Source: Candidatus Avelusimicrobium intestinipullorum (GTDB lineage: Bacteria; Elusimicrobiota; Elusimicrobia; Elusimicrobiales; Elusimicrobiaceae). Taken from it: a stretch of DNA of 64,000 nt. Shown piece after piece: positions 1-64,000 of the stretch (positions within the stretch are counted from its first letter, which is position 1; the number at the start of each line of letters is the position of its first letter). The notes under the pieces are model-generated. The model was not told where the DNA came from, did no database searches, and saw nothing but the letters and a program-made list of their open reading frames with translations. The translations under genes were made by a program, and so were the position numbers. The DNA lies in the NCBI GenBank assembly GCA_944324635.1, contig CALUXC010000001.1, positions 124,001-188,000 on the forward strand, read 5' to 3'.

Positions 1-1
1 C

Positions 2-199
2 GGGGTGGACTACACCACGCTTAATATCAACCAAGCCCAGCTGGATCCTTCCATGGAAGGGGAAAGCGAGCATGCCGCCACGGCGCGCGCCACGGCCGGG
101 TTTAACTTTAAGCTGCCTTCTTATATGGATTTGAGCTTGGCCGCCAACTACGCCTATTACGGGTTAGGGGCGGAAGCGTCGCTCACGCTGCGTTTCTAA
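2..199 (+). CDS. C-terminal end of an outer-membrane beta-barrel protein (partial)
   Basis: The reading frame is open from the window edge to a TAA at 197-199, so only the last 65 codons are visible and the GTG at position 5 is not a supported start. The segment has alternating polar and hydrophobic stretches typical of amphipathic beta-strands. It ends in L-T-L-R-F, matching the C-terminal phenylalanine signature recognised by the BAM machinery in outer-membrane barrels. A terminator follows directly. The substrate or function of the barrel cannot be told from this end. Confidence 0.6.
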   Translation, partial: GVDYTTLNINQAQLDPSMEGESEHAATARATAGFNFKLPSYMDLSLAANYAYYGLGAEASLTLRF

Positions 200-220
200 T
201 TGTTGTTTTGAAAAACTATA

Positions 221-254
221 CAGGCCGAAGTGTTACACTTCGGCCTGTTTTTTA
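221..254 (+). terminator. Rho-independent terminator after the beta-barrel gene
   Basis: An 11-bp perfect stem (221-231 with 237-247) is followed by a T-run at 248-253. Confidence 0.85.
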
Positions 255-331
255 TTAAAGTAAAATCTTTTGAAAGTAGATGTTTCCTCTTATGTAATCA
301 ACGTGTAGAGAAAGGTATTGGGGGAAAGGGG

Positions 332-357
332 TTGTTTTGTGTTTTTTTTTTGATAAA
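332..357 (+). promoter_or_regulatory. T-tract pilin promoter element, copy 1
   Basis: TTGTTT (332-337), 14 nt, then GATAAA (352-357). The spacer ends in a run of ten T. GATAAA ends 8 nt before the pilin ATG at 366, so the transcript would start at or next to the start codon. The same layout occurs upstream of three other pilins, at 4164-4189, 34440-34465 and 42277-42302. Confidence 0.6.
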
Positions 358-365
358 TTTTGATT

Positions 366-851
366 ATGAATAAAAAACATCTAAAAAGACTAATCGTCTA
401 TAAAAACGCGGGATTTACGCTAATAGAGCTATTGGTAGTGGTGTTAATAATTGGCATTTTGGCCGCCGTAGCGGTTCCGCAATATGAGAAAACCGTGGAA
501 AAAGCACGTGCGGCGGAAGCTTTTATCGTATTGAAAAGTATAGCCGAAGCCAATAGAGTTTATTATTTGGCGAATGGGAAATATGCCGTGCACTTGGAAG
601 ATTTAGACATAAAAATGCCGGGGGCAGATATTGTTTTCCAGGGAGATGGACGGACGAAATCTAAATATTTTATGTATGGGACTAATGCACACCAAAGTCC
701 TGGGCTTGGCAGTATTGCATTGGCCGATCGGTTGCCTAGTGAGTATTATCTTTTCATTATGCCCAATGAAGATGGAATTTTTTGCAAAGGTTTTAACGCA
801 AAGGGAGATCAAACCTGCCGAGATTTTGGTGCCAGTGTGCGAATTCCCTAA
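366..851 (+). CDS. Type IV pilin-like protein (pilin 1)
   Basis: A 161-residue prepilin. The leader is 16 residues long and basic, ending in G16 before F17-T-L-I-E-L-L, with the +5 Glu (E21) needed for processing and assembly. A hydrophobic helix and a conserved patch (A-V-P-Q-Y, then E-K-A-R-A-A-E-A) follow. Two cysteines near the C-terminus (FCKGF and QTCRDF) could close a D-region disulfide. It would be cleaved by a prepilin peptidase and assembled as a pilus or pseudopilus subunit. I chose ATG 366 over the in-frame TTG 360 because the promoter element places the transcript start at about 366. There is no Shine-Dalgarno sequence. The gene is AT-richer than its neighbours and uses TTA, CTA and ATA codons, as pilin 3 does. 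It is monocistronic, and its own terminator follows. Confidence 0.85.
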   Translation: MNKKHLKRLIVYKNAGFTLIELLVVVLIIGILAAVAVPQYEKTVEKARAAEAFIVLKSIAEANRVYYLANGKYAVHLEDLDIKMPGADIVFQGDGRTKSKYFMYGTNAHQSPGLGSIALADRLPSEYYLFIMPNEDGIFCKGFNAKGDQTCRDFGASVRIP

Positions 852-870
852 GGAGTATTTGTTCTTTCAA

Positions 871-899
871 AAAACCCGAGGCTGTGCCTCGGGTTTTTT
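871..899 (+). terminator. Terminator of pilin 1
   Basis: AACCCGAGG pairs with CCTCGGGTT around a short loop, followed by six T. Confidence 0.85.
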
Positions 900-956
900 G
901 TTGTTTGGATAGCTTGTCCAAAGATTTGCGGTATTGTGAATAAGGAAAGAGAAAAT

Positions 957-987
957 AAAAAAGCCCCGGCGCAAACGGCCGGGGCTG
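957..987 (-). terminator. Terminator of the metK/C_GCAxxG_C_C/DJ-1 strand
   Basis: On the minus strand, AGCCCCGGC pairs with GCCGGGGCT (962-987), followed by a T-run in 957-961. Confidence 0.8.
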
Positions 988-1001
988 GTGTAAAAAACAA
1001 C

Positions 1002-1547
1002 TTAGTTGCCTTTGTAATAGATTTCTTTTTTGGTTTTATCGGCGGCTTCTTTGCTGGCGGCGTCTTCCAACACCAGGAAGGCAAAGTCAATCGTGGCCGC
1101 GGCGGATTTACCGCTGATGATGTTGCCGTCTTTAACGGCGTAATCTTCGCAGTAGGTGCCGCCAAAATCTTCATTCATGGCGGTAAAGCAAGTGTAGCGG
1201 CGGCCTTTTAAGTAGCCTGCGTGGCCCAGTAACGTCGGCCCGGCGCAAATGGCGGCCACGGTTTTGCCCGCGTCCATAAACTGTTTAATCAAAGCTTGTA
1301 CGGCGGAGCTGGCTTCCAGCGCTTTGTATTGCGGCCCGCCGGGCAGCACAAGCACATCATATTGCGCGGCGTTCAAGCCGGAAAACGGCAATAATTTCGT
1401 GCAGGTTAAGCCAAAGCGGCCGGTAGCGTCTTTATCTAACAAAGAATACACGTCCACCGTCACGCCCCCGCGGCGCAAAATGGCAAAGGTGCCCACCGCT
1501 TCTATTTCTTCAAATCCGTCCGTAACAACCATACATACTTTTTTCAT
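1002..1547 (-). CDS. DJ-1/PfpI family protein
   Basis: A 181-residue single-domain protein of the DJ-1/ThiJ/PfpI superfamily. The start MKKVCMVVTDGFEEIEA carries the family's conserved Glu (about residue 15). The nucleophile elbow A-A-I-C-A-G-P (Cys about residue 100) is intact. Family members are glyoxalase-, deglycase- or chaperone-like stress proteins, and the sequence does not show which activity applies. The start is ATG 1547, preceded by GGAGGAA. It overlaps the stop of the upstream gene by one base (TAATG), so translation is probably coupled. Paired with a cysteine-rich putative redox protein, a role in oxidative or carbonyl stress is an inference. Confidence 0.88.
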   Translation of the reverse strand: MKKVCMVVTDGFEEIEAVGTFAILRRGGVTVDVYSLLDKDATGRFGLTCTKLLPFSGLNAAQYDVLVLPGGPQYKALEASSAVQALIKQFMDAGKTVAAICAGPTLLGHAGYLKGRRYTCFTAMNEDFGGTYCEDYAVKDGNIISGKSAAATIDFAFLVLEDAASKEAADKTKKEIYYKGN

Positions 1548-2002
1548 TATTCTTCCTCCGGGTGCCTTTCTTCATATTCTTCAAATTGGCCCGGGAATAA
1601 TACGTCTTCCACAATGCGGGCGCAGTCGGCCACGCAGCCGCGGCAGGAGCGGATACGGTCCGTTTTTCCATCCGTGCCGCGCAGGAGCGCGCAGCAAGAC
1701 GTTTTATTCCAATCTTCAAACTGTTTGGTCATTTTTTGGCCCAGTTCAAAGGTGGAAAATTTAGACGCCGGATTTTGCAGATTCCCGTCGCTGTTTTTCA
1801 GCCCCGCCAGCATCATCATGGCGCAAATGGAGCCGCATGTTTCGTAGCGTTTGGCAATGCCTAATCCGTATGCCTCCACGGCGCGGAAGGCGGTTTTTTC
1901 GTCCATGCCCAACAAGTCGCAATACGTACAGGCGACCGCTTGAGCGCAATTGTAACCCTGTTTATGTTTGTTTTTGGCTTCTTGTACGCGTGATTTCATC
2001 AT
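1547..2002 (-). CDS. C_GCAxxG_C_C family putative redox protein
   Basis: A 151-residue protein with the cysteine spacing that names the C_GCAxxG_C_C family: N-C-A-Q-A near residue 19, E-T-C-G-S-I-C-A-M-M near 58, S-C-C-A-L near 104 and C-R-G-C-V-A-D-C near 120. Members are small, presumably metal- or disulfide-binding redox proteins of unknown substrate, common in anaerobes. Two ATGs stand in tandem (2002 and 1999). The best GGAG lies about 12 nt upstream, inside a hairpin (2012-2033), so initiation may be weak or coupled to metK. The stop overlaps the DJ-1 start by one base. Confidence 0.8.
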   Translation of the reverse strand: MMKSRVQEAKNKHKQGYNCAQAVACTYCDLLGMDEKTAFRAVEAYGLGIAKRYETCGSICAMMMLAGLKNSDGNLQNPASKFSTFELGQKMTKQFEDWNKTSCCALLRGTDGKTDRIRSCRGCVADCARIVEDVLFPGQFEEYEERHPEEE

Positions 2003-2011
2003 AATTCAAAA

Positions 2012-2033
2012 GGGCTCCGCGCGGTGGCGGAGC
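2012..2033 (-). other. Intercistronic hairpin between metK and the C_GCAxxG_C_C gene
   Basis: GGCTCCGC pairs with GCGGAGCC. On the minus strand the 3' arm is followed by CTTTTGAATT and then the next start codon. It could be a leaky terminator or a translation modulator, since it contains the only GGAG near the downstream start. Confidence 0.4.
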
Positions 2034-2040
2034 CTATAAA

Positions 2041-3201
2041 TTATTTGGCGGCTTTTTGAAGCGCGCTTACCTTGTCGGTCGCTTCCCAGGGGAATTCTTT
2101 ACGTCCAAAATGCCCGAAAGAAGCGGTGGCAAGATAGATGGGATTTCTGAGTTTGAAATACTCAATAATGCCCCGCGGCGTAAGCGGGAAAATCTTTTGC
2201 GCGATTTGGGCCAATTTTTCGTCGGGGAGGACTCCCGTTCCGTCCGTGTCTACATAAAAGCCCACCGGCTCTTCGCGCCCGATGGCATAAGCAATTTGCA
2301 CGGTACATTCTTTGGCCAGTTTGGCAGCTACGATGTTTTTTGCAATGTAGCGCGCCATGTATGCGGCGGAACGGTCCACCTTGGTCGGGTCCTTGCCGGA
2401 GAAAGCGCCCCCGCCGTGCGGGCAGCGGCCGCCGTAGGTGTCCACGATAATTTTGCGGCCCGTAAGGCCGGTGTCGGACTGGGGCCCGCCGATTACAAAT
2501 TTGCCCGTGGGGTTGATGAAAATTTTGGTGTCTTTATCAATCCATTTTTTAACGGCAGGAATAATGGCCGCGGCTTCAATTTCCTTTTTGGATTTTTCGG
2601 TGATTTTGGAGCCGGAGCGGTCTAAAATTTCTTCGGTATGCTGGGTGGAAACAACAATCGTATCCACGCGCACGGGTTTGCCGTCTTGATATTCCACGGT
2701 TACCTGGCTTTTGGCATCGGGGCCGAGGTAAGGCAGCATTTTGGTGCGGCGCGCTTTTTCCAGATTTTTCAAAATTTCATGCGATAATACCAGCGAAAGC
2801 GGCATGTATTCCAGGGTTTCGTCCACCGCGTAGCCCACCATCAGCCCTTGGTCGCCGGCGCCGCCCACATCTACCCCTTGGCTGATGTCGGGCGATTGCT
2901 TGCCGATAACGTTGATAACGGCGCAAGTTTTATAGTTAAAACCGTATTTGGCGTCATCGTAACCGATGTTTTTAATTACATCGCGGGCGATTTGTTCCAC
3001 GTCCACCCAGGTGCGGGTGGTAATTTCGCCGCCTACGATGACCAGCCCCCTCGTGATATAGGTTTCGCAGGCCACGCGGGCGGTTTTGTCTTTTTTCAGA
3101 ATTTCGTCTAAAATAGCGTCGGAAATCTGGTCGCAGACTTTGTCCGGGTGTCCCTTGGAAACGGACTCGGAAGTAAAGAAGCATTTTCCTTGTTTAATCA
3201 T
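2041..3201 (-). CDS. metK: S-adenosylmethionine synthetase
   Basis: A 386-residue MetK that makes SAM from methionine and ATP in the cytoplasm. Family motifs are in order: [13 protein letters not shown] near residue 17, [13 protein letters not shown] near 116, the glycine-rich [11 protein letters not shown] near 240, and [19 protein letters not shown] near 260. The length matches the family. The start is ATG 3201 with GGAGCTTG upstream. It diverges from exonuclease III with only 85 nt between the start codons. I see no SAM riboswitch in that gap. Confidence 0.97.
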
Positions 3202-3286
3202 AATTACAAGCTCCTAACGCCGTTTTGAGGGGAAAACGGTGCTTTTAGTTTATAATATATTATACCACTTTGAATGGGAGGGAAAA

Positions 3287-4057
3287 ATGAGCAAAAAATT
3301 CATTTCCTGGAACGTGAACGGTATCCGCGCCGTACAGAAAAAAGGGTTTGAAGATTTCTTGGCCGCCAGCGGAGCCGATATTTTGGCCGTACAGGAAACC
3401 AAAGCTTGCCCGCAGCAGCTTTCCGACAGTTTGCTTAACCCGCCCGGCTATCATGCCTATTATTGTTGCGCCGAGCGAAAGGGATATAGCGGGGTAGCTT
3501 GCTTTTGCAAAGAAGAACCGCTGCATGTTTCGTACGGGCTGGGGGTGGAAGAGTTTGATAAAGAAGGGCGCACCCTGATATTGGAATATCCGAATTTTTA
3601 TTTTTTGAATATCTATTTCCCCAATGGCGGGCAGGGGGAAGAAAGAATTGCCTTTAAGCTGCGTTTTTATGATTGCTTTCTGCAAAAGAGCAAAGAACTT
3701 TTTAAGACAGGCAAAACCGTGATTGCCTGCGGCGACGTGAATACCGCCCACCAAGAAATAGACTTAGCCCGCCCCAAAGAAAATTCGGGCGTGACGGGTT
3801 TCCTGCCCGAGGAACGCGCCTGGCTGGACCGCTTTTTTTCCGAAGGCTATGTAGATGTATACCGCGCGTTTGAAAAAGAAGGCGGCCATTATAGCTGGTG
3901 GGATTACAAAACCCGCGCTCGCGAACGGAATGTGGGCTGGAGAATAGACTATTTTATGATAGACGCGCCTTCTTTGCCTAAAGTGACGGGTGCATCTATT
4001 TTAACAGATGTTTTTGGGTCGGACCATTGCCCGATAGAAATGGACATTAGCCTTTAA
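3287..4057 (+). CDS. xth: Exodeoxyribonuclease III (AP endonuclease family)
   Basis: A 256-residue enzyme of the ExoIII/APE1 endonuclease-exonuclease-phosphatase fold, which cleaves DNA at abasic sites and trims 3' ends in base-excision repair. Visible catalytic motifs are W-N-V-N-G-I-R near residue 8, V-Q-E-T-K-A (catalytic Glu), G-D-V-N-T-A-H near 146, G-W-R-I-D-Y-F near 220 and the terminal G-S-D-H-C-P-I (catalytic Asp-His). ATG 3287 is supported by GGGAGGG 6 nt upstream. A -10-like TATAAT lies at 3251-3256. The gene is followed by its own terminator. Confidence 0.95.
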   Translation: MSKKFISWNVNGIRAVQKKGFEDFLAASGADILAVQETKACPQQLSDSLLNPPGYHAYYCCAERKGYSGVACFCKEEPLHVSYGLGVEEFDKEGRTLILEYPNFYFLNIYFPNGGQGEERIAFKLRFYDCFLQKSKELFKTGKTVIACGDVNTAHQEIDLARPKENSGVTGFLPEERAWLDRFFSEGYVDVYRAFEKEGGHYSWWDYKTRARERNVGWRIDYFMIDAPSLPKVTGASILTDVFGSDHCPIEMDISL

Positions 4058-4075
4058 CTTCACTTAACCATTACA

Positions 4076-4112
4076 AACAACCGTCTTGAAAATTTCAAGA
4101 CGGTTGTTTTTT
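4076..4112 (+). terminator. Terminator of xth
   Basis: A long stem with AACCGTCTTGAAA pairing to TTTCAAGACGGTT (4079-4106), followed by six T. Confidence 0.9.
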
Positions 4113-4163
4113 GCTCTAAAAGCTTGTTAGGAAAGCGTTTGTGGCTGGAAATCTTAAAAGGGC

Positions 4164-4189
4164 TTGACTCGTTTTTTTTTTTTGATACA
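4164..4189 (+). promoter_or_regulatory. T-tract pilin promoter element, copy 2
   Basis: TTGACT (4164-4169), 14 nt ending in twelve T, then GATACA (4184-4189). The octamer TTGACTCG at its left end is identical to that of copy 3 at 34440. A leader of about 75 nt follows before pilin 2. Confidence 0.6.
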
Positions 4190-4198
4190 GTGGGATTA

Positions 4199-4249
4199 CG
4201 GCCCGGGAAAGGTTATATAAAAACTCCTACAGTACCCTTTTCCGGGCCG
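4199..4249 (+). promoter_or_regulatory. Leader hairpin in the pilin 2 mRNA
   Basis: A 14-bp stem (4199-4212 with 4236-4249, one G-T pair) with a 23-nt loop lies between the promoter element and the ribosome-binding site AAGGAG (4258-4263). No T-run follows, so it is not a plain terminator. It may stabilise the mRNA or regulate translation. A shorter hairpin sits in the same place before pilin 5. Confidence 0.6.
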
Positions 4250-4270
4250 CCAAACACAAGGAGAAAGCTT

Positions 4271-4861
4271 ATGAATACTAAAAAGGGTTTCACCCTGATT
4301 GAATTGCTGGTAGTGGTACTCATTATCGGCATCTTGGCCGCCATGGCCATGCCCGCTTACTTCAAAGCGGTGGAACGCGCCCGCGCGGCGGAAGCCGATA
4401 CATTGATCGGTAGCGTAGTAAATGCTCAACAGCGCTACAAAATGAAAACCGGTCACTATGCTAAAACTTGGAGCGCTTTGGATGTTGCCCCGGCCAATGT
4501 GACTGCTGGTTCCAGCGTGTATTGCACCAAAGGCACTCAGCCGGCGGCTAAAGCCGAATCCACCGCGGCTGAAGCGAGTGGGACGGCTGTCTGTGGTGCT
4601 GGTCAAAACGGCTTCATTATTGCCTTAATCGGTACGGATGCCGCTACCGGTAACACCAACGGTGTGATTGCTACCCGCGTAGGTACCAACCAATACACCT
4701 ACACGATTCAGAAACGTTATGAATCCACCGATCCGGCGGTCTGCATTGCCGGCACTTCTGCTGACGACAAAGCTTTTTGCGCTGAATTCAACGGTTTTGA
4801 ATCCTACGAAGAGACCGGTGCTGATGCTATCCGTGCCGCTAACACGGTTACGAAACAGTAA
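4271..4861 (+). CDS. Type IV pilin-like protein (pilin 2)
   Basis: A 196-residue prepilin with a short leader, M-N-T-K-K-G, before F7-T-L-I-E-L-L. The hydrophobic helix and the E-R-A-R-A-A-E-A patch follow. The globular domain is Ala/Thr-rich with two cysteine pairs (VYCTKG/AVCGAG and AVCIAG/AFCAEF). It is the longest pilin in the window. ATG 4271 follows AAGGAG by 7 nt. An in-frame extension to 4124 exists but has no ribosome-binding site and would bury the leader peptide. The gene sits alone between its T-tract promoter and a terminator. It is GC-richer than pilins 1 and 3. Confidence 0.88.
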   Translation: MNTKKGFTLIELLVVVLIIGILAAMAMPAYFKAVERARAAEADTLIGSVVNAQQRYKMKTGHYAKTWSALDVAPANVTAGSSVYCTKGTQPAAKAESTAAEASGTAVCGAGQNGFIIALIGTDAATGNTNGVIATRVGTNQYTYTIQKRYESTDPAVCIAGTSADDKAFCAEFNGFESYEETGADAIRAANTVTKQ

Positions 4862-4883
4862 ACCTCAGCTTACACAAGTTTTA

Positions 4884-4912
4884 CCCGCTCCCGAATTTCG
4901 GGAGCGGTTTTT
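4884..4912 (+). terminator. Terminator of pilin 2
   Basis: CCGCTCCCGAA pairs with TTCGGGAGCGG, followed by five T. Confidence 0.85.
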
Positions 4913-4926
4913 AAAAAGAGGGGGAA

Positions 4927-5793
4927 TCAGGCTTCTATCCCCGTAAACGTTTTGAGGGCAAATCCGATTAAAAAGCTTACCGCCGCCACGCCGAAACTCA
5001 AACACGTCATTTCTATAAAACGATGTTTAAAACTTTCGCCGCGGGCCACGGAATAATAAAACATAAACCCCGCAATTAACAAAAGCGCAAAGAACAACAT
5101 CGTTCCCAACGCGGCAAATACGTTAGACAAGCACGCAAACGGCGCCACCAACAGGGCCACCGTCAGCACATAGGCTCCGCTGGTGTAGATAGCCGCCTTT
5201 ACGGGGTGTTTGCCGGAATCCTGCTCCGTCTTGGAAGATAAGTATTCCGAAGACCCCATGGACAATGCCGCCGCAATGCCCGTGATGGCACCTGTCAGCG
5301 CAATGAGCTTGGGGTTGGACAGGGCCAGCGTAAACCCCGCCAGCGCCCCCGTAAATTCCACCAGCGCGTCCGAAAGGCCCAAAATAACCGAGCTCATATA
5401 GGCCAGGCGTTCTTCGTTAATCAGCGCAATCAATTTGCCTTCGTGGGCGTCTTCTTCTTCGGCCAGTTGGGCGATGTGGGGGTATTCGCTGAAGGCACGA
5501 TAAGAGCCGGACGCGTGGTGCTCTCCCGATTCCATTAATTTAATGGTAAAGGTCAACCCCAAAGTGCGGGCTAAAAAGGAATACCAGAAAATTTTGAAGC
5601 GGTCCGGGTTTTGGGCTACGCCGGATTCTTCTTTGATTAAATCGTAATGGCGTTTTTCGTCGTTGGACAGCGTTTCCAGCACGCGGCGGTTTTCTTCGTT
5701 CTTTTCGCACGCGGCCAGGTTGCGGTAAATGTAGTGTTCGGTAATTTCATTTCTGGAAAAAATTTCCAAGTTCTTTTTCGTTTCTGCTAGCAT
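4927..5793 (-). CDS. VIT1/CCC1-type iron transporter with N-terminal ferritin-like domain
   Basis: A 288-residue two-part protein. Residues 1-135 form a rubrerythrin/ferritin-like four-helix domain with metal-ligand pairs: E-I-T-E-H near residue 16, D-E-K-R-H near 46, E-S-G-E-H-H near 87 and E-E-E-D-A-H-E near 111. Residues 140-288 are the VIT1/CCC1 membrane domain with about five helices and the signature G-L-S-D-A-L-V-E-F-T-G-A. The layout resembles bacterial MbfA, an inner-membrane Fe/Mn exporter whose ferritin domain senses or oxidises iron. ATG 5793 has CGAGGAA upstream. It is the third gene after DUF192 and M20. Its functional link to those is not evident. Confidence 0.88.
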   Translation of the reverse strand: MLAETKKNLEIFSRNEITEHYIYRNLAACEKNEENRRVLETLSNDEKRHYDLIKEESGVAQNPDRFKIFWYSFLARTLGLTFTIKLMESGEHHASGSYRAFSEYPHIAQLAEEEDAHEGKLIALINEERLAYMSSVILGLSDALVEFTGALAGFTLALSNPKLIALTGAITGIAAALSMGSSEYLSSKTEQDSGKHPVKAAIYTSGAYVLTVALLVAPFACLSNVFAALGTMLFFALLLIAGFMFYYSVARGESFKHRFIEMTCLSFGVAAVSFLIGFALKTFTGIEA

Positions 5794-5843
5794 GTAATTC
5801 CTCGTAAGTACCCGGTAAAACCGGGGAAATAATTAAAAATTTG

Positions 5844-7325
5844 TTATTTTTTGGCGTTTTTTGCCGGGGCTTCTTGTGGGGCGGGAGCCGTTTCTTTGGG
5901 TGTTTGGGCAGAAAGGGGCAACAGGTCTTTGCCGTAGGCAAAGTCAAAGACAATTCCCGCAATAAACTGCAATTGGTGGAAAAGGTCTTTTTCGCTGATA
6001 AATTCATCGGGCGCGTGGGCCGTGTTTTCGGCCAGCGGGTCCATATCCGGCCCCAACCCATAGGTGATTACGCCCAGCTTGCGCAAAAATTCGTTGTCGC
6101 CCGAAGCGGGGCTCATGCCGGGCACGGTGATGGCTCCGGGGAAGAGCTTTTCGGCCGTTTTGGAAATGGACGCAAACAGTTCGTCCGTGCCGTCCATGGG
6201 CGTGGGGAAAGGTGTTTGGGGGCGTTCCAGCATTTCCAGCGTTACGCCGTCTTGTTCGGTAAACAAAGCACTTAAGTTTTCAAAAAATTCGTCCGGGTCC
6301 GATCCGGGCAGCAGGCGCACGTTCAAAATGGCGCTGGCTTCACCGCTGGCCGAGCCGGTGTCTTTGCTGGCGGAAAGAACGGTGGGGTTGATGGTGTCTT
6401 TAAGCTGGGTTCTAAAAAAGGGATCCAGGGCCATCACTTCGGCGGCGGACTGGCTGTTTTGCGGGGTGCCGTTAAGCAAAAAGTCAATGGTGGTTTGGCC
6501 GTCTTCGTCTTGCAGGGGGGCGATGGCCTTAAAGAAAGTGCGGGCGGTGGGCGTGAGTTTGGCGGGGGGATTGTAGCCCGCGATTTTGGCCAACGCCTGC
6601 GAGAGCAGGTACACGGCATTGTCGTTTACCGGCATGGAGGAGTGAACCCCCGTGCCGTAAGCGGTTACCTTGATGTCCATATACATTTTGGTGGACGCTT
6701 CGGCAAAAACGATGTCGGTCCCGTCTTGGTTTTTAATAATGCCGCCGCCTTCGTTTAAGGCGTATCCGGGGTTGATTTTATCCCAATGGGCGCCGCCCAG
6801 CCACAAAAGGCCGGTTTCGCTTCCGGATTCTTCCCCCGAAGTAGCCAGAAAAATAATATCGCGTTTGGGGGTGATTTTTTGATCTTTTAACCAGGTAAAC
6901 AGGGCCAGGTAAGCGGCGGTGTAATTTTTGGCGTCCGTAGAGCCCAGGCCGTAGATGTTGCCTTTATCTTCGGTGGCCTTAAAAGGAGGATAGCTCCAGC
7001 CTTCGGCGGCGGGGGCCGTGTCCAAGTGCGAGATAAGCAGCAACGGCTTTTGTTCGGGGTCGCTGCCTTTGATGCGAGCCATCAGGTTGGCGCGGCCGTG
7101 GCTGGGGATAAAAATATCCCAGTCTATGCCGTGTTTATTGAGTTCTTTGTAAATGTAGCGCGCGGCGGAGAGTTCGTCCGGTTCCGGCAGGGACGTGTCT
7201 ATATTAATCAGATTAATCAAATGGCGTTTAGTTTCTTGGTTAAGCGCACTCCAGCCGTCTTTTTCCGCCCACGCGGGAAAAGAGAGCACCGTTACCGCCA
7301 AAAAAATTGCCGCCAATTTCTTCAT
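5844..7325 (-). CDS. Secreted M20-family metallopeptidase
   Basis: A 493-residue M20/M25/M40 peptidase with a cleavable signal peptide (about residues 1-20, ending A-W-A). Zinc-site motifs are H-L-D-T-A-P near residue 99, G-S-T-D-A-K near 131 and the catalytic G-E-E-S-G near 166. A dimerisation (lid) domain interrupts the catalytic domain. The C-terminal 25 residues are an Ala/Pro/Lys tail. It probably acts as a carboxypeptidase or aminoacylase in the periplasm. Its ATG overlaps the stop of the DUF192 gene by one base (TAATG). Confidence 0.88.
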   Translation of the reverse strand: MKKLAAIFLAVTVLSFPAWAEKDGWSALNQETKRHLINLINIDTSLPEPDELSAARYIYKELNKHGIDWDIFIPSHGRANLMARIKGSDPEQKPLLLISHLDTAPAAEGWSYPPFKATEDKGNIYGLGSTDAKNYTAAYLALFTWLKDQKITPKRDIIFLATSGEESGSETGLLWLGGAHWDKINPGYALNEGGGIIKNQDGTDIVFAEASTKMYMDIKVTAYGTGVHSSMPVNDNAVYLLSQALAKIAGYNPPAKLTPTARTFFKAIAPLQDEDGQTTIDFLLNGTPQNSQSAAEVMALDPFFRTQLKDTINPTVLSASKDTGSASGEASAILNVRLLPGSDPDEFFENLSALFTEQDGVTLEMLERPQTPFPTPMDGTDELFASISKTAEKLFPGAITVPGMSPASGDNEFLRKLGVITYGLGPDMDPLAENTAHAPDEFISEKDLFHQLQFIAGIVFDFAYGKDLLPLSAQTPKETAPAPQEAPAKNAKK

Positions 7326-7765
7326 TATTTTTCCGCCAGTTCAAATTTAATTTCCGCGCCTTCCGTTACCCCGTGCTTGGCAGCCGTTTTGGCGGACAGC
7401 TCCAGCACATACTGCCCGTAACCCAGGGCGTATGCCACTTCATCGTCGGGCGTATAGGTGTAGGAGTGGGGCACTTGTTCGGCCACGGAGGTGACGCGCT
7501 TGTCCGACCCGATAAAAACCATATCCAAATCTATCAGCGTATTTTTCATCCAAAACGCCTGGTCTTCATCCTGCTGAAAAACAAAAAGCATGCCTTCGTT
7601 TTCCGGCAGTTGTTTTACAAACATGAGTCCCTTTTCTTGTTTTTCGGGCGTATCAGCCACGCGTGCGCGCACGGCAAATCCGTCCGGCAACGTTACCGTA
7701 ACGGTTTGATATCCGTTGCAGGCGCACAACAGGCAAGCCAGTAAGCACAGTGCCAATTTTTTCAT
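7325..7765 (-). CDS. DUF192 family lipoprotein
   Basis: A 146-residue protein with a lipoprotein signal: hydrophobic residues 4-13 and lipobox L-L-C-A-C with Cys about 15. The remainder matches the DUF192 fold, with the typical A-D-T-P-E-K-Q-E-K-G-L-M-F start, Q-A-F-W-M-K-N-T near residue 70 and V-L-E-L-S near 122. The family has no established function. There is no Shine-Dalgarno sequence. A minus-strand TACACT (7778-7773) sits 7 nt before the ATG, so the mRNA looks leaderless. It is the first gene of a three-gene strand with M20 and VIT1. Confidence 0.85.
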   Translation of the reverse strand: MKKLALCLLACLLCACNGYQTVTVTLPDGFAVRARVADTPEKQEKGLMFVKQLPENEGMLFVFQQDEDQAFWMKNTLIDLDMVFIGSDKRVTSVAEQVPHSYTYTPDDEVAYALGYGQYVLELSAKTAAKHGVTEGAEIKFELAEK

Positions 7766-7772
7766 ATATATA

Positions 7773-7778
7773 AGTGTA
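7773..7778 (-). promoter_or_regulatory. -10 box of the DUF192 gene, leaderless layout
   Basis: TACACT on the minus strand, 7 nt before ATG 7765. No GGAG-like site lies between. Confidence 0.5.
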
Positions 7779-7862
7779 GCAAATTCCCCGCGCGTACGGC
7801 ACGGGGCCGGCGCAAACGAAAAAGAAAACAGGGTTTTAGTATGGGGAAGAGCTCTAAATTGC

Positions 7863-7868
7863 TATAAT
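7863..7868 (+). promoter_or_regulatory. -10 box of oppD, leaderless layout
   Basis: TATAAT, 7 nt before ATG 7876. Transcription from it would start at the start codon. Confidence 0.6.
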
Positions 7869-7875
7869 AAAACTG

Positions 7876-8853
7876 ATGACACAGCCCGACGAACCGATTT
7901 TGGAAGTACGTGATTTGAAAATAGAGTTCTCTACCGAAGAAGGCCTCCTGCCGGTACTTCACGGGCTGTCTTACACCTTGTCGAAAGGGCGCGTGCTGGC
8001 CGTAGTGGGCGAGTCCGGCAGCGGCAAAACCGTGCATGCCCTTTCCATTTTGCGCTTGTTGCCCCCCACCGCGCATATCAGCGGCGGCGAAATCCGCTAC
8101 AAAGGCAAAAATCTGGCCACGCTTAGCCGGGCCGAATTGCGCAAAATCCGCGGCAATAAAATTTCCATGATTTTCCAGGATCCTGCCGCCAGCCTGAACC
8201 CCGTTCTGACGATAGGGGAACAGCTGACGGAAACCCTGTTGGCGCATCGTAAAATGTCCAAAGAAGCCGCCCGCGCCCGCGCGGCGGAACTGTTGGAAAA
8301 AGTGGGCATTGCCGATGCCGAAAAGCGTTTGCGCGAATATCCTTTTCAATTTTCCGGCGGCATGTGCCAGCGTGTGATGATTGCCATGGCCCTTGCGCTG
8401 GAGCCCGATGTGCTGGTGGCGGACGAACCGACTACCGCGCTGGACGTGACCGTGCAGGCGCAGATTTTGAAACTCATCAAACAGCTTCAGCGCCAGAGCG
8501 GCATGTCGGCCGTGTTCATCACGCACAACTTGGCCGTGGTGGCCGGTATTGCCGATGACGTGCTGGTGCTGTATGCGGGCCAATGCATGGAGCAGGCTCC
8601 CGCGGCGGAGCTGTTTGCCCGCCCGCTCCACCCTTATACGCAGGGCTTGCTTAGTTCGCTGGCGCCGGTGCACGAAAAAGTGGATATTCTGCCCGTTATC
8701 AAAGGGCATCCGCCCGTTCCCGGGCAGTTGCCGAAAGGGTGTTCCTTTGCGCCGCGCTGTCCGTACGCTACCGATAAATGCCGCCAGGAGCGCCCGCCTT
8801 TGTTTGAAGAAAACGGCCGCTTCACCCGTTGCTGGCTAAGGGAGGGAAAATGA
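7876..8853 (+). CDS. oppD: Oligopeptide ABC transporter ATP-binding protein OppD/DppD
   Basis: A 325-residue ABC ATPase. Walker A G-E-S-G-S-G-K-T is near residue 46, the Q-loop near 97, the signature F-S-G-G-M-C-Q-R near 158 and Walker B V-L-V-A-D-E-P near 179. The OppD/F-type C-terminal extension has four cysteines ([14 protein letters not shown]) that bind an iron-sulfur cluster in related proteins. It powers import of peptides through OppB/OppC. ATG 7876 has no Shine-Dalgarno sequence, and a TATAAT ends 7 nt upstream, indicating a leaderless mRNA. The stop overlaps the oppF start (ATGA). Confidence 0.93.
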
Positions 8854-9839
8854 CCATTCCCGTTAAAATAGAACATTTGTTCAAAACCTATACGCGGCGG
8901 CGTTTGCTGGGAAAAAATTGGGAAAAACCCGTTTTGAAAGACGTTAGCTTGACGTTGGAAGAAAACCATGTGTTGGGCCTGGTGGGGGAATCTGGCTGTG
9001 GCAAAAGCACCTTGTGCAAAGTGCTGCTAGGCATTGAAAAGCCCACTTCCGGCTTGGTGACGGCTAACGGGAAGGACGTGGCGCGTCTGTCCAAAAGCGA
9101 ATTCAAAAAGTTGCGCCGCGTGATGCAGGTGGTCTATCAGGACCCGTACTCCAGCCTGGACCCGCGCATGAACGTGCGCCAGATTTTAAGCGAACCGTTG
9201 GATATACACGGATTAAAAAAAGACCGCCGAGAAAGAAACGAATTTTTGAAAGAATTATTGGCTTCAGTGGGACTTTCCGAAACGCAGCTAGAGCGGTACC
9301 CGCACGAATTTTCCGGCGGGCAGCGCCAGCGCATTTGCATTGCGCGCGCCTTGACGTTGGACCCCAAAATTTTGGTGGCGGACGAACCCGTTTCGGCGTT
9401 GGACGTTTCGGTACAGGCGCAAATTTTGAACTTGCTTAAAGAAATCAAAAAATCGCGCCGGCTGTCCGTATTGTTTGTAACGCACGATTTTGCCGTAGCC
9501 CGTTTTTTATGTGACGATATCGCCGTGATGTACCGCGGGCGCATTGTGGAGCGTGCCCCGGCGGAGGATTTGTTTACCCGCCCGCAGCACCCGTACACGC
9601 AGGCGCTTTTGTCCGCGGTGCCGTCCGTGCGTGCGGCCGGTTTGGTGCCTGCCGCGGCCGAACCCTCCCGGGAATATCCCGAGCGGGAAAATTGGGCCTG
9701 CCCGTTTGCGGCGCGCTGCAGCCATGCGCAGCCGGCGTGCGCCGATACCCCTTTTGAACTGAAGGAAGTCCTCCCGCACCATGCTTGTGCGTGCTGCGTG
9801 TTGCCGTTCAAGAAAACCAAAAGCAAACCCGAAGTATAG
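8850..9839 (+). CDS. oppF: Oligopeptide ABC transporter ATP-binding protein OppF/DppF
   Basis: A 329-residue partner of OppD. Walker A G-E-S-G-C-G-K-S-T is near residue 48, the signature F-S-G-G-Q-R-Q-R near 154, Walker B I-L-V-A-D-E-P near 175 and the H-loop V-T-H-D-F near 210. A Cys-rich C-terminal region (W-A-C-P, R-C-S-H, A-C-A-D, A-C-A-C-C) mirrors OppD. I chose ATG 8850, which overlaps the oppD stop by 4 nt and follows GGGAGG, over the in-frame upstream TTG at 8829. Confidence 0.93.
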   Translation: MTIPVKIEHLFKTYTRRRLLGKNWEKPVLKDVSLTLEENHVLGLVGESGCGKSTLCKVLLGIEKPTSGLVTANGKDVARLSKSEFKKLRRVMQVVYQDPYSSLDPRMNVRQILSEPLDIHGLKKDRRERNEFLKELLASVGLSETQLERYPHEFSGGQRQRICIARALTLDPKILVADEPVSALDVSVQAQILNLLKEIKKSRRLSVLFVTHDFAVARFLCDDIAVMYRGRIVERAPAEDLFTRPQHPYTQALLSAVPSVRAAGLVPAAAEPSREYPERENWACPFAARCSHAQPACADTPFELKEVLPHHACACCVLPFKKTKSKPEV

Positions 9840-9849
9840 GAGCTTATAT

Positions 9850-10995
9850 ATGAAGATAAACGAAAAACGTCTGGTAAACACCTTCTTGGAACTGATTAAA
9901 ATTGACAGTGAAGCTTTCAACGAAAAAGCCATGCAGGAATTTATGGCCGCCCGTTTGAAAGAGCTGGGTTGTACGGTGTATGTGGATAATGCCGGCAAAA
10001 AATACGACACCAACGCCAAAGGCAACGTGATTGGAGTGTTGCCGGGCACCGTCAAAAGCAAACCGATTATTTTGAGCTCCCATATTGATACGGTTGTCCC
10101 CGGGAAAGGCATTAAAGCCGTGGTCAAGAAAAACCGCATCACTTCGGACGGAACCACTATCTTGGGCGCGGACGACAAAGCCGGCGTGGCCATTATTTTG
10201 GAAGTGCTTCGCACGCTGAAAGAACAGAACGAGCCCTATCCGCCCGTGGAAGCCGTATTTACCCTGACGGAAGAAAACGGCATGCAGGGTTCCAAAAATT
10301 TGGATTACAAAAAACTCAAAGGCCGCGAAGGGATTATCTTGGATAACGAAGAACTGACGGACCTGCTGGTGCAGGGCCCGGCGGTGAACACCATTGAAGT
10401 GCGCATTAAAGGTTTGGCCGCGCATGCGGGGGTCTGCCCGGAAAAAGGCATTTCCGCGCTGGAAGTGGCGGCGTATGCCATGTCTATCATGAAGCTGGGC
10501 CGCATTGATAAAGAAACGGTGGCCAACTTTGGCGTAGTGCAGGGCGGCCAAGTGACCAACGTGGTGATGGACGACCTGTACCTTAAAGGCGAGGCCCGCA
10601 GCTTAAGCGATGCCAAGCTGGCCAAACAAACCGCCCATATGAAAGCGTGCTTTGAAAAAGCCGTCAAACGTTTTACCAAAAAAATTGACGGCAAAGTGTG
10701 CAAACCGGAAGTGAAATTTATTGCCACCCAGCGCTATCCTGCCGTGAACGTGCCCAAAAATCACCCGATGGTAAAAGTGATTATTGCGGCCGCCAAAGAA
10801 CAAGGCGTTGCCATGCGTGCCATGGCGTCCGGCGGCGGGTGCGATGCGAACATTTTAAGCGGTTTTGGCTTTACGCTGCCGAACTTGGGCGTAGGCTGCC
10901 GCGGGTGCCATACGCTTAAAGAAAGCTTGGAATTGGACGAATTTTATAAAGCGTTCAAAATCACGCTGGCGGCGGTGTTGGCGTACAGAAAATAA
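9850..10995 (+). CDS. PepT-like M20 peptidase in the opp operon
   Basis: A 381-residue cytoplasmic peptidase of the M20 clan, close to the PepT-like family. Motifs are S-S-H-I-D-T-V near residue 78, G-A-D-D-K-A-G near 108, the catalytic L-T-E-E-N-G near 141, L-D-N-E-E near 164 and a late zinc-ligand His in C-R-G-C-H-T near 356. No signal peptide is present. ATG 9850 follows TAGGAGC. It lies between the two ATPase genes and the two permease genes, so imported peptides would meet a dedicated aminopeptidase. That coupling is an inference from gene order. Confidence 0.85.
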   Translation: MKINEKRLVNTFLELIKIDSEAFNEKAMQEFMAARLKELGCTVYVDNAGKKYDTNAKGNVIGVLPGTVKSKPIILSSHIDTVVPGKGIKAVVKKNRITSDGTTILGADDKAGVAIILEVLRTLKEQNEPYPPVEAVFTLTEENGMQGSKNLDYKKLKGREGIILDNEELTDLLVQGPAVNTIEVRIKGLAAHAGVCPEKGISALEVAAYAMSIMKLGRIDKETVANFGVVQGGQVTNVVMDDLYLKGEARSLSDAKLAKQTAHMKACFEKAVKRFTKKIDGKVCKPEVKFIATQRYPAVNVPKNHPMVKVIIAAAKEQGVAMRAMASGGGCDANILSGFGFTLPNLGVGCRGCHTLKESLELDEFYKAFKITLAAVLAYRK

Positions 10996-11024
10996 AGTTT
11001 ATGCGGTGAGGAAAAACAACGGTT

Positions 11025-12050
11025 ATGCTTAACTATATCGTAAGAAGACTTTTGCTTTTGCCCCTGGTGGTGCTGGGGGTGACGTTTCTGTTGTTTTTCC
11101 TCACCCAACGCTTAAGCCCTGAGATGCGCGCGTCTCTCTACGTAAAGGACCCGCGCCAAATGGGCTCGCTGGAAGAAGTAATCCGCCAGTACGGCCTGCG
11201 CGATAACGTGTTTAAGCAATACGGCCGCTGGCTGGCCAATGTGGCCAAAGGCGATTTGGGCTACAGCCCCAGCGCCAATATGCCCGTGGCCCAGGCAATT
11301 AAAGAATATTTGCCCGCCACCATTCAGCTGGCGTTTGTCACCATTTTATTTGTGGTGTTTTTTGGCGTGTGGTTTGGCTGTGGGTCGGCCATACACAAGG
11401 ACGAATGGAAAGACGTCGTGGCCAGGCTGATATCCGTGGGTGGGTTTTCCTTGCCGATTTTTGTGTTGGGGCTGCTGCTTTTGATGGTTTTCTACGGCCA
11501 GCTGGGTTGGTTTGCCCCCGGCGGCTACTCCGTGCATACGGATATGATTATCCACAGCGGCGCGTTTAAGACCTATACCGGGTTTTTGCTCATAGACTCT
11601 TTGTTAAACGGCAACTTGCGCGTGTTTTGGGACGTTTTATCCCACCTGGTTTTGCCCGCAGTTACCCTGTGCATCGGTTCGTTTGCTTTGATGGTGCGTG
11701 TGATGCGCTCCAGCATGCTGGAAGAACTGAATAAAGATTACGTCCGCACCGCCCGTGCCAAAGGCTTAACCAAATGGCAGGTGGTGTACAAACACGCGGG
11801 CAAAAATGCCATTATCCCCGTAATCACTTTGGCCAGCATACAGTTTATCCGTTTGCTGGGGGGGACGGTGATTGTGGAAACCATTTTTGATTATCCCGGC
11901 ATTGGCCGCTTTGGCGTGATAGCCGCCCAACAGCTGGATATTGCGGGTATTTTGGGATTCTCGCTGATGGTGGCGGTGTTGTTTGTGCTGGGCAATTTGC
12001 TTTCCGATATTCTATACACGGCGGTGGATCCGCGCATACGGCTGGAATAA
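11025..12050 (+). CDS. oppB: Oligopeptide ABC transporter permease OppB/DppB
   Basis: A 341-residue inner-membrane permease. It opens with M-L-N-Y-I-V-R-R-L-L, a typical OppB start, followed by about six transmembrane helices. The EAA-type coupling loop near residue 240 reads Y-V-R-T-A-R-A-K-G-L. The end D-P-R-I-R-L-E is characteristic. A GAGG lies about 13 nt upstream of the ATG, which is rather far, so translation may depend on the upstream gene. OppC follows after 2 nt. Confidence 0.92.
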   Translation: MLNYIVRRLLLLPLVVLGVTFLLFFLTQRLSPEMRASLYVKDPRQMGSLEEVIRQYGLRDNVFKQYGRWLANVAKGDLGYSPSANMPVAQAIKEYLPATIQLAFVTILFVVFFGVWFGCGSAIHKDEWKDVVARLISVGGFSLPIFVLGLLLLMVFYGQLGWFAPGGYSVHTDMIIHSGAFKTYTGFLLIDSLLNGNLRVFWDVLSHLVLPAVTLCIGSFALMVRVMRSSMLEELNKDYVRTARAKGLTKWQVVYKHAGKNAIIPVITLASIQFIRLLGGTVIVETIFDYPGIGRFGVIAAQQLDIAGILGFSLMVAVLFVLGNLLSDILYTAVDPRIRLE

Positions 12051-12052
12051 TT

Positions 12053-12928
12053 ATGATAAACGACCGCATTGTTAAACGCATCTATACCAACAAAACTTCC
12101 CTTTTTGGGCTGGTGATAGTGGCTTTTTTCTTTTTGGTAGCCTTGCTGGCCCCCGTATTGGCCCCGGTGCAAAACCCCAATAACCCGTACCAACTGCCGC
12201 AAAAAAGCTATCAAATAGCGCCGCAGCCGCCGTCTGCTCAGAACTGGTTCGGCACCACGGAACAACAATACGACTTGTATTACGGCGTGGTGTGGGGCAC
12301 GCGGCTGGCGTTTAAGATTGGGGTAACCGTTACGTTTTTTGCCTTTTTAATTGGGCTATTAGTGGGCGGTGCGGCGGCCTATTTTGGCGGGAAAACGGAC
12401 GAGCTGTTAATGCGTTTAACGGACGTGGTGTTTGCCGTGCCTTCGCTGGTGCTGGCTATGGTGATTGCCGCCATGCTGGGGCCGGATATCAAGAATATGA
12501 TGATTGCCCTGACGGCGGTGGCATGGCCGTCGTATGCAAGATTGGTGAGGGGGGACATTTTGTCCGTCAAACAGCGCGATTACGTCACTGCGGCGCGCAC
12601 GCTGGGGGCTCGCGGGCCGAGAGTATTGCTTCGCCACATTTTGCCTAATGCTATTTATCCGTCCGTAGTGGTAGCCAGTTTGGATATCGGTTACGTGGTG
12701 CTCACGGCGGCGTCCCTTTCGTTCTTGGGCTTGGGCGCGCAGCCCGGCACGGCCGATTGGGGGCAACTGATTGCCATGGCGCGCAACTGGGTGCTCGGTA
12801 CGCCGGGCCATCCGTTTGCCTATTGGTACACGGTAGCGGCGCCGGGCGGAGCGATTTTTATGTTTGTGTTGGGCTGGAACTTGCTGGGCGATGCATTTAG
12901 AGATATTTTGGACCCCAGACAAGCCTAA
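12053..12928 (+). CDS. oppC: Oligopeptide ABC transporter permease OppC/DppC
   Basis: A 291-residue second permease. An N-terminal helix (about residues 20-40) and a periplasmic loop are followed by five helices. The coupling loop Y-V-T-A-A-R-T-L-G-A is near residue 178, and the end L-G-D-A-F-R-D-I-L-D-P-R is the standard family terminus. It starts 2 nt after the oppB stop. No substrate-binding protein gene lies before or after this operon in the window. Confidence 0.92.
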   Translation: MINDRIVKRIYTNKTSLFGLVIVAFFFLVALLAPVLAPVQNPNNPYQLPQKSYQIAPQPPSAQNWFGTTEQQYDLYYGVVWGTRLAFKIGVTVTFFAFLIGLLVGGAAAYFGGKTDELLMRLTDVVFAVPSLVLAMVIAAMLGPDIKNMMIALTAVAWPSYARLVRGDILSVKQRDYVTAARTLGARGPRVLLRHILPNAIYPSVVVASLDIGYVVLTAASLSFLGLGAQPGTADWGQLIAMARNWVLGTPGHPFAYWYTVAAPGGAIFMFVLGWNLLGDAFRDILDPRQA

Positions 12929-12971
12929 TTTTTACTAAAATGAAAGAAACCAAACGATAGAAGAGGTGCTT

Positions 12972-14594
12972 ATGATTCGCCGTAAAGATTTGTATACCGC
13001 TTTAGCCGACAGTGCATTCCGCTTTCCCGATAAAATCGCGCTAGTGGAAGCCGGCACCGAAAAGAAGATTTCCTATCATGAACTTTTAATGCAAGTGGAC
13101 CGCGCCGCGGACATGTTTTTTGAACACGGAATCCGCAAAGGGGACCGCGTGGCCGTGGCTCACCGCAACGCCATTGATACCGTAGTGGCCAACTTTGGTT
13201 TGTACAAATTGGGTGCGGTGTGTATTCCCATGAACTTTATGGTCACCAAGCCCGAAGAAATAGAGTATATTTTGACCAACTCGGGCGCCAAAGCCGTGGT
13301 GACGCAGGCGGAATTTATCCGCCATTACGTAAAGTGCCTGCCCAACTTGCCCGAAGTAAAGTATATTTTTTCTACGGACGAAATTCCCCAGTCCGTGGCG
13401 GGCAACCCGGCCCTGCAGCTGTTTTGGGAACAGATAGAAAAGTCCACCGTGCACGAAGAAACTTCTTCCGCCTGTGCGGGCTTGGAAGATTTGGCTTTTA
13501 TTTTGTACACCTCCGGCACGACCGGCCTTCCCAAAGGGGCCATGCTCACGCACGGAAACCTGGCTTCCAACGTGATTTCCTGTGCGCAAATTTTTAAGAT
13601 TACCGACGACGATTGCTTCCTGTGTCTGTTGCCGATGTTCCACTCTTTTGCCTGGACGACTTGTGTGGTCATTCCGCTGTACCTCAACCTGAAAGTGGTG
13701 ATTGTGGCCAACGTAATGCCGGCCAGCAAATGGCTGGGGGCCATGGGCTCGGAAAAGGTGACTGTTATTTTGGCCGTACCTCAGATTTATGCCGTGCTTT
13801 CCAAAGAAGCCAAAGGCTTAAAACGGCTGTACTTGCGTTTCTGGCCGTTTAAGAATGTGCGCTTTGGCGTGTCGGGCGCGGCGCCGCTTACGCAGGAAAT
13901 TAAAGACCGGTTTGAAGAAAAAATCGGTGTGCCGATTTTGGAAGGTTACGGCCTGACCGAAACCAGCCCTGTGGTGAGCGTGAACACCGAAGAACTTCAA
14001 AAAATCAAATCTGTCGGCCCGGCCATTCCGGCCGTCAGCACCATTGTGCTGGATGACGACGGAAAGGAAGTACCCCGCAATAAAGAAGGCGAATTGTGCA
14101 TTAAAGGGCCCAACGTGTTCCGCGGATATTGGGGCAACGAAACCGCCACGCGCGATGCTTTTACCGAAGACGGCTGGTTCAAGACGGGCGACATCGTGGA
14201 AGTGGACGACGACGGCTTTATCTTTATTAAAGACCGCAAGAAAGACATGATCATCATCAAAGGCCTCAAAGTGTTTTCCGCCCAGGTGGAAGCCGTCATT
14301 TGCGAACACCCCGGCATTGAAGAATGCGCCATTATCGGCGTGCCGGACGGCCGCGGCGGCGAATTTGTAAAACTGTATGCCGTTAAAAAAGAAGGGGCGG
14401 AAATTAACGATGCGGAATTCCGCAAGTTTTTGAAAACCCATTTGGACAATTACAAACGTCCGCGCGATTTTGAATTTGTGGACGCACTGCCCAAAAACGC
14501 TTTGCGCAAAGTGTTAAAACGCGAACTGCGCAAAGACGCCGTGGCCAAACTGGCCGCGCGCGGAGCCTCCGCGCCGGAGGAACCCCTTGCTTGA
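12972..14594 (+). CDS. AMP-forming acyl-CoA ligase (long-chain fatty acid type)
   Basis: A 540-residue ANL-superfamily enzyme that adenylates a carboxylic acid and transfers it to CoA. Motifs are Y-T-S-G-T-T-G-L-P-K-G near residue 178, G-Y-G-L-T-E-T-S-P near 324, W-F-K-T-G-D near 401, K-D-R-K-K-D-M near 420 and the catalytic Lys in N-A-L-R-K-V-L-K near 513. Long-chain fatty acids are the likely substrate, by overall layout only. ATG 12972 follows AGAGG; an in-frame GTG at 12966 is less likely. The stop overlaps the next gene by 8 nt. Confidence 0.9.
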   Translation: MIRRKDLYTALADSAFRFPDKIALVEAGTEKKISYHELLMQVDRAADMFFEHGIRKGDRVAVAHRNAIDTVVANFGLYKLGAVCIPMNFMVTKPEEIEYILTNSGAKAVVTQAEFIRHYVKCLPNLPEVKYIFSTDEIPQSVAGNPALQLFWEQIEKSTVHEETSSACAGLEDLAFILYTSGTTGLPKGAMLTHGNLASNVISCAQIFKITDDDCFLCLLPMFHSFAWTTCVVIPLYLNLKVVIVANVMPASKWLGAMGSEKVTVILAVPQIYAVLSKEAKGLKRLYLRFWPFKNVRFGVSGAAPLTQEIKDRFEEKIGVPILEGYGLTETSPVVSVNTEELQKIKSVGPAIPAVSTIVLDDDGKEVPRNKEGELCIKGPNVFRGYWGNETATRDAFTEDGWFKTGDIVEVDDDGFIFIKDRKKDMIIIKGLKVFSAQVEAVICEHPGIEECAIIGVPDGRGGEFVKLYAVKKEGAEINDAEFRKFLKTHLDNYKRPRDFEFVDALPKNALRKVLKRELRKDAVAKLAARGASAPEEPLA

Positions 14595-16086
14595 TTTGGC
14601 CCAGGTCTTAAACGAAGTCGTCCCCCAGGCCCATTATGTGGGGGGGATTGTGCGCAGCAGTTTGCTTAAGCGCCCGTCTTCGGATTTGGACATTACCCTG
14701 CCGCCGCAGGACGTACGTCGCGCCGCCGAAGAACTCGGCCGCCGTTTGAAAGCCGCCGTGTTTGAAATGGACCCCGAACTGGGCGTTTGGCGGCTGGTTA
14801 CGCATAAAGACAAAATTCAAATAGACTTAACCGCCTATCAAGGCAAGGACCTGAAGGCCGATTTGCTTCGCCGCGATTTTTCGTTTAATGCCTTGGCGTA
14901 TCCCGTTTCGGCCCTGCCTCAAATTGTGGTTACGCCGCGCAAAAACAATACGGCGCATATCCTCTTAAAAAGACTTCAAAAAAAACAAATTGTAGATTTC
15001 TCGGGCGGCTTGCAAGCCGTGGCCGACCGGGTGATAGACCGCAGTAATCCCCGCGTGTTTCAAGACGACCCGCTCCGCATGCTGCGTGCGTTTCGTTCGG
15101 CGGCGGAACTGGGATTTACGATTTCGCAAAGAACGCTGTTGCAAATAAAAAAGGACCGCGATCTTATTGTCCGCTCCGCCGGGGAGCGCGTGCACGAGGA
15201 GTTGGAGCGGCTGTTTGCCACGTCCAAAGCATATGAAAATGTGGCTCTGATGGACCGCTGCGGCCTGCTGACGGCCATTTTCCCGGAGTTGGAGCCCCAG
15301 CGTACTTGTGCCGAGGTGTATTACGGAAAAGGCGGCGTACTGAAACATACGCTAGACGTTTTTAAGCGCATGGAATACCTGCTGGATCATCTGCCCAAAG
15401 CTTTTGCAAAATATGCCAAAAAATTGGCTCCCTATGCACAAAATAAACCTCTTTATAAAATGGCCGCCCTTTTGCACGACGTAGCCAAACCCGCTACGGC
15501 CAAGGTGCAGGGGGACCGCTTGCGCTTTTTCTATCACGAGGAAAAGGGCGCCCAAATGGCCAAAGGAATTTTAGAACGCCTGCATTGCAGCCGGGCGGAT
15601 ATCCGCTTGATTTGTGCGATGATTGGCGAACATCTGCGTCCTTCCAACCTGGCCAGCAACGACGTAATTACCGACCGCGGCGCCTATCATTTCTTTCGGG
15701 ACCTGGGAGAAGCCGCTATTCCGATGCTCCTGTTATGCTGGGCCGATTATGCCAGCTACGTAACGGACGCCCAACTTCGGCGCATTATGCCCAAAAGTTC
15801 CTTGCGCCTGATGAGTATTGCCCAAGCGCAAAAAACGGCCAATATCGGCAAGACCCTGCGGCATATGCAGGTGCTGTCGCTCTTATTTAAGAAATTTTTT
15901 GATACGCCCAAAAAGGTGCAGCCTTCCCGCCTGATTACCGGGCGCGACGTAATGGACGCCCTATCCCTGCCGCCCAGCCCCAAAATCGGGCAAATTTTAG
16001 AAGCGGTGGCCGTGGCCCAGGTGGAGGGGAAAGTGTCCACCAAGGAAGAAGCCCTGGCGTTTGTAAAAAGCATGCCCTTGCCGTAA
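14587..16086 (+). CDS. CCA-adding enzyme / poly(A) polymerase family nucleotidyltransferase with HD domain
   Basis: A 499-residue class II nucleotidyltransferase. The head domain opens with V-G-G-I-V-R-S and the metal-binding D-L-D-I-T (Asp pair near residue 35), then R-R-D-F-S-F-N-A near 96 and the neck motif D-D-P-L-R-M-L-R-A near 160. An HD-type domain follows (H-T-L-D-V near 255, L-L-H-D-V-A-K near 295). It probably adds or repairs the CCA end of tRNAs. The start is a TTG at 14587 with GGAGG 7 nt upstream. It overlaps the ligase stop by 8 nt, so translation is probably coupled. A tRNA gene lies 60 nt downstream. Confidence 0.85.
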   Translation: MLDLAQVLNEVVPQAHYVGGIVRSSLLKRPSSDLDITLPPQDVRRAAEELGRRLKAAVFEMDPELGVWRLVTHKDKIQIDLTAYQGKDLKADLLRRDFSFNALAYPVSALPQIVVTPRKNNTAHILLKRLQKKQIVDFSGGLQAVADRVIDRSNPRVFQDDPLRMLRAFRSAAELGFTISQRTLLQIKKDRDLIVRSAGERVHEELERLFATSKAYENVALMDRCGLLTAIFPELEPQRTCAEVYYGKGGVLKHTLDVFKRMEYLLDHLPKAFAKYAKKLAPYAQNKPLYKMAALLHDVAKPATAKVQGDRLRFFYHEEKGAQMAKGILERLHCSRADIRLICAMIGEHLRPSNLASNDVITDRGAYHFFRDLGEAAIPMLLLCWADYASYVTDAQLRRIMPKSSLRLMSIAQAQKTANIGKTLRHMQVLSLLFKKFFDTPKKVQPSRLITGRDVMDALSLPPSPKIGQILEAVAVAQVEGKVSTKEEALAFVKSMPLP

Positions 16087-16146
16087 AAAAGGTATGTACA
16101 AGACGTTGAAAACTTTGCTAAAATAGATGTGCGGTAATCCGCTTAT

Positions 16147-16217
16147 GCGGGCGTGGTTCAATGGTAGAATGGAAGCTTCCCAAGCTTTAGACGAGGGTTC
16201 GATTCCCTTCGCCCGCT
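16147..16217 (+). tRNA. tRNA-Gly (anticodon CCC)
   Basis: A full cloverleaf of 71 nt. The acceptor stem GCGGGCG pairs with CGCCCGC. The anticodon loop is TTCCCAA with anticodon CCC. The T-arm contains GGTTCGATTCC. No CCA is encoded. A weak -10 (TAAAAT at 16119) lies upstream. Confidence 0.95.
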
Positions 16218-16237
16218 TTTTTTAATCGGTACAAATT

Positions 16238-16864
16238 ATGGAAAACGAAAACCTGGATTTGGACGTTAAACCGGCCGGCAATAAAGATTTGTGGCTGTTT
16301 TTAATCATTATTGATATTATTTTGTTGTGCGTGTTCGGGTTTTTCCTCTACAAGCACTTTTCCGCGCGCGTGTTTGACGCTCCCACCGCTCCTGCCGCTG
16401 CCGTGCAGCAAACCGAAACGGCCAACGTTCCCGAAGTTTCCGAAACGGAAGTAATTACGGAAGAAGTAACCGTGGAACAAGTTCCCGCCGTACAAAAAAC
16501 GCAAGAGCCCGTTCAGGTTCCCGCCGAAGTGAAGAAACCGGAAGAAAAACCGGCTGAAGTAAAACAGCCCGAAGCTAAACCGGAAGCGGCGGAAAAGAAA
16601 GAAAGCGTTATCGTAAAAGTAAATCCGAAGAGCAAATATCGCCGGGTCACTTTCCGCTGGTTTGGTGAAGGTAAAAAAGTGTCCGTAGTCAGCGGGTTTA
16701 CGATGGCTAAACCGCAGCCGCTCAAAAAACGCGGCGATTATTGGGAAACCACCCTTTCCATTGCGCCGGGTACGTATAAGTTCCTGTACGTGGTGGACGG
16801 CCAAAACAGATTGGACCCGTACTCCGAAGAAAAAGACGGTCGTTCCCTGTTAGTGGTCAAATAA
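16238..16864 (+). CDS. Membrane-anchored protein with a CBM48-like C-terminal domain
   Basis: A 208-residue protein in three parts. A single transmembrane helix lies at about residues 19-40 (no cleavage site, N-terminus inside). A flexible Pro/Glu/Lys/Val-rich linker covers about 47-125. The C-terminal domain of about 80 residues carries T-F-R-W-F-G-E-G-K-K-V-S-V and P-G-T-Y-K-F-L-Y-V-V-D-G, the pattern of glycogen-binding CBM48/AMPK-beta domains. This suggests an envelope protein that binds an alpha-glucan or related polymer. No enzyme domain is attached. The start codon lies 21 nt after tRNA-Gly and I see no good Shine-Dalgarno sequence. Confidence 0.7.
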   Translation: MENENLDLDVKPAGNKDLWLFLIIIDIILLCVFGFFLYKHFSARVFDAPTAPAAAVQQTETANVPEVSETEVITEEVTVEQVPAVQKTQEPVQVPAEVKKPEEKPAEVKQPEAKPEAAEKKESVIVKVNPKSKYRRVTFRWFGEGKKVSVVSGFTMAKPQPLKKRGDYWETTLSIAPGTYKFLYVVDGQNRLDPYSEEKDGRSLLVVK

Positions 16865-16880
16865 GATTTGCATGTTTTAT

Positions 16881-16907
16881 AAGCCCCGCGAAAGCGGGGC
16901 TTTTTTA
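16881..16907 (+). terminator. Terminator of the CBM48-like gene
   Basis: AAGCCCCGC pairs with GCGGGGCTT, followed by T-rich sequence. Confidence 0.85.
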
Positions 16908-17240
16908 TGCGTTTTTAAGCGGCTCAAAGCTCCAACGGTGTGCCTGCACACGGCGGAAACAAAGAGTTGGGAGCGACCTTATCCACATTCCCTGTTCCAG
17001 GGTGGCCCAGTCAGCCTTCTGCCGGGATTTTTCCTGCAAAGGGGGCCTTATATGGGGCGGCGTAGTTTGCCTGCTTTTAAGGCAAGATATTACCTTACAA
17101 TTTTTACTTTGTAAAAATCTCTTTTAGCGGTTATCTCCGCACGGGCCCCTTGTATTTTTCTGCGATGAAATAGAAAAAGGCTACTGCCAAACAGCCGTTT
17201 GCAGGGTTCATAAGCCCCTGATGAGAAATTTTGGATAGGG
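16908..17240. other. Intergenic stretch without a recognised gene
   Basis: About 330 nt with short open frames but no ribosome-binding site or family match. Local inverted repeats occur (GTGTGCCTGCACAC near 16937-16953, CCCTGTTCCAGGG near 16990-17003), so an RNA cannot be excluded. I looked for RNase P, tmRNA and SRP core motifs and did not see them. Confidence 0.4.
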
Positions 17241-17275
17241 AAAATAAAACCGGGGCCGTTGTCTTCGGCCCCGGT
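17241..17275 (-). terminator. Terminator of the lexA-like gene
   Basis: On the minus strand, ACCGGGGCCG pairs with CGGCCCCGGT, followed by TTTATTTT. It lies about 50 nt past the stop codon. Confidence 0.85.
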
Positions 17276-17325
17276 GAGGTTACGACTAATTGCCCCAGGT
17301 TTCGGCACCCAGGACAGCAGGAAAT

Positions 17326-17934
17326 CTAACAGCTTACGCTGCGCTTAATAATACTGCGCACAATCCCTTCCACATGAAAGGACTCCTTATCTGCAATAAT
17401 GGGGTTGTAGTCGGGGTTTTCCGATTGTAAAATCACATTTTCCCCGTCCTGCGTAAAGCGTTTGACCATCACTTCCCCGTTGTTTACGCACACCACTACG
17501 TCTTTGTTTTTGGGGGTGTGGTTCTGCTCCACTATCAGCCAATCGTGCGGGGCAATCAGCGTTTGCATGGAATCCCCTTTGGCTTCCACCATAAAGCCTT
17601 TGCAGGCCGGAAAGTAAATCATGCTCGGATCCACCGGCACAATGCGGGTAGGGGTGCCGTCTAAAATAGTGCCCTCGGGGCCGCACTTGGCCATACCGTA
17701 CATTTTTAGATAGATTACATTGCGTTCCGGATCTTTTAGAATAATGTAATCACGCGGGTTGGCGGGGTTGCGTTTCAAAAATCCCTTTTTTTCCAACTGT
17801 TTAATGTGGTGAAATACCACGCTTTTCCCGCTTACGTTTAAGCGGTCGGCCAATTCTTCCATCGTCAGCGGATCGGAAATGTTGGCTTTCAAAATGTCCA
17901 ACAGTTCGGCTTGTTTGGGGTGCAGGGCTTTCAT
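17326..17934 (-). CDS. lexA: LexA-like transcriptional repressor (S24 family)
   Basis: A 202-residue repressor. The N-terminal winged helix (about residues 1-65) contains L-T-M-E-E-L-A-D-R-L-N-V-S as the helix-turn-helix. The C-terminal S24 domain has the nucleophile in G-D-S-M-Q (Ser about residue 121) and the general base Lys in V-M-V-K-R-F near 158. The expected self-cleavage region reads M-A-K-C-G-P near residue 83, a Cys-Gly bond as in UmuD rather than the Ala-Gly of most LexA proteins. ATG 17934 follows AGGAG. A direct repeat in the promoter (17961-17979) may be the autoregulatory operator. Another S24 repressor role is possible. Confidence 0.8.
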   Translation of the reverse strand: MKALHPKQAELLDILKANISDPLTMEELADRLNVSGKSVVFHHIKQLEKKGFLKRNPANPRDYIILKDPERNVIYLKMYGMAKCGPEGTILDGTPTRIVPVDPSMIYFPACKGFMVEAKGDSMQTLIAPHDWLIVEQNHTPKNKDVVVCVNNGEVMVKRFTQDGENVILQSENPDYNPIIADKESFHVEGIVRSIIKRSVSC

Positions 17935-17960
17935 AAGCGGCTCCTTTTACTTTCTTTTTC

Positions 17961-17979
17961 GTTCTATACTTTGTTCTAT
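17961..17979. promoter_or_regulatory. Direct-repeat operator candidate upstream of lexA
   Basis: GTTCTAT occurs at 17961-17967 and again at 17973-17979 (12-nt period, GTTC-N8-GTTC). It overlaps the likely lexA promoter. The arrangement resembles the direct-repeat LexA boxes of alphaproteobacteria (GTTC-N7-GTTC), with one extra base. Confidence 0.45.
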
Positions 17980-18213
17980 AAAATTTTGCAAAAGGTGTCA
18001 ATTTGTTTTTTCCAAAGGAAACGCTTAAACGGGGGAAAAGTAGATTTGGCTTTTTACTAGGTAGGCTGGCTGGAAGAGGGCAAGTGCGGGAAAAGAGAAA
18101 AAATGGCACTGCCGGGCGATACGAGGCCTTAGAACACGGGCTGGCCTTGTTTGCATAAGGTTTTATAAAACGATTGCACTTAGCCGCATACCCGGGAAAA
18201 ATGTTTGCTGGGC
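17980..18213. other. Intergenic stretch between lexA and galT
   Basis: No reading frame here has a ribosome-binding site or family features. The sequence is A-rich near the lexA promoter. I see no clear structure before the galT terminator. Confidence 0.4.
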
Positions 18214-18242
18214 AAAAAAATCCCCCCGCTTAAGCGGGGGGA
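18214..18242 (-). terminator. Terminator of the galactose operon
   Basis: TCCCCCCGCT pairs with AGCGGGGGGA. On the minus strand it is followed by seven T (18214-18220). Confidence 0.9.
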
Positions 18243-18247
18243 TATTG

Positions 18248-19753
18248 TTATAGCTTTTTTATAAAACGCTCAAAGGCGGCTTTGCCTTCCGGCGTTCGTT
18301 TGTATACGCCTGCATATTCCAGCACGCGGGCAAACACTTTGCCCACTTCCGCGCGCAGGATTTCTTCGGCATTGTCGGGCGTGAACGTATACTTGGCCAA
18401 CAATTCTTCCGCCCACGGGGCGTGTTTGGCTAAGGATTCGTTTCGCTTAATGGCGGCGAGGTCCTTTTTAATCAGCGGGGCTTCCAGGTCTTTTAATTCC
18501 TTGGCAAGCCGCGCCGGCAGTACCGCTAACCCCATCACTTCTATGAGCCCGATATTTTCCTTTTTGATATGGTGCACTTCGGCATGTGGGTGGAAGATAC
18601 CCATCGGGAATTCTTCCGTCGTGCGGTTGTTGCGAAGCACGATATCAAGCTCAAACGCTTTGCCGCGGCGGCGGGCAATGGGCGTGACGGTATTATGCGG
18701 CGTGTCACCCGTTTTGGCCAAAATGTCGGCCTTGGCGTCGCTGTAGGAACGCCATTTTTTAAGGATATAATCGCCGGCTTCTATCAGGTCTTTTTTGCTC
18801 CCGTTCAAGCGGATTACGCTCATCGGCCATTTGACGATTCCCGCTTTTACGCGCGGGAACTTGCTTAACTTAAACGACGTTTCCACCGGGGCTTTGGCCA
18901 TGGCAAAGGTGTAGCGACCGCCCTGGAAATGGTCGTGCGTTAAAATAGAACCGCCCACAATCGGCAAATCGGCATTGGAACCGATAAAGTAGTGGGGCAG
19001 GAAATCTACAAAGTTAAGCAGGCGCGCAAAGCTCTTTTTGGTGAGCTTCATCGGTTCGTGCTTGTCGGACAGGAAAATGCAGTGTTCGTTGTAATACACA
19101 TACGGCGAATACTGCAGGAACCACGGTTCCCCGTCTTTTAATAAATCAAGCGGCACCAGGCGCAGGTTTTGGCGCGCCGGGTGATTGACGCGCCCCGCGT
19201 AGCCTTCGTTTTCCTTGCACAGCAGGCAGGACGGGTACGAAGAGGCTTTCACTTTCAGCGCGGCGGCAATATCTTTGGGGTCTTTTTCGGGCTTGGACAT
19301 GTTGATGGTAATGTCCAGGCTGCCGTAAGGCGTGCGGGCCTTCCAGGCCAGGTTTTTGGCCACGCGCTCGGTGCGGATATAATCCAGGGCGCGGGCGTCG
19401 TGGTAGAATTTGTCCGTGGCGGCCTTGGGGTTCTTTTTATGCAGGGTGAAAAACTCGTCCGTTACGGCCGAGGGACGCCCCGCAAAAACGCCCATGAGTT
19501 TAGTGTCAAACAAGTCACGCATAGTGACGGTATCCGGCTCTATGAGGCCTTGTTTGGCGGCCCAATCGCAAATGTTGTTAAGGATTTTGCACGGATAGGC
19601 GGGCGTTTTACCTTTGAAGCCGCTGGGCGTATAGTCGGATAAGTGCAGCAAATCCAACAACTGGTTCACCGCCCAGGCACGATCCCGCTCGGGCAGGAGT
19701 TTTTCGTTTACGGCAAATGCTACCAATTGATCTATAAGCAAATTAATGTCCAT
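18248..19753 (-). CDS. galT: UDP-glucose--hexose-1-phosphate uridylyltransferase (long GalT form)
   Basis: A 501-residue enzyme that exchanges UMP between UDP-glucose and galactose-1-phosphate. The length and the active-site motif L-T-H-D-H-F-Q-G-G (near residue 270) fit the long GalT type found in Firmicutes rather than the 350-residue enterobacterial type. The N-terminal start M-D-I-N-L-L-I-D-Q-L at 19753 has AGGAG upstream, overlapping the galE stop region. The extension to 19792 is not supported. It is the last gene of a galM-galK-galE-galT strand. Confidence 0.92.
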   Translation of the reverse strand: MDINLLIDQLVAFAVNEKLLPERDRAWAVNQLLDLLHLSDYTPSGFKGKTPAYPCKILNNICDWAAKQGLIEPDTVTMRDLFDTKLMGVFAGRPSAVTDEFFTLHKKNPKAATDKFYHDARALDYIRTERVAKNLAWKARTPYGSLDITINMSKPEKDPKDIAAALKVKASSYPSCLLCKENEGYAGRVNHPARQNLRLVPLDLLKDGEPWFLQYSPYVYYNEHCIFLSDKHEPMKLTKKSFARLLNFVDFLPHYFIGSNADLPIVGGSILTHDHFQGGRYTFAMAKAPVETSFKLSKFPRVKAGIVKWPMSVIRLNGSKKDLIEAGDYILKKWRSYSDAKADILAKTGDTPHNTVTPIARRRGKAFELDIVLRNNRTTEEFPMGIFHPHAEVHHIKKENIGLIEVMGLAVLPARLAKELKDLEAPLIKKDLAAIKRNESLAKHAPWAEELLAKYTFTPDNAEEILRAEVGKVFARVLEYAGVYKRTPEGKAAFERFIKKL

Positions 19754-19761
19754 AATTTCTC

Positions 19762-20736
19762 CTAAAATTTGCGGTGCTGTTCCCAGTTCCAAGCGGTTTC
19801 AATAATGCGCGTTAAATTATATTCGGGTTTCCAGCCCAGCACTTTTTGGGCTTTGGCGCTGTCCGCCACCAGCACGGCGGGGTCTCCCGCGCGGCGGGGG
19901 GCCACTTCTACCTTAAAGTCCACTCCCGTAATACGCTTGGCTTCTTTGACCAGTTCCGCCACGGAAAAACCGTTTCCGCTTCCCAGATTGAAGCGTTCGC
20001 TTACGTTGTCCTTAAACATTTTTTCCAGCGCCAAAATATGCGCGCGGGCCAGGTCGTTCACGTGCACGTAATCGCGCACGCAGGTGCCGTCCGGGGTGGG
20101 GTAATCGTTGCCGAACATTTTGATAGAGGGGCGTTTACCCGCGGCGGCCTGCAAAACGATGGGGATTAAATGCGTTTCCGGGTCGTGCGATTCGCCGATT
20201 TCGCCCGAGTCGTCCGCGCCGCTGGCGTTAAAGTAACGCAGGGCCGTGGCTTTGAGGCCGTAGGCGGTATCAAAATCCGCAAGCATTTTTTCCACCATCA
20301 GTTTGGTGTTGCCGTAAGGATTGATGGGGTTTTGGGGGTGGGTTTCGTCTATTTTTTCTTTGACGGGTTCCCCAAAGGTAGCGGCGGTGGAGGAGAACAC
20401 AAAGTATTTCACGTTGTTTTCCACCATAGCGTCCAACAGGTTCAGCACTTTGGCAACGTTGTTGTGGTAATACTTGGAAGGTTCTTTGACGCTTTCGCCT
20501 ACTTCTATGAATGCGGCAAAATGCATGACGGCGTCTATTTGATGTTTTTTGAACACTTCCGCCAGGCGGTTTTTATCGCCCAGGTCGCCCAGTTCAAAGG
20601 GATATTTTGCCACGGCTTCGCGGTGCCCTTTGGATAAATTGTCAAACACGACGGGGTTATACCCTTTTTCGGCCAGCATTTTTACGGTGTGGGAGCCGAT
20701 ATACCCCGCGCCGCCGATAACTAAAATGTTTTTCAT
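19762..20736 (-). CDS. galE: UDP-glucose 4-epimerase
   Basis: A 324-residue extended short-chain dehydrogenase. The NAD-binding G-G-A-G-Y-I-G-S-H is at residues 7-15. S-S-T-A-A-T-F-G near residue 118 and Y-G-N-T-K near 143 supply the catalytic Ser/Thr, Tyr and Lys. Y-F-N-A-S-G-A-D near 173 and C-V-R-D-Y-V-H near 230 are typical of GalE. It interconverts UDP-galactose and UDP-glucose. ATG 20736 follows AGGAGAA. The longer frame to 20814 lacks a site. Confidence 0.95.
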   Translation of the reverse strand: MKNILVIGGAGYIGSHTVKMLAEKGYNPVVFDNLSKGHREAVAKYPFELGDLGDKNRLAEVFKKHQIDAVMHFAAFIEVGESVKEPSKYYHNNVAKVLNLLDAMVENNVKYFVFSSTAATFGEPVKEKIDETHPQNPINPYGNTKLMVEKMLADFDTAYGLKATALRYFNASGADDSGEIGESHDPETHLIPIVLQAAAGKRPSIKMFGNDYPTPDGTCVRDYVHVNDLARAHILALEKMFKDNVSERFNLGSGNGFSVAELVKEAKRITGVDFKVEVAPRRAGDPAVLVADSAKAQKVLGWKPEYNLTRIIETAWNWEQHRKF

Positions 20737-20767
20737 AAAATTCTCCTTAGTAACAAGTTGCACAGGC

Positions 20768-21940
20768 CTAGTACATCTTTTCTTCCTGACGGGCAGGTCC
20801 GCCCACGGAAGCAATGTAGAAATCCGCCGTCAGGCCGGTTTTTTCGCGGTAGATTTTGCCCACATTGTCTATAAAACTTTTGACGTTTTCGTCTTTCACC
20901 AAGGCAATGGCGCAGCCGCCAAATCCTGCCCCCGTCATGCGGGCGCCCAGCACGCCTTTTTGCTGCCAGGCCGCTTCGGCCAAGGCGTCCAGTTCCTTGC
21001 CGGTCACTTCGTAATCGTCGCGCAGGGAAACGTGGGATTGGTTCATCAGTTTTCCGAAGGTTTCCAAATCGCCTTCTTTTAATTTTTTTACCGCTTCCAG
21101 CGTGCGCTGGTTTTCGTACACGGCGTGTTTGGCGCGTTTGCGTTCCACGGGGTCTGCAATCAGGTCTTTGTGTTTTTCAAATTCTTCCACGCTCAGCTCT
21201 CCCAGCGATTTGATGGGAAGCTTCGTTTGCAAGGCCTGGAGGGCGCGTTCGCATTCGCCGCGGCGTTCGTTATATTTGGAGTCGGCCAGTTCGCGGCGTT
21301 TGTTGGTGTTCATAATAACAATGGAAATGCCTTTGAGGTCCAGCGGGGCATATTCGTAATCCAAGGTGTTGCAGTCCAGCAGAACGGCGCAGCCTTCTTT
21401 GCCCATGCCGATGGCAAACTGGTCCATAATGCCGCAGTTCATGCCCACAAATTTGTTTTCCGCTTCTTGGCAAATTTTCACCAGTTCCACTTGCGGGATG
21501 TAGAGCTTGAAGACATTGTTCATGGCTACGGCGGTGGCCAGCTCTATGGAAGCGGAAGACGAAAGCCCCGCCCCGTTGGGAATATCACCCCAGAACATGA
21601 GCTCAAAACCTTGGTCAATTTTGTAGCCGCGGTTTTGCAGCGTTTTGATAACGCCCAGCGGATAGTTGGCCCAGTCCTGCTTTTTGCTGTAGGAAATGTT
21701 GTCCAAGTCGGCGTCTATAATGCCTTGTTGGGGGAAATTGAGGGAGTAGAGGCGTATTTTGCGGTCATCGCGCTTGCAAAACACACAATGCGTGCCAAAA
21801 GAAAGCGCGCACGGAAATACGTGCCCGCCGTTATAGTCCGTATGTTCGCCGATGAGGTTCACCCGCCCCGGCGCGAAAAAATATAGTTTTTCTTTTTTGA
21901 AAACTTCGTTGAATTTGCTTCTAAGTGCCAATTGATTCAT
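20768..21940 (-). CDS. galK: Galactokinase
   Basis: A 390-residue GHMP kinase that phosphorylates galactose at C1. The galactokinase signature G-R-V-N-L-I-G-E-H-T-D-Y is near residue 27. The phosphate-binding loop G-A-G-L-S-S-S-A-S is near 128, C-G-I-M-D-Q-F near 168 (catalytic Asp) and the late motif G-A-G-F-G-G near 342. ATG 21940 follows AAAGGGG. A 9-bp intercistronic hairpin separates it from galM. Confidence 0.95.
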   Translation of the reverse strand: MNQLALRSKFNEVFKKEKLYFFAPGRVNLIGEHTDYNGGHVFPCALSFGTHCVFCKRDDRKIRLYSLNFPQQGIIDADLDNISYSKKQDWANYPLGVIKTLQNRGYKIDQGFELMFWGDIPNGAGLSSSASIELATAVAMNNVFKLYIPQVELVKICQEAENKFVGMNCGIMDQFAIGMGKEGCAVLLDCNTLDYEYAPLDLKGISIVIMNTNKRRELADSKYNERRGECERALQALQTKLPIKSLGELSVEEFEKHKDLIADPVERKRAKHAVYENQRTLEAVKKLKEGDLETFGKLMNQSHVSLRDDYEVTGKELDALAEAAWQQKGVLGARMTGAGFGGCAIALVKDENVKSFIDNVGKIYREKTGLTADFYIASVGGPARQEEKMY

Positions 21941-21953
21941 AGCATTATCCCCT

Positions 21954-21977
21954 TTCGGGCCGACTATGCGGCCCGAA
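21954..21977 (-). other. Intercistronic hairpin between galM and galK
   Basis: TTCGGGCCG (21954-21962) pairs with CGGCCCGAA (21969-21977) around a 6-nt loop. It stands just before the galK ribosome-binding site and has no T-run, so it may tune mRNA stability or galK translation. Confidence 0.55.
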
Positions 21978-21983
21978 TTAAAT

Positions 21984-22922
21984 TTATTCTACCGTCATTT
22001 TGAACGTCCATTCGTAGGTGCTCTTGGGCCCCACGACGGCTACGCGGCGGATTTTGCTGGCCACGTACAAATCGTCATATACGCCGGTGCAGGGTTCCAG
22101 GGCCAGGTTGTAGTCGCCCCGGTAGCCGCCTTGCGTTTTCCACACGCCCAGGTAAGGCACTTTGTCGGCGTCATACGTATAGATCAGTTTTTCGCCCGTG
22201 TCGGTGTGCTCGATGCCGCACCAACCGGCGGTATTGGGTTGGGTGAAGTAGAATTTTTCACAGTTGCGCACGGTGCGCGGTTCGGTGGCGGCCAGATCCA
22301 TTTTTAAGCCGTGAACGTCGGTCGTTTGCGGGTAAGCGTGGCGCGTACCCCAAGGGCCCAAGCGCTTGGAAGAGTGTTCCACCGTCATCACTTCGGTTAA
22401 GTTTTCCGGAATCAGCAGCCGCGTAGCGGGGGAGCAGGCTAAGAGGCAGTGCGGCGTCCAGATAAATTTGAAATCTTCGTCCGAGGTGTTTTCCACGCGA
22501 TATTCAAACAGCACTTCATTGTTTCTAAGCATGATGTTTTTGGAAAATACATACGGCAACGTTTGGCTTTTCACGATGGCTTTGGCGGCCAGGTCGTCCG
22601 GGGAGTGAATGCTTTCCCAGGGCATGGCCCATACTTCACCGTGGTCCGGAATGGGCATACCGTGCCAGGAGCCGTCCGGGTACGGGCAGGCGTCTATGGA
22701 CGGGAAAACTTCGTCAAATCCGCTGGAATCATATTCGGCAAACGAAGCACCGTATTCGGGCACGCGCAGGGTGTCATTATTAGATTGAAACAGCCACTCG
22801 CGGCCGGTTTTTTTATTTATCAGGCTCGCCATTTTGCAGGCATAGCCGGGCAGGAAGGTCAGGCGCAGGGCGTCATTTTCCAACGTCCAGGCGTCCAAAC
22901 CCTTGTAGACGGTTTGTGTCAT
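21984..22922 (-). CDS. galM: Aldose 1-epimerase (GalM family)
   Basis: A 312-residue beta-sandwich protein of the galactose-mutarotase superfamily. It interconverts alpha and beta anomers of galactose, supplying the alpha form to GalK. I recognise W-L-F-Q-S-N-N near residue 44, D-E-V-F-P-S near 70, H-G-E-V-W near 93 and the late L-A-L-E-P-C-T-G with a catalytic-type Glu near 285. Sequence divergence from E. coli GalM is large, so the call also rests on operon position. ATG 22922 follows GGGGGAG. A small terminator-like hairpin precedes it. Confidence 0.8.
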   Translation of the reverse strand: MTQTVYKGLDAWTLENDALRLTFLPGYACKMASLINKKTGREWLFQSNNDTLRVPEYGASFAEYDSSGFDEVFPSIDACPYPDGSWHGMPIPDHGEVWAMPWESIHSPDDLAAKAIVKSQTLPYVFSKNIMLRNNEVLFEYRVENTSDEDFKFIWTPHCLLACSPATRLLIPENLTEVMTVEHSSKRLGPWGTRHAYPQTTDVHGLKMDLAATEPRTVRNCEKFYFTQPNTAGWCGIEHTDTGEKLIYTYDADKVPYLGVWKTQGGYRGDYNLALEPCTGVYDDLYVASKIRRVAVVGPKSTYEWTFKMTVE

Positions 22923-22930
22923 AACTCCCC

Positions 22931-22955
22931 CAAAAAAGACGCGGCAAGGCCGCGC
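22931..22955 (-). terminator. Short terminator or attenuator between cdd and galM
   Basis: CGCGGC (22940-22945) pairs with GCCGCG (22949-22954) with a 3-nt loop. On the minus strand a TCTTTTTT run follows. It may partly separate cdd from the gal genes. Confidence 0.55.
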
Positions 22956-22957
22956 GG

Positions 22958-23392
22958 TTATTTTTCAGTAAATTTATCAAACGGAAAAGGCATCAAGTCG
23001 CGCAGCGTTTTGCGGTATGCGATGCGTTTTTCTTTGTCCAATACGGCAATTAAAATGGGCGTATCGGGCGGCATAAATTCGCTCATTACCTGGCGGCAGG
23101 CTCCGCAAGGAGAGTTAAAAGCCGAGCCCGCTATTTTTTGCGTAACCAACGCCAGCGCCCGCAGGCGGCGCGCTCCGGCACCGACAGCCGCAAAAATAGC
23201 GTTACGTTCGGCGCAGACGGTCAGCCCGTAGGACGAGTTTTCAATGTTGGTCCCCTGGAAGATACGTCCGTCCTCCGTTAACACGGCGGCCCCCACTTTG
23301 AATTTAGAGTAGGGCGAATAGGAATTTTCGCGCACTTGCTGCGCGGCATCCAATAAGGCTTTTTCTTCGTCTTTGGTTAGTGGTTTTCTCAT
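22958..23392 (-). CDS. cdd: Cytidine deaminase
   Basis: A 144-residue homotetrameric-type cytidine deaminase for pyrimidine salvage. Zinc-site motifs are C-A-E-R-N-A near residue 62 (catalytic Glu) and S-P-C-G-A-C-R-Q near 102 (two Cys ligands). N-I-E-N-S-S-Y-G near 51 binds the nucleoside. Length fits the family. No strong Shine-Dalgarno sequence precedes ATG 23392. It diverges from the SGNH gene. Confidence 0.94.
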   Translation of the reverse strand: MRKPLTKDEEKALLDAAQQVRENSYSPYSKFKVGAAVLTEDGRIFQGTNIENSSYGLTVCAERNAIFAAVGAGARRLRALALVTQKIAGSAFNSPCGACRQVMSEFMPPDTPILIAVLDKEKRIAYRKTLRDLMPFPFDKFTEK

Positions 23393-23470
23393 ACTCTTAT
23401 TCTTATAATAAAGAAGAAAAATGTCAACCTTTTTTTCGCACGCGCGTACGGGTGGGCCGGCCGGTTTTGT

Positions 23471-23476
23471 TATAAT
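23471..23476 (+). promoter_or_regulatory. -10 box of the SGNH gene, very short leader
   Basis: TATAAT 11 nt before ATG 23488. The leader would be only a few nucleotides and no GGAG site is visible. Confidence 0.5.
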
Positions 23477-23487
23477 AAAAAGAACGT

Positions 23488-24087
23488 ATGAAAAAATGGA
23501 TAATTGTTTTATTAGCGGCGGGAGCCTGCTGGTTTTTTATGAAAGATACGCATCAAATTAAAAATGTGGGCAATCCGGGGACGCAAATTGTGGCGTTTGG
23601 CGACAGCCTGACCGCCGGTTACGGCGCACCGAAAGGATCTTCGTATCCGGATTATTTGGCCCGCCTGCTAAACCGCGAAGTGGTGAATTTGGGCCTTTCC
23701 GGTGAAACGGCCGTTCACGCGCCGTCCCGCCTGGGAGAAGTGCTGGAACTCAACCCGCACATGGTGCTAATTGAGTTTGGCGCCAATGACTATATGCAAA
23801 ACCGCCGCATGGAGGACGCCGTGCAAGCCGTCAGCCAGATAGTGGACGCCGTGCAAGCCGCCGGTGCCGTGGCCGTGGTGGTGGATACGGGCGGGCCCGG
23901 TATGGGGCGTTATACCAGTGCGTACAAACAGCTTGCCAAAGAAAAAGGGGCGGTGTTTGTGCCGGGCATTTTGAAAGGAATTTTTAACAAGCGGCAATAT
24001 AAGTCGGACATGGTCCACCCCAATGCGGCCGGATACGAAATTGTGGCCCAGCGGGTGTACCGTGAAATTAAACCCTATCTGAAGTAG
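23488..24087 (+). CDS. SGNH-family esterase/lipase (TesA-like)
   Basis: A 199-residue GDSL/SGNH hydrolase with an N-terminal hydrophobic segment (residues 4-18) acting as signal or anchor. The nucleophile block is G-D-S-L-T-A-G-Y-G (Ser near residue 41). The block II glycine is in L-G-L-S-G-E-T near 73, G-A-N-D-Y near 99, and the terminal D-M-V-H-P-N (Asp and His) near 174. It likely acts in the periplasm on ester or thioester bonds. Translation appears to start without a Shine-Dalgarno sequence. The phospholipase D-like gene follows 45 nt later with its own -10 box. Confidence 0.87.
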   Translation: MKKWIIVLLAAGACWFFMKDTHQIKNVGNPGTQIVAFGDSLTAGYGAPKGSSYPDYLARLLNREVVNLGLSGETAVHAPSRLGEVLELNPHMVLIEFGANDYMQNRRMEDAVQAVSQIVDAVQAAGAVAVVVDTGGPGMGRYTSAYKQLAKEKGAVFVPGILKGIFNKRQYKSDMVHPNAAGYEIVAQRVYREIKPYLK

Positions 24088-24118
24088 CCGTTTCCCGCTT
24101 GTATGGCGGCCGATTTGC

Positions 24119-24124
24119 TACAAT
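24119..24124 (+). promoter_or_regulatory. -10 box of the phospholipase D-like gene, leaderless layout
   Basis: TACAAT, 8 nt before ATG 24133, with no Shine-Dalgarno sequence between. Confidence 0.6.
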
Positions 24125-24132
24125 ATACCCCT

Positions 24133-26151
24133 ATGAATAAATTACGCTTTCTTTTATGTTTAATGTTTTCGTTTTTCTTGTGTGCCTGTGCGCATGATTC
24201 TCATAAACAAGAATCGCTGCGCCGTGTAGCGTCCCATGAAGTAGAACCGGCGGACGCTTTCTTGCTGGGAAACTCTTTGTATATTGAATACGATTATCAG
24301 GGGGAGGCGTTCTTTTTTACGGCCGATTTGCAGGAGGCTCAAAAAGAAGGAAATGTGGATATCGTTTCGCTGGCGCCAAAGCGTATTAAAAACCCCGAAA
24401 AATTGGATCACAGCCGCCGTGTGGTGGTGGTAGGACGTGAATGGACGGAAGTGCTTAAACGCACGATTGCGCCGCTGGTCCCGCCCAGAGAAGGGCAGGG
24501 TATTTTGCTGTTTATTCAAAATTATGAAACGGTGCTCTTGCGCCGTGCAGACGGCACGCCCGATTTGGTGCTGCTTAAAAATGCGCCCGGGAATATAGAT
24601 ATTGTAGGCAAGATAGAAGCGGCGCAGTTTGATTTAATGGTGAATGAACAGCTCAAGAAAATGGTGGCCGCGGCGGGGGAACCGTATACTCGCTTTTTGC
24701 TGAGAATGGACGGGGTGCCTGCGTCCCCTTATATTTATGTAGATACCGAGAAAAACGCCAATATCCAGCTGCAGTTGCCCGATTATTATGAGCTTCGCAA
24801 AGAGATGACCTCTTTGGGCTTTTCCGTTTCGTTTGTATATTCCTTTTTTGTAAAAAGCCACTTGTTTAGCACGCTTAAGGCGCCGTTTACCACGCTGCAC
24901 CGCTTGGCGGCGTTTGGCACGTCCACCGTATACACGGCGTTGCCGCCTTATGCGCGGGATTTGAAGGAAATTCCGCCGCTTAATACAAGCGGGGAAGAAA
25001 TGGATTTGAAGGATTTTAACCGCTGGTTGGATAAAAAAATCAGCAAACAAAATTATAAAGCCTTTGTCACCCTGCTTATTGACGGAGAAGAATTTTTCCC
25101 GCATTTCCAGCTGGCTATGCAGCGGGCAAAAGAAAGTATTTTTACCACCGTCTATATTTTCATGGCGGACCCGTACGGCCTTTCCCTGGCCGACATTATG
25201 AAAGCACGCGCCAATGAAGGTATAGACGTGCGCGTGGTAGTGGACGAATTAAACACGGTGTTAAACTCGGGCAAAAACCCGGAATTAAAAACGTCCGAAA
25301 CATTCATCATGCCCAAATATATCACGTCGTATCTGCGCAAAGATTCCAAGGTCCAAGCCCGCACCCACTTAAATCCGTGGGGAACTTTTGACCACAGCAA
25401 AGTGTATATTGTGGACCGTAAATTGGCCTATACGGGCGGCATGAATATCGGGCAGGAGTACCGCTATACTTGGCATGATATGATGGTGGCCCTGGAAGGG
25501 CCGGTAGTGGGGAAACTGGTGAAAAACTTTTATGAAAACTGGTCTTTTACCGGCTGGGGGGGCGACTATGCCGCCGCGTACCGCAAGCTGTTTAGCAAGC
25601 GCAGCCGCGACGTAAACCGCGCCGCGCCCGGCATGATAGACGTGCGCCTCATGTACACCAAACCGCACGATTCGGAAATTTTTGAAGCCCAGCGCGAAGC
25701 TATCCGCCGTGCCAAAAAACGCATCTATATCCAAAACGCTTATTTCTCGGACGACCGCATCATCAAAGAATTGATAGAAGCCCGTGGCCGCGGGGTGGAC
25801 GTGCGCGTCATTCTGCCCGGCAAAAACGATGTGGGCATTATGGACGTAAACAACCGGGCCATGGCCAATAAACTGCTTAAAAACGGCGTGCGCGTTTATT
25901 TCTACAACGGCATGAGCCATGTGAAAGCGGCCCTGTATGACGGCTGGGCGGTGGTGGGGTCGTCTAACTTTGACAAGATGAGCCTCTACATCAACAAAGA
26001 AATGAGCTTGGGTATTTCCGATCCGGCTTTTGTAAACGAACTTACCCACCGATTGTTTGAAAAAGATTTTGCCAACTCGGAAGAGCTGACCGAACCGCTG
26101 GATATTGCCTGGACCTATTCTATCGTAACGGCTCTTACCAACCAGCTCTAA
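24133..26151 (+). CDS. Phospholipase D-like lipoprotein (cardiolipin synthase family)
   Basis: A 672-residue protein. The lipoprotein signal ends in F-L-C-A-C (Cys about residue 17). Residues 30-290 are of unknown fold. The C-terminal half has two phospholipase D domains with HKD-type motifs H-S-K-V-Y-I-V-D near residue 420 and H-V-K-A-A-L-Y-D near 596, each followed by a G-x-N or S-S-N-F segment. This is the cardiolipin synthase/transphosphatidylase arrangement. A lipid-anchored, periplasm-facing location is unusual for cardiolipin synthase, so another phosphodiester substrate is possible. I chose ATG 24133 over 24103 because the promoter lies between them. Confidence 0.85.
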   Translation: MNKLRFLLCLMFSFFLCACAHDSHKQESLRRVASHEVEPADAFLLGNSLYIEYDYQGEAFFFTADLQEAQKEGNVDIVSLAPKRIKNPEKLDHSRRVVVVGREWTEVLKRTIAPLVPPREGQGILLFIQNYETVLLRRADGTPDLVLLKNAPGNIDIVGKIEAAQFDLMVNEQLKKMVAAAGEPYTRFLLRMDGVPASPYIYVDTEKNANIQLQLPDYYELRKEMTSLGFSVSFVYSFFVKSHLFSTLKAPFTTLHRLAAFGTSTVYTALPPYARDLKEIPPLNTSGEEMDLKDFNRWLDKKISKQNYKAFVTLLIDGEEFFPHFQLAMQRAKESIFTTVYIFMADPYGLSLADIMKARANEGIDVRVVVDELNTVLNSGKNPELKTSETFIMPKYITSYLRKDSKVQARTHLNPWGTFDHSKVYIVDRKLAYTGGMNIGQEYRYTWHDMMVALEGPVVGKLVKNFYENWSFTGWGGDYAAAYRKLFSKRSRDVNRAAPGMIDVRLMYTKPHDSEIFEAQREAIRRAKKRIYIQNAYFSDDRIIKELIEARGRGVDVRVILPGKNDVGIMDVNNRAMANKLLKNGVRVYFYNGMSHVKAALYDGWAVVGSSNFDKMSLYINKEMSLGISDPAFVNELTHRLFEKDFANSEELTEPLDIAWTYSIVTALTNQL

Positions 26152-26159
26152 CAGTTATA

Positions 26160-26185
26160 TAAAAACCCCGCCTGCGCGGGGTTTA
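26160..26185 (-). terminator. Terminator of rimO, shared with the convergent gene
   Basis: AAACCCCG pairs with CGGGGTTT. The minus strand continues with a T-rich run. Confidence 0.8.
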
Positions 26186-26188
26186 AGA

Positions 26189-27475
26189 TTATTTTTCCAA
26201 GGGTTCCAGTTCCCGTTCATATCCTTCTGCCGCCACTACGCGCGCCTTGAAAATGCTGCCCGGTTCTACGGGGCGGGTGAAGGTGACTTTGCCGTCTATA
26301 TCCGGGGCGTCTTTATAGGTGCGGCCAAAGTCTGCCCCGTCGGCAATAGCTTCCAATTCGCTGCCCACAAGCCGCTTGTTGATACGGTCTATTACGCGGC
26401 TTTGCACTTCTTCCAATTCGCGGGCGCGTTCATGTTTTACGCGGGCGGGTATTTGTTCCATGGCATAGGCGGCGGTGCCTTTTTCGCGGAAGTATTCAAA
26501 TACGCCCATATTGTCAAATTCGTATTCTCGCACGAATTTTTTGAGTTCGTTAAAATCCTTTTTCGTTTCCCCGGGGAATCCTACGATAAAGTTGGTGCGA
26601 AGCGAAATATCCGGCACTTCCGTTTTCAGCATGTCCAGCGTACGGCGGATTTGGGCCGCGTCGCAATGGCGGTTCATGCGGGTAAGCACGGGGTCGGCAA
26701 TGTGCTGGAGGGGAATGTCTATATAATGAAAAATCTTATCGGTAGAGGCCATTAGCCGGGCGATTTCTTTGGTTACGCGGTGCGGATAGCCGTACATGAT
26801 GCGAAGGCGCCCCAAGCCTTTTAGTTTGAGGAGTTTTTCCAGCAGTTCCAACAACTGAGGCTTGCCGTATAAGTCCATACCGTAAGAAGTGGTGTCCTGC
26901 GCGATAAGGGAAATTTCTTTTACCCCGTTTTCAATCATCAATTTGGCTTCCTGCACTACGTCTTTCATCGGTTTGGAGCGGTAACCCCCGCGGATAAACG
27001 GAATGGTACAGTAGGCACAGCGGTTATTGCAGCCGTCGGCCACTTTTAAGTAGGCCGTGTGCGGCGCGGTGAGGCTCATTTTGTATTCGGGAATATAGAG
27101 CGTTTTAGGCAACGGTTCCAACACGCTGCCGCTTTGCTTGAGGACGGTCTCCGCCCTTTCCTGGGCCGCAATGGAAAAAACCGTGTCCACTTCCGGGAAT
27201 TCTTTGGCCACCGCTTCTTGGAAGCGTTCTACCAAGCATCCCGTCACGGCCACCTTTTTTACCAAACCTTTCTTTTTCAGGTCCAGCGCGAAGCGGATTT
27301 CGTCTTTGGCTTCTTTCACGGCTGAGGCAATAAATCCACAGGTGTTGATGATGATTTCGTCCGCTTTTTCCGGGGAGAACACCATCTTGTGCCCTTTTGC
27401 CAACAGGCGGGCGGAAAATTCTTCGCTGTTGGTTAAGTTTTTGGGACAGCCCAAACTAATCAAATAAAATTTCAT
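26189..27475 (-). CDS. rimO: Ribosomal protein S12 methylthiotransferase RimO
   Basis: A 428-residue radical-SAM enzyme that methylthiolates an Asp of ribosomal protein S12. The N-terminal UPF0004 domain carries cluster ligands (S-L-G-C-P-K-N near residue 10, N-T-C-G-F near 46, V-T-G-C-L near 80). The radical-SAM motif C-N-N-R-C-A-Y-C is near residue 150. A C-terminal TRAM domain covers about 365-428. The C-P-K-N signature separates RimO from MiaB. ATG 27475 follows GGAGGAA. Confidence 0.93.
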   Translation of the reverse strand: MKFYLISLGCPKNLTNSEEFSARLLAKGHKMVFSPEKADEIIINTCGFIASAVKEAKDEIRFALDLKKKGLVKKVAVTGCLVERFQEAVAKEFPEVDTVFSIAAQERAETVLKQSGSVLEPLPKTLYIPEYKMSLTAPHTAYLKVADGCNNRCAYCTIPFIRGGYRSKPMKDVVQEAKLMIENGVKEISLIAQDTTSYGMDLYGKPQLLELLEKLLKLKGLGRLRIMYGYPHRVTKEIARLMASTDKIFHYIDIPLQHIADPVLTRMNRHCDAAQIRRTLDMLKTEVPDISLRTNFIVGFPGETKKDFNELKKFVREYEFDNMGVFEYFREKGTAAYAMEQIPARVKHERARELEEVQSRVIDRINKRLVGSELEAIADGADFGRTYKDAPDIDGKVTFTRPVEPGSIFKARVVAAEGYERELEPLEK

Positions 27476-27493
27476 ATAGGTTCCTCCGGTATA

Positions 27494-28882
27494 TTATACG
27501 GCCACGTCTTCGCGTTCGGCGGGTTTTTCGTCTTGTTCGTCATTTTCGTCTTCGTCCGTGCCCAAAATGGCCATGCCAAAGGTTACTACGCCGATACGTC
27601 CCACCAGCATGGTGGCAATGATAATCAGTTTGCCCAGTACGGACAGTTCCATCGTAATCCCGGTAGATAGCCCCGCCGTGCCCAATGCAGAGGCCGATTC
27701 AAAAGCCAAGCTTAGGAATGGGAGGTTTTCCGTCCAGGTAAGCAGAAAAATACTGATAAACAGCGATACCATATAGATCATAATCGTAGAGGTGGCGGCA
27801 TACAGGCGGACCAGCGGAATGCGTTTGCCCAAAAATTCTACGCGGTTATTAAGTCTTAGTCTGTTATAGGTGATGGCCAGCACGCTGGCAAAGGCCGTTG
27901 TTTTGATACCGCCTGCCGTGCCGGAAGGGGACCCGCCAATACACATAAGTAAAATCAAAATAAGAAGCGAGCAGGAGGAAAGCTGGCCAATGTTTACGGT
28001 GTTAAAACCGGCGGTTGTCATGGCGGTGGTGGACTGGAAGAACGCTTCCAGCAAGGTGATTCCCGGCGTAGTAACAAACAGCGTAAACGTTCCAAAGGTG
28101 ACCAAAGTGGTGGTAATGACCGCAATGATTTTGGTGGTGTACGAAATTTCTTTGGTTTTGCGGCGGATAAAATTAAACACGTCCGTCACTACGATAAACC
28201 CTATCGCTCCCGCCAAGGATAGCGCGGAAATCACCAGGCTGATGGTTTTGCTGTCTGCAAAGTTTTCCAGGCCGTTGTTCCAAAGAGCAAAACCAGCTGT
28301 ACAAAAAGCAGAAACGCTGTGGAATACACTGTACCAGGCCGCATCAAAAAGACCGTAGTTGTGATGGCGGAAATAATTGAACAGGAATACGGCGCCAATA
28401 CTTTCGGCAATAACGGTGAACACGATAGCTGTCCATAGAAAGTCGGATAATTTAAGCGTGTTAGGCAGGGACACTTCGGCCGAGAGGGCTTCCTGCTGGC
28501 TTTTGCGCAGGCGGTGCTTTTGCGAGAAAGACAAAAATACAAACGAGGAAAACGTCATGTATCCCACCCCGCCGATTTGAATGAGTATCAGTACAATCAG
28601 TTTGCCTAAAAAAGTGTAGGAGTCGGCAAAATTTACGCTGTTTAACCCCGTGGTGGACACGGCGGAAGCGGCGGTGAAAAGGTTGTCTATAAACGACACG
28701 TCCGTCGTATTCATGAACGGAAGCGAAAGCAAAATACACCCCAGGATTGTGTAGGACAAAACGGCTTGGGCAATGTTTTGGTGAGGGGTGAGCTTCAGCA
28801 GAAAAACGGAATAATTTTTAAGCGAAGTTTTGATAAATTCTTTGGTGCGGGCATATGCTTCCCGCCAATTAATTGGTTCCAT
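27494..28882 (-). CDS. TrkH/KtrB family potassium uptake channel subunit
   Basis: A 462-residue membrane protein with four repeated M1-P-M2 units. The four filter segments read T-T-G-L-N, C-T-A-G-F, T-T-A-G-F-N and G-T-A-G-L-S, and the pore-region S-P-S-G-T-A-G-G-I-K-T-T is present. It imports K+ or Na+/K+ with a TrkA/KtrA regulatory subunit, which is not encoded nearby. The C-terminus is highly acidic (D-E-D-E-N-D-E-Q-D-E). I placed the start at ATG 28882. The frame opens to 28930, but a TATAAT lies 6 nt before 28882, so the transcript cannot cover the extension. Confidence 0.9.
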   Translation of the reverse strand: MEPINWREAYARTKEFIKTSLKNYSVFLLKLTPHQNIAQAVLSYTILGCILLSLPFMNTTDVSFIDNLFTAASAVSTTGLNSVNFADSYTFLGKLIVLILIQIGGVGYMTFSSFVFLSFSQKHRLRKSQQEALSAEVSLPNTLKLSDFLWTAIVFTVIAESIGAVFLFNYFRHHNYGLFDAAWYSVFHSVSAFCTAGFALWNNGLENFADSKTISLVISALSLAGAIGFIVVTDVFNFIRRKTKEISYTTKIIAVITTTLVTFGTFTLFVTTPGITLLEAFFQSTTAMTTAGFNTVNIGQLSSCSLLILILLMCIGGSPSGTAGGIKTTAFASVLAITYNRLRLNNRVEFLGKRIPLVRLYAATSTIMIYMVSLFISIFLLTWTENLPFLSLAFESASALGTAGLSTGITMELSVLGKLIIIATMLVGRIGVVTFGMAILGTDEDENDEQDEKPAEREDVAV

Positions 28883-28888
28883 ACTTAA

Positions 28889-28894
28889 ATTATA
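28889..28894 (-). promoter_or_regulatory. -10 box of the TrkH/KtrB gene, leaderless layout
   Basis: Minus-strand TATAAT, 6 nt before ATG 28882, with no Shine-Dalgarno sequence. Confidence 0.6.
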
Positions 28895-29035
28895 GTAAAT
28901 AAGCTTTTGGAAATAAAAAGCTCTATGCAAAGGTATATATACATAGAAGATTTAATAATCTTCAGGTGGCAAGCAAGGAGTATCAATTCTAGAGTATAAC
29001 TTGTAACCCGGAGAGTGTATTAATAATGTGATACA

Positions 29036-29141
29036 GATAAAAAAGGCTTTGCAGGAGAGCAGCCGCCTCTACTTGCGCGGCGTTCCTTACAAAGCCTTGT
29101 TATGAGAGGCATTTGCCTTCTCAAAAGGAAGAAATCCTTTT
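29036..29141 (-). ncRNA. Candidate small RNA downstream of tRNA-Asn
   Basis: Three successive hairpins on the minus strand: 29123-29141 (AAAAGGA with TCCTTTT), 29104-29122 (GAG-n-n-GGCA with TGCC-n-CTC) and a long imperfect one at 29043-29098 (9-bp closing stem plus an inner GCCGC/GCGGC stem) ending in TTTTTT. No reading frame is present. It could be a separate small RNA or a read-through product of the tRNA transcript. I do not match it to a known family. Confidence 0.35.
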
Positions 29142-29152
29142 CAAAATGGAAT

Positions 29153-29177
29153 AAAAAGAGCGCCGCTAGGCGCTCTT
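29153..29177 (-). terminator. Terminator of tRNA-Asn
   Basis: AGAGCGCC pairs with GGCGCTCT. Five T follow on the minus strand. Confidence 0.8.
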
Positions 29178-29184
29178 CTAAATG

Positions 29185-29256
29185 CTCCCCGAGTAGGACT
29201 CGAACCTACAACCTACCGGTTAACAGCCGGTCGCTCCACCATTGAGCTATCGGGGA
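29185..29256 (-). tRNA. tRNA-Asn (anticodon GTT)
   Basis: A 72-nt cloverleaf on the minus strand. The acceptor stem TCCCCGA pairs with TCGGGGA, with discriminator G. The anticodon loop is CTGTTAA with anticodon GTT, and the T-arm is GTAGG/CCTAC around TTCGAGT. No CCA is encoded. Confidence 0.95.
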
Positions 29257-29314
29257 AAAATCTGTTTTTTCAAACTGCTTATTCTTGCTACATGAATATT
29301 GTATTAAATCTATT

Positions 29315-30556
29315 TTATTTTGTAAATACTTTTTTATTCTCCGACGATAAAACAGCCCAAAAATCTTCTTTCCTGCGCGCACAAATACTGATAATTACCA
29401 GTATTCCAAACAAAATGCTCACCGTCAGCAGGGTGTTTTGCAGGCCCGTTAATTCTATCAGCGCGGCAATTCCCAGCACGCACACGCTTTCCACCGTGTA
29501 CGTGGCCGTGGCAAAGAGTCCCAACATTTTACTGCGAAATTCCATCGGCGTGCGAAGCAAAATAATGCTGATAATCATCGCGCCAAAAGCGCCAAACGGA
29601 ATCCCGCACGCGGCCGTGGCGGCCAGTACCGCCCACGTGGGCAGATTAAAATACAGCACCAGTACGGACAATAAATAGCCCGCATAATTGAGGGACAGTA
29701 ACGTAAAGAACGTGAATTTTTTGGAACTGCCCGCAAAGAACAACGCCCCCGCAAACGCTCCCAGCCCAAAAGCGGCACCCAAAAATCCCAAATAGACGGA
29801 ATTAAATCCATGTTGATAAATGTAAGAGGGAAGCACCACCAACTCCCACGATTGGCCGAGGATAAACGTGGGAATAGTAAATAAAATAGGTTCCCAAAGG
29901 GAGCGGTCGGTTTTTAGGTTGGTCCATACTTGGGCGTAGGTGGCCGTCGGGCGCAGCTGGCGCGGGCGCCGATTGGTAAATACGATAATGCACAGTGTAA
30001 CAATTACCAAGCAAAACAGCACGCATACCAGCCACGCGGCCAGCAAACCGTAAAGAGCAATAATGGCACCGCCCAACAGCGGGCCGACTACCGTCATAAT
30101 ACCGTCAAACGCTTCAATAATGCCGGAAGTTTTGGAGAGGGGCACGTCCGCATAGCGCGAAAAAGTGGGCGAGAGCGCCGTGCGCGCCATTTGGCCCGGG
30201 GCATCAAAAAAGGAACTTAGAAAAATAATCATGCCAATTAGCCACGGCCAATCGCGCCCACAGGCAATTAGCACGGGAATCATGCCCAACAGTACCAGCT
30301 GTATCACTTCGCAGGATAGCATGGTTTTGGAGCGGCCCAGCCTGTCTATTACCGGGGCGCCAAAAAGGGAAGAAAATATATTTGGCAACAGGGCGCAAAA
30401 ACCGACGACGCCCGTCCACAACACGCTGCCGGTGGTGGAAAGAATATACCACGGAAGCAAAATTTGCATGAACTGGTTGGTCAGCGACGAGAAGGCCTCC
30501 GTCGTTAAAATCAGTTTCAAGGGTGTTTTATTGGTTTTTCTAGTCAGTAATAGCAT
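29315..30556 (-). CDS. Major facilitator superfamily transporter
   Basis: A 413-residue membrane protein with about twelve helices in two halves. It carries the loop 2-3 signature in the form G-A-P-V-I-D-R-L-G-R-S-K near residue 67. The second half repeats weakly as A-L-F-F-A-G-S-S-K-K. The layout resembles MFS drug or macrolide-type efflux proteins (MefA/enterobactin exporter group), but the substrate cannot be read from sequence. A weak AAGG precedes ATG 30556. A minus-strand ATATAAT lies about 17 nt upstream. It diverges from dnaJ. Confidence 0.85.
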   Translation of the reverse strand: MLLLTRKTNKTPLKLILTTEAFSSLTNQFMQILLPWYILSTTGSVLWTGVVGFCALLPNIFSSLFGAPVIDRLGRSKTMLSCEVIQLVLLGMIPVLIACGRDWPWLIGMIIFLSSFFDAPGQMARTALSPTFSRYADVPLSKTSGIIEAFDGIMTVVGPLLGGAIIALYGLLAAWLVCVLFCLVIVTLCIIVFTNRRPRQLRPTATYAQVWTNLKTDRSLWEPILFTIPTFILGQSWELVVLPSYIYQHGFNSVYLGFLGAAFGLGAFAGALFFAGSSKKFTFFTLLSLNYAGYLLSVLVLYFNLPTWAVLAATAACGIPFGAFGAMIISIILLRTPMEFRSKMLGLFATATYTVESVCVLGIAALIELTGLQNTLLTVSILFGILVIISICARRKEDFWAVLSSENKKVFTK

Positions 30557-30606
30557 ATTGCGGACCTTAAAAAATTATATAAAATGGTAACTAAGAAGGG
30601 GGAGTT

Positions 30607-31578
30607 ATGGCTGAATATAAGGATTATTATAAAATTCTTGGCGTAAACAAAAACGCTACGGACGCCGAAATTAAAAAGGCGTTCAAGACCATGGCGCGCA
30701 AATATCACCCGGATATGCATCCGGAGTCTGAAAAGGCCAAAATGACCGAAAAATTCAAGGATATCAACGAGGCCTATACCGTTTTGTCCGACAAACAAAA
30801 ACGCACTATCTACGACCAGGTGGGAGAACAGGGCTATCAAGATTACGCCCGCGGCGGGGGGGCTTCTTCCCGTGCGCGTTCTTCTTCGTACGGCGGAGCA
30901 AACCCCTACCAGCAGTATCAGCAATACTCTTACGGCGGGAACGGCGGCTTTTCCGGCTTTGCCGGCAACAGCGGCGCAGAAGCTTTCTCCGGCGGGGATT
31001 TTAGCGACTTCTTCCAAAGCATTTTTGGCGGAATGGGCGGCGGCTTTAGCGGCTTTGGGCAGAATTTTGGCCGCAGTGCCGCGTCCGGCCAGGCCGCTGG
31101 CGACGTGGAAGCCGAGCTGGCCCTAAACCTGGAAGACGCTCACCGCGGCGGCAATATGCAGATGACGCTTCCCAACGGCCGCACCGTCACCGTTAAACTG
31201 CCGGCCGGCGTGAGCGAAGGCAAAAAAATCAAATTAAAAGGCATGGGCAACCCCACACGCAAAGGAAACGGGGATTTGTACTTAATCGTTAAAATCCGCC
31301 CGCATGCGATGTATCGCCTGGAGGGAGAGGACTTACACGTGCCCGTGACGATTATGCCCTGGACGGCCGCTTTAGGCGGTACCATTTTTGTGCCTACGCT
31401 AGACGGCCCGGTAAAAGTGAAAGTGCCTGCCGGTACGCATAACGGCAAAAAACTTAAGCTAAGCGGCAAAGGGCTGAGCGCCAAGGGAAGCTTGTTTGTC
31501 ACCTTGACGATTGACGTCCCTCGCACGTTGACGAAGGAACAGAAAGATTTGTTCACCAAATTGGCGCAAATCAGTTAA
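30607..31578 (+). CDS. DnaJ-family co-chaperone (CbpA type, no zinc finger)
   Basis: A 323-residue J-protein. The J domain (residues 1-70) has the H-P-D motif at about 36-38 (K-Y-H-P-D-M). A Gly/Ser/Phe-rich linker covers about 80-165. The two-lobed DnaJ C-terminal substrate domain follows (L-P-N-G-R-T-V-T-V near 190). The cysteine zinc finger of DnaJ is absent, so it is CbpA-like. It would stimulate DnaK and bind clients. GGGGGAG precedes ATG 30607. Two OsmC genes follow on the same strand after a terminator, which may give a stress-related cluster. Confidence 0.92.
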   Translation: MAEYKDYYKILGVNKNATDAEIKKAFKTMARKYHPDMHPESEKAKMTEKFKDINEAYTVLSDKQKRTIYDQVGEQGYQDYARGGGASSRARSSSYGGANPYQQYQQYSYGGNGGFSGFAGNSGAEAFSGGDFSDFFQSIFGGMGGGFSGFGQNFGRSAASGQAAGDVEAELALNLEDAHRGGNMQMTLPNGRTVTVKLPAGVSEGKKIKLKGMGNPTRKGNGDLYLIVKIRPHAMYRLEGEDLHVPVTIMPWTAALGGTIFVPTLDGPVKVKVPAGTHNGKKLKLSGKGLSAKGSLFVTLTIDVPRTLTKEQKDLFTKLAQIS

Positions 31579-31587
31579 ATACAACCT

Positions 31588-31619
31588 GCCCGCGGGCGAA
31601 GAACCCACGGGCTTTTTTT
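31588..31619 (+). terminator. Terminator after the CbpA-type gene
   Basis: GCCCGCGGG pairs imperfectly with CCCACGGGC, followed by seven T. Confidence 0.75.
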
Positions 31620-31631
31620 AGAGGAGAATTT

Positions 31632-32030
31632 ATGACTGCAATTACTTGTACTTACACCGGGGACGGAGAAACCGAACTGGTACACGGCCCGACTGGCAGC
31701 GTAATCCAGACGGACCTCCCGCCGGATAACGGCGGCAAAGGGCGCCGCTTCTCGCCCACGGATTTGTTGGCTTCGGCGTTTGCGGCCTGCGTGCTGACGA
31801 TTATGGGCAAAATGGCCGCTGCGCGCAAAGAGAATTTTGAAGGAGCTCGGGTGGAAATAGAAAAAATCATGGCGCAAAACCCGCGCCGCGTGGGGGAATT
31901 TGTACTTAATATCACGTTCCCGCCTCATTTTACGCCCGAACAAAAGAAGTTTTATCAAACGGCTGTGCATGCCTGCCCGGTGCATCAAACGCTTCGGGAA
32001 GACGTGAAAATCACGGTTAATGTGCTTTAA
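31632..32030 (+). CDS. OsmC family peroxidase-like protein (copy 1)
   Basis: A 132-residue OsmC/Ohr-fold protein. Both redox cysteines are visible: A-F-A-A-C-V-L-T near residue 56 and H-A-C-P-V-H-Q near 117. Family members reduce organic hydroperoxides with thiols. ATG 31632 follows GAGGAG. A second OsmC gene lies 42 nt downstream. Confidence 0.88.
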   Translation: MTAITCTYTGDGETELVHGPTGSVIQTDLPPDNGGKGRRFSPTDLLASAFAACVLTIMGKMAAARKENFEGARVEIEKIMAQNPRRVGEFVLNITFPPHFTPEQKKFYQTAVHACPVHQTLREDVKITVNVL

Positions 32031-32072
32031 TGTGCGGCTTGTGCCGCAGAATAAAAACTAAGGAGAAAAACT

Positions 32073-32456
32073 ATGGCAATCAAAACGGTATTGGGGGAAA
32101 ATTTACAAACCAAAAGCTTAGTGGAAGGTAAAAAAGGCGAAGTGCGCTCCGCCTATTTTGAACCGCGGGAAGATATGCAGCCCGGTGAATTGTTGGCTTC
32201 GGCGTTGGGTGCCTGCATGCTGACGATGGTGGGCTTTATGGCTTCCAAACGCGGCGAAAATGTGGCCGGGACGGAACTATTGGTGACGCCGCACTTTGAC
32301 GAGAAACACAGCCGCGTGGTAAAAATGGCTTTAACGTTTGTTTTCCCGTCCACGCTGACGGACGACCAGAAAAAATTCTATACCCGTGCCGCGCAAACCT
32401 GCCCGGTGCACAACAGCTTGCGGGAAGATATTGAATACGAAGTAAACGTAAAATAA
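32073..32456 (+). CDS. OsmC family peroxidase-like protein (copy 2)
   Basis: A 127-residue paralogue of the preceding gene. Its cysteines are in A-L-G-A-C-M-L-T near residue 48 and T-C-P-V-H-N near 110. The two copies share the K-K-F-Y and R-E-D-(V/I) segments at the C-terminus, but their N-termini differ, so the duplication is not recent. ATG 32073 follows AAGGAG. A terminator follows. Confidence 0.88.
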   Translation: MAIKTVLGENLQTKSLVEGKKGEVRSAYFEPREDMQPGELLASALGACMLTMVGFMASKRGENVAGTELLVTPHFDEKHSRVVKMALTFVFPSTLTDDQKKFYTRAAQTCPVHNSLREDIEYEVNVK

Positions 32457-32470
32457 TTTCCGGCTGTCAC

Positions 32471-32502
32471 AAAACCCGGCACTTTAAGTGCCGGGTTTTT
32501 TT
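32471..32502 (+). terminator. Terminator between OsmC copy 2 and the convergent ankyrin gene
   Basis: AAACCCGGCACTT pairs with AAGTGCCGGGTTT, followed by a T-run. It may act on both strands. Confidence 0.88.
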
Positions 32503-32513
32503 ATGGAACAGCG

Positions 32514-33239
32514 TTAATTCTTTTTCTTGGTTTTTTCCGCGGGCGGATTTTTGATGAGAGCCAAAATACGACGGGAATTTTTATCATTATCTTTTTTCAG
32601 CAAGGTGCGGATTTGCTGCAAGGTGTTTGCGTCTGGCTTGGCGCCATATTCGTAGAGAAGTTTTACCGCCTGCGGATTTTTGACTGCCGCCGCATAGTAC
32701 AAGGGGGCCCGCCCGGCGAGGTCCGTCTGGTTGGCGTCCGCCCCGCGCTTAAGCATATATACCAGCAGGTCTTCTCGCACTTTTTCCGACGGGAATTTTT
32801 GCGTAATGGCCATAATAAGCGCCGTGGCGCCGCGGTCGGTTTGGGCATTGAGATTAGCCTTGCGGTACACCAGCAGTTTGGCCGCTTCGGCCTGGCCGTC
32901 TCGCGTGGCAATAAACAGGGGCGTCCAACCTTGCGGGGTGGGGGAATCTATATCTAATCCCTGATCAATCAAAAAATTGATAACGTCCTCATTCCCGCTG
33001 GAAGCGGCCGCTTGCAAGGCATTAAATTCCACGCCGCCGTAGTCCCTTGCGTCGTCGTAAAAATATAAGACATAGTCCAGCGGCGCGCCGTTTTCCAAGT
33101 CGTTTTTAACGGCCAGCAAATCCCCATGGTAGGCATCTGCCACCAGGTTTTCGCCTAATTCTTCTATATGTTTGAAGTGATAGTCCAGCCCCAGCCATAT
33201 CACCACCAGGGCAACTAAAAAAACAGCCGCTTTTTTCAT
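32514..33239 (-). CDS. Membrane-anchored or exported ankyrin-repeat protein
   Basis: A 241-residue protein with an N-terminal hydrophobic segment (about residues 3-18). Four or five ankyrin repeats follow: F-N-A-L-Q-A-A-A-S-S-G near residue 72, G-W-T-P-L-F-I-A-T-R-D-G near 105, G-A-T-A-L-I-M-A near 138 and G-R-A-P-L-Y-Y-A-A near 176. The C-terminus is Lys-rich. It probably binds a protein partner in the envelope. ATG 33239 overlaps the stop of the oxidoreductase gene (ATGA), so the two are translationally coupled. TTG 33245 is less likely. Confidence 0.82.
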   Translation of the reverse strand: MKKAAVFLVALVVIWLGLDYHFKHIEELGENLVADAYHGDLLAVKNDLENGAPLDYVLYFYDDARDYGGVEFNALQAAASSGNEDVINFLIDQGLDIDSPTPQGWTPLFIATRDGQAEAAKLLVYRKANLNAQTDRGATALIMAITQKFPSEKVREDLLVYMLKRGADANQTDLAGRAPLYYAAAVKNPQAVKLLYEYGAKPDANTLQQIRTLLKKDNDKNSRRILALIKNPPAEKTKKKN

Positions 33240-34342
33240 AAGCAAATTTCCTTATTTTCTTGGGCGGATTGGTACATAGCGTCCAGCACCGTTTGCACGT
33301 AGAGCCCGTCTGCCAAAGAAGGGCTGGCGGGGCGGTTTTCGTGCACGGCACGCAAAAATTCGTACAGCGCGTCCGCATGGCCGCGTATCCAGCCCAAGGG
33401 GTGGCGTGCCGGCGGAAAGTTCTTTTCGCCGCCGTACTGTTGCACGGTTTCTATGCGGGTGTAGCCTTTGTAGGGGGCGGAAGCGTCGTAATAATACAGC
33501 CAGTTGGCGTCCATAAAGTCAATTTTTAGAGCGCCTTTGTCGCCGTGAATTTCAATATACAAATCGGTATTGGTGCCGGTGGCCAGCTTGCTGGCTTCGG
33601 CGGTGCCTACGGCCCCGTTAGCCAGCGTGACGATGGAGTAGGAAGCGTCGTCCGTGTCCACGGGAGCAAAGCCGCCTTTTCCGTCGGGGCGTTGGGCGTA
33701 AGCCGTTTGGTTTTTGGTATAGACGGATTTTACCGGCCCGGCCAACCAGGTGAGCATATCCATTACGTGTGCGCCTAAATCGTACAGTACGCCGCCGCCC
33801 GCGGCCGCACGCGTGTTGCGCCAGCGGATAGGAGAAGAAGGGTTAATGTTGGAAGGCATAATCATGTGGGCGCGGAAAGACAGAATTTTGCCCAACTTGC
33901 CTTCTTCCATCAGTTGTTTAGCCAGCTTGGCCGAAGGCATGAAGCGGTTGTTAAATACGGTTTGGGTGACTACTTTATCCAAATTGGGGTGCGCCAAAAT
34001 GCGGCGGGTTTCTTCCGGGCCGCAGGCGACGGGTTTTTCGCAATAAATGTGTCTTTTGGCGTCTAACGCTTTTAGGATAGCCTGTGCATGGAGGGCGTTA
34101 GGCGTGCAGATGTCTATTACGTCTATATTAGGCAGGGAAAGGATTTCGTCCAAGTCGTGCGCCGCATGTGCAAAACCGTAGCGTTCTTTGGCTGCCAGGG
34201 CGTGTTCGTAGGTGCTGGCGCAGACTGCCGCCAACTGAATGTTGAAATCCGGTTCGTAAAAAAGCGGAATGGTTTTGTAGCCATAGGTATGGGTCTTGCC
34301 CATAAAGCCAAAACCGATAACGGCCGCATGAATGGTTTTCAT
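33236..34342 (-). CDS. Gfo/Idh/MocA family oxidoreductase
   Basis: A 368-residue NAD(P)-dependent sugar or inositol dehydrogenase-type enzyme. The Rossmann motif G-F-G-F-M-G-K-T-H is near residue 10, D-I-C-T-P-N near 76 and the signature E-K-P-V-A near 100 (catalytic Lys). The C-terminal alpha/beta domain has Y-D-L-G-A-H-V-M-D near 186. The substrate is not identifiable. ATG 34342 follows AAGGGG. It is coupled to the ankyrin gene. Confidence 0.9.
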   Translation of the reverse strand: MKTIHAAVIGFGFMGKTHTYGYKTIPLFYEPDFNIQLAAVCASTYEHALAAKERYGFAHAAHDLDEILSLPNIDVIDICTPNALHAQAILKALDAKRHIYCEKPVACGPEETRRILAHPNLDKVVTQTVFNNRFMPSAKLAKQLMEEGKLGKILSFRAHMIMPSNINPSSPIRWRNTRAAAGGGVLYDLGAHVMDMLTWLAGPVKSVYTKNQTAYAQRPDGKGGFAPVDTDDASYSIVTLANGAVGTAEASKLATGTNTDLYIEIHGDKGALKIDFMDANWLYYYDASAPYKGYTRIETVQQYGGEKNFPPARHPLGWIRGHADALYEFLRAVHENRPASPSLADGLYVQTVLDAMYQSAQENKEICL

Positions 34343-34439
34343 AAAAATCCCCTTATCAGTAAACTATTTTAATTCTAGCAAAAACAACAAGAGCACATCT
34401 TATGGACTAACAAATAACGGGGGAAAATGACGGAGGCGG

Positions 34440-34465
34440 TTGACTCGTTTTTTTTTTTTGATAAA
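34440..34465 (+). promoter_or_regulatory. T-tract pilin promoter element, copy 3
   Basis: TTGACT (34440-34445), 14 nt ending in twelve T, then GATAAA (34460-34465), 8 nt before ATG 34474. Spacing to the ATG is identical to copy 1. Confidence 0.65.
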
Positions 34466-34473
34466 TTTTCACT

Positions 34474-35052
34474 ATGAATGAAGTTTATCAAAAATCATTA
34501 TTTATTAAAAAAAACGTTGGATTTACGCTAATAGAGCTGTTGGTGGTTGTTTTAATTATTGGCATTTTGGCGGCAGTAGCCCTGCCCCAGTATACCAAAG
34601 CGGTAGAAAAATCCCGCGCCGCACAGGCATTGGCAGTTTTGAAGTCGTTTGGACAAGCTAATCTGGCGTATTATATGGCAAATGGCCAATATCCCGTTTC
34701 GTTTGAGCAGTTGGATATAGATATGCATAATTGGACGGGGCGCGAAGCTTGGTATAGGGGAGCCACAGACACTCGTTCTAATGGGGATTGGTCTTTGCAG
34801 ATTATTAATGAGGGCGAAAGTAAAAATCAGGGGGTATATGTCGGGCGTTTGACGGGGGCATATAAGGGGGGAGGTTTTGCTATCTATACGGTGCGGTTAA
34901 ATAATGGAAAAACAGATAATATCGTTTGCTTAGAACGGACGAGTGAAGGGGTTGTATTTGAAAAAGCGGCCGGAGATTATTGCCAAAGACTCTTCCAAGC
35001 GACGTTGGCCCCTTCTCAGCAGGGGTTCGTACGTACTTACAATATGCCTTAA
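34474..35052 (+). CDS. Type IV pilin-like protein (pilin 3)
   Basis: A 192-residue prepilin with a 16-residue leader ending in G16 before F17-T-L-I-E-L-L. It carries the A-L-P-Q-Y and E-K-S-R-A-A-Q-A segments and A-N-G-Q-Y-P near residue 68. Two late cysteines (I-V-C-L-E and D-Y-C-Q-R) could form the D-region disulfide. There is no Shine-Dalgarno sequence, and the T-tract promoter ends 8 nt before the ATG. The leader length, leaderless arrangement and AT-rich codon use match pilin 1. A 20-nt stretch is identical to pilin 1 (34519-34538 with 411-430). It is flanked by its own promoter and terminator. Confidence 0.87.
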   Translation: MNEVYQKSLFIKKNVGFTLIELLVVVLIIGILAAVALPQYTKAVEKSRAAQALAVLKSFGQANLAYYMANGQYPVSFEQLDIDMHNWTGREAWYRGATDTRSNGDWSLQIINEGESKNQGVYVGRLTGAYKGGGFAIYTVRLNNGKTDNIVCLERTSEGVVFEKAAGDYCQRLFQATLAPSQQGFVRTYNMP

Positions 35053-35078
35053 TGTAAAGGAAATTGAACAAAGATGGT

Positions 35079-35116
35079 AAAAATAGCCTTCCGTAATAGC
35101 GGAGGGCTATTTTATT
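35079..35116 (+). terminator. Terminator of pilin 3
   Basis: AAAATAGCC-TTCCG pairs with CGGAG-GGCTATTTT, followed by ATTTTGG. Confidence 0.8.
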
Positions 35117-35368
35117 TTGGCTCAAGTTCACGCGGGTGGTTCGGGGGCGGAACTTTTGTAAGGAAATAGCAAAAAATTTTTAACACTTTGAATGCGGATA
35201 GGGCGAGTAATGCTCCACGAAGATTTAACGCGTGGAGGGCCAAAAATTATTGCTTAACCGGGACTAATTTACGGTTCCTTGTGTGACCCTTGGTCTTGGA
35301 GAGAAAGCTGGCGCAAAAACTGAAAAATAGTTATTCTAACTTGAGGAGCAATAAGTATATGGATATAA
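35117..35368 (+). other. Intergenic stretch with hairpins, possible RNA
   Basis: No supported reading frame. Inverted repeats include CTCCACG/CGTGGAG near 35211-35238 and AACCG/CGGTT near 35257-35276, and the stretch runs into a strong terminator at 35369-35401. A plus-strand structured transcript of about 200 nt is possible, but I see no clear promoter. Confidence 0.3.
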
Positions 35369-35401
35369 TAAAAAACCCCGGCTTTTTGGCCGGGGTTTTT
35401 G
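35369..35401. terminator. Bidirectional terminator at the end of the PFOR gene
   Basis: AAAAACCCCGGC pairs with GCCGGGGTTTTT across a short loop. Each strand ends in a T-run. Confidence 0.9.
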
Positions 35402-35414
35402 GTGTTGCTTCAAA

Positions 35415-38400
35415 CTATTTTTCAACCTTTTCCGCCGGTTGCATCGCGGCCAGTTGTTTGTACAGGTCGCGTCTCCAGGCGTATTCGGATTCCGCGCGTT
35501 TGATCAGTTCTTTCGCGAGTTCCGGGTTGTCTCTCATCAAGCCTTTGAAGCGGTTTTCGCCGCTCATATAATCGGCTAGCGGCAAGGTGGGCGCCGTTAA
35601 CGGGCTATCCACGTGCAAGGGGTTCTTGCCTTCGTAGCGAGCTTCGGGGTTGAAGCGGTACAGGATCCAGCGGCCGGCTTGTACGGCGCGTTTGGCTTCA
35701 CCCATACCTTTGGACATATCAATCCCGTGCGCAATGCAGTGAGAGTAGGCAATTACCAACGCCGGACCGTCATACGCATCGGCTTCCGCCAACGCCTGGA
35801 TGGTCTGGTTCATGTTGGCACCCATAGCTACCTGCGCCACATAGATATTGCCGTACGTCATGGCAATCATACCGAGGTCTTTCTTCGGCATGGTTTTGCC
35901 ACCCGCGGCGAACAAGGCTTTGGCGCCTAAAGGCGTGGCTTTGGACATCTGTCCGCCGGTGTTGGAGTACACTTCCGTATCCAGCACCAAGATTTTGATG
36001 TTCTTGCCGCTGGCTAATACGTGGTCCAATCCGCCGTAGCCGATATCGTAGGCCCAACCGTCGCCGCCCAAAATCCACACGGATTTCTTGACGAGGTAGT
36101 CCGCCAAGCTCAAGAGGCGTTTGCAGGTTTCGCAGCCTTTTTCGGCGCCCTTGGTCAAAATGGCTTTGAGGTCGGCCACGTTCTTGCGCTGGGCTTCTAC
36201 GCCCGCGTCGGTGGACTGGTCGGCGTTCAAAATCGCGTCAATCAAAGCGGCGTGTTCTTTCAGGCCGCCTTCTTTGGCGCTGGTCAACAAGGCTTTGGCG
36301 TCGTGGTTGAGCTGGTCAAAGGCCAAGCGCATACCCAAGCCGAATTCGGCGTTGTCTTCAAATAAGGAGTTGGACCAAGCCGGGCCCTTGCCGTCATCGC
36401 GTTTGCAATAAGGCGTGGTGGGCAGGTTGCCGCCGTAAATGGACGAGCAGCCGGTGGCGTTGGCAATGGCCAAGCGGTCGCCGAACAGCTGCGTCAAGAG
36501 TTTGACGTAAGGCGTTTCGCCGCAGCCCGCGCAGGCGCCGGAGAACTCAAACAAGGGTTTTCTCATCTGGGAACCTTTGACGGATTCCTTTTTGGTTTTC
36601 ACTTCGGCTTGTTTGAGGCCCAAGAAGAAAGCGTAGTTGTCGATTTCGTTTTCGCGAACGTCCAACTGGTGCACCATGTTGATGGCTTTCTTTTCCGGGT
36701 TTTCTTTGTTCTTAGCCGGGCAGTTGTACACGCAGGCGCCGCAGCCGGTGCAGTCTTCCACCGCTACTTGAACGGTGAATTTGAGGCCGGCCAAGTCGGC
36801 TTTGCCGTCTACGGATTTGAAGGTTTTCGGAGCGTCTTTGAGGGCCGCGCCGTCATAGGCTTTGATGCGGATAGCCGCATGCGGGCAGACCAAAGAGCAG
36901 AAACCGCACTGGATACAGGTGTTGGGATCCCACTGCGGAACCATGATGGCGATGTTGCGTTTTTCGTACTGGGTGGTACCGGTAGGATACACGCCGCCTT
37001 CGGGCATGGCAGAGGTGGGCAGTTCGTCACCGCGGCCGGCAATCATTTCGCCCAAAACATCTTTCACAAACGCGGGGGCTCCGGCCGGGACCGGGGCTTT
37101 GGTGTGCAGCTTAGAGGTTACTTCGGCCGGATATTTTACTTCCTGCAAACCAGCCAAAGCGGCGTCTACAGCTTTGTAGTTTTTCTGCACCACTTCTTCG
37201 CCTTTTTTGGAATAGGTTTTCTTGATGGCTTCTTTAATGTCGGCAATGGCTTTTTCGGTGGGGATTACGCCCGCGATACCGAAGAAGGCCGTCTGCATGA
37301 TGGTGTTGGTGCGGCTGCCCATGCCGGTTTTGAGCGCAATTTCGGAAGCGTCAATCACGTACACTTTGAGTTTGCGGTCAATGATAATTTTCTGTACTTC
37401 GGCGGTCAAGTGGTTCCACACGTCCTGGGCGTTGTACGGCGAGTTGATGAGCACGGTGGCGCCTTCTTTGGCTTTGCCGAGCACGTCGTATTTGTCCAAG
37501 AAGTCAAACATGTGCACGCCGATAAAGTCCGCAGACTGAATGAGGTAAGGCGCGCGGATGTAGTTTTTGCCGAAGCGGATGTGGGAAGTCGTCATAGAAC
37601 CGGATTTTTTGGAGTCGTAGACGAAATACCCTTGGGCAAAGAAGCCGTTGGCGCTGATGATTTTCATCGTGTTTTTGTTTGCGCCTACGGTGCCGTCGGA
37701 ACCCAGACCGTAGAACAAAGCGGCGAAAATATCGGCAGCGGCTTTGTTTTCCAGTTTGGTTTCGGGCAGAGAGAGGTTGGTCAAATCGTCTTTGATGCCG
37801 ACGGTGAACACTTTTTTGGGTTCGTTGGCGGCCAGGTTGTCAAACACGGCTTTGACGTGAGACGGGGTGAAATCTTTGGAGCCGATACCATAGCGGCCGC
37901 CGATGATGAGCGGGGTGGCCGGGAATTTGGCTTTGGCTTCGTCCGTCAGGAACGCGGCGCAAACGTCTTGGAACAAGGGTTCGCCCAAGGCGCCGGGTTC
38001 TTTGGTGCGGTCCATTACCGCCACTTTCTTGATGGTGGCCGGAATGGCTTTTACAAAGTCCGCAATGGAGAAGGGGCGGAACAATTTAATCTTGAGCACA
38101 CCCACTTTCTGGCCTTTCATGGCTTCCACCGCGTTCTGAGCAACGTCCGCGCCGGAACCCATAATCACAACCAAGCGTTCGGCATCGGCGTCACCCACGT
38201 ATTGGAAGAGTTCGTAGTGGCGGCCGGAGATTTTTTCAAATTTGGCCATTTCTTCTTTCACAATGCCGGGCACGGCGTTGTAGAATTTGTTGACGGCTTC
38301 GCGGGACTGGAAGTACACGTCCGGGTTGGCGGCGGTACCGCGCACGGTGGGGTGTTCCGGGTTGAGGCCGCGGGATTTGTGTTCGGCAACCAGTTTGTCG

Positions 38401-38984
38401 TCAATCATTTCGTGCATTTGTTCTTTGGTCAAGGGTTCCACCATGTTCAGTTCGTGGCTGGTGCGGAAACCGTCAAAGAAGTGCACAAACGGCACGCGGG
38501 CGCGCAGCGTGGAGGCTTGGGCGATAAGCGCCATATCCATCGCTTCCTGCGGGTTATCGGAGCAGAGCATGGCCCAGCCGGTCTGGCGGACGGCCATTAC
38601 GTCCGAGTGGTCACCGAAAATAGACAAAGCCGTCGTGGCGATGGCGCGCGCAGACACGTGGAACACGGTAGGCGTGAGTTCGCCGGCGATTTTGTACATA
38701 TTCGGGATCATCAAAAGTAAGCCCTGGGAAGCGGTAAAGGTGGTGGTCAGCGCGCCGGCGGTAAGGGAGCCGTGCACCGCACCGGAAGCGCCGCCTTCGG
38801 ACTGCAGCTCGCTTACGGACGGGACGTTGCCCCAAATGTTGGTTTCGCCTTTGGCGCTTTTGGCGTCACAGATTTCGCCCATCGTGGAAGACGGGGTAAT
38901 CGGGTAAATAGCGATTACTTCGTTGGTGGCATGGGCGACGTGGGATACTGCGCCGTTGCCGTCCATAGCAACTAGTTTAGCCAT
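35415..38984 (-). CDS. nifJ: Pyruvate:ferredoxin (flavodoxin) oxidoreductase
   Basis: A 1189-residue single-chain PFOR that converts pyruvate and CoA to acetyl-CoA, CO2 and reduced ferredoxin. Domains in order: the pyrimidine-binding domain opening with A-I-Y-P-I-T-P-S-S-T-M-G-E near residue 25; a gamma-type domain near 420-600; two [4Fe-4S] motifs, C-I-Q-C-G-F-C-S-L-V-C-P near 690 and C-T-G-C-G-A-C-V-Y-N-C-P near 746; a further Cys pair C-A-G-C-G-E near 815; and the TPP motif G-G-D-G-W-A-Y-D-I-G near 970. I set the start at ATG 38984 with AGGAG upstream; the frame opens further to 39104 without a site. A TetR-like operator lies upstream. Confidence 0.96.
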   Translation of the reverse strand: MAKLVAMDGNGAVSHVAHATNEVIAIYPITPSSTMGEICDAKSAKGETNIWGNVPSVSELQSEGGASGAVHGSLTAGALTTTFTASQGLLLMIPNMYKIAGELTPTVFHVSARAIATTALSIFGDHSDVMAVRQTGWAMLCSDNPQEAMDMALIAQASTLRARVPFVHFFDGFRTSHELNMVEPLTKEQMHEMIDDKLVAEHKSRGLNPEHPTVRGTAANPDVYFQSREAVNKFYNAVPGIVKEEMAKFEKISGRHYELFQYVGDADAERLVVIMGSGADVAQNAVEAMKGQKVGVLKIKLFRPFSIADFVKAIPATIKKVAVMDRTKEPGALGEPLFQDVCAAFLTDEAKAKFPATPLIIGGRYGIGSKDFTPSHVKAVFDNLAANEPKKVFTVGIKDDLTNLSLPETKLENKAAADIFAALFYGLGSDGTVGANKNTMKIISANGFFAQGYFVYDSKKSGSMTTSHIRFGKNYIRAPYLIQSADFIGVHMFDFLDKYDVLGKAKEGATVLINSPYNAQDVWNHLTAEVQKIIIDRKLKVYVIDASEIALKTGMGSRTNTIMQTAFFGIAGVIPTEKAIADIKEAIKKTYSKKGEEVVQKNYKAVDAALAGLQEVKYPAEVTSKLHTKAPVPAGAPAFVKDVLGEMIAGRGDELPTSAMPEGGVYPTGTTQYEKRNIAIMVPQWDPNTCIQCGFCSLVCPHAAIRIKAYDGAALKDAPKTFKSVDGKADLAGLKFTVQVAVEDCTGCGACVYNCPAKNKENPEKKAINMVHQLDVRENEIDNYAFFLGLKQAEVKTKKESVKGSQMRKPLFEFSGACAGCGETPYVKLLTQLFGDRLAIANATGCSSIYGGNLPTTPYCKRDDGKGPAWSNSLFEDNAEFGLGMRLAFDQLNHDAKALLTSAKEGGLKEHAALIDAILNADQSTDAGVEAQRKNVADLKAILTKGAEKGCETCKRLLSLADYLVKKSVWILGGDGWAYDIGYGGLDHVLASGKNIKILVLDTEVYSNTGGQMSKATPLGAKALFAAGGKTMPKKDLGMIAMTYGNIYVAQVAMGANMNQTIQALAEADAYDGPALVIAYSHCIAHGIDMSKGMGEAKRAVQAGRWILYRFNPEARYEGKNPLHVDSPLTAPTLPLADYMSGENRFKGLMRDNPELAKELIKRAESEYAWRRDLYKQLAAMQPAEKVEK

Positions 38985-39111
38985 AATACAGAAGTCTCCT
39001 TTTGCGTAAATTAAAACGGTCTTGGGGCGTGCACAAAAAACACGCCAGCCAGGAGGGATACTCCGGCCTGTATATATTGTATAACTTTGGGGTATCTTTG
39101 GCAAACTTCTT

Positions 39112-39127
39112 TTTACCGGTCGGTAAA
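39112..39127. promoter_or_regulatory. Inverted-repeat operator candidate upstream of PFOR
   Basis: TTTACCG (39112-39118), GT, CGGTAAA (39121-39127) is a perfect inverted repeat with a 2-nt centre, resembling TetR-family operators. It lies just upstream of a plausible minus-strand PFOR promoter (TTTGCC, about 17 nt, TATACA near 39078). Confidence 0.5.
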
Positions 39128-39194
39128 TAAATTATTTCGCGCATAAATTACGTTCAAAAAGTTCTCCCGCGCAAAAAACGGAACATAAAAATCC

Positions 39195-39225
39195 TTGACC
39201 TGGAGTTCGCTTCAAGTGATACAAT
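39195..39225 (+). promoter_or_regulatory. Promoter of the DUF362 gene
   Basis: TTGACC at 39195-39200. The -10 is GATACA at 39218 (17-nt spacing) or TACAAT at 39220 (19-nt spacing). Confidence 0.6.
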
Positions 39226-39274
39226 ACTTTTATCCTCCGCTTTCACGGCGGACATTCTACCAGAGGAGAAACGT

Positions 39275-40240
39275 ATGAAACACCTGAAACTGACGGCTTT
39301 GGCCTGCCTGTGTGCGGGGTTGGCCGCCTGCGGATCTAATGCTTCCGCCCCGGCCAAAGCGGACCGCCCGGCCCAAAAAGCCGTTGTGTATTTTACTACG
39401 GATATCAGCCCCGAAGGACTGGTGAAAATTTACGATAAAATCGCCCAAAATGTGCATGGCAAAGTGGCCATTAAAGTGCACACCGGCGAACCGCACGGCC
39501 CCAACATCATCCCGCGGGAAATGGTCAAAGCCCTCCAGCAGCATATCCCCAACAGCAATTTGGTGGAAACCAATACCCTCTATGAAGGCGGCCGCCACAC
39601 CACCGAACTGCACCGTCAAACCATTAAAACAAACGGGTGGGACTTTTGCGAAGTGGATATTATGGACGCGGACGGCGCCGTGATGCTGCCCATTAAAGGC
39701 GGGAAGCATTTTAAGGAAATGTCCGTTGGCAAGAATTTGCTCAATTACGACTCTATGGTAGTGCTGACGCATTTCAAAGGGCACACCATGGGCGGTTTTG
39801 GCGGGTCGCTTAAAAACATCGCCATAGGCTGTGCGGACGCCAAAGTGGGCAAAGCCATGCAGCACGGCAGCCAAGGGGCCGACCTGTGGCGCGCCAATAA
39901 AGAGCTGTTTATGGAACACATGGTGGAAGGCGGAAAAGCCGTAACGGATCATTTTGGCAAAAACATTGTGTACATTAATGTATTGCGCAATATGTCCGTA
40001 GACTGCGATTGTGCCGGCACTTCCGCCGCCGAACCGAAAACCCGCAACATCGGCATTTTGGCTTCTACCGATATTTTAGCCGTGGACCAAGCTTCCGTGG
40101 ATATGGTATATGCCCTGCCGGAAGAAGAAGCGCACGATTTGAAAGAACGCATTGAATCGCGCAAAGGGCTTCGCCAGCTTTCTTATATGAAAGAACTGGG
40201 AATGGGAAACAACGAATACGAATTGGTAACGTTGGATTAA
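39275..40240 (+). CDS. DUF362 family lipoprotein
   Basis: A 321-residue protein with a lipoprotein signal (lipobox L-A-A-C, Cys about residue 20). The remainder fits the DUF362 family, with K-V-H-T-G-E-P-H-G-P near residue 68, H-F-K-G-H near 168 and G-G-F-G-G-S-L-K-N-I-A near 174. The ferredoxin domain found in some DUF362 proteins is missing, though a C-D-C-A-G cysteine pair is present near 250. Function unknown. ATG 39275 follows AGAGGAG. It diverges from PFOR, and a link to redox metabolism is only suggested by position. Confidence 0.82.
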   Translation: MKHLKLTALACLCAGLAACGSNASAPAKADRPAQKAVVYFTTDISPEGLVKIYDKIAQNVHGKVAIKVHTGEPHGPNIIPREMVKALQQHIPNSNLVETNTLYEGGRHTTELHRQTIKTNGWDFCEVDIMDADGAVMLPIKGGKHFKEMSVGKNLLNYDSMVVLTHFKGHTMGGFGGSLKNIAIGCADAKVGKAMQHGSQGADLWRANKELFMEHMVEGGKAVTDHFGKNIVYINVLRNMSVDCDCAGTSAAEPKTRNIGILASTDILAVDQASVDMVYALPEEEAHDLKERIESRKGLRQLSYMKELGMGNNEYELVTLD

Positions 40241-40263
40241 GAGGCCGTTTCTGTGGAGATTTG

Positions 40264-40296
40264 CCGCCCGCCCGTTTCAAGGCGGGCGGTTGCTTT
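40264..40296 (+). terminator. Terminator of the DUF362 gene
   Basis: CCGCCCGCC pairs with GGCGGGCGG, then TTGCTTT. The T-stretch doubles as the -35 (TTGCTT at 40290) of the pilin 4 promoter. Confidence 0.65.
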
Positions 40297-40317
40297 CGGG
40301 GGGATTTTTGTTATACT
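40290..40317 (+). promoter_or_regulatory. Sigma70-type promoter of pilin 4
   Basis: TTGCTT (40290-40295), 16 nt, TATACT (40312-40317). It has no T-tract and is unlike the promoters of pilins 1, 2, 3 and 5. Confidence 0.65.
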
Positions 40318-40349
40318 ATAAAGTAGATTTATGCAAAGGAGAGTTTGAC

Positions 40350-40814
40350 ATGAAACAGGGGTTTACGCTTATTGAATTAATGGTGGTGGTGTTGATTATT
40401 GGTATTTTGTCGGCGGTGGCTTTGCCGCAGTATGAAGCGTCTGTGGAGCGCGCCCGCACGACGGAGGCTATGTTGACCTCTAAAAACATTGTAGATGCCG
40501 CGGCCGTCTATTCCACCACGTTCCGCCGCTGTCCGGCGTCTCTTAGCGATTTGGACGTGAAAGTGGACGCTTCCACCAAAGATTGGAGCTTTGGTGTTAC
40601 TTCCGAAGGTGCCCGCAACTGCGGCGCCACGGTTTCTTCCACCAGCGGCAGAATATTTTCGGTGTCTCGTATTTTGGTTAAGAATCCGGCGACGTCCCCT
40701 TCCGGGTTGGATTCCGGTTCCATGTATTGGCATTGCACTGTCGGCAGTTGCAAAGATTTCTTTGACTATATAAGAGCCAAGCCGATTTCCGCTTCCTCGG
40801 AGTACTACCAATAA
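40350..40814 (+). CDS. Type IV pilin-like protein (pilin 4)
   Basis: A 154-residue prepilin with a 4-residue leader M-K-Q-G before F5-T-L-I-E-L-M. It has E9 at position +5, the hydrophobic helix, and A-L-P-Q-Y-E-A-S-V-E-R-A-R. Four cysteines lie in the globular part (R-R-C-P, R-N-C-G, W-H-C-T, S-C-K-D), the last two close together near the C-terminus. ATG 40350 follows AAGGAGA. An in-frame extension to 40290 runs through the promoter and is rejected. It is monocistronic. Confidence 0.87.
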   Translation: MKQGFTLIELMVVVLIIGILSAVALPQYEASVERARTTEAMLTSKNIVDAAAVYSTTFRRCPASLSDLDVKVDASTKDWSFGVTSEGARNCGATVSSTSGRIFSVSRILVKNPATSPSGLDSGSMYWHCTVGSCKDFFDYIRAKPISASSEYYQ

Positions 40815-40830
40815 GCTGTTTTAATATAAT

Positions 40831-40866
40831 AAAATCCCCGTTTGGCTTGCCAGACGGGGATTTTTT
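40831..40866 (+). terminator. Terminator of pilin 4
   Basis: AAAATCCCCGT pairs with ACGGGGATTTT, followed by T. Confidence 0.88.
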
Positions 40867-40910
40867 ATGCATGTATCGCGGCGCGGGTGGTGCGCCTTCG
40901 CGCGAAATTA

Positions 40911-40916
40911 TATAAT
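40911..40916 (+). promoter_or_regulatory. -10 box of the GT9-like gene, leaderless layout
   Basis: TATAAT, 6 nt before ATG 40923, with only TTTACT between and no Shine-Dalgarno sequence. Confidence 0.6.
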
Positions 40917-40922
40917 TTTACT

Positions 40923-42128
40923 ATGAATCTAAAACATATGCTATATTCTTCCCGCCCGCTGTGCGTAGCGTACGAAACCCTGCGCTGGCTGGGGCATAAA
41001 ATCTTTTTCTTTATTCATACCCAAACGCCCGTTTGGTACCGCTTTGACCAAAAACATCAACCGGGGGACGCGGTGAAAGAAACCTTGCCGTTGGATAAAA
41101 ATTGGTACCGCATTTGCCGCCCGCTTTACCGTCATGAGCATGTGTATTACGATTTTGACAAAGCCCTCCAAGTTAACCCGAACGTAAAAGGTATCGCGTT
41201 AATCTTTTTTATGGGCATAGGCGACTATCTCTACACCACGCCCATGCTGGCCGCGTTAAAACAAAAATATCCGCAGCTTCCGTTTTATGCTTATGTGGGG
41301 GCACAGTTTGACCGCAACAATTCCCCGCTGGTTGGAAAATTGCTGGAAGAAAATCCCCATTTTGACAAAGTGTTTTATTTTAACGGCCGCCGTCACCCGC
41401 TCATTTGGAAGAATTACGATTACCGGGAAGCCTTTAAGGATATCCCCGAAGGTTTTCTGGCCGTGCCTGTGTATTACGAATATGGAATAGAGGTGGAACA
41501 CCGCGTGAAAAGCCTGTTTGAAACTTTTTCGCTGCCGGTGCCCGAGCAGGTGCCTGCGCCCGTGATGTATTTCCCGCAGCAGGCGGCTGCCACGGTGGAA
41601 GCATATTTGACCCGTGCCCGCCAAGGCGCGGCCGGCAAAAAAGGAATCGTGTTTTTGCAGCTGGATTCGCGCGGCTCCAATTACGTTTACCCGCACATGA
41701 AAGCCCTGGGCGAGGGACTCATTAAAGAAGGATACTTTGTGATGAGCGTAACTAAGGGCGGGCCGACGGATAACCCCGATTATTTGGAAATTGATATTAA
41801 AAAACTGTCCATTAACCAAACCTGGCAGTTGCTTGCTACGCTAAAGGCCGAGTGTGACCTGTATGTGATAGCCGTCAATTCCGTGTTTTGGGCGGCCTCG
41901 GCCGGGCTGCATTTGCGCAACTTGGGGCTGCAGCACTGGATTGACAAAAAAGTGCATAACCTGTGGTACCCCAATATAGAAGTGGTGACCAATTATATTT
42001 ATCCTCTTTTACCGCGGGAAAAACAAATTTTTGCCCCGCCGGAAAGTTATACCCGGCACAATAAAAAAATTATTGATTACAAACCCGATTGGGTAATTAA
42101 GTGGTTTAAAGAAAAGTTTGAAAAATAA
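40923..42128 (+). CDS. GT9-like (heptosyltransferase family) glycosyltransferase
   Basis: A 401-residue GT-B fold protein. The N-terminal domain holds the family motif G-I-G-D-Y-L-Y-T-T-P-M-L-A-A-L-K near residue 98, matching ADP-heptose:LPS heptosyltransferases. The nucleotide-sugar half contains L-Q-L-D-S-R-G near 245 and S-V-F-W-A-A-S-A-G near 320. It probably builds lipopolysaccharide core or another surface glycan. The first 80 residues before the GT motif are atypical. I chose ATG 40923 because the promoter TATAAT lies just upstream, ruling out 40842. It sits between two pilin genes, so a role in decorating surface structures is possible but unproven. Confidence 0.78.
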   Translation: MNLKHMLYSSRPLCVAYETLRWLGHKIFFFIHTQTPVWYRFDQKHQPGDAVKETLPLDKNWYRICRPLYRHEHVYYDFDKALQVNPNVKGIALIFFMGIGDYLYTTPMLAALKQKYPQLPFYAYVGAQFDRNNSPLVGKLLEENPHFDKVFYFNGRRHPLIWKNYDYREAFKDIPEGFLAVPVYYEYGIEVEHRVKSLFETFSLPVPEQVPAPVMYFPQQAAATVEAYLTRARQGAAGKKGIVFLQLDSRGSNYVYPHMKALGEGLIKEGYFVMSVTKGGPTDNPDYLEIDIKKLSINQTWQLLATLKAECDLYVIAVNSVFWAASAGLHLRNLGLQHWIDKKVHNLWYPNIEVVTNYIYPLLPREKQIFAPPESYTRHNKKIIDYKPDWVIKWFKEKFEK

Positions 42129-42129
42129 T

Positions 42130-42160
42130 AAAAATACCCGCCAAAAGGCGGGTATTTTTA
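42130..42160 (+). terminator. Terminator of the GT9-like gene
   Basis: AAATACCCGCC pairs with GGCGGGTATTT. Confidence 0.88.
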
Positions 42161-42276
42161 TGCGGAATGCCTGTGTATCCGCTTTTTGCCCGGTTATAAA
42201 AAACTTCCAAAACTCTCCGAGGGTGTAGCCCCGCCCGTCGGATGATACCGTATAGAGAACCACCTCTGGAAGGGGC

Positions 42277-42302
42277 TTGTATTGTTTTTTTTTTTTGATA
42301 CA
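42277..42302 (+). promoter_or_regulatory. T-tract pilin promoter element, copy 4
   Basis: TTGTAT (42277-42282), 14 nt ending in twelve T, then GATACA (42297-42302). A leader of about 75 nt with a hairpin follows, as in copy 2. Confidence 0.6.
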
Positions 42303-42322
42303 CTACTTCTAGCATTGATTTT

Positions 42323-42356
42323 CGGGCTGGGAAGGTTTAAATGGCCGGAAAGCCCG
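42323..42356 (+). promoter_or_regulatory. Leader hairpin in the pilin 5 mRNA
   Basis: CGGGCT (42323-42328) pairs with AGCCCG (42351-42356), 14 nt before AAGGAG. Position and downstream sequence parallel the stronger hairpin before pilin 2. Confidence 0.4.
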
Positions 42357-42382
42357 CAAATCAGTTTGCCAAGGAGCTTTTT

Positions 42383-42841
42383 ATGAAAAAAGGTTTTACG
42401 TTGATTGAATTATTGGTAGTGGTGCTGATTATCGGTATTTTATCGGCGGTGGCTCTGCCACAGTACACTAAGGCGGTTACCAAAGCCCGCTTTGCCGAAG
42501 CGATGACGAATTTAAAAACCATCGCAGAAGCGGACCGCGTTTGCCGTTTGGCGAAAGGCGGGGATGCGTGTACGATGGGTGAGCTGGATATCAGTATCGG
42601 CAGCGGCGGGGAAGAGTATGTTTCGGAAACCAAAGATTTCTATTATTATGCCAGCGACAGCGTTTCCACCGTTCCATCGGCGCAGTATAAAAAAGAAGAT
42701 GTGTGTTTGTGCTATTTGGATTCGGGAGAATTTGTTTTATGGCCGGACAGCGGCTGTGTCGGCACACCGCCGTCTATGGATTATGCTAAGCTGTTGAACG
42801 TAAGACCCAGCACGATGGCGGACCCCTGTTCTTGTTGTTAA
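42383..42841 (+). CDS. Type IV pilin-like protein (pilin 5)
   Basis: A 152-residue prepilin with leader M-K-K-G before F5-T-L-I-E-L-L. It has A-L-P-Q-Y-T-K-A-V-T-K-A-R and then a cysteine-rich globular domain with eight cysteines: R-V-C-R, D-A-C-T, V-C-L-C, S-G-C-V, and a C-terminal P-C-S-C-C. The C-terminal cysteine cluster is unique among the seven pilins. ATG 42383 follows AAGGAG by 6-7 nt. The in-frame ATG 42341 would put 14 residues before the leader and has no site. It is monocistronic. Confidence 0.87.
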   Translation: MKKGFTLIELLVVVLIIGILSAVALPQYTKAVTKARFAEAMTNLKTIAEADRVCRLAKGGDACTMGELDISIGSGGEEYVSETKDFYYYASDSVSTVPSAQYKKEDVCLCYLDSGEFVLWPDSGCVGTPPSMDYAKLLNVRPSTMADPCSCC

Positions 42842-42848
42842 ATACAAG

Positions 42849-42879
42849 CGGCCCCGGAATAAACCGGGGCCGTTCTTTT
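42849..42879 (+). terminator. Terminator of pilin 5
   Basis: CGGCCCCGG pairs with CCGGGGCCG, followed by TTCTTTTA. Confidence 0.85.
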
Positions 42880-43420
42880 ACTTATATTCGTTATAGCTTA
42901 CAATATGCTCAAACGCTTCGCGCGGGCGGGGGGCCGGGTCTTCGGCCGGGTAGCCCAGGGCAATTAAATGTTCTATTTTTTTGCCTTTGGGCAGTTTAAA
43001 GAACTTTTCCGCCTTGTCGGAATTTAACCAGCCGATCCAGCACGTCCCCAGCCCCAGGTCCCGCGCGCGCAGCACAAAGTGCTCGCCGGAAATCCCCTGG
43101 TCCACCAGATAAAATTCCGTGCGGCGGAAGAAGTTGCCTATCCGGCTGGTAAAAGAGCCTTTGTCCGACACCGCGGCAATGAGCACGGGGGCCTTTTCGG
43201 CAAATTTGGTCATCGCATACACGCCGGAAAACGCTTCTTTGCAGAAGGCCTCTTTTACTTGCGGGTCGTCAATCACAATGTAGTGCCACGGCTGGGAGTT
43301 GCAGGCGGAAGGCGCCAGGCGTGCGGCTTCCAGGCAAGCGTTTATTTTTTCCCTTTCTACGGGTTTATCTTGATATTTGCGCACGCTGCGGCGCGCTTTG
43401 ATAACGTCCATTAATTCCAT
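42878..43420 (-). CDS. Nitroreductase family flavoprotein
   Basis: A 180-residue FMN-dependent nitroreductase-fold protein. The phosphate-binding R-R-S-V-R-K-Y near residue 11, A-P-S-A-C-N-S-Q-P-W near 36 and G-L-G-T-C-W-I-G near 126 are typical. It reduces quinones, nitro compounds or similar acceptors with NAD(P)H. ATG 43420 follows AGAGGTG. Confidence 0.9.
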   Translation of the reverse strand: MELMDVIKARRSVRKYQDKPVEREKINACLEAARLAPSACNSQPWHYIVIDDPQVKEAFCKEAFSGVYAMTKFAEKAPVLIAAVSDKGSFTSRIGNFFRRTEFYLVDQGISGEHFVLRARDLGLGTCWIGWLNSDKAEKFFKLPKGKKIEHLIALGYPAEDPAPRPREAFEHIVSYNEYK

Positions 43421-43482
43421 AAAAATTGCACCTCTGTCGGTTTACGATAAAAATATCTTACCAAATTGGCCGTCTGTTTTTA

Positions 43483-43488
43483 TAAAAT
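43483..43488 (+). promoter_or_regulatory. -10 box of dapF, leaderless or very short leader
   Basis: TAAAAT (or the overlapping TATAAA at 43481-43486, which lies 17 nt after TTACCA at 43458) ends 9-11 nt before ATG 43498. No Shine-Dalgarno sequence is seen. Confidence 0.45.
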
Positions 43489-43497
43489 AACACTATT

Positions 43498-44334
43498 ATG
43501 CAATTCACAAAATACACAGGACTCGGAAACGATTTCGTCATTCTGGACGGAAAAACCGCACGGAACGTGAAGGATCCGTGCGCACTGGCTCCGAAAATCT
43601 GCGACCGCCACTTCGGCGTGGGCGCGGACGGGCTGGTGCTGCTTTTGCCTTCGGACAAAGCCGATATGCGCATGCAAATTATTAATTCCGACGGCAGTGA
43701 AGCCGAAATGTGCGGTAATGCTACCCGCTGTGTAGCGCTGCATTTGTACCGCCGCGGAATTGTGCGCAAAAAGCAGATTTCGTTAGAAACGCTGGCCGGC
43801 ATTATCCATACCGATATTGTGGACGAAACGGCCGGAACGGTGCGCGTGGATATGGGGCTGCCGCGCTTGACGCGCGGGGAAATCCCGATGACGGGTATCT
43901 CCGGAGAGAAAGCTGTCAATGTCCCGCTGCGTGCCTGCGGAACGGAATTTTGCGGCACGGCCGTTTCCATGGGGAACCCGCATTTTGTGGTGTTTGTGGA
44001 AAATGCCGAAAAGACGCCCGTTGACGTGTGGGGGCCCGCGCTGGAAACGCACGAAGCGTTCCCCAAAAAGACCAATGTGGAATTTGTGCAAGTGATTAAT
44101 GACCGCACCGTGCGCATGCGCGTGTGGGAACGCGGGGCCGGTATCACCAAAGCTTGCGGCACGGGGGCTTGTGCCACGGCCGTAGCGTGCATACTCAACC
44201 GTAAAACGGGGGATTATATTACCGTAAAACTGGACGGCGGCGATTTGCTGATTGAATGGCCCATTGCCAAAAATATCTTTATGACGGGTCCTGCCGCCGA
44301 GGTGTTTACCGGGGATTATAAGGGGGGAGAATGA
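43498..44334 (+). CDS. dapF: Diaminopimelate epimerase
   Basis: A 278-residue PLP-independent racemase that converts LL- to meso-diaminopimelate for peptidoglycan and lysine. The two catalytic cysteines lie in E-M-C-G-N-A-T-R-C near residue 73 and A-C-G-T-G-A-C near 221. The start [13 protein letters not shown] is canonical. The stop overlaps the dapL start by 4 nt (ATGA), making a DapL/DapF operon. Confidence 0.96.
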
Positions 44335-45560
44335 CACTTTTTAACGAAAACTATTCCAAATTACCCGGCAGTTATCTTTTTTCCACCATTGCCAAACGGG
44401 TGGCCGCCTACAAGGAAGCCCACCCCGGCGCCCAGGTGATTAGCCTGGGGATTGGGGACGTGTCCCGCCCGCTGGTACCGGCAGTAGTGGAAGCCTTGCA
44501 CCGCGCGTGCGACGAAATGGGCCGCGCCGAAACGTTTCGCGGCTATGGCCCGGAGCAAGGGTATGCCTTTTTGCGGGAAGCTATTTTGAAGCACGACTAC
44601 CTGGACCGCGGCATTTCGCTGGAAGCGGACGAAATTTTCGTAAGTGACGGCGCCAAAAGCGACGTGGCCAACTTCCAAGAACTTTTTGACCGCTCCTGCA
44701 CCGTGGCCTTGCAAGATCCCGTTTATCCCGTATATTTGGACACGAACGTGATGGCGGGCCGGACGGGTGCCTTTGAAAACGGCCGTTTTGAAGGCATTGT
44801 GTACTTGCCCTGCACGGAGGAAAACGGGTTTGTGCCCCAACTGCCGCAGCAGCGCGCGGATATTGTGTATTTGTGCTCGCCCAACAATCCTACCGGGGCC
44901 GCCATGACGCGTGCGGAACTGAAAAAATGGGTGGATTGGGCCGCTGCCAACCAAAGCGTTATCTTGTATGATTCCGCTTACGAAGCTTTTATCACCCAGC
45001 AAGACGTGCCTCACTCCATTTATGAAATTCCCGGTGCCGAAAAAGTGGCCGTAGAATTCCGTTCTTTTTCCAAGACGGCCGGTTTTACGGGTACACGCTG
45101 TGCCTATACGGTGGTGCCTAAAGCGTTGCAGGTATATAACCGCGCGGGGCAGGCCCAAAGCCTTAACGCGCTGTGGCTGCGCCGTCAAACTACCAAATTT
45201 AACGGTGTCCCTTATATTGTGCAGCGTGCGGCCGAAGCGGTTTTTTCCCCGCAGGGGCAGTGCCAAATCCAAGAGGTTATTGAAGGATACCGTCAAAATG
45301 CCCGCGTGATTTTGCAGGCGTTGCAAAACGCAGGCCTAACGGCTTTTGGCGGGGTGAACGCTCCTTATATTTGGCTTAAAACGCCGCAGGGAAGCGACTC
45401 CTGGAGCTTTTTTGACCGCTTGCTTACCGAAGCCCGCGTGGTGGGTACACCCGGCGTAGGCTTTGGCGCTTGCGGAGAAGGCTTTTTCCGCCTGACCGCT
45501 TTTAATACGCCTGCCCTTACGCAGGAAGCGGCCCAGCGCATTGCCGCGCTGAAGTTTTAA
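44331..45560 (+). CDS. dapL: LL-diaminopimelate aminotransferase
   Basis: A 409-residue fold-type I PLP aminotransferase that makes LL-diaminopimelate from tetrahydrodipicolinate and glutamate in one step. The start [14 protein letters not shown] is typical of DapL. S-P-N-N-P-T-G near residue 183 and the PLP lysine in S-F-S-K-T-A-G-F near 247 are intact. GGGGGAG precedes the ATG. With DapF it completes meso-DAP synthesis without DapC/D/E. Pilin 6 follows 37 nt later with its own -10. Confidence 0.95.
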
Positions 45561-45597
45561 GCGGATTTTGCTACAATACTTCCAACGGAGGAAATGT

Positions 45598-46122
45598 ATG
45601 AATAATAAAAATTTACGGCGCTCTTGCCAAGGGTTTACGCTGATTGAATTGCTGACGGTGGTGTTAATCATCGGCGTATTGACGGCTGTGGCGCTGCCCA
45701 ATTACACTCGTTCCATTGAGCGCTCCCGCGCGGTGGAAGCCATGGCGGGCTTAAAAGCGCTTAACGATTCCGTCTATGCCTATGCGGCCGGACGCTCGGG
45801 GCCCAATGCCTGCCCGACTTCTTTTAGCAAGCTTTCTATTTCCTATCCCGGAACGCTTAGCGCGGATAAAAGCACCATTACGACCAAGGATTTTGAATTC
45901 AAAATCAATTCCGCCACCAATGCCACTATCCCGGGGACGGACTGCCCCGGCGTGACGGCCAAGCGTTTGGGCGGTGCCAAATATGATTATGTGATTTGGA
46001 ACCCTTATGTGCGCGGTACGAGCGGGAAAGGGGCTTCTTTGGCCTGTACGAGCAAGGTGCAAACCAGCATTGCCATTTGCCAATCGCTGGATTTGTATAC
46101 GGAAGGGGTTACCCCGTATTGA
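45598..46122 (+). CDS. Type IV pilin-like protein (pilin 6)
   Basis: A 174-residue prepilin with a 12-residue basic leader, M-N-N-K-N-L-R-R-S-C-Q-G, before F13-T-L-I-E-L-L-T. It has A-L-P-N-Y-T-R-S-I-E-R-S-R instead of the usual P-Q-Y. Cysteines lie at N-A-C-P-T, T-D-C-P-G, L-A-C-T-S and I-C-Q-S. ATG 45598 follows CGGAGGA. The in-frame extension to 45568 overlaps the likely -10 (TACAAT at 45572) and is rejected. No T-tract promoter. It sits between dapL and a secreted cysteine-rich protein gene. Confidence 0.86.
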   Translation: MNNKNLRRSCQGFTLIELLTVVLIIGVLTAVALPNYTRSIERSRAVEAMAGLKALNDSVYAYAAGRSGPNACPTSFSKLSISYPGTLSADKSTITTKDFEFKINSATNATIPGTDCPGVTAKRLGGAKYDYVIWNPYVRGTSGKGASLACTSKVQTSIAICQSLDLYTEGVTPY

Positions 46123-46201
46123 TAAAAACTTATCATTTGTTCATAAAACCGCCCAGAAGACTTTCCTTCTGGGTGTGTTCTTGAAATTAATACATAAAAG
46201 G

Positions 46202-46229
46202 TTGATTTTGCCAAAATTTTGTATATAAT
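46202..46229 (+). promoter_or_regulatory. Sigma70-type promoter of the secreted Cys-rich protein gene
   Basis: TTGATT (46202-46207), 16 nt, TATAAT (46224-46229). An in-frame ATG at 46239 lies only 9 nt downstream and could be a second, leaderless start. Confidence 0.6.
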
Positions 46230-46280
46230 TAAAATAGTATGGTATGTGAGATGGGAGCTTTTTTGAAAGCGAGGACTTTT

Positions 46281-47456
46281 ATGAAAAAATCTATATTATT
46301 TGCCGCACTCCTTTGTTTAGGGAATTTGGCTGTTGCGGAAAATTTGCAGTTTGTAACTACCTTGTCTTCTCCGTTGGGAACGTTTGCCCAGTTGGAAACG
46401 GCCGACCCTACGGTGATGGCCAAGTCGCCGGTGGTCAATTTCTGTAATACGCGCGTATCGGCCGGGACAATTACGTTAAACGGTGCCAATTCTTACTTGC
46501 AAAAATTGAATTTGAAAGCTAGCACCACTTTGGGTGGCAATATTAAAGAATACCGTGTTGGCACAGGGCTGACTGTTAATGCCGATAGCAATATTACGGG
46601 TGGGCGTTTAATGGGGAGCAACGTTACTTTTGATGGCTCCGTGGACGCCAAGAGCGACGTAACCGGCACGTTGTATTTGTCCAACGCGGCCACGGTGCAG
46701 GGAGCCAAAACGACTGCTTTAACGATTGGCAGTGCCGTGCAAACTTCCGGTACGGGCTCTAATGAAGAATTGCATTGGAGTAACGAGTATAACCGAGATT
46801 ATACTTCTTCCGGTTCGGCTACCGGCAGCACGTATACGTCTTATTTGCTTAAGAGTGTTGGCAGCACCGTGACGGAATATAACCATACGCCTGTGGTAAG
46901 AACAGTTCAGGCTGCCAAATACTGTGGTACCAAATCTTATATCGATAAAGATGGCTATGGGCAGACCGTGGTTGATAATTCTTCTCGGGTAACTTATGCC
47001 TATGCAGATTCTATCACGCAAACTCCTAATGTGAAAACGCAACAGTGTTCCATGTGCCAATGGGGCACTCATCAAGTTCAATTTGCTGGAGACGTGAGTA
47101 AAACGAAAACGACTTTTGCCCATCCGTATAACGGGATAAAAGACTGTCCTGCCGGAGTATCGGATCAAGAATTGTGCAATCAAAACTGCGATCCGTTGGT
47201 GGAAGAATGTTCGTACGCTTGCTTAAAACAGGCGGCTAATATATCCGGCTGCGGAAATGAATTGGTACACAGGATGTGTTTTTGCTCGTGCCCTGTGACT
47301 CAAACTTCATATGCGTGTATGCCATCATTTTATAACTCCGCGGTCTGTGATGGGGACGGTTCTCCTGCTTGGGGCGCTACCTGTTCGCAAACGGATTACC
47401 AATACGAGCCCAAATTGGGTGGAACCGGTAAAGTGTTAGTTTGCGTAGCTTCTTAA
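46281..47456 (+). CDS. Secreted cysteine-rich protein of unknown function
   Basis: A 391-residue protein with a signal peptide (about residues 1-19, ending A-V-A). Residues 20-170 are rich in Thr, Ser, Gly, Val and Asn with short repeating strands, as in right-handed beta-helices. The last 165 residues hold about 16 cysteines in clusters such as C-S-M-C and M-C-F-C-S-C, pointing to multiple disulfides. I recognise no family. ATG 46281 follows GCGAGGA. A longer form from ATG 46239 would add 14 residues. It follows pilin 6 with its own promoter, so a pilus-associated or surface role is only a guess. Confidence 0.75.
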   Translation: MKKSILFAALLCLGNLAVAENLQFVTTLSSPLGTFAQLETADPTVMAKSPVVNFCNTRVSAGTITLNGANSYLQKLNLKASTTLGGNIKEYRVGTGLTVNADSNITGGRLMGSNVTFDGSVDAKSDVTGTLYLSNAATVQGAKTTALTIGSAVQTSGTGSNEELHWSNEYNRDYTSSGSATGSTYTSYLLKSVGSTVTEYNHTPVVRTVQAAKYCGTKSYIDKDGYGQTVVDNSSRVTYAYADSITQTPNVKTQQCSMCQWGTHQVQFAGDVSKTKTTFAHPYNGIKDCPAGVSDQELCNQNCDPLVEECSYACLKQAANISGCGNELVHRMCFCSCPVTQTSYACMPSFYNSAVCDGDGSPAWGATCSQTDYQYEPKLGGTGKVLVCVAS

Positions 47457-47463
47457 TTTAATT

Positions 47464-47497
47464 AAAAACGCCCCGATATATTTCGGGGCGTTTTTTT
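47464..47497 (+). terminator. Terminator of the secreted Cys-rich protein gene
   Basis: AACGCCCCGA pairs with TCGGGGCGTT, followed by T. Confidence 0.88.
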
Positions 47498-47683
47498 GTG
47501 GATTTATTGGCGGAGGATAATACGCGGCAAGAGTCTCTTTATAGCGATTCTTCCAAGTGTGAAATAAAGCGGATAATTGGTTCTAATAAATGCCCTGTAA
47601 AGGCATCTTTAGAGAGGGGGGCTTCATATTGTGGCGTTTTGCCGGCTTGTTATTAGGAATTTTACGTTAGGTTTTGTGTAAAT

Positions 47684-47720
47684 AAAAAGCCCCGGGTTTC
47701 TTTTGAAACCCGGGGCTTTT
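47684..47720 (-). terminator. Terminator of the SPFH gene
   Basis: AAAGCCCCGGGTTTC pairs with GAAACCCGGGGCTTT. It may act on both strands. The 185 nt between this and 47497 hold no recognisable gene. Confidence 0.88.
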
Positions 47721-47730
47721 AGCGCTTAAA

Positions 47731-48738
47731 TTATTTGGCTGCGGGTACGCCGCCCGTTAAGTCTTTAATGGCGGCCACGGCGCCCAATACATTGGAGGCT
47801 TCGTAGGGCATATAGATAATCTTGTTATCTTTGCCTTCCGTCATTTTGGTCAAAGCTTCAATATATTTGAGCGAAATCATGTAGCTGGCCGGGTTGGAAG
47901 ATTGCGCTACCGTAGAAGCTACGATTTTGACGGCTTCCGCTTCCGCCTGGGCCACTTTGATTTTGGCTTCGGATACGCCTTCCGCTTCCAAAATGGCGGC
48001 CTGTTTCATACCTTCCGCTTTTTTGATCTCGGATTCCCGCACGGCTTCCGCCTTCAAAATTTGGGCCGTTTTGGTACCTTCCGCTTCGGTTACCATGGCG
48101 CGGCGATCGCGTTCGGCCTTCATCTGTTTTTCCATGGCTTCGCGAATGGCGGCGGGGGGGATAATATCCTGCAGTTCCACACGGTTTACTTTCACGCCCC
48201 ATTTGTTGGTGGCTTCGTCCAGAATCACCTGCAGTTTGCTTTTGATGATTTCGCGGGACGTAAGCGTCTGGTCCAAATCCATTTCGCCGATAATGTTTCT
48301 AAGCGTGGTTTGGGTGAGCTTTTCAATGGCCGTGGGAAGCGATTCCACTTTATAGGCGGCATTGATGGGATCCGTGATTTGGAAATACAACAGTGCGTTG
48401 ATTTCAATGCCTACGTTGTCTTTGGTGATAACGCTTTGGCGGGGCAAATCGTACACGGTTTCGCGCATGTCAATTACGTCGCGCATTTCCGTAATCGGGA
48501 CGGAGCGCACGCGGCCGGCGCCGTCTACATAATCGCGGTTTTCGCGCCATTCCATCAGGTGCGGTCTGTCCATGATGGGGATAATCCAGTTAATACCCGG
48601 GGTGAGCACCTGCAGGTATTTCCCGAAGCGTTCAATAATCATCACCTGCGCTTGCCGCACAATAACAATGCCTTTGGCAATCAGGACGATTACAAACAAA
48701 ATAAAAATACTTAAAAACATAACGCCCAAGTCATTCAT
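47731..48738 (-). CDS. SPFH/band 7 domain membrane protein (QmcA type)
   Basis: A 335-residue protein. An N-terminal transmembrane helix (about residues 5-25) is followed by the SPFH domain with the R-F-G-K-Y-L-Q-V-L-T-P-G-I-N start and D-V-I-D-M-R-E near 87. A long Ala/Glu/Lys-rich coiled coil covers about 195-275. It resembles QmcA/stomatin proteins, which oligomerise on the inner membrane and pair with NfeD. AAGGAG precedes ATG 48738. The NfeD gene lies 34 nt upstream on the same strand. Confidence 0.9.
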   Translation of the reverse strand: MNDLGVMFLSIFILFVIVLIAKGIVIVRQAQVMIIERFGKYLQVLTPGINWIIPIMDRPHLMEWRENRDYVDGAGRVRSVPITEMRDVIDMRETVYDLPRQSVITKDNVGIEINALLYFQITDPINAAYKVESLPTAIEKLTQTTLRNIIGEMDLDQTLTSREIIKSKLQVILDEATNKWGVKVNRVELQDIIPPAAIREAMEKQMKAERDRRAMVTEAEGTKTAQILKAEAVRESEIKKAEGMKQAAILEAEGVSEAKIKVAQAEAEAVKIVASTVAQSSNPASYMISLKYIEALTKMTEGKDNKIIYMPYEASNVLGAVAAIKDLTGGVPAAK

Positions 48739-48772
48739 ATCTTTTCTCCTTATTCAAGTTCCCTTTCGGGTA

Positions 48773-49198
48773 TTATTTGGCGCGCACGCTAAGCGTTACG
48801 CCGTCCAACTTTTCCACCACACATTCCGTCCCGGCGGGGAGCGGCTTGTCGGCGGTGGCTTTCCAGCTTTCTCCGCACACTTTTACGCGGCCCGTGTTAT
48901 GCACGGGGTCAATGGGGGTTTCCACCACGGCGGTTTTGCCCAGCACCTCTTCTGCCGGGGTGGGGACGTGTTTGGATTTGCGGTATAAGTGGCGCAGGGC
49001 AATAGGACGTATGCCCAGCCACGCCGCAGCCGCCACGAGGCCAAAAGCAATCACTTGCCCCCACAGGCCCACGCCCAGCCACGACACCAAGGCTCCCGCC
49101 CCCATGCCGATACCCAAACAGGTGAGCGAAAACTCCATCGTAAACATTTCGCCTACAAAACAACCTACGGCCACAATCAGCCATATGTAATAATTCAT
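48773..49198 (-). CDS. NfeD family membrane protein
   Basis: A 141-residue protein with three or four helices in residues 1-70 and a C-terminal OB-fold domain with G-K-T-A-V-V-E-T near residue 88 and V-C-G-E-S-W-K-A near 107. This is the short NfeD form that works with SPFH proteins in membrane microdomains or proteolysis. The pairing here supports the call. GGGAGG precedes ATG 49198. Confidence 0.88.
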   Translation of the reverse strand: MNYYIWLIVAVGCFVGEMFTMEFSLTCLGIGMGAGALVSWLGVGLWGQVIAFGLVAAAAWLGIRPIALRHLYRKSKHVPTPAEEVLGKTAVVETPIDPVHNTGRVKVCGESWKATADKPLPAGTECVVEKLDGVTLSVRAK

Positions 49199-49217
49199 GT
49201 ATCCTCCCTAAGAAGGT

Positions 49218-50063
49218 TTATCCTTTGATGATTTCCAAATAGTTGCGTAAAAATTTTAAGCGTCTTTCGTCGCGCACCTTGTTTAACACGTAAATCATGT
49301 TGGCGATAAAACGGCGTATAATCAATCGGGAAGACAACGGGGCCAGGAATTCTTCGCTCCATTCAATGTGGCGGGAACGGATATAGCGGGAGCAATCTTC
49401 CCGGGTAAGGGGTTTGCCATTGTCTAAGGGGTCAATAAACAAAGATTCTTTGCGGGCAAAATCGCGCATATGCACCAGCACGCGCCCGGCCAAGTCCACC
49501 AGAGACACGTCCATTCCATACCGCTGCCCAATGCAAGCATACAAGCATGCCACGCACAGGCTGGAACCGCGCTTTTTGTGCAGGAAACGGGAAAAAGAAA
49601 TATCTTTTATGTCCGTATTGGTCTGCAAAGCGGCAAAGCCTTGGATATGAAAGAAATAGTGCCCCAAAACGGCGGCAATTTCGGCGTACGTGTTGGCGTT
49701 TAACAAAACGGGGCGCAGTTCTGCGGCCATTTTGTCCAGCGGGGCGGAAATGTCACCACGGGCGGTGGTGGGAGAAGTAAATTTGGATAAGAGTGCCAGC
49801 CCTTCTTCCAGGTCCGGATTAATTTTAGCCGAAAAACGGGCCAAGGCAGTGGCTAAATCTTCCCAGCAGATTTCTTCCAACGTATTGAGTACCGCCATCG
49901 GGGCAGAGGTTTGATATTCCTCTTCCATCACCAGCTGTACCTGGGAAGGATTTTGTTTGATAGCGTCGGCAAGCGCACTCTTGAGAACGGGCCCGTAAGA
50001 TTCCGATTCCGTTTCCAACAGTTTAATAAGCGCTTTGAGGCCTTCTTTGCCGAGCATTTTCAT
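49218..50063 (-). CDS. SirB1/transglutaminase-like family protein
   Basis: A 281-residue protein matching the SirB1-type transglutaminase-like family. The central part R-G-S-S-L-C-V-A-C-L-Y near residue 173 and F-I-D-P-L-D-N-G near 218 are the hallmark segments (family form R-G-x-P-x-S-L and F-I-D-P-F). The N-terminal 90 residues are helical. Family function is unclear. The start is ATG 50063 or 50057. Neither has a Shine-Dalgarno sequence, and a weak TATCTT sits 7 nt before 50063, so it may also be leaderless. Confidence 0.75.
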   Translation of the reverse strand: MKMLGKEGLKALIKLLETESESYGPVLKSALADAIKQNPSQVQLVMEEEYQTSAPMAVLNTLEEICWEDLATALARFSAKINPDLEEGLALLSKFTSPTTARGDISAPLDKMAAELRPVLLNANTYAEIAAVLGHYFFHIQGFAALQTNTDIKDISFSRFLHKKRGSSLCVACLYACIGQRYGMDVSLVDLAGRVLVHMRDFARKESLFIDPLDNGKPLTREDCSRYIRSRHIEWSEEFLAPLSSRLIIRRFIANMIYVLNKVRDERRLKFLRNYLEIIKG

Positions 50064-50162
50064 ATATTACAAGATAGCAAATTGCCGCTTTTTTTGCCAC
50101 TATTTTTTAGACGGAGAAAAAAGGGAAAATAAGAACTCTTTTTTACCGCTCCGAAAAGGCAT

Positions 50163-50190
50163 AAAAAACGGGGCCTTTGGGGCCCCGTTT
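50163..50190 (-). terminator. Terminator of the OmpA-like gene
   Basis: ACGGGGCC pairs with GGCCCCGT, followed by a T-run on the minus strand. Confidence 0.85.
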
Positions 50191-50208
50191 ATGCGGTTTG
50201 AAAAAGGT

Positions 50209-50844
50209 TTATTGCAAGTCTTTTTCGTTCGCGGTGATTTGCAGCACTACGCGGCGGTTCTTCGCGCGGCCGGCAGCAGTAGAGTTGCTGGCAATCGGGT
50301 TGGAAGAGCCGTAGCCGATATAAGTGATGCTTTTGGTTTTAAGCCCGCTGCCCAGCAAAAAGTCGTACACGGCTTTGGCGCGCTGAGTGGAGAGCTTGTT
50401 GTTGATGGCGTCGGAACCGGTAGAATCCGTATATCCCTGAACGACGATGCGGTTTTTGGGATATTTTTTGAGTACGCGGTTGAGGTCCGTCAAGGTTTGC
50501 ATGGACGCGGCGGTCAATTCCGAGCTGCCGGTAGCAAACAAAATATCGTTTTTCAGGAATACCTGAATGCCGCTGTCGGATTTGACGACTTCGGCAATGG
50601 CGGCCAATTCTTTGGCTTGTTTGTCGTAATAGTTGCCCAACAAACCGCCCGCGGCCAAACCGGCCAGCGCACCATAGATGGCACCGGTTTCGCTTTTGCC
50701 GCCCGTGTTGTTGGCGATGATGGCACCGGCGGCAGCGCCCACGGCAGCTCCTCCGGCAGCGCCCCAAGCGGTTCTTTTGCCGGGGGTGGTGCAGGCAGTA
50801 CCCAACAAAGATACGGCCATGCAAAGCAGAAGTACTTTTTTCAT
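50209..50844 (-). CDS. OmpA-family lipoprotein with glycine-zipper segment (YiaD-like)
   Basis: A 211-residue outer-membrane lipoprotein. The lipobox is L-G-T-A-C (Cys about residue 18). A glycine-zipper segment covers about 25-75 (G-G-A-A-V-G-A-A-A-G, then G-L-A-A-G-G-L-L-G). The C-terminal OmpA domain that binds peptidoglycan contains G-Y-T-D-S-T-G near residue 140 and N-R-R-V near 199. It ties the outer membrane to the cell wall. AAGGAG lies 10 nt upstream of ATG 50844. Confidence 0.92.
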   Translation of the reverse strand: MKKVLLLCMAVSLLGTACTTPGKRTAWGAAGGAAVGAAAGAIIANNTGGKSETGAIYGALAGLAAGGLLGNYYDKQAKELAAIAEVVKSDSGIQVFLKNDILFATGSSELTAASMQTLTDLNRVLKKYPKNRIVVQGYTDSTGSDAINNKLSTQRAKAVYDFLLGSGLKTKSITYIGYGSSNPIASNSTAAGRAKNRRVVLQITANEKDLQ

Positions 50845-50971
50845 GTGTGCTCTTTCTCCTTAAAAAAGATACTTACATTGTACTTTTTTTTCTTCAAAGA
50901 GAAAGCTTTTTTTAGGAAGATTTTTTTTGGCAAGAGGTCCGCTGCGGTATGTTCCCCATAGAAAGAGGGAA

Positions 50972-51469
50972 TTATAAAATTTGGCAGTCCGGTTTGCCTT
51001 TCTTTTTCATGAGTTCGCGGTAAAGGCGATAAACGGGTTTTCCCAGTTTGGGGTGCACATAGTCCGACAAAATGTAAGACAGCGGCTTTAGCACAAATTC
51101 CCGTTCGTGCAAACGCGGGTGCGGAATGAACAGGGGGTATTGGTCGTCGTCCTCAAACAGGACTAAATCGTCATAAAACAAAATATCCAAATCAATCACG
51201 CGCGGCCCGTTGCGAAAAGTGGGCGTGCGCCCCAGCGTCGTTTCCAGTGCTTTTAATTTTTTTAATAACGGCAGCGGCTGATAGGGGGTGCTTAAAATGA
51301 GTACCGTGTTGACAAAATCCGGTTGTTCGGCAAAACCTTCCGGCTTGGAAAGAATATACGGGGCCACTTCTTTTACCGTGCCCAAGGCCGACAGCGCCTG
51401 CACGGCGCGGTCTATATTTTCTTTGGCGGGGGCAATGTTGCTGCCCAGGGCCAGCACGGCTTTTGGCAT
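50972..51469 (-). CDS. folK: 2-amino-4-hydroxy-6-hydroxymethyldihydropteridine pyrophosphokinase
   Basis: A 165-residue HPPK of folate synthesis. L-A-L-G-S-N-I is near residue 6, the signature G-P-R-V-I-D-L-D-I-L-F near 90 (Mg-binding Asp pair) and I-P-H-P-R-L-H-E-R near 113. Its ATG overlaps the upstream PTPS-like stop by one base (TAATG). It is the last gene of the folate/queuosine operon. Confidence 0.95.
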   Translation of the reverse strand: MPKAVLALGSNIAPAKENIDRAVQALSALGTVKEVAPYILSKPEGFAEQPDFVNTVLILSTPYQPLPLLKKLKALETTLGRTPTFRNGPRVIDLDILFYDDLVLFEDDDQYPLFIPHPRLHEREFVLKPLSYILSDYVHPKLGKPVYRLYRELMKKKGKPDCQIL

Positions 51470-51819
51470 TATTCTTCTCCTCGGTATTCAATCCAGCGGT
51501 CGGGTCCTTCAGCTACTTTTACGGCATACAAATGCGGCAGCAGCCCTTTAAGCAAGTTATAAATCCAAATACACAGGGCTTCGGTGGTCGGGTCGGGCAG
51601 CAGTTGGCCCAAATCCGTCCCTTCCAAACGGGCGTTTATTTCTTTTTGAAAAGTATCCTGCAAGAGACGAAAATCAATTAAATATCCTTCCTGATTAAGC
51701 GGCCCGTAGAATGTGACTTCGTAGGAAAATGTGTGCGTGTGCACCTCTTCGGCCAAGGTGCCTGCGTGGCCGTGGCGGGCGGTAAAATGGCCGCATTGCG
51801 TCAAATACACGCGGCTCAT
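51469..51819 (-). CDS. PTPS/QueD-family protein in folate context (candidate PTPS-III)
   Basis: A 116-residue 6-pyruvoyltetrahydropterin-synthase-fold protein. Zinc-ligand histidines are H16 (F-T-A-R-H), H27 and H29 (V-H-T-H). The catalytic Cys found four residues before HxH in QueD is replaced by Ala23, while Glu24 and Glu25 stand next to it. PTPS-III enzymes, which make 6-hydroxymethyldihydropterin and bypass FolB, use Glu instead of Cys. Its place between folP and folK, with no folB in the operon, supports that role. Overlaps: ATGA with folP, TAATG with folK. A true QueD is encoded two kilobases upstream. Confidence 0.75.
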   Translation of the reverse strand: MSRVYLTQCGHFTARHGHAGTLAEEVHTHTFSYEVTFYGPLNQEGYLIDFRLLQDTFQKEINARLEGTDLGQLLPDPTTEALCIWIYNLLKGLLPHLYAVKVAEGPDRWIEYRGEE

Positions 51820-52613
51820 TGGGCGGCCTCCAGCTCTTGGTAGAAATCCATAATTTTGCGCGTATCTTTTACGTCGTGCACGCGCAGAATGTCCGCCCCG
51901 CCCTGCAGGGCCACCAAATTGGCGGCCAGCGTTTGGGCTTTGCGTTTGGGGGGGAGTTCCCTTTTTTGAGCCAGGAACGTCTTGCGCGACAGACCTACCA
52001 ACATGCGTACGCCCAACTCTTTGAAAAACGGCAAATGTTTTAAGAGCTCGTAGTTTTGCTCACGGGTTTTGGCAAAGCCAAAGCCCACGTCTATAATCAC
52101 ATTTTCCTTCGGCACACCGCAGGAAACGGCTTCTTGAATTTTATCCGCCAGGAAAGATTTTACTTCTTGAAGTAGATTTTGGTATTCGGTCATCGTTTGC
52201 ATGGTTTGCGGCGTGCCGCGGGTGTGCATAACGACGATTTGCGCCTTGAAATCCCGTACCAGTTTGAACATTTCTTTGTCTGGCGTACCGCTCACGTCGT
52301 TAATAATAGACGCCCCGGCTTTTAAGCCTTCCAGCGCTACGGGGATTTTGACGGTGTCTAGCGATACGGGAATGTTCGGCCACTTTTGGCGGGCGGCCCG
52401 AATAAGGGGCAACACGCGGGCCTGTTCTTCTTCGGCGGAAACGGGGGCGGCGTTGGGGCGGGTGGACTCCCCGCCAATGTCAAAAATATCCACGCCGGAG
52501 GCGGCATAATCCTTGCATTTGGCCAGCAAAGACGTTAAATTATTTTGCGGGTCTCCGTCATAAAAAGAATCGGGCGTAGCATTTACGATGCCCATCAAAA
52601 GGGGTTTAGTCAT
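51816..52613 (-). CDS. folP: Dihydropteroate synthase
   Basis: A 265-residue TIM-barrel enzyme that joins hydroxymethyldihydropterin pyrophosphate to p-aminobenzoate. Motifs are G-I-V-N-A-T-P-D-S-F near residue 8, D-I-G-G-E-S-T-R-P near 40, I-I-N-D-V-S-G near 99, G-L-S-R-K-T-F near 204 and R-V-H-D-V near 243. GGCGAG precedes ATG 52613. It starts 19 nt after the folE stop. Confidence 0.96.
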   Translation of the reverse strand: MTKPLLMGIVNATPDSFYDGDPQNNLTSLLAKCKDYAASGVDIFDIGGESTRPNAAPVSAEEEQARVLPLIRAARQKWPNIPVSLDTVKIPVALEGLKAGASIINDVSGTPDKEMFKLVRDFKAQIVVMHTRGTPQTMQTMTEYQNLLQEVKSFLADKIQEAVSCGVPKENVIIDVGFGFAKTREQNYELLKHLPFFKELGVRMLVGLSRKTFLAQKRELPPKRKAQTLAANLVALQGGADILRVHDVKDTRKIMDFYQELEAAQ

Positions 52614-52632
52614 GGGATTTTCTCGCCAGCAA

Positions 52633-53253
52633 TTATTTAATCATTTCCAAAAATTCGTTGCGCACTTCAATTTTTTTGAAAGCACCGCGAATAGCACTGG
52701 TGACCATGACGGCGTTGTGTTTTTCAATGCCGCGCGAACTGATGCACATGTGTTTGGCTTTGCACACTACCATCACGCCGTAGGGCTGCAGGGTTTCCAT
52801 CAAACTGTCGGCAATTTGCGCCACCAGTTTTTCCTGGATTTGCAGGCGGCGGGCAAACACTTCCACCAGGCGCGCCAATTTGGAAACGCCCAGCACGCGC
52901 CCTTTGGGCAGGTAGCCGATGCTGATTGTGCCGAAAAAAGGCTGGAGGTGATGTTCGCAGGTGGAATAAAATTCAATGTCTTTTAACACCACCATTTCTT
53001 CACAGGAGCCTTCGGTGAAGGTTTTGAGGATATCCTGCGGTTTCATCTGATATCCGCCGAAAAGTTTTTTCCAGCTTCTCATAATGCGAGAAGGGGTTTC
53101 CAGCAGGCCTTCCCGGGTCGGATCGTCGCCGATATAGGCCAAAATTTCACGCAGGTTGCTTAAAATTTTTTCTTCGCTTACCGTATGTTTGCCAGCTTGT
53201 GCACTTGCAGGCTTAGCCGTGCGGAGGGATGATTTTTTAACAGTTTTACGCAT
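52633..53253 (-). CDS. folE: GTP cyclohydrolase I
   Basis: A 206-residue FolE that opens GTP to dihydroneopterin triphosphate, the common precursor of folate and queuosine. E-H-H-L-Q-P-F-F-G near residue 96 and C-I-S-S-R-G-I near 167 include the zinc ligands Cys and His. The first 25 residues are a basic Ala/Ser/Lys extension. ATG 53253 has AGGAGAAT upstream and no alternative start fits, so the gene overlaps the queE end by 76 nt. Confidence 0.96.
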   Translation of the reverse strand: MRKTVKKSSLRTAKPASAQAGKHTVSEEKILSNLREILAYIGDDPTREGLLETPSRIMRSWKKLFGGYQMKPQDILKTFTEGSCEEMVVLKDIEFYSTCEHHLQPFFGTISIGYLPKGRVLGVSKLARLVEVFARRLQIQEKLVAQIADSLMETLQPYGVMVVCKAKHMCISSRGIEKHNAVMVTSAIRGAFKKIEVRNEFLEMIK

Positions 53254-53771
53254 AAGTCTATATTCTCCTGTTTGTTGCTTTCGGGCTGCAGATAAATTTG
53301 CGTTTTGGCGTTTTCGTACGCATAGTATTTTTGCAGGTCTTCTAAATCGGTTTCTTGCCCGACGACAATTTTAATCACGTCGGCTTTTTTCAGCATTTCC
53401 GGGCTGACGTATCGCTTGGGGGAAACGCATACAAAATCGGCACGGCTGACGTCGGTGTCAATGGAGCCGTTGGTTTCCAGGTGCACTTGGTAGCCGGCGT
53501 CTTTCAAGACGGCTATCAAAGCGGGCAAATCCTGCTCGGAGGGTTCCCCGCCGGTAACAATAACGGCTTTTGCAGGCCAGGCGGAAAGTTCTTTAAGCAG
53601 GGTTTTGGCGTCGGTATCTTGGCCTTCGCGGGCGGCGTATTTCGTGTCGCAAAACGGGCAGTTCATGGAACAGCCCGCCAGGCGCACAAATATGGCTGGC
53701 ATGCCGGTGTGGCGGCCTTCGCCCTGAATGGAATAGAAAATTTCGTTAACCTTCCATGATGGCTGCGGCAT
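53178..53771 (-). CDS. queE: 7-carboxy-7-deazaguanine synthase
   Basis: A 197-residue radical-SAM enzyme of queuosine precursor synthesis. It opens with V-N-E-I-F-Y-S-I-Q-G-E-G, typical of QueE. The cluster motif is C-S-M-N-C-P-F-C-D-T (C-x3-C-x2-C) near residue 33, with T-G-G-E-P-S near 78. The end H-K-L-A-N-I-R fits the family. I chose ATG 53771, which has GGGAG upstream. It overlaps queD by 26 nt at its start and folE by 76 nt at its end. Confidence 0.94.
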   Translation of the reverse strand: MPQPSWKVNEIFYSIQGEGRHTGMPAIFVRLAGCSMNCPFCDTKYAAREGQDTDAKTLLKELSAWPAKAVIVTGGEPSEQDLPALIAVLKDAGYQVHLETNGSIDTDVSRADFVCVSPKRYVSPEMLKKADVIKIVVGQETDLEDLQKYYAYENAKTQIYLQPESNKQENIDLCVKLLKNHPSARLSLQVHKLANIR

Positions 53772-54090
53772 TGTCGCTCTCCCAGATTTCAAGCGTTTTT
53801 AATTTCAAATTTTGTTGGGCCAGTTCCGCCCCGATTTTTTTGAATAAAAAGGCGGCCAGATTTTCGGCGGTGGGGTTTTCCAGCTGGTCGTTTAAGAACT
53901 GATGGTCGGGCAGGTTGTCGTCCAAGAGTTTTTTGATAATCTTAAAGTCGCATACCATGCCGTCTTCCCGTACGGGGCCGTCAATTACAAAAACGGCTTT
54001 CCAGGTGTGCCCGTGCAGGTTGTGGCAGGGCCCGTCGTAATGGGGCAGGCGGTGCGCGGAGCTGAAGGTGCGGATTAATTTGATGAGCAT
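53746..54090 (-). CDS. queD: 6-carboxytetrahydropterin synthase QueD
   Basis: A 114-residue PTPS-fold enzyme. It has the full QueD active-site set: H13 (S-A-H-R-L), catalytic C22 and zinc ligands H26 and H28 in C-H-N-L-H-G-H. P-T-A-E-N-L near residue 76 and L-E-I-W-E-S near 102 complete the motifs. It turns the FolE product to 6-carboxytetrahydropterin. The ATG abuts the stop of the upstream DUF1189 gene directly (TAA-ATG). Confidence 0.94.
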   Translation of the reverse strand: MLIKLIRTFSSAHRLPHYDGPCHNLHGHTWKAVFVIDGPVREDGMVCDFKIIKKLLDDNLPDHQFLNDQLENPTAENLAAFLFKKIGAELAQQNLKLKTLEIWESDNAAAIMEG

Positions 54091-54831
54091 TTATCTCTCC
54101 TCGGGTAAGGTATTAAAAATTTGCTGCATGTAGATGATGCACAAAATCACTTGTGCAAAGGTGAAAAGCGGAATGTTTACCCACATCCGCACATACCACA
54201 GGGCGCTGAGGGGGCCCAACATAAAAAAGGCCCATTTCAGCACCGCCGCGCGCGGCACGTAGGAACGGTAAAGCAGTTTGAAAAACAACCCCGTGGCACC
54301 CGCCAGGCAGAACCCAAACAGCATGGCCAAGGGAATGGCAAAAAGCGAACTTAAAAAGGCAACCGCCCCCAGCGCGGCGGCCAGGGATTCTTTTTCTTTT
54401 TCCAGATTTTCCTGCGAGGTGACAAACGAGAATTCCGCCGGCAGCGTGCGCTGCTGTACCCCGCCGGAAGACGGCACGTATACTTTGTTGCCGCTGATGA
54501 GAGCCAGCATATTTTTGCGGAGCATTTCTTCGGCGGAGGGCGGCGTTTTAAGCGAAGCGTCAAACACAATTTTCAAATCGCTTTGTGCAACGGTAAGCGA
54601 TACGGGTGTTTTAGGTTCGGTTAAAAAACCTTTTTCAAACGTTACCTGGGGAAAATTCTTTAACAGAATGGGCAGGTTGTCGGCAATATAAGCGTTGGAA
54701 AAGAAGTAAAACACAATGGCGGATAGAAAAAATAAATATACGCCAAACGCGAACATATGCCGGCCGGACGCAAAGGCCAGCCGGTGGTAAAACCGGAACG
54801 AAAAAATGGTTTTTAGATGGGCAAAAAGCAT
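54091..54831 (-). CDS. DUF1189-like membrane protein
   Basis: A 246-residue inner-membrane protein. A helix near residues 28-48 is followed by a soluble domain (about 50-150, strand-rich), then three or four helices in 150-240. The order fits DUF1189 proteins of unknown function, though the match is by layout and not certain. It heads the queD-queE-folE-folP-PTPS-folK operon and directly abuts queD. TATAAT (54838-54843) lies 6 nt before the ATG, so the operon mRNA looks leaderless. A link to pteridine or precursor transport is speculative. Confidence 0.6.
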   Translation of the reverse strand: MLFAHLKTIFSFRFYHRLAFASGRHMFAFGVYLFFLSAIVFYFFSNAYIADNLPILLKNFPQVTFEKGFLTEPKTPVSLTVAQSDLKIVFDASLKTPPSAEEMLRKNMLALISGNKVYVPSSGGVQQRTLPAEFSFVTSQENLEKEKESLAAALGAVAFLSSLFAIPLAMLFGFCLAGATGLFFKLLYRSYVPRAAVLKWAFFMLGPLSALWYVRMWVNIPLFTFAQVILCIIYMQQIFNTLPEER

Positions 54832-54837
54832 ACTTCC

Positions 54838-54843
54838 ATTATA
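54838..54843 (-). promoter_or_regulatory. -10 box of the folate/queuosine operon, leaderless layout
   Basis: Minus-strand TATAAT, 6 nt before ATG 54831. The intervening GGAAGT is too close to the ATG to act as a normal Shine-Dalgarno sequence. Confidence 0.55.
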
Positions 54844-54868
54844 GCAATTTGGGCCGTTTTACGCCGTA

Positions 54869-55471
54869 TTAAGGGCGTTTGGCGGCGGGTTTGCGTGCGG
54901 GGGCGTTTTTGTCTTGGCAGGAAATTTCCGCTCCCAGGAAGTAGATTTGGTTTTTCTTAAATACGCAGGAAAGCTTTTGCGCACGGGGGGAACCGTCCGG
55001 CGCCGGGTTCATCGGACGCAGGCAGGCAATACGCGTGCAGGAATAGGTTTTGCCGCATTGCGGAAACGAGGAGGAGGGAAAGTTGGCAATAAACCAGGAA
55101 AAATCCAAGTTGAAATTAAGTGCTTTCAAAAAATTGTCACAGGTCATTTCGTCCGTAAACGAACAAAGCGGTTCGGCGGAGGTTTGTTCTATGGTGATGG
55201 TTTGGTCCAGCAGAGTGTAGCGTTCGGAGCTAATAGGGTCGCCTTGGACGCGGTAAACGTCAAAGCAACTATATCCGGCGGGCTGGTTTTTGGTGCAGGT
55301 GAAACGCTGGAAAATGTCGTTTCCGGGGCAGGTGTCCTCCACTAAGGCCGGGTCCGTGGAGAGGTACTGCGCCTCCTCGCGGATGGTTTGAGGTTTATAG
55401 TCGCCTTCTTTGGCGGCGGCCGAAAGTGCCATGCACGCGGCGGCCAAACAGAAAAAAATTCTTTTCATCAT
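54869..55471 (-). CDS. Secreted cysteine-rich protein of unknown function
   Basis: A 200-residue protein with a signal peptide (about residues 1-20, ending S-A-A-A). The mature part has ten or more cysteines, including D-T-C-P-G, F-T-C-T-K, M-T-C-D-N, K-T-Y-S-C-T-R-I-A-C and E-I-S-C-Q, suggesting a disulfide-stabilised periplasmic or surface protein. The C-terminus is basic (A-R-K-P-A-A-K-R-P). I recognise no family. AAGGAG lies 5 nt before ATG 55471. It has no operon partner. Confidence 0.72.
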   Translation of the reverse strand: MMKRIFFCLAAACMALSAAAKEGDYKPQTIREEAQYLSTDPALVEDTCPGNDIFQRFTCTKNQPAGYSCFDVYRVQGDPISSERYTLLDQTITIEQTSAEPLCSFTDEMTCDNFLKALNFNLDFSWFIANFPSSSFPQCGKTYSCTRIACLRPMNPAPDGSPRAQKLSCVFKKNQIYFLGAEISCQDKNAPARKPAAKRP

Positions 55472-55658
55472 ACAATCTCCTTTTCGTATACTAGCAAATT
55501 TGAAAACGACTTCCGCCCTTTTGTTTGTTCAAAAAAGGGTTAGACGGCGCTCCGTACGCACGCGGCCGTGCGCGTACCCCTGTTATGTTGCAAGGCGGGA
55601 CGGAATTTATTAAGATATATCCGTGCTGTACCAATTTTTTCTATTCTAAAGAGGGCTT

Positions 55659-58600
55659 ATGTCCAATCATTTTTTCTCGTTTTTTTCCAAAAAAGATACT
55701 CCTTCCGCTCAAGTTATTAAAGCGCTTACCCCCGACATGTTGGCTTTTTTACAGCAGTTTCCTACGGCTGTTTTGTTGCTTAATGCAACGGGCAAAATAG
55801 TGTTTGCCAACGCGGCGGCCGCGTCGGTGCTGCATAGCCAAATTGCCGATTTGAACGGTACCGCCGTGGACCGCTACGGCCTTACCATGCCGCAGGTGCG
55901 TGCCATGGCCGATGATAAAAACGCCGGGAAAGTGATTATCCAGCTGGTGAACCGGGAGGCCGATTCCGTATACGTCAGCGCGGGGGCGCGCTATTTGGCC
56001 GCGACGCCGTTTATTATGCTGACGCTTGAGTCCGTGCCGCATTTTAAGCAGTTAAATGCGGAAAAAGATTTTTTGCGTTCCGTGATAGACAACTACCCCG
56101 TGCCCGTTATCGTGCAAACGCTGGCCGGCGTGTGCACCTTGTGGAACGCGCAGGCCGAAAAAATGTTTGGCGCCAAAGCGCAAAAGGTGCAGGGCCAGGC
56201 GGTATATGAATTTTTGCCCAAAGAAATCGTAGCCTCCGTGCAAAGATTGGACGGGGACGTGCGGACCAAACAGCATACGCGGGAAAATGTGCTTCTGTCG
56301 TACAAAAACGATAAAGGCGAAGATCGGACGCTTTCCGTAAGCAAAGTGTTTGTGCCGGCGGAAAAAGGCAAGGACCAGGCTATCGTGACCGTGTACGAAG
56401 ACGTGACGATGCGCCAACGCTACGAACAGGATTTGCTGCAAAACCGCATGTTGCTGCGCGCGGTGTTGGACAACGTGCCGTTGGGCCTCTATACCCGCGA
56501 CTGCGATAACCAAATGACCTTTTTCAACCGCCAAAGCATGAAAGTGCTGGGCGAAACGGATGTGAAATGCGTCAATACGCCGCACCCTCACCAGAATACG
56601 GAGGAAGTGGAATTTCACCGTTCGCGCGAGCAGCAGGTGCTCAAGGAAGGCAAGATTAAAGATTATCCCGATGAAGTGTATGTGGACCACGACGGGAACG
56701 AAAAGATTTTGCACATGATTAAAATCCCGCTGACCGATGCCGGCCCCAAACCGCTGGTGTTGACGATTGTGGAAGATATCACCGACCGCTACCGCCAGGA
56801 AAAGGAAATCCGCCGGGCCAACAGCTTTTTATCCGCCATTGTGCAAAACGCGCCGATTGGTTTGTATGCCCGCGCGTCGGACGGACGCATGTTGGTGCGC
56901 AATAAACTTTGCGAAATGATTTTTGGCGAAGTGTCCAGCAAAGCGTTTGACTCCACCGGCTCCTTGCCGCATGAAACGCCCGAACAGGTGAATGGGTATC
57001 TCTCCCGCGAGAAATCCCTGCTGGAAAGTGGCAAAGCCTTGGATATACCGGAAGAAGAATACGTCACCGGTGCCGGTGAAAAGAAACTGCTGCACATGAT
57101 TAAAGTGCCTGTGGATCCGCAGGACGGCGAAACGCCGTTTGTGGTCACCTTGGTGGAAGACATCACCGAAAGAAAAGCGCAGGAACGCGCTTTGGTGGAA
57201 ACGAAAAACTTCCTCCAGACGCTGCTTGATCAGGTGCCGGTAGCCATTTATGCGCGCGACAAAGAGGATAAACTTTCCTTTGTAAACCGCCGCGCACACG
57301 AGCTGTTCCCGGACGAAAACGAATATCAGGGAAAAGACGATTTCTACGGCCAGCGCGAAAAAGCCATTTTCCGCGACGGCAAGATGGTGGAATTCCCCGA
57401 AGAATGGTACACCACTTTGCGCGGAGACCGGATTTTGCTCCACCTCATCAAAGCCCCCGTATACGATAAAGAGGGCAAACCGTTTATGGTGCTGACGGTG
57501 GCCGAAGATATTACCGAAAAGAAAGCGCAGGAAAAAGCAGTCATTGACGCGAAAAACTTCCTGCAAACGGTTATTAACAACTTGCCCGTATCGCTTTCCG
57601 TAAAAGATTACGACGGCAAATATATCTTGTGGAACAAGAAAAGCGAGGAACTCTTTGGTGTGTCGTCTTCCGATGTAATCGGACGGACTTCGTATCGTGC
57701 CGATATCAACAAGGACCAGGCCGAGTTCCTGCGCGAGTCCGACCTGCGCGTATTTGAAAGCAAGCGCGAACAAGATATCCCGCAAGAGCTGATTTCTACC
57801 GCCAGCGAAGGCGTAAAAATCATGCACACGGTCAAAACGCCCGTGTTTAATGCGGACGGAACGCCGAACTGTCTGTTGGTGGTGTCGGAAGATATTACCG
57901 CCAAGACCAAAATGGAAAAACAAATCCGCGAAGCCAGCGACAAAAACACCCTGCTCGTGGAAAACGCCCGCGAAGGTATTGTGATTTTGGAAGACGCCAA
58001 AGTCATCTATGCCAACCGCGCCTTGTGCCAAATTTTGGGCTATAAGGAAGTTGCGGAAGTGCGCGGCAAGAGCATTTTGGATATGGCGGTTGAAGACCAC
58101 CGAATGTTCTTAAAAGACAAATACGACGCCGTTGTGGCCGGCTCGGACGATGCTTCCTCCGCCATAGATGTGCGCTTCCTCAAAAAGAACGGGCAGGAAG
58201 TGGAGGCCGAATTTGCGGCCGTGGCGTCCAAGTATTTAGGCCGCCGCATTGTGCTGTGCTTCGTGCGCGATGTGACCGGTTCCAACCGTATGCTGCGCGA
58301 CGTAAAAACGGAACGCGAATGCTTCCGCGCCGCGTTTGAAAAGAGCGTCACGCCGGCGTTTATTATGTCGCACAAGTGCTACATCAGCGTGATGAACGAA
58401 GCCTGCCGCAAAATGTTTGACTTTACGGAAGCGGATAAAAACTTCTACCGCAACGTGTATATCAAACCGGCCGTTTCGTTGGCGGCTCGCAAGCAGTTAA
58501 AAGCCGGTAATCCCGCGCAAATGGATTATGTGTTTGATTTTGACCGTGCGGCCCGCATGTTCCCCGGCCGTATTGAAGGAACCGGCAAATTGCCGCTTTC

Positions 58601-60731
58601 CGTCAGTTTTGTGCCGATAAACAAACGGGACTCTAAAGACGGCACGGTGGAAGCCGATTATGTGGTGTTCTTGGAACGTAAAGACGGGAAAAATAACTGC
58701 CCGCCGCCGCAGGCTCCCACCAAAACCATTGTGCGCCGCCCGGTGCCGATGCCGCCGGCTCCGCCGTCTATGGTCATTAGCAAAACGGCCAGCGAAATGC
58801 TGGTGCTGCCCAACAGCGAGCCGTATGTGTTGTGCGGAAAAGACTGGAAGATGGAAGTGTGCAACGATTTGTTCTGCTCCCTGTGCCAGCTGACGGAAGA
58901 AGAACTGCTGGGGCAGGACTTGCGCCGCGTGTTTGACGCGGACTCGCTCCCCCGCTTGGAAGAAGACTTAAAAGCCCTGGAACAGGACGGTTCTTTAGCC
59001 AACCGCGAATACCGCATCAACCTGGCCAGCGGTTTGGAAAATACCGCCGTACGCATGACGGCTATCAAAGAAGCGGACGGACGCTACCTGTTTGTGCTTC
59101 GCAATATGGCGTTCCACCGCCAGATTATGAAAATTTTGGAGGAACGCTCCGCCCAGCTTAATTCGCTTTTGGAAGCGACGGACGGGGTGGTATTCTCCGT
59201 ATTGTTTGAAAACGGCCGTTTTGGGCATATTGAACAAGCCAATAAATTCCTGGCGCGCATGTTGGGCTTCTCGCACGACGAACTGGTGCACATGCCGTTT
59301 AGAGATTTGTTTTTTGACCGGGAGCACAATGCCGCCCGCTGCAAAGAAGTGCTGGACAAAGCCCAGGAAGAATTGGCCATGAAAGGCAAAACTTCTTTCC
59401 GCTTGTCCGTGCGCAAAAAAGACGGCGGTTCCTTTGAAGCCCAGGTGGTGGTAACGTCCATGGACTTGCCCAGCAAAGACGCCGCGTTGGTGGTGGTGAG
59501 GGACTTGTCGGAAGAGCTGGACGAAGTGTCCAAGGACTCCAAAGAGGCCCAGGAACTTAATAGTGTGCGCCAGGCCCTGCCCGGCCTGTATCTGAAGACG
59601 GACAGCGACGGACGCGTGTTGGAAGTGTATTCCAACCTGGCTTATTTGGACAATGCCCACGCGGCGGAAACTTTCTTGCATAAAAAACCGGAAGTGTACT
59701 GGCCGGAAGAAGCCTCCAGCCGGGCCATGTTCTCTATCAAAGAGGCTCTTTCCATTAACGTCAGCACGCGGTTTGAATTTGAATGGACGGTGGCAGGAAC
59801 TCTGCGCTATTTTGAAGCTACGGTGACGCCTATCACCGGCCGGGCCGAAACGGTGCTGTGGGTCAAAGATGTGTCGGACCGCCACGCCTATGACGAAAAA
59901 ATCCACGAACTTTACCGTATGGCCAGCGAGCCCGGTTTGACCATTACCGAACAGGTGGATAAAATTCTGGCGTTTGGCTTGAAAACTTTCCCGTCCGATA
60001 TTGGTTTGGTCATTCGCTTTGACCAGGGGAAACTGGGCTTGGAAAGTAACGTGGTGTACGCCACGCCCAATGACTTTAACGTGCAGCGCTACATGACCTT
60101 CCCCGTGGAGGAATGTTTGGTGGACGTGCCGGACGGAAATGTAGTGATGTTCCCGAATTTGGAAAATACGAACTGTGCCCGTTGCTTGCATAAGGAAAAG
60201 GGCTTCGGCTCGCTGTTGGCGGCGCCGCTGTATGTGGCGGGCAAGGTGCAGGGGGCGTTGTGCTTTGCTTCGCGCGACTCCCGCAAAGATTTTGGGCAGG
60301 GTGCCGAGGAACTTATCGGCATTATGTCGCGCCTGCTGAGCCTGCGCATAGAACTGCGCCAAACGGGCAAAATGCTTAGCGAAGCGTCCCGTTCGTTAGC
60401 CCGTACGCTGGAGTATGTGGAAATGCCGGCCGTAATGCTGGATTTGGACTATCAGGTCACGTTTGTCAACAAACCGTTCCTGGAAGTTACCGGCTTGCGC
60501 ACCAATAACATTATGGGAAGGGATTTCTTCTCAGAAGCCATTCGCAATGAGGACCTTTCCAAACAAATGTTCAAAGCGGCCGAAAATTCCGCCGCCGGAA
60601 ACGCGTTCCAGGTGCGTATGGACCTGCTGCACGAAAACGGCCTGTACGAAGATACGGGTTGGGACGTGTTTGCCTGCAAAGATTCCGACGGCAATGTGGA
60701 CGGCTACGCCCTGATTGCCTCGGAGGGTTAA
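55659..60731 (+). CDS. Giant multi-PAS/GAF sensor protein without output domain
   Basis: A 1690-residue soluble protein with no signal peptide or transmembrane helix. I count about twelve PAS-like units: near residues 24-125, 133-250, 258-372, 383-500, 510-625, 628-750, 760-870, 885-1010, 1040-1160, 1170-1290, 1300-1410 and 1580-1690, with a GAF domain near 1425-1570. Units 3-5 are recent repeats, each ending in a form of V-E-D-I-T-(D/E)-(R/K) followed by a coiled connector. No histidine kinase, GGDEF, EAL, HD-GYP, phosphatase or DNA-binding domain is visible. It presumably senses small ligands or redox and works through a partner. AGAGGG precedes ATG 55659. It is monocistronic. Confidence 0.85.
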   Translation: MSNHFFSFFSKKDTPSAQVIKALTPDMLAFLQQFPTAVLLLNATGKIVFANAAAASVLHSQIADLNGTAVDRYGLTMPQVRAMADDKNAGKVIIQLVNREADSVYVSAGARYLAATPFIMLTLESVPHFKQLNAEKDFLRSVIDNYPVPVIVQTLAGVCTLWNAQAEKMFGAKAQKVQGQAVYEFLPKEIVASVQRLDGDVRTKQHTRENVLLSYKNDKGEDRTLSVSKVFVPAEKGKDQAIVTVYEDVTMRQRYEQDLLQNRMLLRAVLDNVPLGLYTRDCDNQMTFFNRQSMKVLGETDVKCVNTPHPHQNTEEVEFHRSREQQVLKEGKIKDYPDEVYVDHDGNEKILHMIKIPLTDAGPKPLVLTIVEDITDRYRQEKEIRRANSFLSAIVQNAPIGLYARASDGRMLVRNKLCEMIFGEVSSKAFDSTGSLPHETPEQVNGYLSREKSLLESGKALDIPEEEYVTGAGEKKLLHMIKVPVDPQDGETPFVVTLVEDITERKAQERALVETKNFLQTLLDQVPVAIYARDKEDKLSFVNRRAHELFPDENEYQGKDDFYGQREKAIFRDGKMVEFPEEWYTTLRGDRILLHLIKAPVYDKEGKPFMVLTVAEDITEKKAQEKAVIDAKNFLQTVINNLPVSLSVKDYDGKYILWNKKSEELFGVSSSDVIGRTSYRADINKDQAEFLRESDLRVFESKREQDIPQELISTASEGVKIMHTVKTPVFNADGTPNCLLVVSEDITAKTKMEKQIREASDKNTLLVENAREGIVILEDAKVIYANRALCQILGYKEVAEVRGKSILDMAVEDHRMFLKDKYDAVVAGSDDASSAIDVRFLKKNGQEVEAEFAAVASKYLGRRIVLCFVRDVTGSNRMLRDVKTERECFRAAFEKSVTPAFIMSHKCYISVMNEACRKMFDFTEADKNFYRNVYIKPAVSLAARKQLKAGNPAQMDYVFDFDRAARMFPGRIEGTGKLPLSVSFVPINKRDSKDGTVEADYVVFLERKDGKNNCPPPQAPTKTIVRRPVPMPPAPPSMVISKTASEMLVLPNSEPYVLCGKDWKMEVCNDLFCSLCQLTEEELLGQDLRRVFDADSLPRLEEDLKALEQDGSLANREYRINLASGLENTAVRMTAIKEADGRYLFVLRNMAFHRQIMKILEERSAQLNSLLEATDGVVFSVLFENGRFGHIEQANKFLARMLGFSHDELVHMPFRDLFFDREHNAARCKEVLDKAQEELAMKGKTSFRLSVRKKDGGSFEAQVVVTSMDLPSKDAALVVVRDLSEELDEVSKDSKEAQELNSVRQALPGLYLKTDSDGRVLEVYSNLAYLDNAHAAETFLHKKPEVYWPEEASSRAMFSIKEALSINVSTRFEFEWTVAGTLRYFEATVTPITGRAETVLWVKDVSDRHAYDEKIHELYRMASEPGLTITEQVDKILAFGLKTFPSDIGLVIRFDQGKLGLESNVVYATPNDFNVQRYMTFPVEECLVDVPDGNVVMFPNLENTNCARCLHKEKGFGSLLAAPLYVAGKVQGALCFASRDSRKDFGQGAEELIGIMSRLLSLRIELRQTGKMLSEASRSLARTLEYVEMPAVMLDLDYQVTFVNKPFLEVTGLRTNNIMGRDFFSEAIRNEDLSKQMFKAAENSAAGNAFQVRMDLLHENGLYEDTGWDVFACKDSDGNVDGYALIASEG

Positions 60732-60750
60732 GAGCGTTGTCTTGAAAATG

Positions 60751-60781
60751 TTCCCCGGGAAAAACTCCCGGGGAATTTTTT
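60751..60781 (+). terminator. Terminator of the multi-PAS gene
   Basis: TTCCCCGGGA pairs with TCCCGGGGAA, followed by six T. Confidence 0.88.
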
Positions 60782-60797
60782 GAAAGGTGTGGGAAAC

Positions 60798-60825
60798 TTG
60801 TCTTTTTTGCCGTGTATTTTATACT
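60798..60825 (+). promoter_or_regulatory. Sigma70-type promoter of pilin 7
   Basis: TTGTCT (60798-60803), 16 nt, TATACT (60820-60825). Confidence 0.6.
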
Positions 60826-60860
60826 ATACTTTTTGGGGGGTTCCCCGTTAGGAGGACATT

Positions 60861-61313
60861 ATGAATAAAGGTTTTACGTTGGTTGAACTTTTGGTGGTAG
60901 TACTTATTATTGGTATTTTGTCGGCCATTGCTTTGCCGCAGTACGAAACCGCGGTGGAAAAAAGCCGCGCTTCGGAAGCGTTTGTAAACGGACGGGCGAT
61001 TTTGGACGCTATGAACCGGGCCATTAATGAACGCCCGGGGGAATACCCCAACACGCGCGCCGCGCTGGATATCCGCCTTTCCGGCGGGGAATGGAACGGG
61101 GCGACGAATCAGTACAAAACCAAAGATTTTACGTATGATTTGTCCAAGGGGGACCGCGTGGAAGTTACCCGCACGGTAGACGGCGGAAAATATGTGCTTA
61201 GCTTTTACAATAATTTAAGCTCCCAGCCGGACGCCAAAACCTGCACCCCTACGGGTAAAACGGCCGAAAGCTTGTGCAAATCGTTTGAAGGGTCCGGGTT
61301 TGACGCCCAATAA
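60861..61313 (+). CDS. Type IV pilin-like protein (pilin 7)
   Basis: A 150-residue prepilin with leader M-N-K-G before F5-T-L-V-E-L-L. It has A-L-P-Q-Y-E-T-A-V-E-K-S-R, then a globular domain with N-E-R-P-G-E-Y-P and A-L-D-I-R-L, the L-D-I segment shared by most pilins here. Two cysteines near the C-terminus (K-T-C-T-P and S-L-C-K-S) could form a disulfide. ATG 60861 follows TAGGAGG. The gene has its own promoter and terminator. Confidence 0.88.
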   Translation: MNKGFTLVELLVVVLIIGILSAIALPQYETAVEKSRASEAFVNGRAILDAMNRAINERPGEYPNTRAALDIRLSGGEWNGATNQYKTKDFTYDLSKGDRVEVTRTVDGGKYVLSFYNNLSSQPDAKTCTPTGKTAESLCKSFEGSGFDAQ

Positions 61314-61330
61314 TGCTTTCATCTAATAAG

Positions 61331-61367
61331 CAAAACGCCGGGTATTTTAACCCGGCGTTTTTTTTAT
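61331..61367. terminator. Terminator between pilin 7 and the convergent dUTPase gene
   Basis: AACGCCGGGT pairs with ACCCGGCGTT, with T-runs on the plus strand and partly on the minus strand. Confidence 0.88.
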
Positions 61368-61400
61368 AAGGAAAGGTGTCTTGATGGCATTTTCGCTTGT

Positions 61401-61817
61401 TTAAGCGGCGCCTGTGCTGCCAAAACCGCCTTCTCCGCGGGACGTGTCCGACAGGTCCTGCGCTTCTTCAAAAGAGGGGTATAACGTGGGCAGCACTACC
61501 AGCTGGGCCACTTTTTGCCCCGCTTCAAACACAAACGGCGTGTCGTTTAGGTTGTACATGCACACGAGAAGTTCTCCGCGGTAGGGGGCGTCCACCAACC
61601 CTGCCATGGCTTTGATGCCTTTGCTTTCCACGGAGCTTTTTCCCCAGATAATGCCCGAGGTATTCTCCGGCAGTTCCACGGCAATGCCCGTGCGCACTTT
61701 CACAATGGTGTGCGGCGGCAGAACGGTTTTTTCCAGGGCGAACAAGTCCGCCCCCGAGTCCGTAGGGTGGGCACGAAGGGGGAGTTTGGCGCGAGGGTCT
61801 AATTTTTTTACTTTCAT
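61401..61817 (-). CDS. dut: Deoxyuridine triphosphate nucleotidohydrolase
   Basis: A 138-residue trimeric dUTPase that hydrolyses dUTP to dUMP. The five family motifs are present in order: D-S-G-A-D-L near residue 21, a segment near 62, G-K-S-S-V-E-S-K-G near 60, G-L-V-D-A-P-Y-R-G-E near 73 (catalytic Asp), Q-L-V-V near 106 and the mobile C-terminal R-G-E-G-G-F-G-S-T-G. AAGGACC precedes ATG 61817. The HEAT-repeat gene ends 9 nt upstream. Confidence 0.95.
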   Translation of the reverse strand: MKVKKLDPRAKLPLRAHPTDSGADLFALEKTVLPPHTIVKVRTGIAVELPENTSGIIWGKSSVESKGIKAMAGLVDAPYRGELLVCMYNLNDTPFVFEAGQKVAQLVVLPTLYPSFEEAQDLSDTSRGEGGFGSTGAA

Positions 61818-61826
61818 AAAAGGTCC

Positions 61827-62864
61827 TTAAATCATTAATTTTTCAATTTGCCGCAAGGCATTGTCGGCATAGACTTTTACGGAGTCGTTGCCCGTTTTGG
61901 CCAAGGCTTTTAATTGTGGGATCATGCTTTTGAGTAATCCCGTATCAAAGGCACGGTCGGAGGTGTAGTTAAACGCGTCCGGATTGGAGAGTACGCCTGC
62001 CATATAAGCCGCGGCGCGGGCCGAGTTGATACGTTCGTTTTGATTGGAGCTTAAAAGCCCTTTGCGAATGGTTTCGGCGGCGTTCCCCGTCATAAATCCA
62101 AGCGCCAGCGCATAGGTGGCGGCGGCGGGAGAGTTGTAATCTTGCCGCAGGCCTTTGGTTACGTCTTCTAACGTATAAGCACGGTTCAACGCCAAGCCGG
62201 TGGCAATTTGAGCCTGTACTTGAGAATTCTTTTCCGTTTTAGCCATTTTTAAGAGTTGTTTGGCCGCATCTTCGGAGTGAAGCGTCCCCAACCAAGAGGC
62301 CGCCGCGGCGCGGGTTTGTTCGTCCGCACTGGTGGAGGCTTGTTTTAAGTATTTGAACAAGTGTTTGGGTTCTTCGGCCAGCAAATTCATGGAACGCACG
62401 GCAAAGGACGGATCATAAATATACAGGAGCACTACTTCCTGTACGTGGGTTTTGTCTTCGGGGTTTACAATGCCGTAAGCCCCCGCCGCATATGCACGCA
62501 GCAGGGCGTCTTTGCTTTCCAGCGCGCCTTCCAACACGGGGAGGAGCTCTTCATGGGCCGATCCCATGGCGGTGACGATAATGGCCGCAAATGTTTGTTT
62601 GAGCGGATCATCGCCTTTTAAGATAAGGTTAAAAAGGGCGGGTTCCTGTATTTTGGAAGGCGGTGTTTTAACCAAGCTGGCGCCCGAAGCAAAAATAGTG
62701 TCGGGGTCTTTGGCGGTGCGGAAAAGGTTGAGCACTTGCTGGTTTTCCGCCGCGGAGCGGTTATTTTTCTGCAAAAGGGGGAGCGCTTTTTTTAGTTGGG
62801 TTTGCGCCGAAACGGTCATCGCCGCGCAAAGGGCGGCGGCAATCAAAAAAGTTGTTTTTTTCAT
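61827..62864 (-). CDS. Exported HEAT-repeat-like protein
   Basis: A 345-residue protein with a signal peptide (about residues 1-20, ending V-S-A). The mature part is almost all helical and Ala/Leu-rich with repeating helix pairs of about 30-37 residues, in the style of HEAT/PBS-lyase repeats (for example L-L-R-A-Y-A-A-G-A-Y-G near 108 and T-R-A-A-A-A-S-W-L-G near 184). It is probably a periplasmic protein-protein scaffold. AGAGGAA precedes ATG 62864. It may be co-transcribed with dut. Confidence 0.75.
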   Translation of the reverse strand: MKKTTFLIAAALCAAMTVSAQTQLKKALPLLQKNNRSAAENQQVLNLFRTAKDPDTIFASGASLVKTPPSKIQEPALFNLILKGDDPLKQTFAAIIVTAMGSAHEELLPVLEGALESKDALLRAYAAGAYGIVNPEDKTHVQEVVLLYIYDPSFAVRSMNLLAEEPKHLFKYLKQASTSADEQTRAAAASWLGTLHSEDAAKQLLKMAKTEKNSQVQAQIATGLALNRAYTLEDVTKGLRQDYNSPAAATYALALGFMTGNAAETIRKGLLSSNQNERINSARAAAYMAGVLSNPDAFNYTSDRAFDTGLLKSMIPQLKALAKTGNDSVKVYADNALRQIEKLMI

Positions 62865-62923
62865 ATAGGTTCCTCTGTCTAAATTATACCATTAAAAGGG
62901 CTTTGCTCCGGCAAAAATGGCAA

Positions 62924-62959
62924 CATAAAACTCCGCCGTATGCAAACGCGGCGGAGTTT
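62924..62959 (-). terminator. Terminator of the 54-codon gene
   Basis: AACTCCGCCG (62929-62938) pairs with CGGCGGAGTT (62949-62958). On the minus strand it is followed by TTATG, a weak T-tail. Confidence 0.6.
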
Positions 62960-62974
62960 ATAAAAAAGGAAATC

Positions 62975-63139
62975 TTAGCGCAGCACCAGCGCTTCGGTGA
63001 GTCTTTCGGGGGCTACGGCGTGTTTTTTGCCCTTGTTTTCGGGGTTGGAATAAACCTGCAAGTCGTCCTCGTCTTTTAGTACGACAATCTTGGTGTTTCC
63101 TAGTGCCAGCAAAAAGCGCAGATTGGTTTGGTGTTTCAT
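62975..63139 (-). CDS. Small protein of 54 residues, unknown function
   Basis: An ATG at 63139 with AGGAG seven bases upstream opens a 54-codon frame ending in TAA at 62975-62977. The product starts M-K-H-Q-T-N-L-R-F and has an acidic segment K-D-E-D-D near residue 24. It has no signal peptide, transmembrane helix or cysteine. A stem with a weak T-tail follows it. The ribosome-binding site and downstream hairpin support a real gene, but I know no family. The stretch between it and the esterase gene (63140-63294) holds only the two divergent promoters. Confidence 0.5.
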   Translation of the reverse strand: MKHQTNLRFLLALGNTKIVVLKDEDDLQVYSNPENKGKKHAVAPERLTEALVLR

Positions 63140-63294
63140 AAACGGCTCCTAATAAATCGGTTTTTACAACAGGTTAAATCGGTTTCTTTATCTTACTTTA
63201 ACTGTTTGAGGGCAAATCTGCAAGGGCCTTTGGACCCAGAAAAATACTAGGCCCAAATTTAGCCCGCTATTGACGGCGTTGTACGCCGATATGA

Positions 63295-63300
63295 TACAAT
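63295..63300 (+). promoter_or_regulatory. -10 box of the esterase-like gene, leaderless layout
   Basis: TACAAT, 7 nt before ATG 63308, with no Shine-Dalgarno sequence. Confidence 0.55.
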
Positions 63301-63307
63301 AAGCCAT

Positions 63308-64000
63308 ATGAAAAAACTATTCCTGGCATTGTGCTTTTGTTTGGTCGCTTCCTGGGGGGTTGCCCAGGAAGAGGGTATTATGATCATCAACCCCGGGAGA
63401 GAAACTTTCGTTCACTTTCCTTCCTCCGTTTTAGGCAATAAATACACCCTCACCGTTTTCCTGCCGGAAGACGCGGTGCCGCTTTCTAAGCGTTACCCCG
63501 TCGTGTATTTGCTGGGCGCCGGCCCCAAAGAGGCTCAGCAGGCCCAGCAGTTTCTGTTAAACAATAAGGCCTTGGTGGTGGGCATTAACTTTGAAGAAGC
63601 CGACTATCAAAACCGGGCCAAAATTGTGGAATTTATTTCGCGCGAACTGGTGCCGTATATTGACACCAATTATTTAACGTTTACGGACGATTCTGCCCGT
63701 TTTATTGCGGCCAAAGGCAAAAGCGCCGCGCTGACGGCCTTGGAACTGTTTGCCAAGCCCAATTTGTTTGGCGGGGTGGCGTTGGCCTCCAGCGCAGACG
63801 CGGTGGAAACCATGGTTCTGCCGGCCGGCAATGTGCGCGTATTTGTAACGGGAAATCAAACGGAACTGGCCGTGGCTCAAAAGAAACTGGAGTGGCTGGG
63901 GCTTACGTACGGGGAAGATTTTGCCATGTTGTATGCGCCCTCTTCTGCCGGGTTATTTGACGGGCTGGATTTTGCTTATTTGTACGCTGCGGACGCGGAC
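63308..64000 (+). CDS. Exported esterase-like alpha/beta-hydrolase family protein (partial)
   Basis: The first 231 codons of a gene that runs off the window. A signal peptide (about residues 1-19, ending G-V-A) is followed by a segment like the enterochelin-esterase/esterase D family: Y-T-L-T-V-F-L-P-E near residue 46, R-Y-P-V-V-Y-L-L-G near 62 and E-L-V-P-Y-I-D-T-N-Y near 113. Where family members have the nucleophile elbow G-x-S-x-G, this protein reads A-K-G-K-S-A-A-L-T, so the second glycine is replaced and activity is uncertain. ATG 63308 has no Shine-Dalgarno sequence, and TACAAT lies 7 nt upstream. Confidence 0.7.
   Translation, partial: MKKLFLALCFCLVASWGVAQEEGIMIINPGRETFVHFPSSVLGNKYTLTVFLPEDAVPLSKRYPVVYLLGAGPKEAQQAQQFLLNNKALVVGINFEEADYQNRAKIVEFISRELVPYIDTNYLTFTDDSARFIAAKGKSAALTALELFAKPNLFGGVALASSADAVETMVLPAGNVRVFVTGNQTELAVAQKKLEWLGLTYGEDFAMLYAPSSAGLFDGLDFAYLYAADAD

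Follow-up and report, generated by a model that had tools for sequence, protein, structure and literature searches.

The window, a 64,000-nt stretch of the genome of Candidatus Avelusimicrobium intestinipullorum, contains a gene (positions 55659-60731, + strand) for a 1690-residue protein built from twelve PAS units plus a GAF domain, with no output domain. We give a probability of about one half to the reading that this array senses several inputs, or serves as a scaffold, and acts in trans on kinases encoded elsewhere. Made only of PAS and GAF domains, with no catalytic or DNA-binding part, the array needs a partner in order to act. Domains of these two kinds work via dimerisation, ligand-driven shifts of beta-sheets and linker helices. 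The 12 PAS units and the GAF domain would gather cytoplasmic cues and alter the shape or oligomeric state of the protein, which would in turn contact signalling proteins encoded by other genes, most likely histidine kinases without a sensor of their own; we infer binding, signal flow, partner and ligands alike. Regulation of histidine kinases by accessory proteins that bind them is established (PMC12189002; for PodJ-PleC, PMC8980812).

Gene boundaries and domain structure

The reading frame is intact: AGAGGG precedes its ATG at 55659 by a few nt, and the frame runs for 1690 codons and stops at 60731, exactly as first annotated. An intrinsic terminator (60750-60776, + strand; an 11-bp stem and a T run) lies 19 nt past the stop codon, which makes a split-off downstream effector unlikely. 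The initial annotation had named a frameshift severing such an effector as a finding that would refute its proposal; with the terminator closing the gene, a pilin gene next to it and no effector downstream in relatives, this option was rejected. Many type IV pilin-like genes are scattered through the genomes (L094:3617-6430, L219:5726-7489 and window positions 60861-61313); one of them encodes 587 aa.

Unit-specific HMMs divide the protein into 12 PAS units and a single GAF domain, close to the ‘about twelve’ PAS units and one GAF domain first reported to fill it; Pfam and the predicted fold (residues 634-1690) likewise show PAS and GAF domains only. The HMMs were derived from close orthologues of genus g1, and domain counts in orthologues depend on them. 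All features of the array gene are on the + strand. The protein opens with the peptide MSNHFFSFFSKK (55659-55694), possibly a membrane or docking peptide, followed by U1 (55728-56042, residues 24-128, detected by HMM and Pfam). U2 (56058-56432, residues 134-258) opens a block that differs in copy number among members of the family; it continues with the repeats U3-U5 (56442-57557), namely U3 (56442-56807, residues 262-383), U4 (56820-57197, residues 388-513) and U5 (57204-57557, residues 516-633). Then come U6 (57558-57932, residues 634-758), U7 (57936-58289, residues 760-877) and U8 (58302-58682, residues 882-1008). A disordered Pro-rich linker (58683-58790, residues 1009-1044; pLDDT about 30) leads to U9 (58791-59138, residues 1045-1160), U10 (59154-59552, residues 1166-1298), U11 (59568-59912, residues 1304-1418), the GAF domain (59916-60362, residues 1420-1568) and the C-terminal unit U12 (60372-60728, residues 1572-1690). 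DIT-like motifs occur in U2-U7, U10 and U11, with that of U6 invariant, and are missing from U8, U9 and U12. The last strand of U12 is the end of the protein; no signalling helix follows it.

Pfam search with the whole protein returned PAS-type models and GAF only (GAF with 23.1 bits vs a cut-off of 22.4); scans of single units were concordant, with U3, U4, U8, U9 and U11 under the gathering cut-off. Domains within residues 1-633 were assigned by Pfam and HMM profiles, while the AlphaFold2 model, made with 36 orthologues, covers residues 634-1690 (mean pLDDT 81). Helices connect the PAS folds and the one GAF fold of the model, in which disorder is limited to the linker and a few short stretches; the low pTM (0.33) makes the relative placement of domains unreliable. 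Foldseek comparison of the model gave PAS/GAF sensor proteins as top matches. As for cofactors, structures 4gcz and 2pr5 matched U10 alone, and weakly, and none of the solved structures that carry a cofactor proved to be closely related; the LOV cysteine and FixL-type haem His motifs were read by eye, and one histidine, His723 in U6, is invariant.

No HisKA/HATPase_c core was found in the array by Pfam, in the predicted fold of residues 634-1690 or in the examined orthologues. GGDEF, EAL and HTH domains were likewise missing from the Pfam results (whole protein and single units) and from that fold, and the model of residues 634-1690 contains no kinase, cyclase or DNA-binding fold. Nor does an effector domain occur in any examined orthologue (four genera, 1003-1836 aa). 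The original claim that the protein has no kinase, cyclase, phosphodiesterase or DNA-binding domain was thus borne out by Pfam and, for residues 634-1690, by AlphaFold and Foldseek; the profile search proposed along with it revealed no degenerate HisKA/HATPase or other catalytic domain, and with the same three methods no hidden kinase was found. Since the defining domains were searched for and not found, the array is not a histidine kinase, a cyclase or a transcription factor.

Unit variation and conserved residues

Nearly all orthologues, the most divergent ones included, share the fixed order U6-U7-U8-U9-U10-U11-GAF-U12. Variation is seen in the number of U2-U5 units: one g1 clade has a second U5, another has no U5, and the g16 array (1196 aa) consists of U1 plus U6-U12 with no U2-U5 unit. 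Single orthologues miss one unit (U9 in L076, U11 in L075), and larger natural deletions left U1-U8 only in G071 (1003 aa) and U2-U8 plus U12 in G076 (1081 aa). Units U6-U8 are retained in every natural deletion variant seen at full length and are the minimal core. All fully examined orthologues finish at or soon after a PAS or GAF unit; array proteins of g15 have a C-terminal tail of about 20 aa. In G022 a stop codon precedes U12, perhaps an assembly error, and an apparently shrunken array of 325 aa in G035 was dismissed, as a contig end cuts the gene.

Units U3, U4 and U5 were initially described as recent internal repeats. They are repeats, and the copy number of this block varies within the genus, but mutual identity of 35-40% means that they are not recent; identities between distant units that rest on short overlaps were left aside. 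The best conserved unit is U6, with 80% identity within g1 and 60% to other genera. In the GAF domain the motif Cys1486, Cys1506-x-x-Cys1509-x-His1511 (codons at 60114-60116 and 60174-60191) is kept in 32-35 of 36 sequences but altered in g12 and lost in g16; it is a candidate site for metal, Fe-S or thiol redox sensing. At the N-terminus of the array, g1 and g12 share an M-x(2-3)-[FIL]-F-S-F-F-S-like motif, and basic/hydrophobic stretches are found in g15 and g16. An N-terminal amphipathic helix was rejected, its hydrophobic moment being not significant.

Rather than a sensor, the array could be chiefly structural: a scaffold or a hub for localisation, similar to PodJ, in which PAS-PAS contacts and the disordered linker would bring signalling or envelope proteins together at one site, with ligand sensing secondary. 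Such a role, which we rate as unlikely, would fit the very long all-PAS chain with its fast-evolving disordered linker, the conserved hydrophobic N-terminal peptide, the tolerated loss of whole blocks of units and the ability of PodJ to regulate a kinase through the kinase's PAS domains (PMC8980812). It fits poorly with the residue-by-residue conservation of U6 and of the GAF Cys/His motif, with an N-terminal hydrophobic moment no higher than the internal background and with the lack of a coiled-coil-only scaffold region.

Distribution and selection

The array is a single-copy gene in 85 of the 90 genomes of its GTDB family (Elusimicrobiota): 65 of 66 in genus g1, 3 of 3 in g12, 16 of 18 in g15 and the only genome of g16. 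The three array-negative genomes in g1 and g15 are 64-69% complete. At the threshold used, the array is absent from g13 (G093) and g14 (G094), both of them genera with larger genomes, where generic PAS matches only were obtained, and it was not found in the sister family. It is present in 49 of the 51 genomes whose completeness reaches 90% or more. The genomes are mostly metagenome-assembled, and absence from fragmented assemblies is weak evidence. A protein with 81% identity is present in Elusimicrobia bacterium UBA1436; a plasmid search with the array returned generic PAS matches alone.

The value of omega is about 0.08 for the whole array, lowest in U6 and U12 (about 0.04) and 0.4-0.6 in the Pro-rich linker; with dS near or above 1, these values are approximate. 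The array is under strong purifying selection, on which ground a pseudogene was rejected, and its presence in 85 of 90 family genomes combined with such an omega places it beyond chance.

These data bear on the idea that the array is a functionless, decaying relic or decoy, derived from a multi-PAS histidine kinase whose kinase end was lost. Array-less sister genera do encode multi-PAS kinases of 1221-1980 aa, the array stops exactly where a kinase linker would start, and a few truncated versions exist. Still, low omega, near-universal presence (85/90) and a unit order fixed across genera are hard to reconcile with decay, and no parent kinase with the same unit order could be traced: none with the U6-U12 order was present among the loci fetched from G093, G094 and f2. 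We regard the relic explanation as hardly credible.

Genomic neighbourhood

Within the window no signalling gene adjoins the array, as the initial annotation stated; the statement does not extend to G100, where the kinase gene HK_331 is located 114 nt upstream of the array on the same strand (one genome among the 18 of its genus). Array neighbours differ from genus to genus, and no conserved adjacency to any kinase gene was seen in the examined loci.

One neighbour is a gene for a secreted Cys-rich protein of 200 aa (54869-55471, - strand) that belongs to no Pfam family and has about 10 conserved cysteines. Its AlphaFold model (pLDDT 88, pTM 0.73) has no match in PDB (best E 0.35), so the modelled structure is possibly a new fold. 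The gene adjoins the array, divergently or in tandem, in 28 of 30 examined g1 loci. Together the two proteins might form an envelope or redox module, an idea favoured by this adjacency and by conserved cysteines in both. However, the Cys-rich protein is found only in g1, being absent from array-bearing g12, g15 and g16; in G036 its gene is unlinked from the array; and it resides in another compartment than the array. The module is therefore very unlikely, and as a genus-specific protein the neighbour was rejected as partner of the array.

Candidate partner kinases

The genome to which the window belongs encodes six histidine kinases. Several kinases and single-domain response regulators in it have no partner encoded next to them, which favours our preferred reading. 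Under our preferred reading of the array as a trans-acting sensor or scaffold, the leading candidate partner in genus g1 would be HK_250 and the second HK_331.

HK_250 is a soluble sensorless kinase of 250 aa with the HisKA domain near its very start; both HisKA and HATPase are recognisable. It is present in nearly all array genomes, and its frame is 241-288 aa wherever complete in the array clade. Orthologues in array-less g13 (G093) and g14 (G094) have 534-539 aa and the layout GAF-HisKA-HATPase; those of the sister family, of about 520 aa, have the same layout. Syntenic orthologues outside the array clade thus carry an N-terminal GAF sensor region of roughly 280 aa, in which the stretch between GAF and HisKA has no Pfam name and is read as PAS-like. 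Orthology is supported by reciprocal best hits and by a conserved upstream gene for a predicted beta-barrel protein. The conserved locus (L060:4127-7303 and its orthologues) encodes the predicted beta-barrel protein, the kinase, a 174-aa protein and an AI-2E-type transporter. In short or long form HK_250 is present in 50 of the 51 genomes at least 90% complete, and co-occurrence of the sensorless kinase with the array is strong at the genus level.

The array and HK_250 may plausibly be parts of a split sensor/kinase system. Genera g13 and g14 fall outside the array clade in trees, so that gain of the array and loss of the kinase sensor count as one joint event at most. On the same branch genomes shrank and many kinases disappeared, and hence the two changes may be unrelated. 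Between the array GAF and the GAF lost from HK_250 there is a weak match only, with no specific similarity. Furthermore, G113 (g16) retains a 1196-aa array despite a clean loss of HK_250: its locus (L269:1514-3915) keeps the genes for the barrel, the 174-aa protein and the AI-2E transporter, with the kinase alone missing and the flanking stop and start codons overlapping at TAATGA. This deletion rules out HK_250 as an obligate partner.

HK_331 (331 aa) has a hydrophobic stretch at its N-terminus, and no sensor domain was recognised in it. It is present in G113 but is patchy elsewhere, with no orthologue in several near-complete array genomes, and it is equally short in array-less relatives (f2); on both counts it was rejected as an obligate partner. 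With HK_250 lost in G113 and HK_331 patchy, no single kinase is the obligate partner of the array.

Other candidate partners are present in the genome of the window. The array might signal, in place of HK_250 or HK_331, via a PAS-HisKA_3 kinase (through PAS-PAS pairing), single-domain response regulators or an RR-GGDEF protein. This genome encodes all of them: a PAS-HisKA_3 kinase, which has a LuxR partner, as well as single-domain receivers, three in number, and the RR-GGDEF protein. A kinase of the PAS-HisKA_3 size class is found in G016, G091, G112 and also G113, which lost HK_250. Such kinases, though, are encoded in array-less genomes as well and do not specifically co-occur with the array, and we judge signalling by this route unlikely. 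In the genome of the window the receiver-GGDEF protein is encoded at L097:1447-2412, with no kinase adjacent. At L057:5698-8698 a Cache-HAMP-type kinase gene has two neighbours, one for a receiver-HisKA-HATPase kinase and one for a LuxR regulator; the two kinases are paired in all family genomes checked.

The search for a co-conserved kinase, suggested by the initial annotation, thus produced a sensorless kinase in nearly all array genomes, though one whose co-occurrence with the array counts as a single event and which is missing from g16, where the array is kept. The proposal that the protein is a cytoplasmic sensor or scaffold for a separate kinase shares these two weaknesses but, given the lack of an output domain and the existence of a candidate kinase, is still the best reading.

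Relation to known systems and significance

Multi-PAS/GAF sensor histidine kinases such as archaeal MsmS and RdmS (PMC6944256) resemble the array in having tandem PAS and GAF domains, DIT motifs and a cytoplasmic location. Unlike them, the array has no HisKA/HATPase, and its last unit has neither a DIT motif nor a signalling helix. The PodJ-PleC pair (PMC8980812) offers another parallel, that of a non-catalytic protein modulating a histidine kinase in trans, as proposed for the array. In PodJ, however, a disordered region binds the PAS domains of the kinase, whereas in our case the PAS domains belong to the non-catalytic protein itself and are absent from the candidate kinase. H-NOX proteins regulate histidine kinases in trans. 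Stand-alone H-NOX sensor proteins for separate histidine kinases are cited in PMC9510103; as is proposed for the array, sensor and kinase are on separate polypeptides. An H-NOX protein has one haem domain and is usually encoded in an operon with its kinase, while the array has 13 PAS/GAF domains and no conserved operon. The best Foldseek matches, DosP, PpsR and phytochromes, share tandem PAS and PAS/GAF folds with the array but are multidomain sensors with an output module, which the array lacks.

Studies of PAS domains nearly always treat them as inputs to which an output is fused. Phrase searches of the open literature, which were not exhaustive, found no published description of the array protein. 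If it is a sensor acting in trans, the array would resemble trans-regulators of kinases (PMC12189002, PMC8980812) and stand-alone sensors in the way it works, but would be new in its size, in the family-wide lack of output and in its pairing with sensor-stripped kinases.

A wider scenario, which we put forward tentatively and think doubtful, is that cytoplasmic sensing was detached from kinases on the stem of one clade and pooled in the array, which would feed sensor-stripped kinases in trans as a centralised hub. The clade would lie within a host-associated bacterial family, with the hub replacing many one-sensor kinases; this part is equally tentative.

In a lineage with small genomes, an array of 13 sensor domains without an output is retained as a single-copy gene under strong selection, together with a kinase that lacks the GAF region fused to it in its relatives. 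The family offers a ready series of unit deletions (1003-1836 aa) and one lineage that keeps the array with the kinase deleted. If array and kinase cooperate, they would represent a natural fission of sensor and kinase, with signals integrated in trans.
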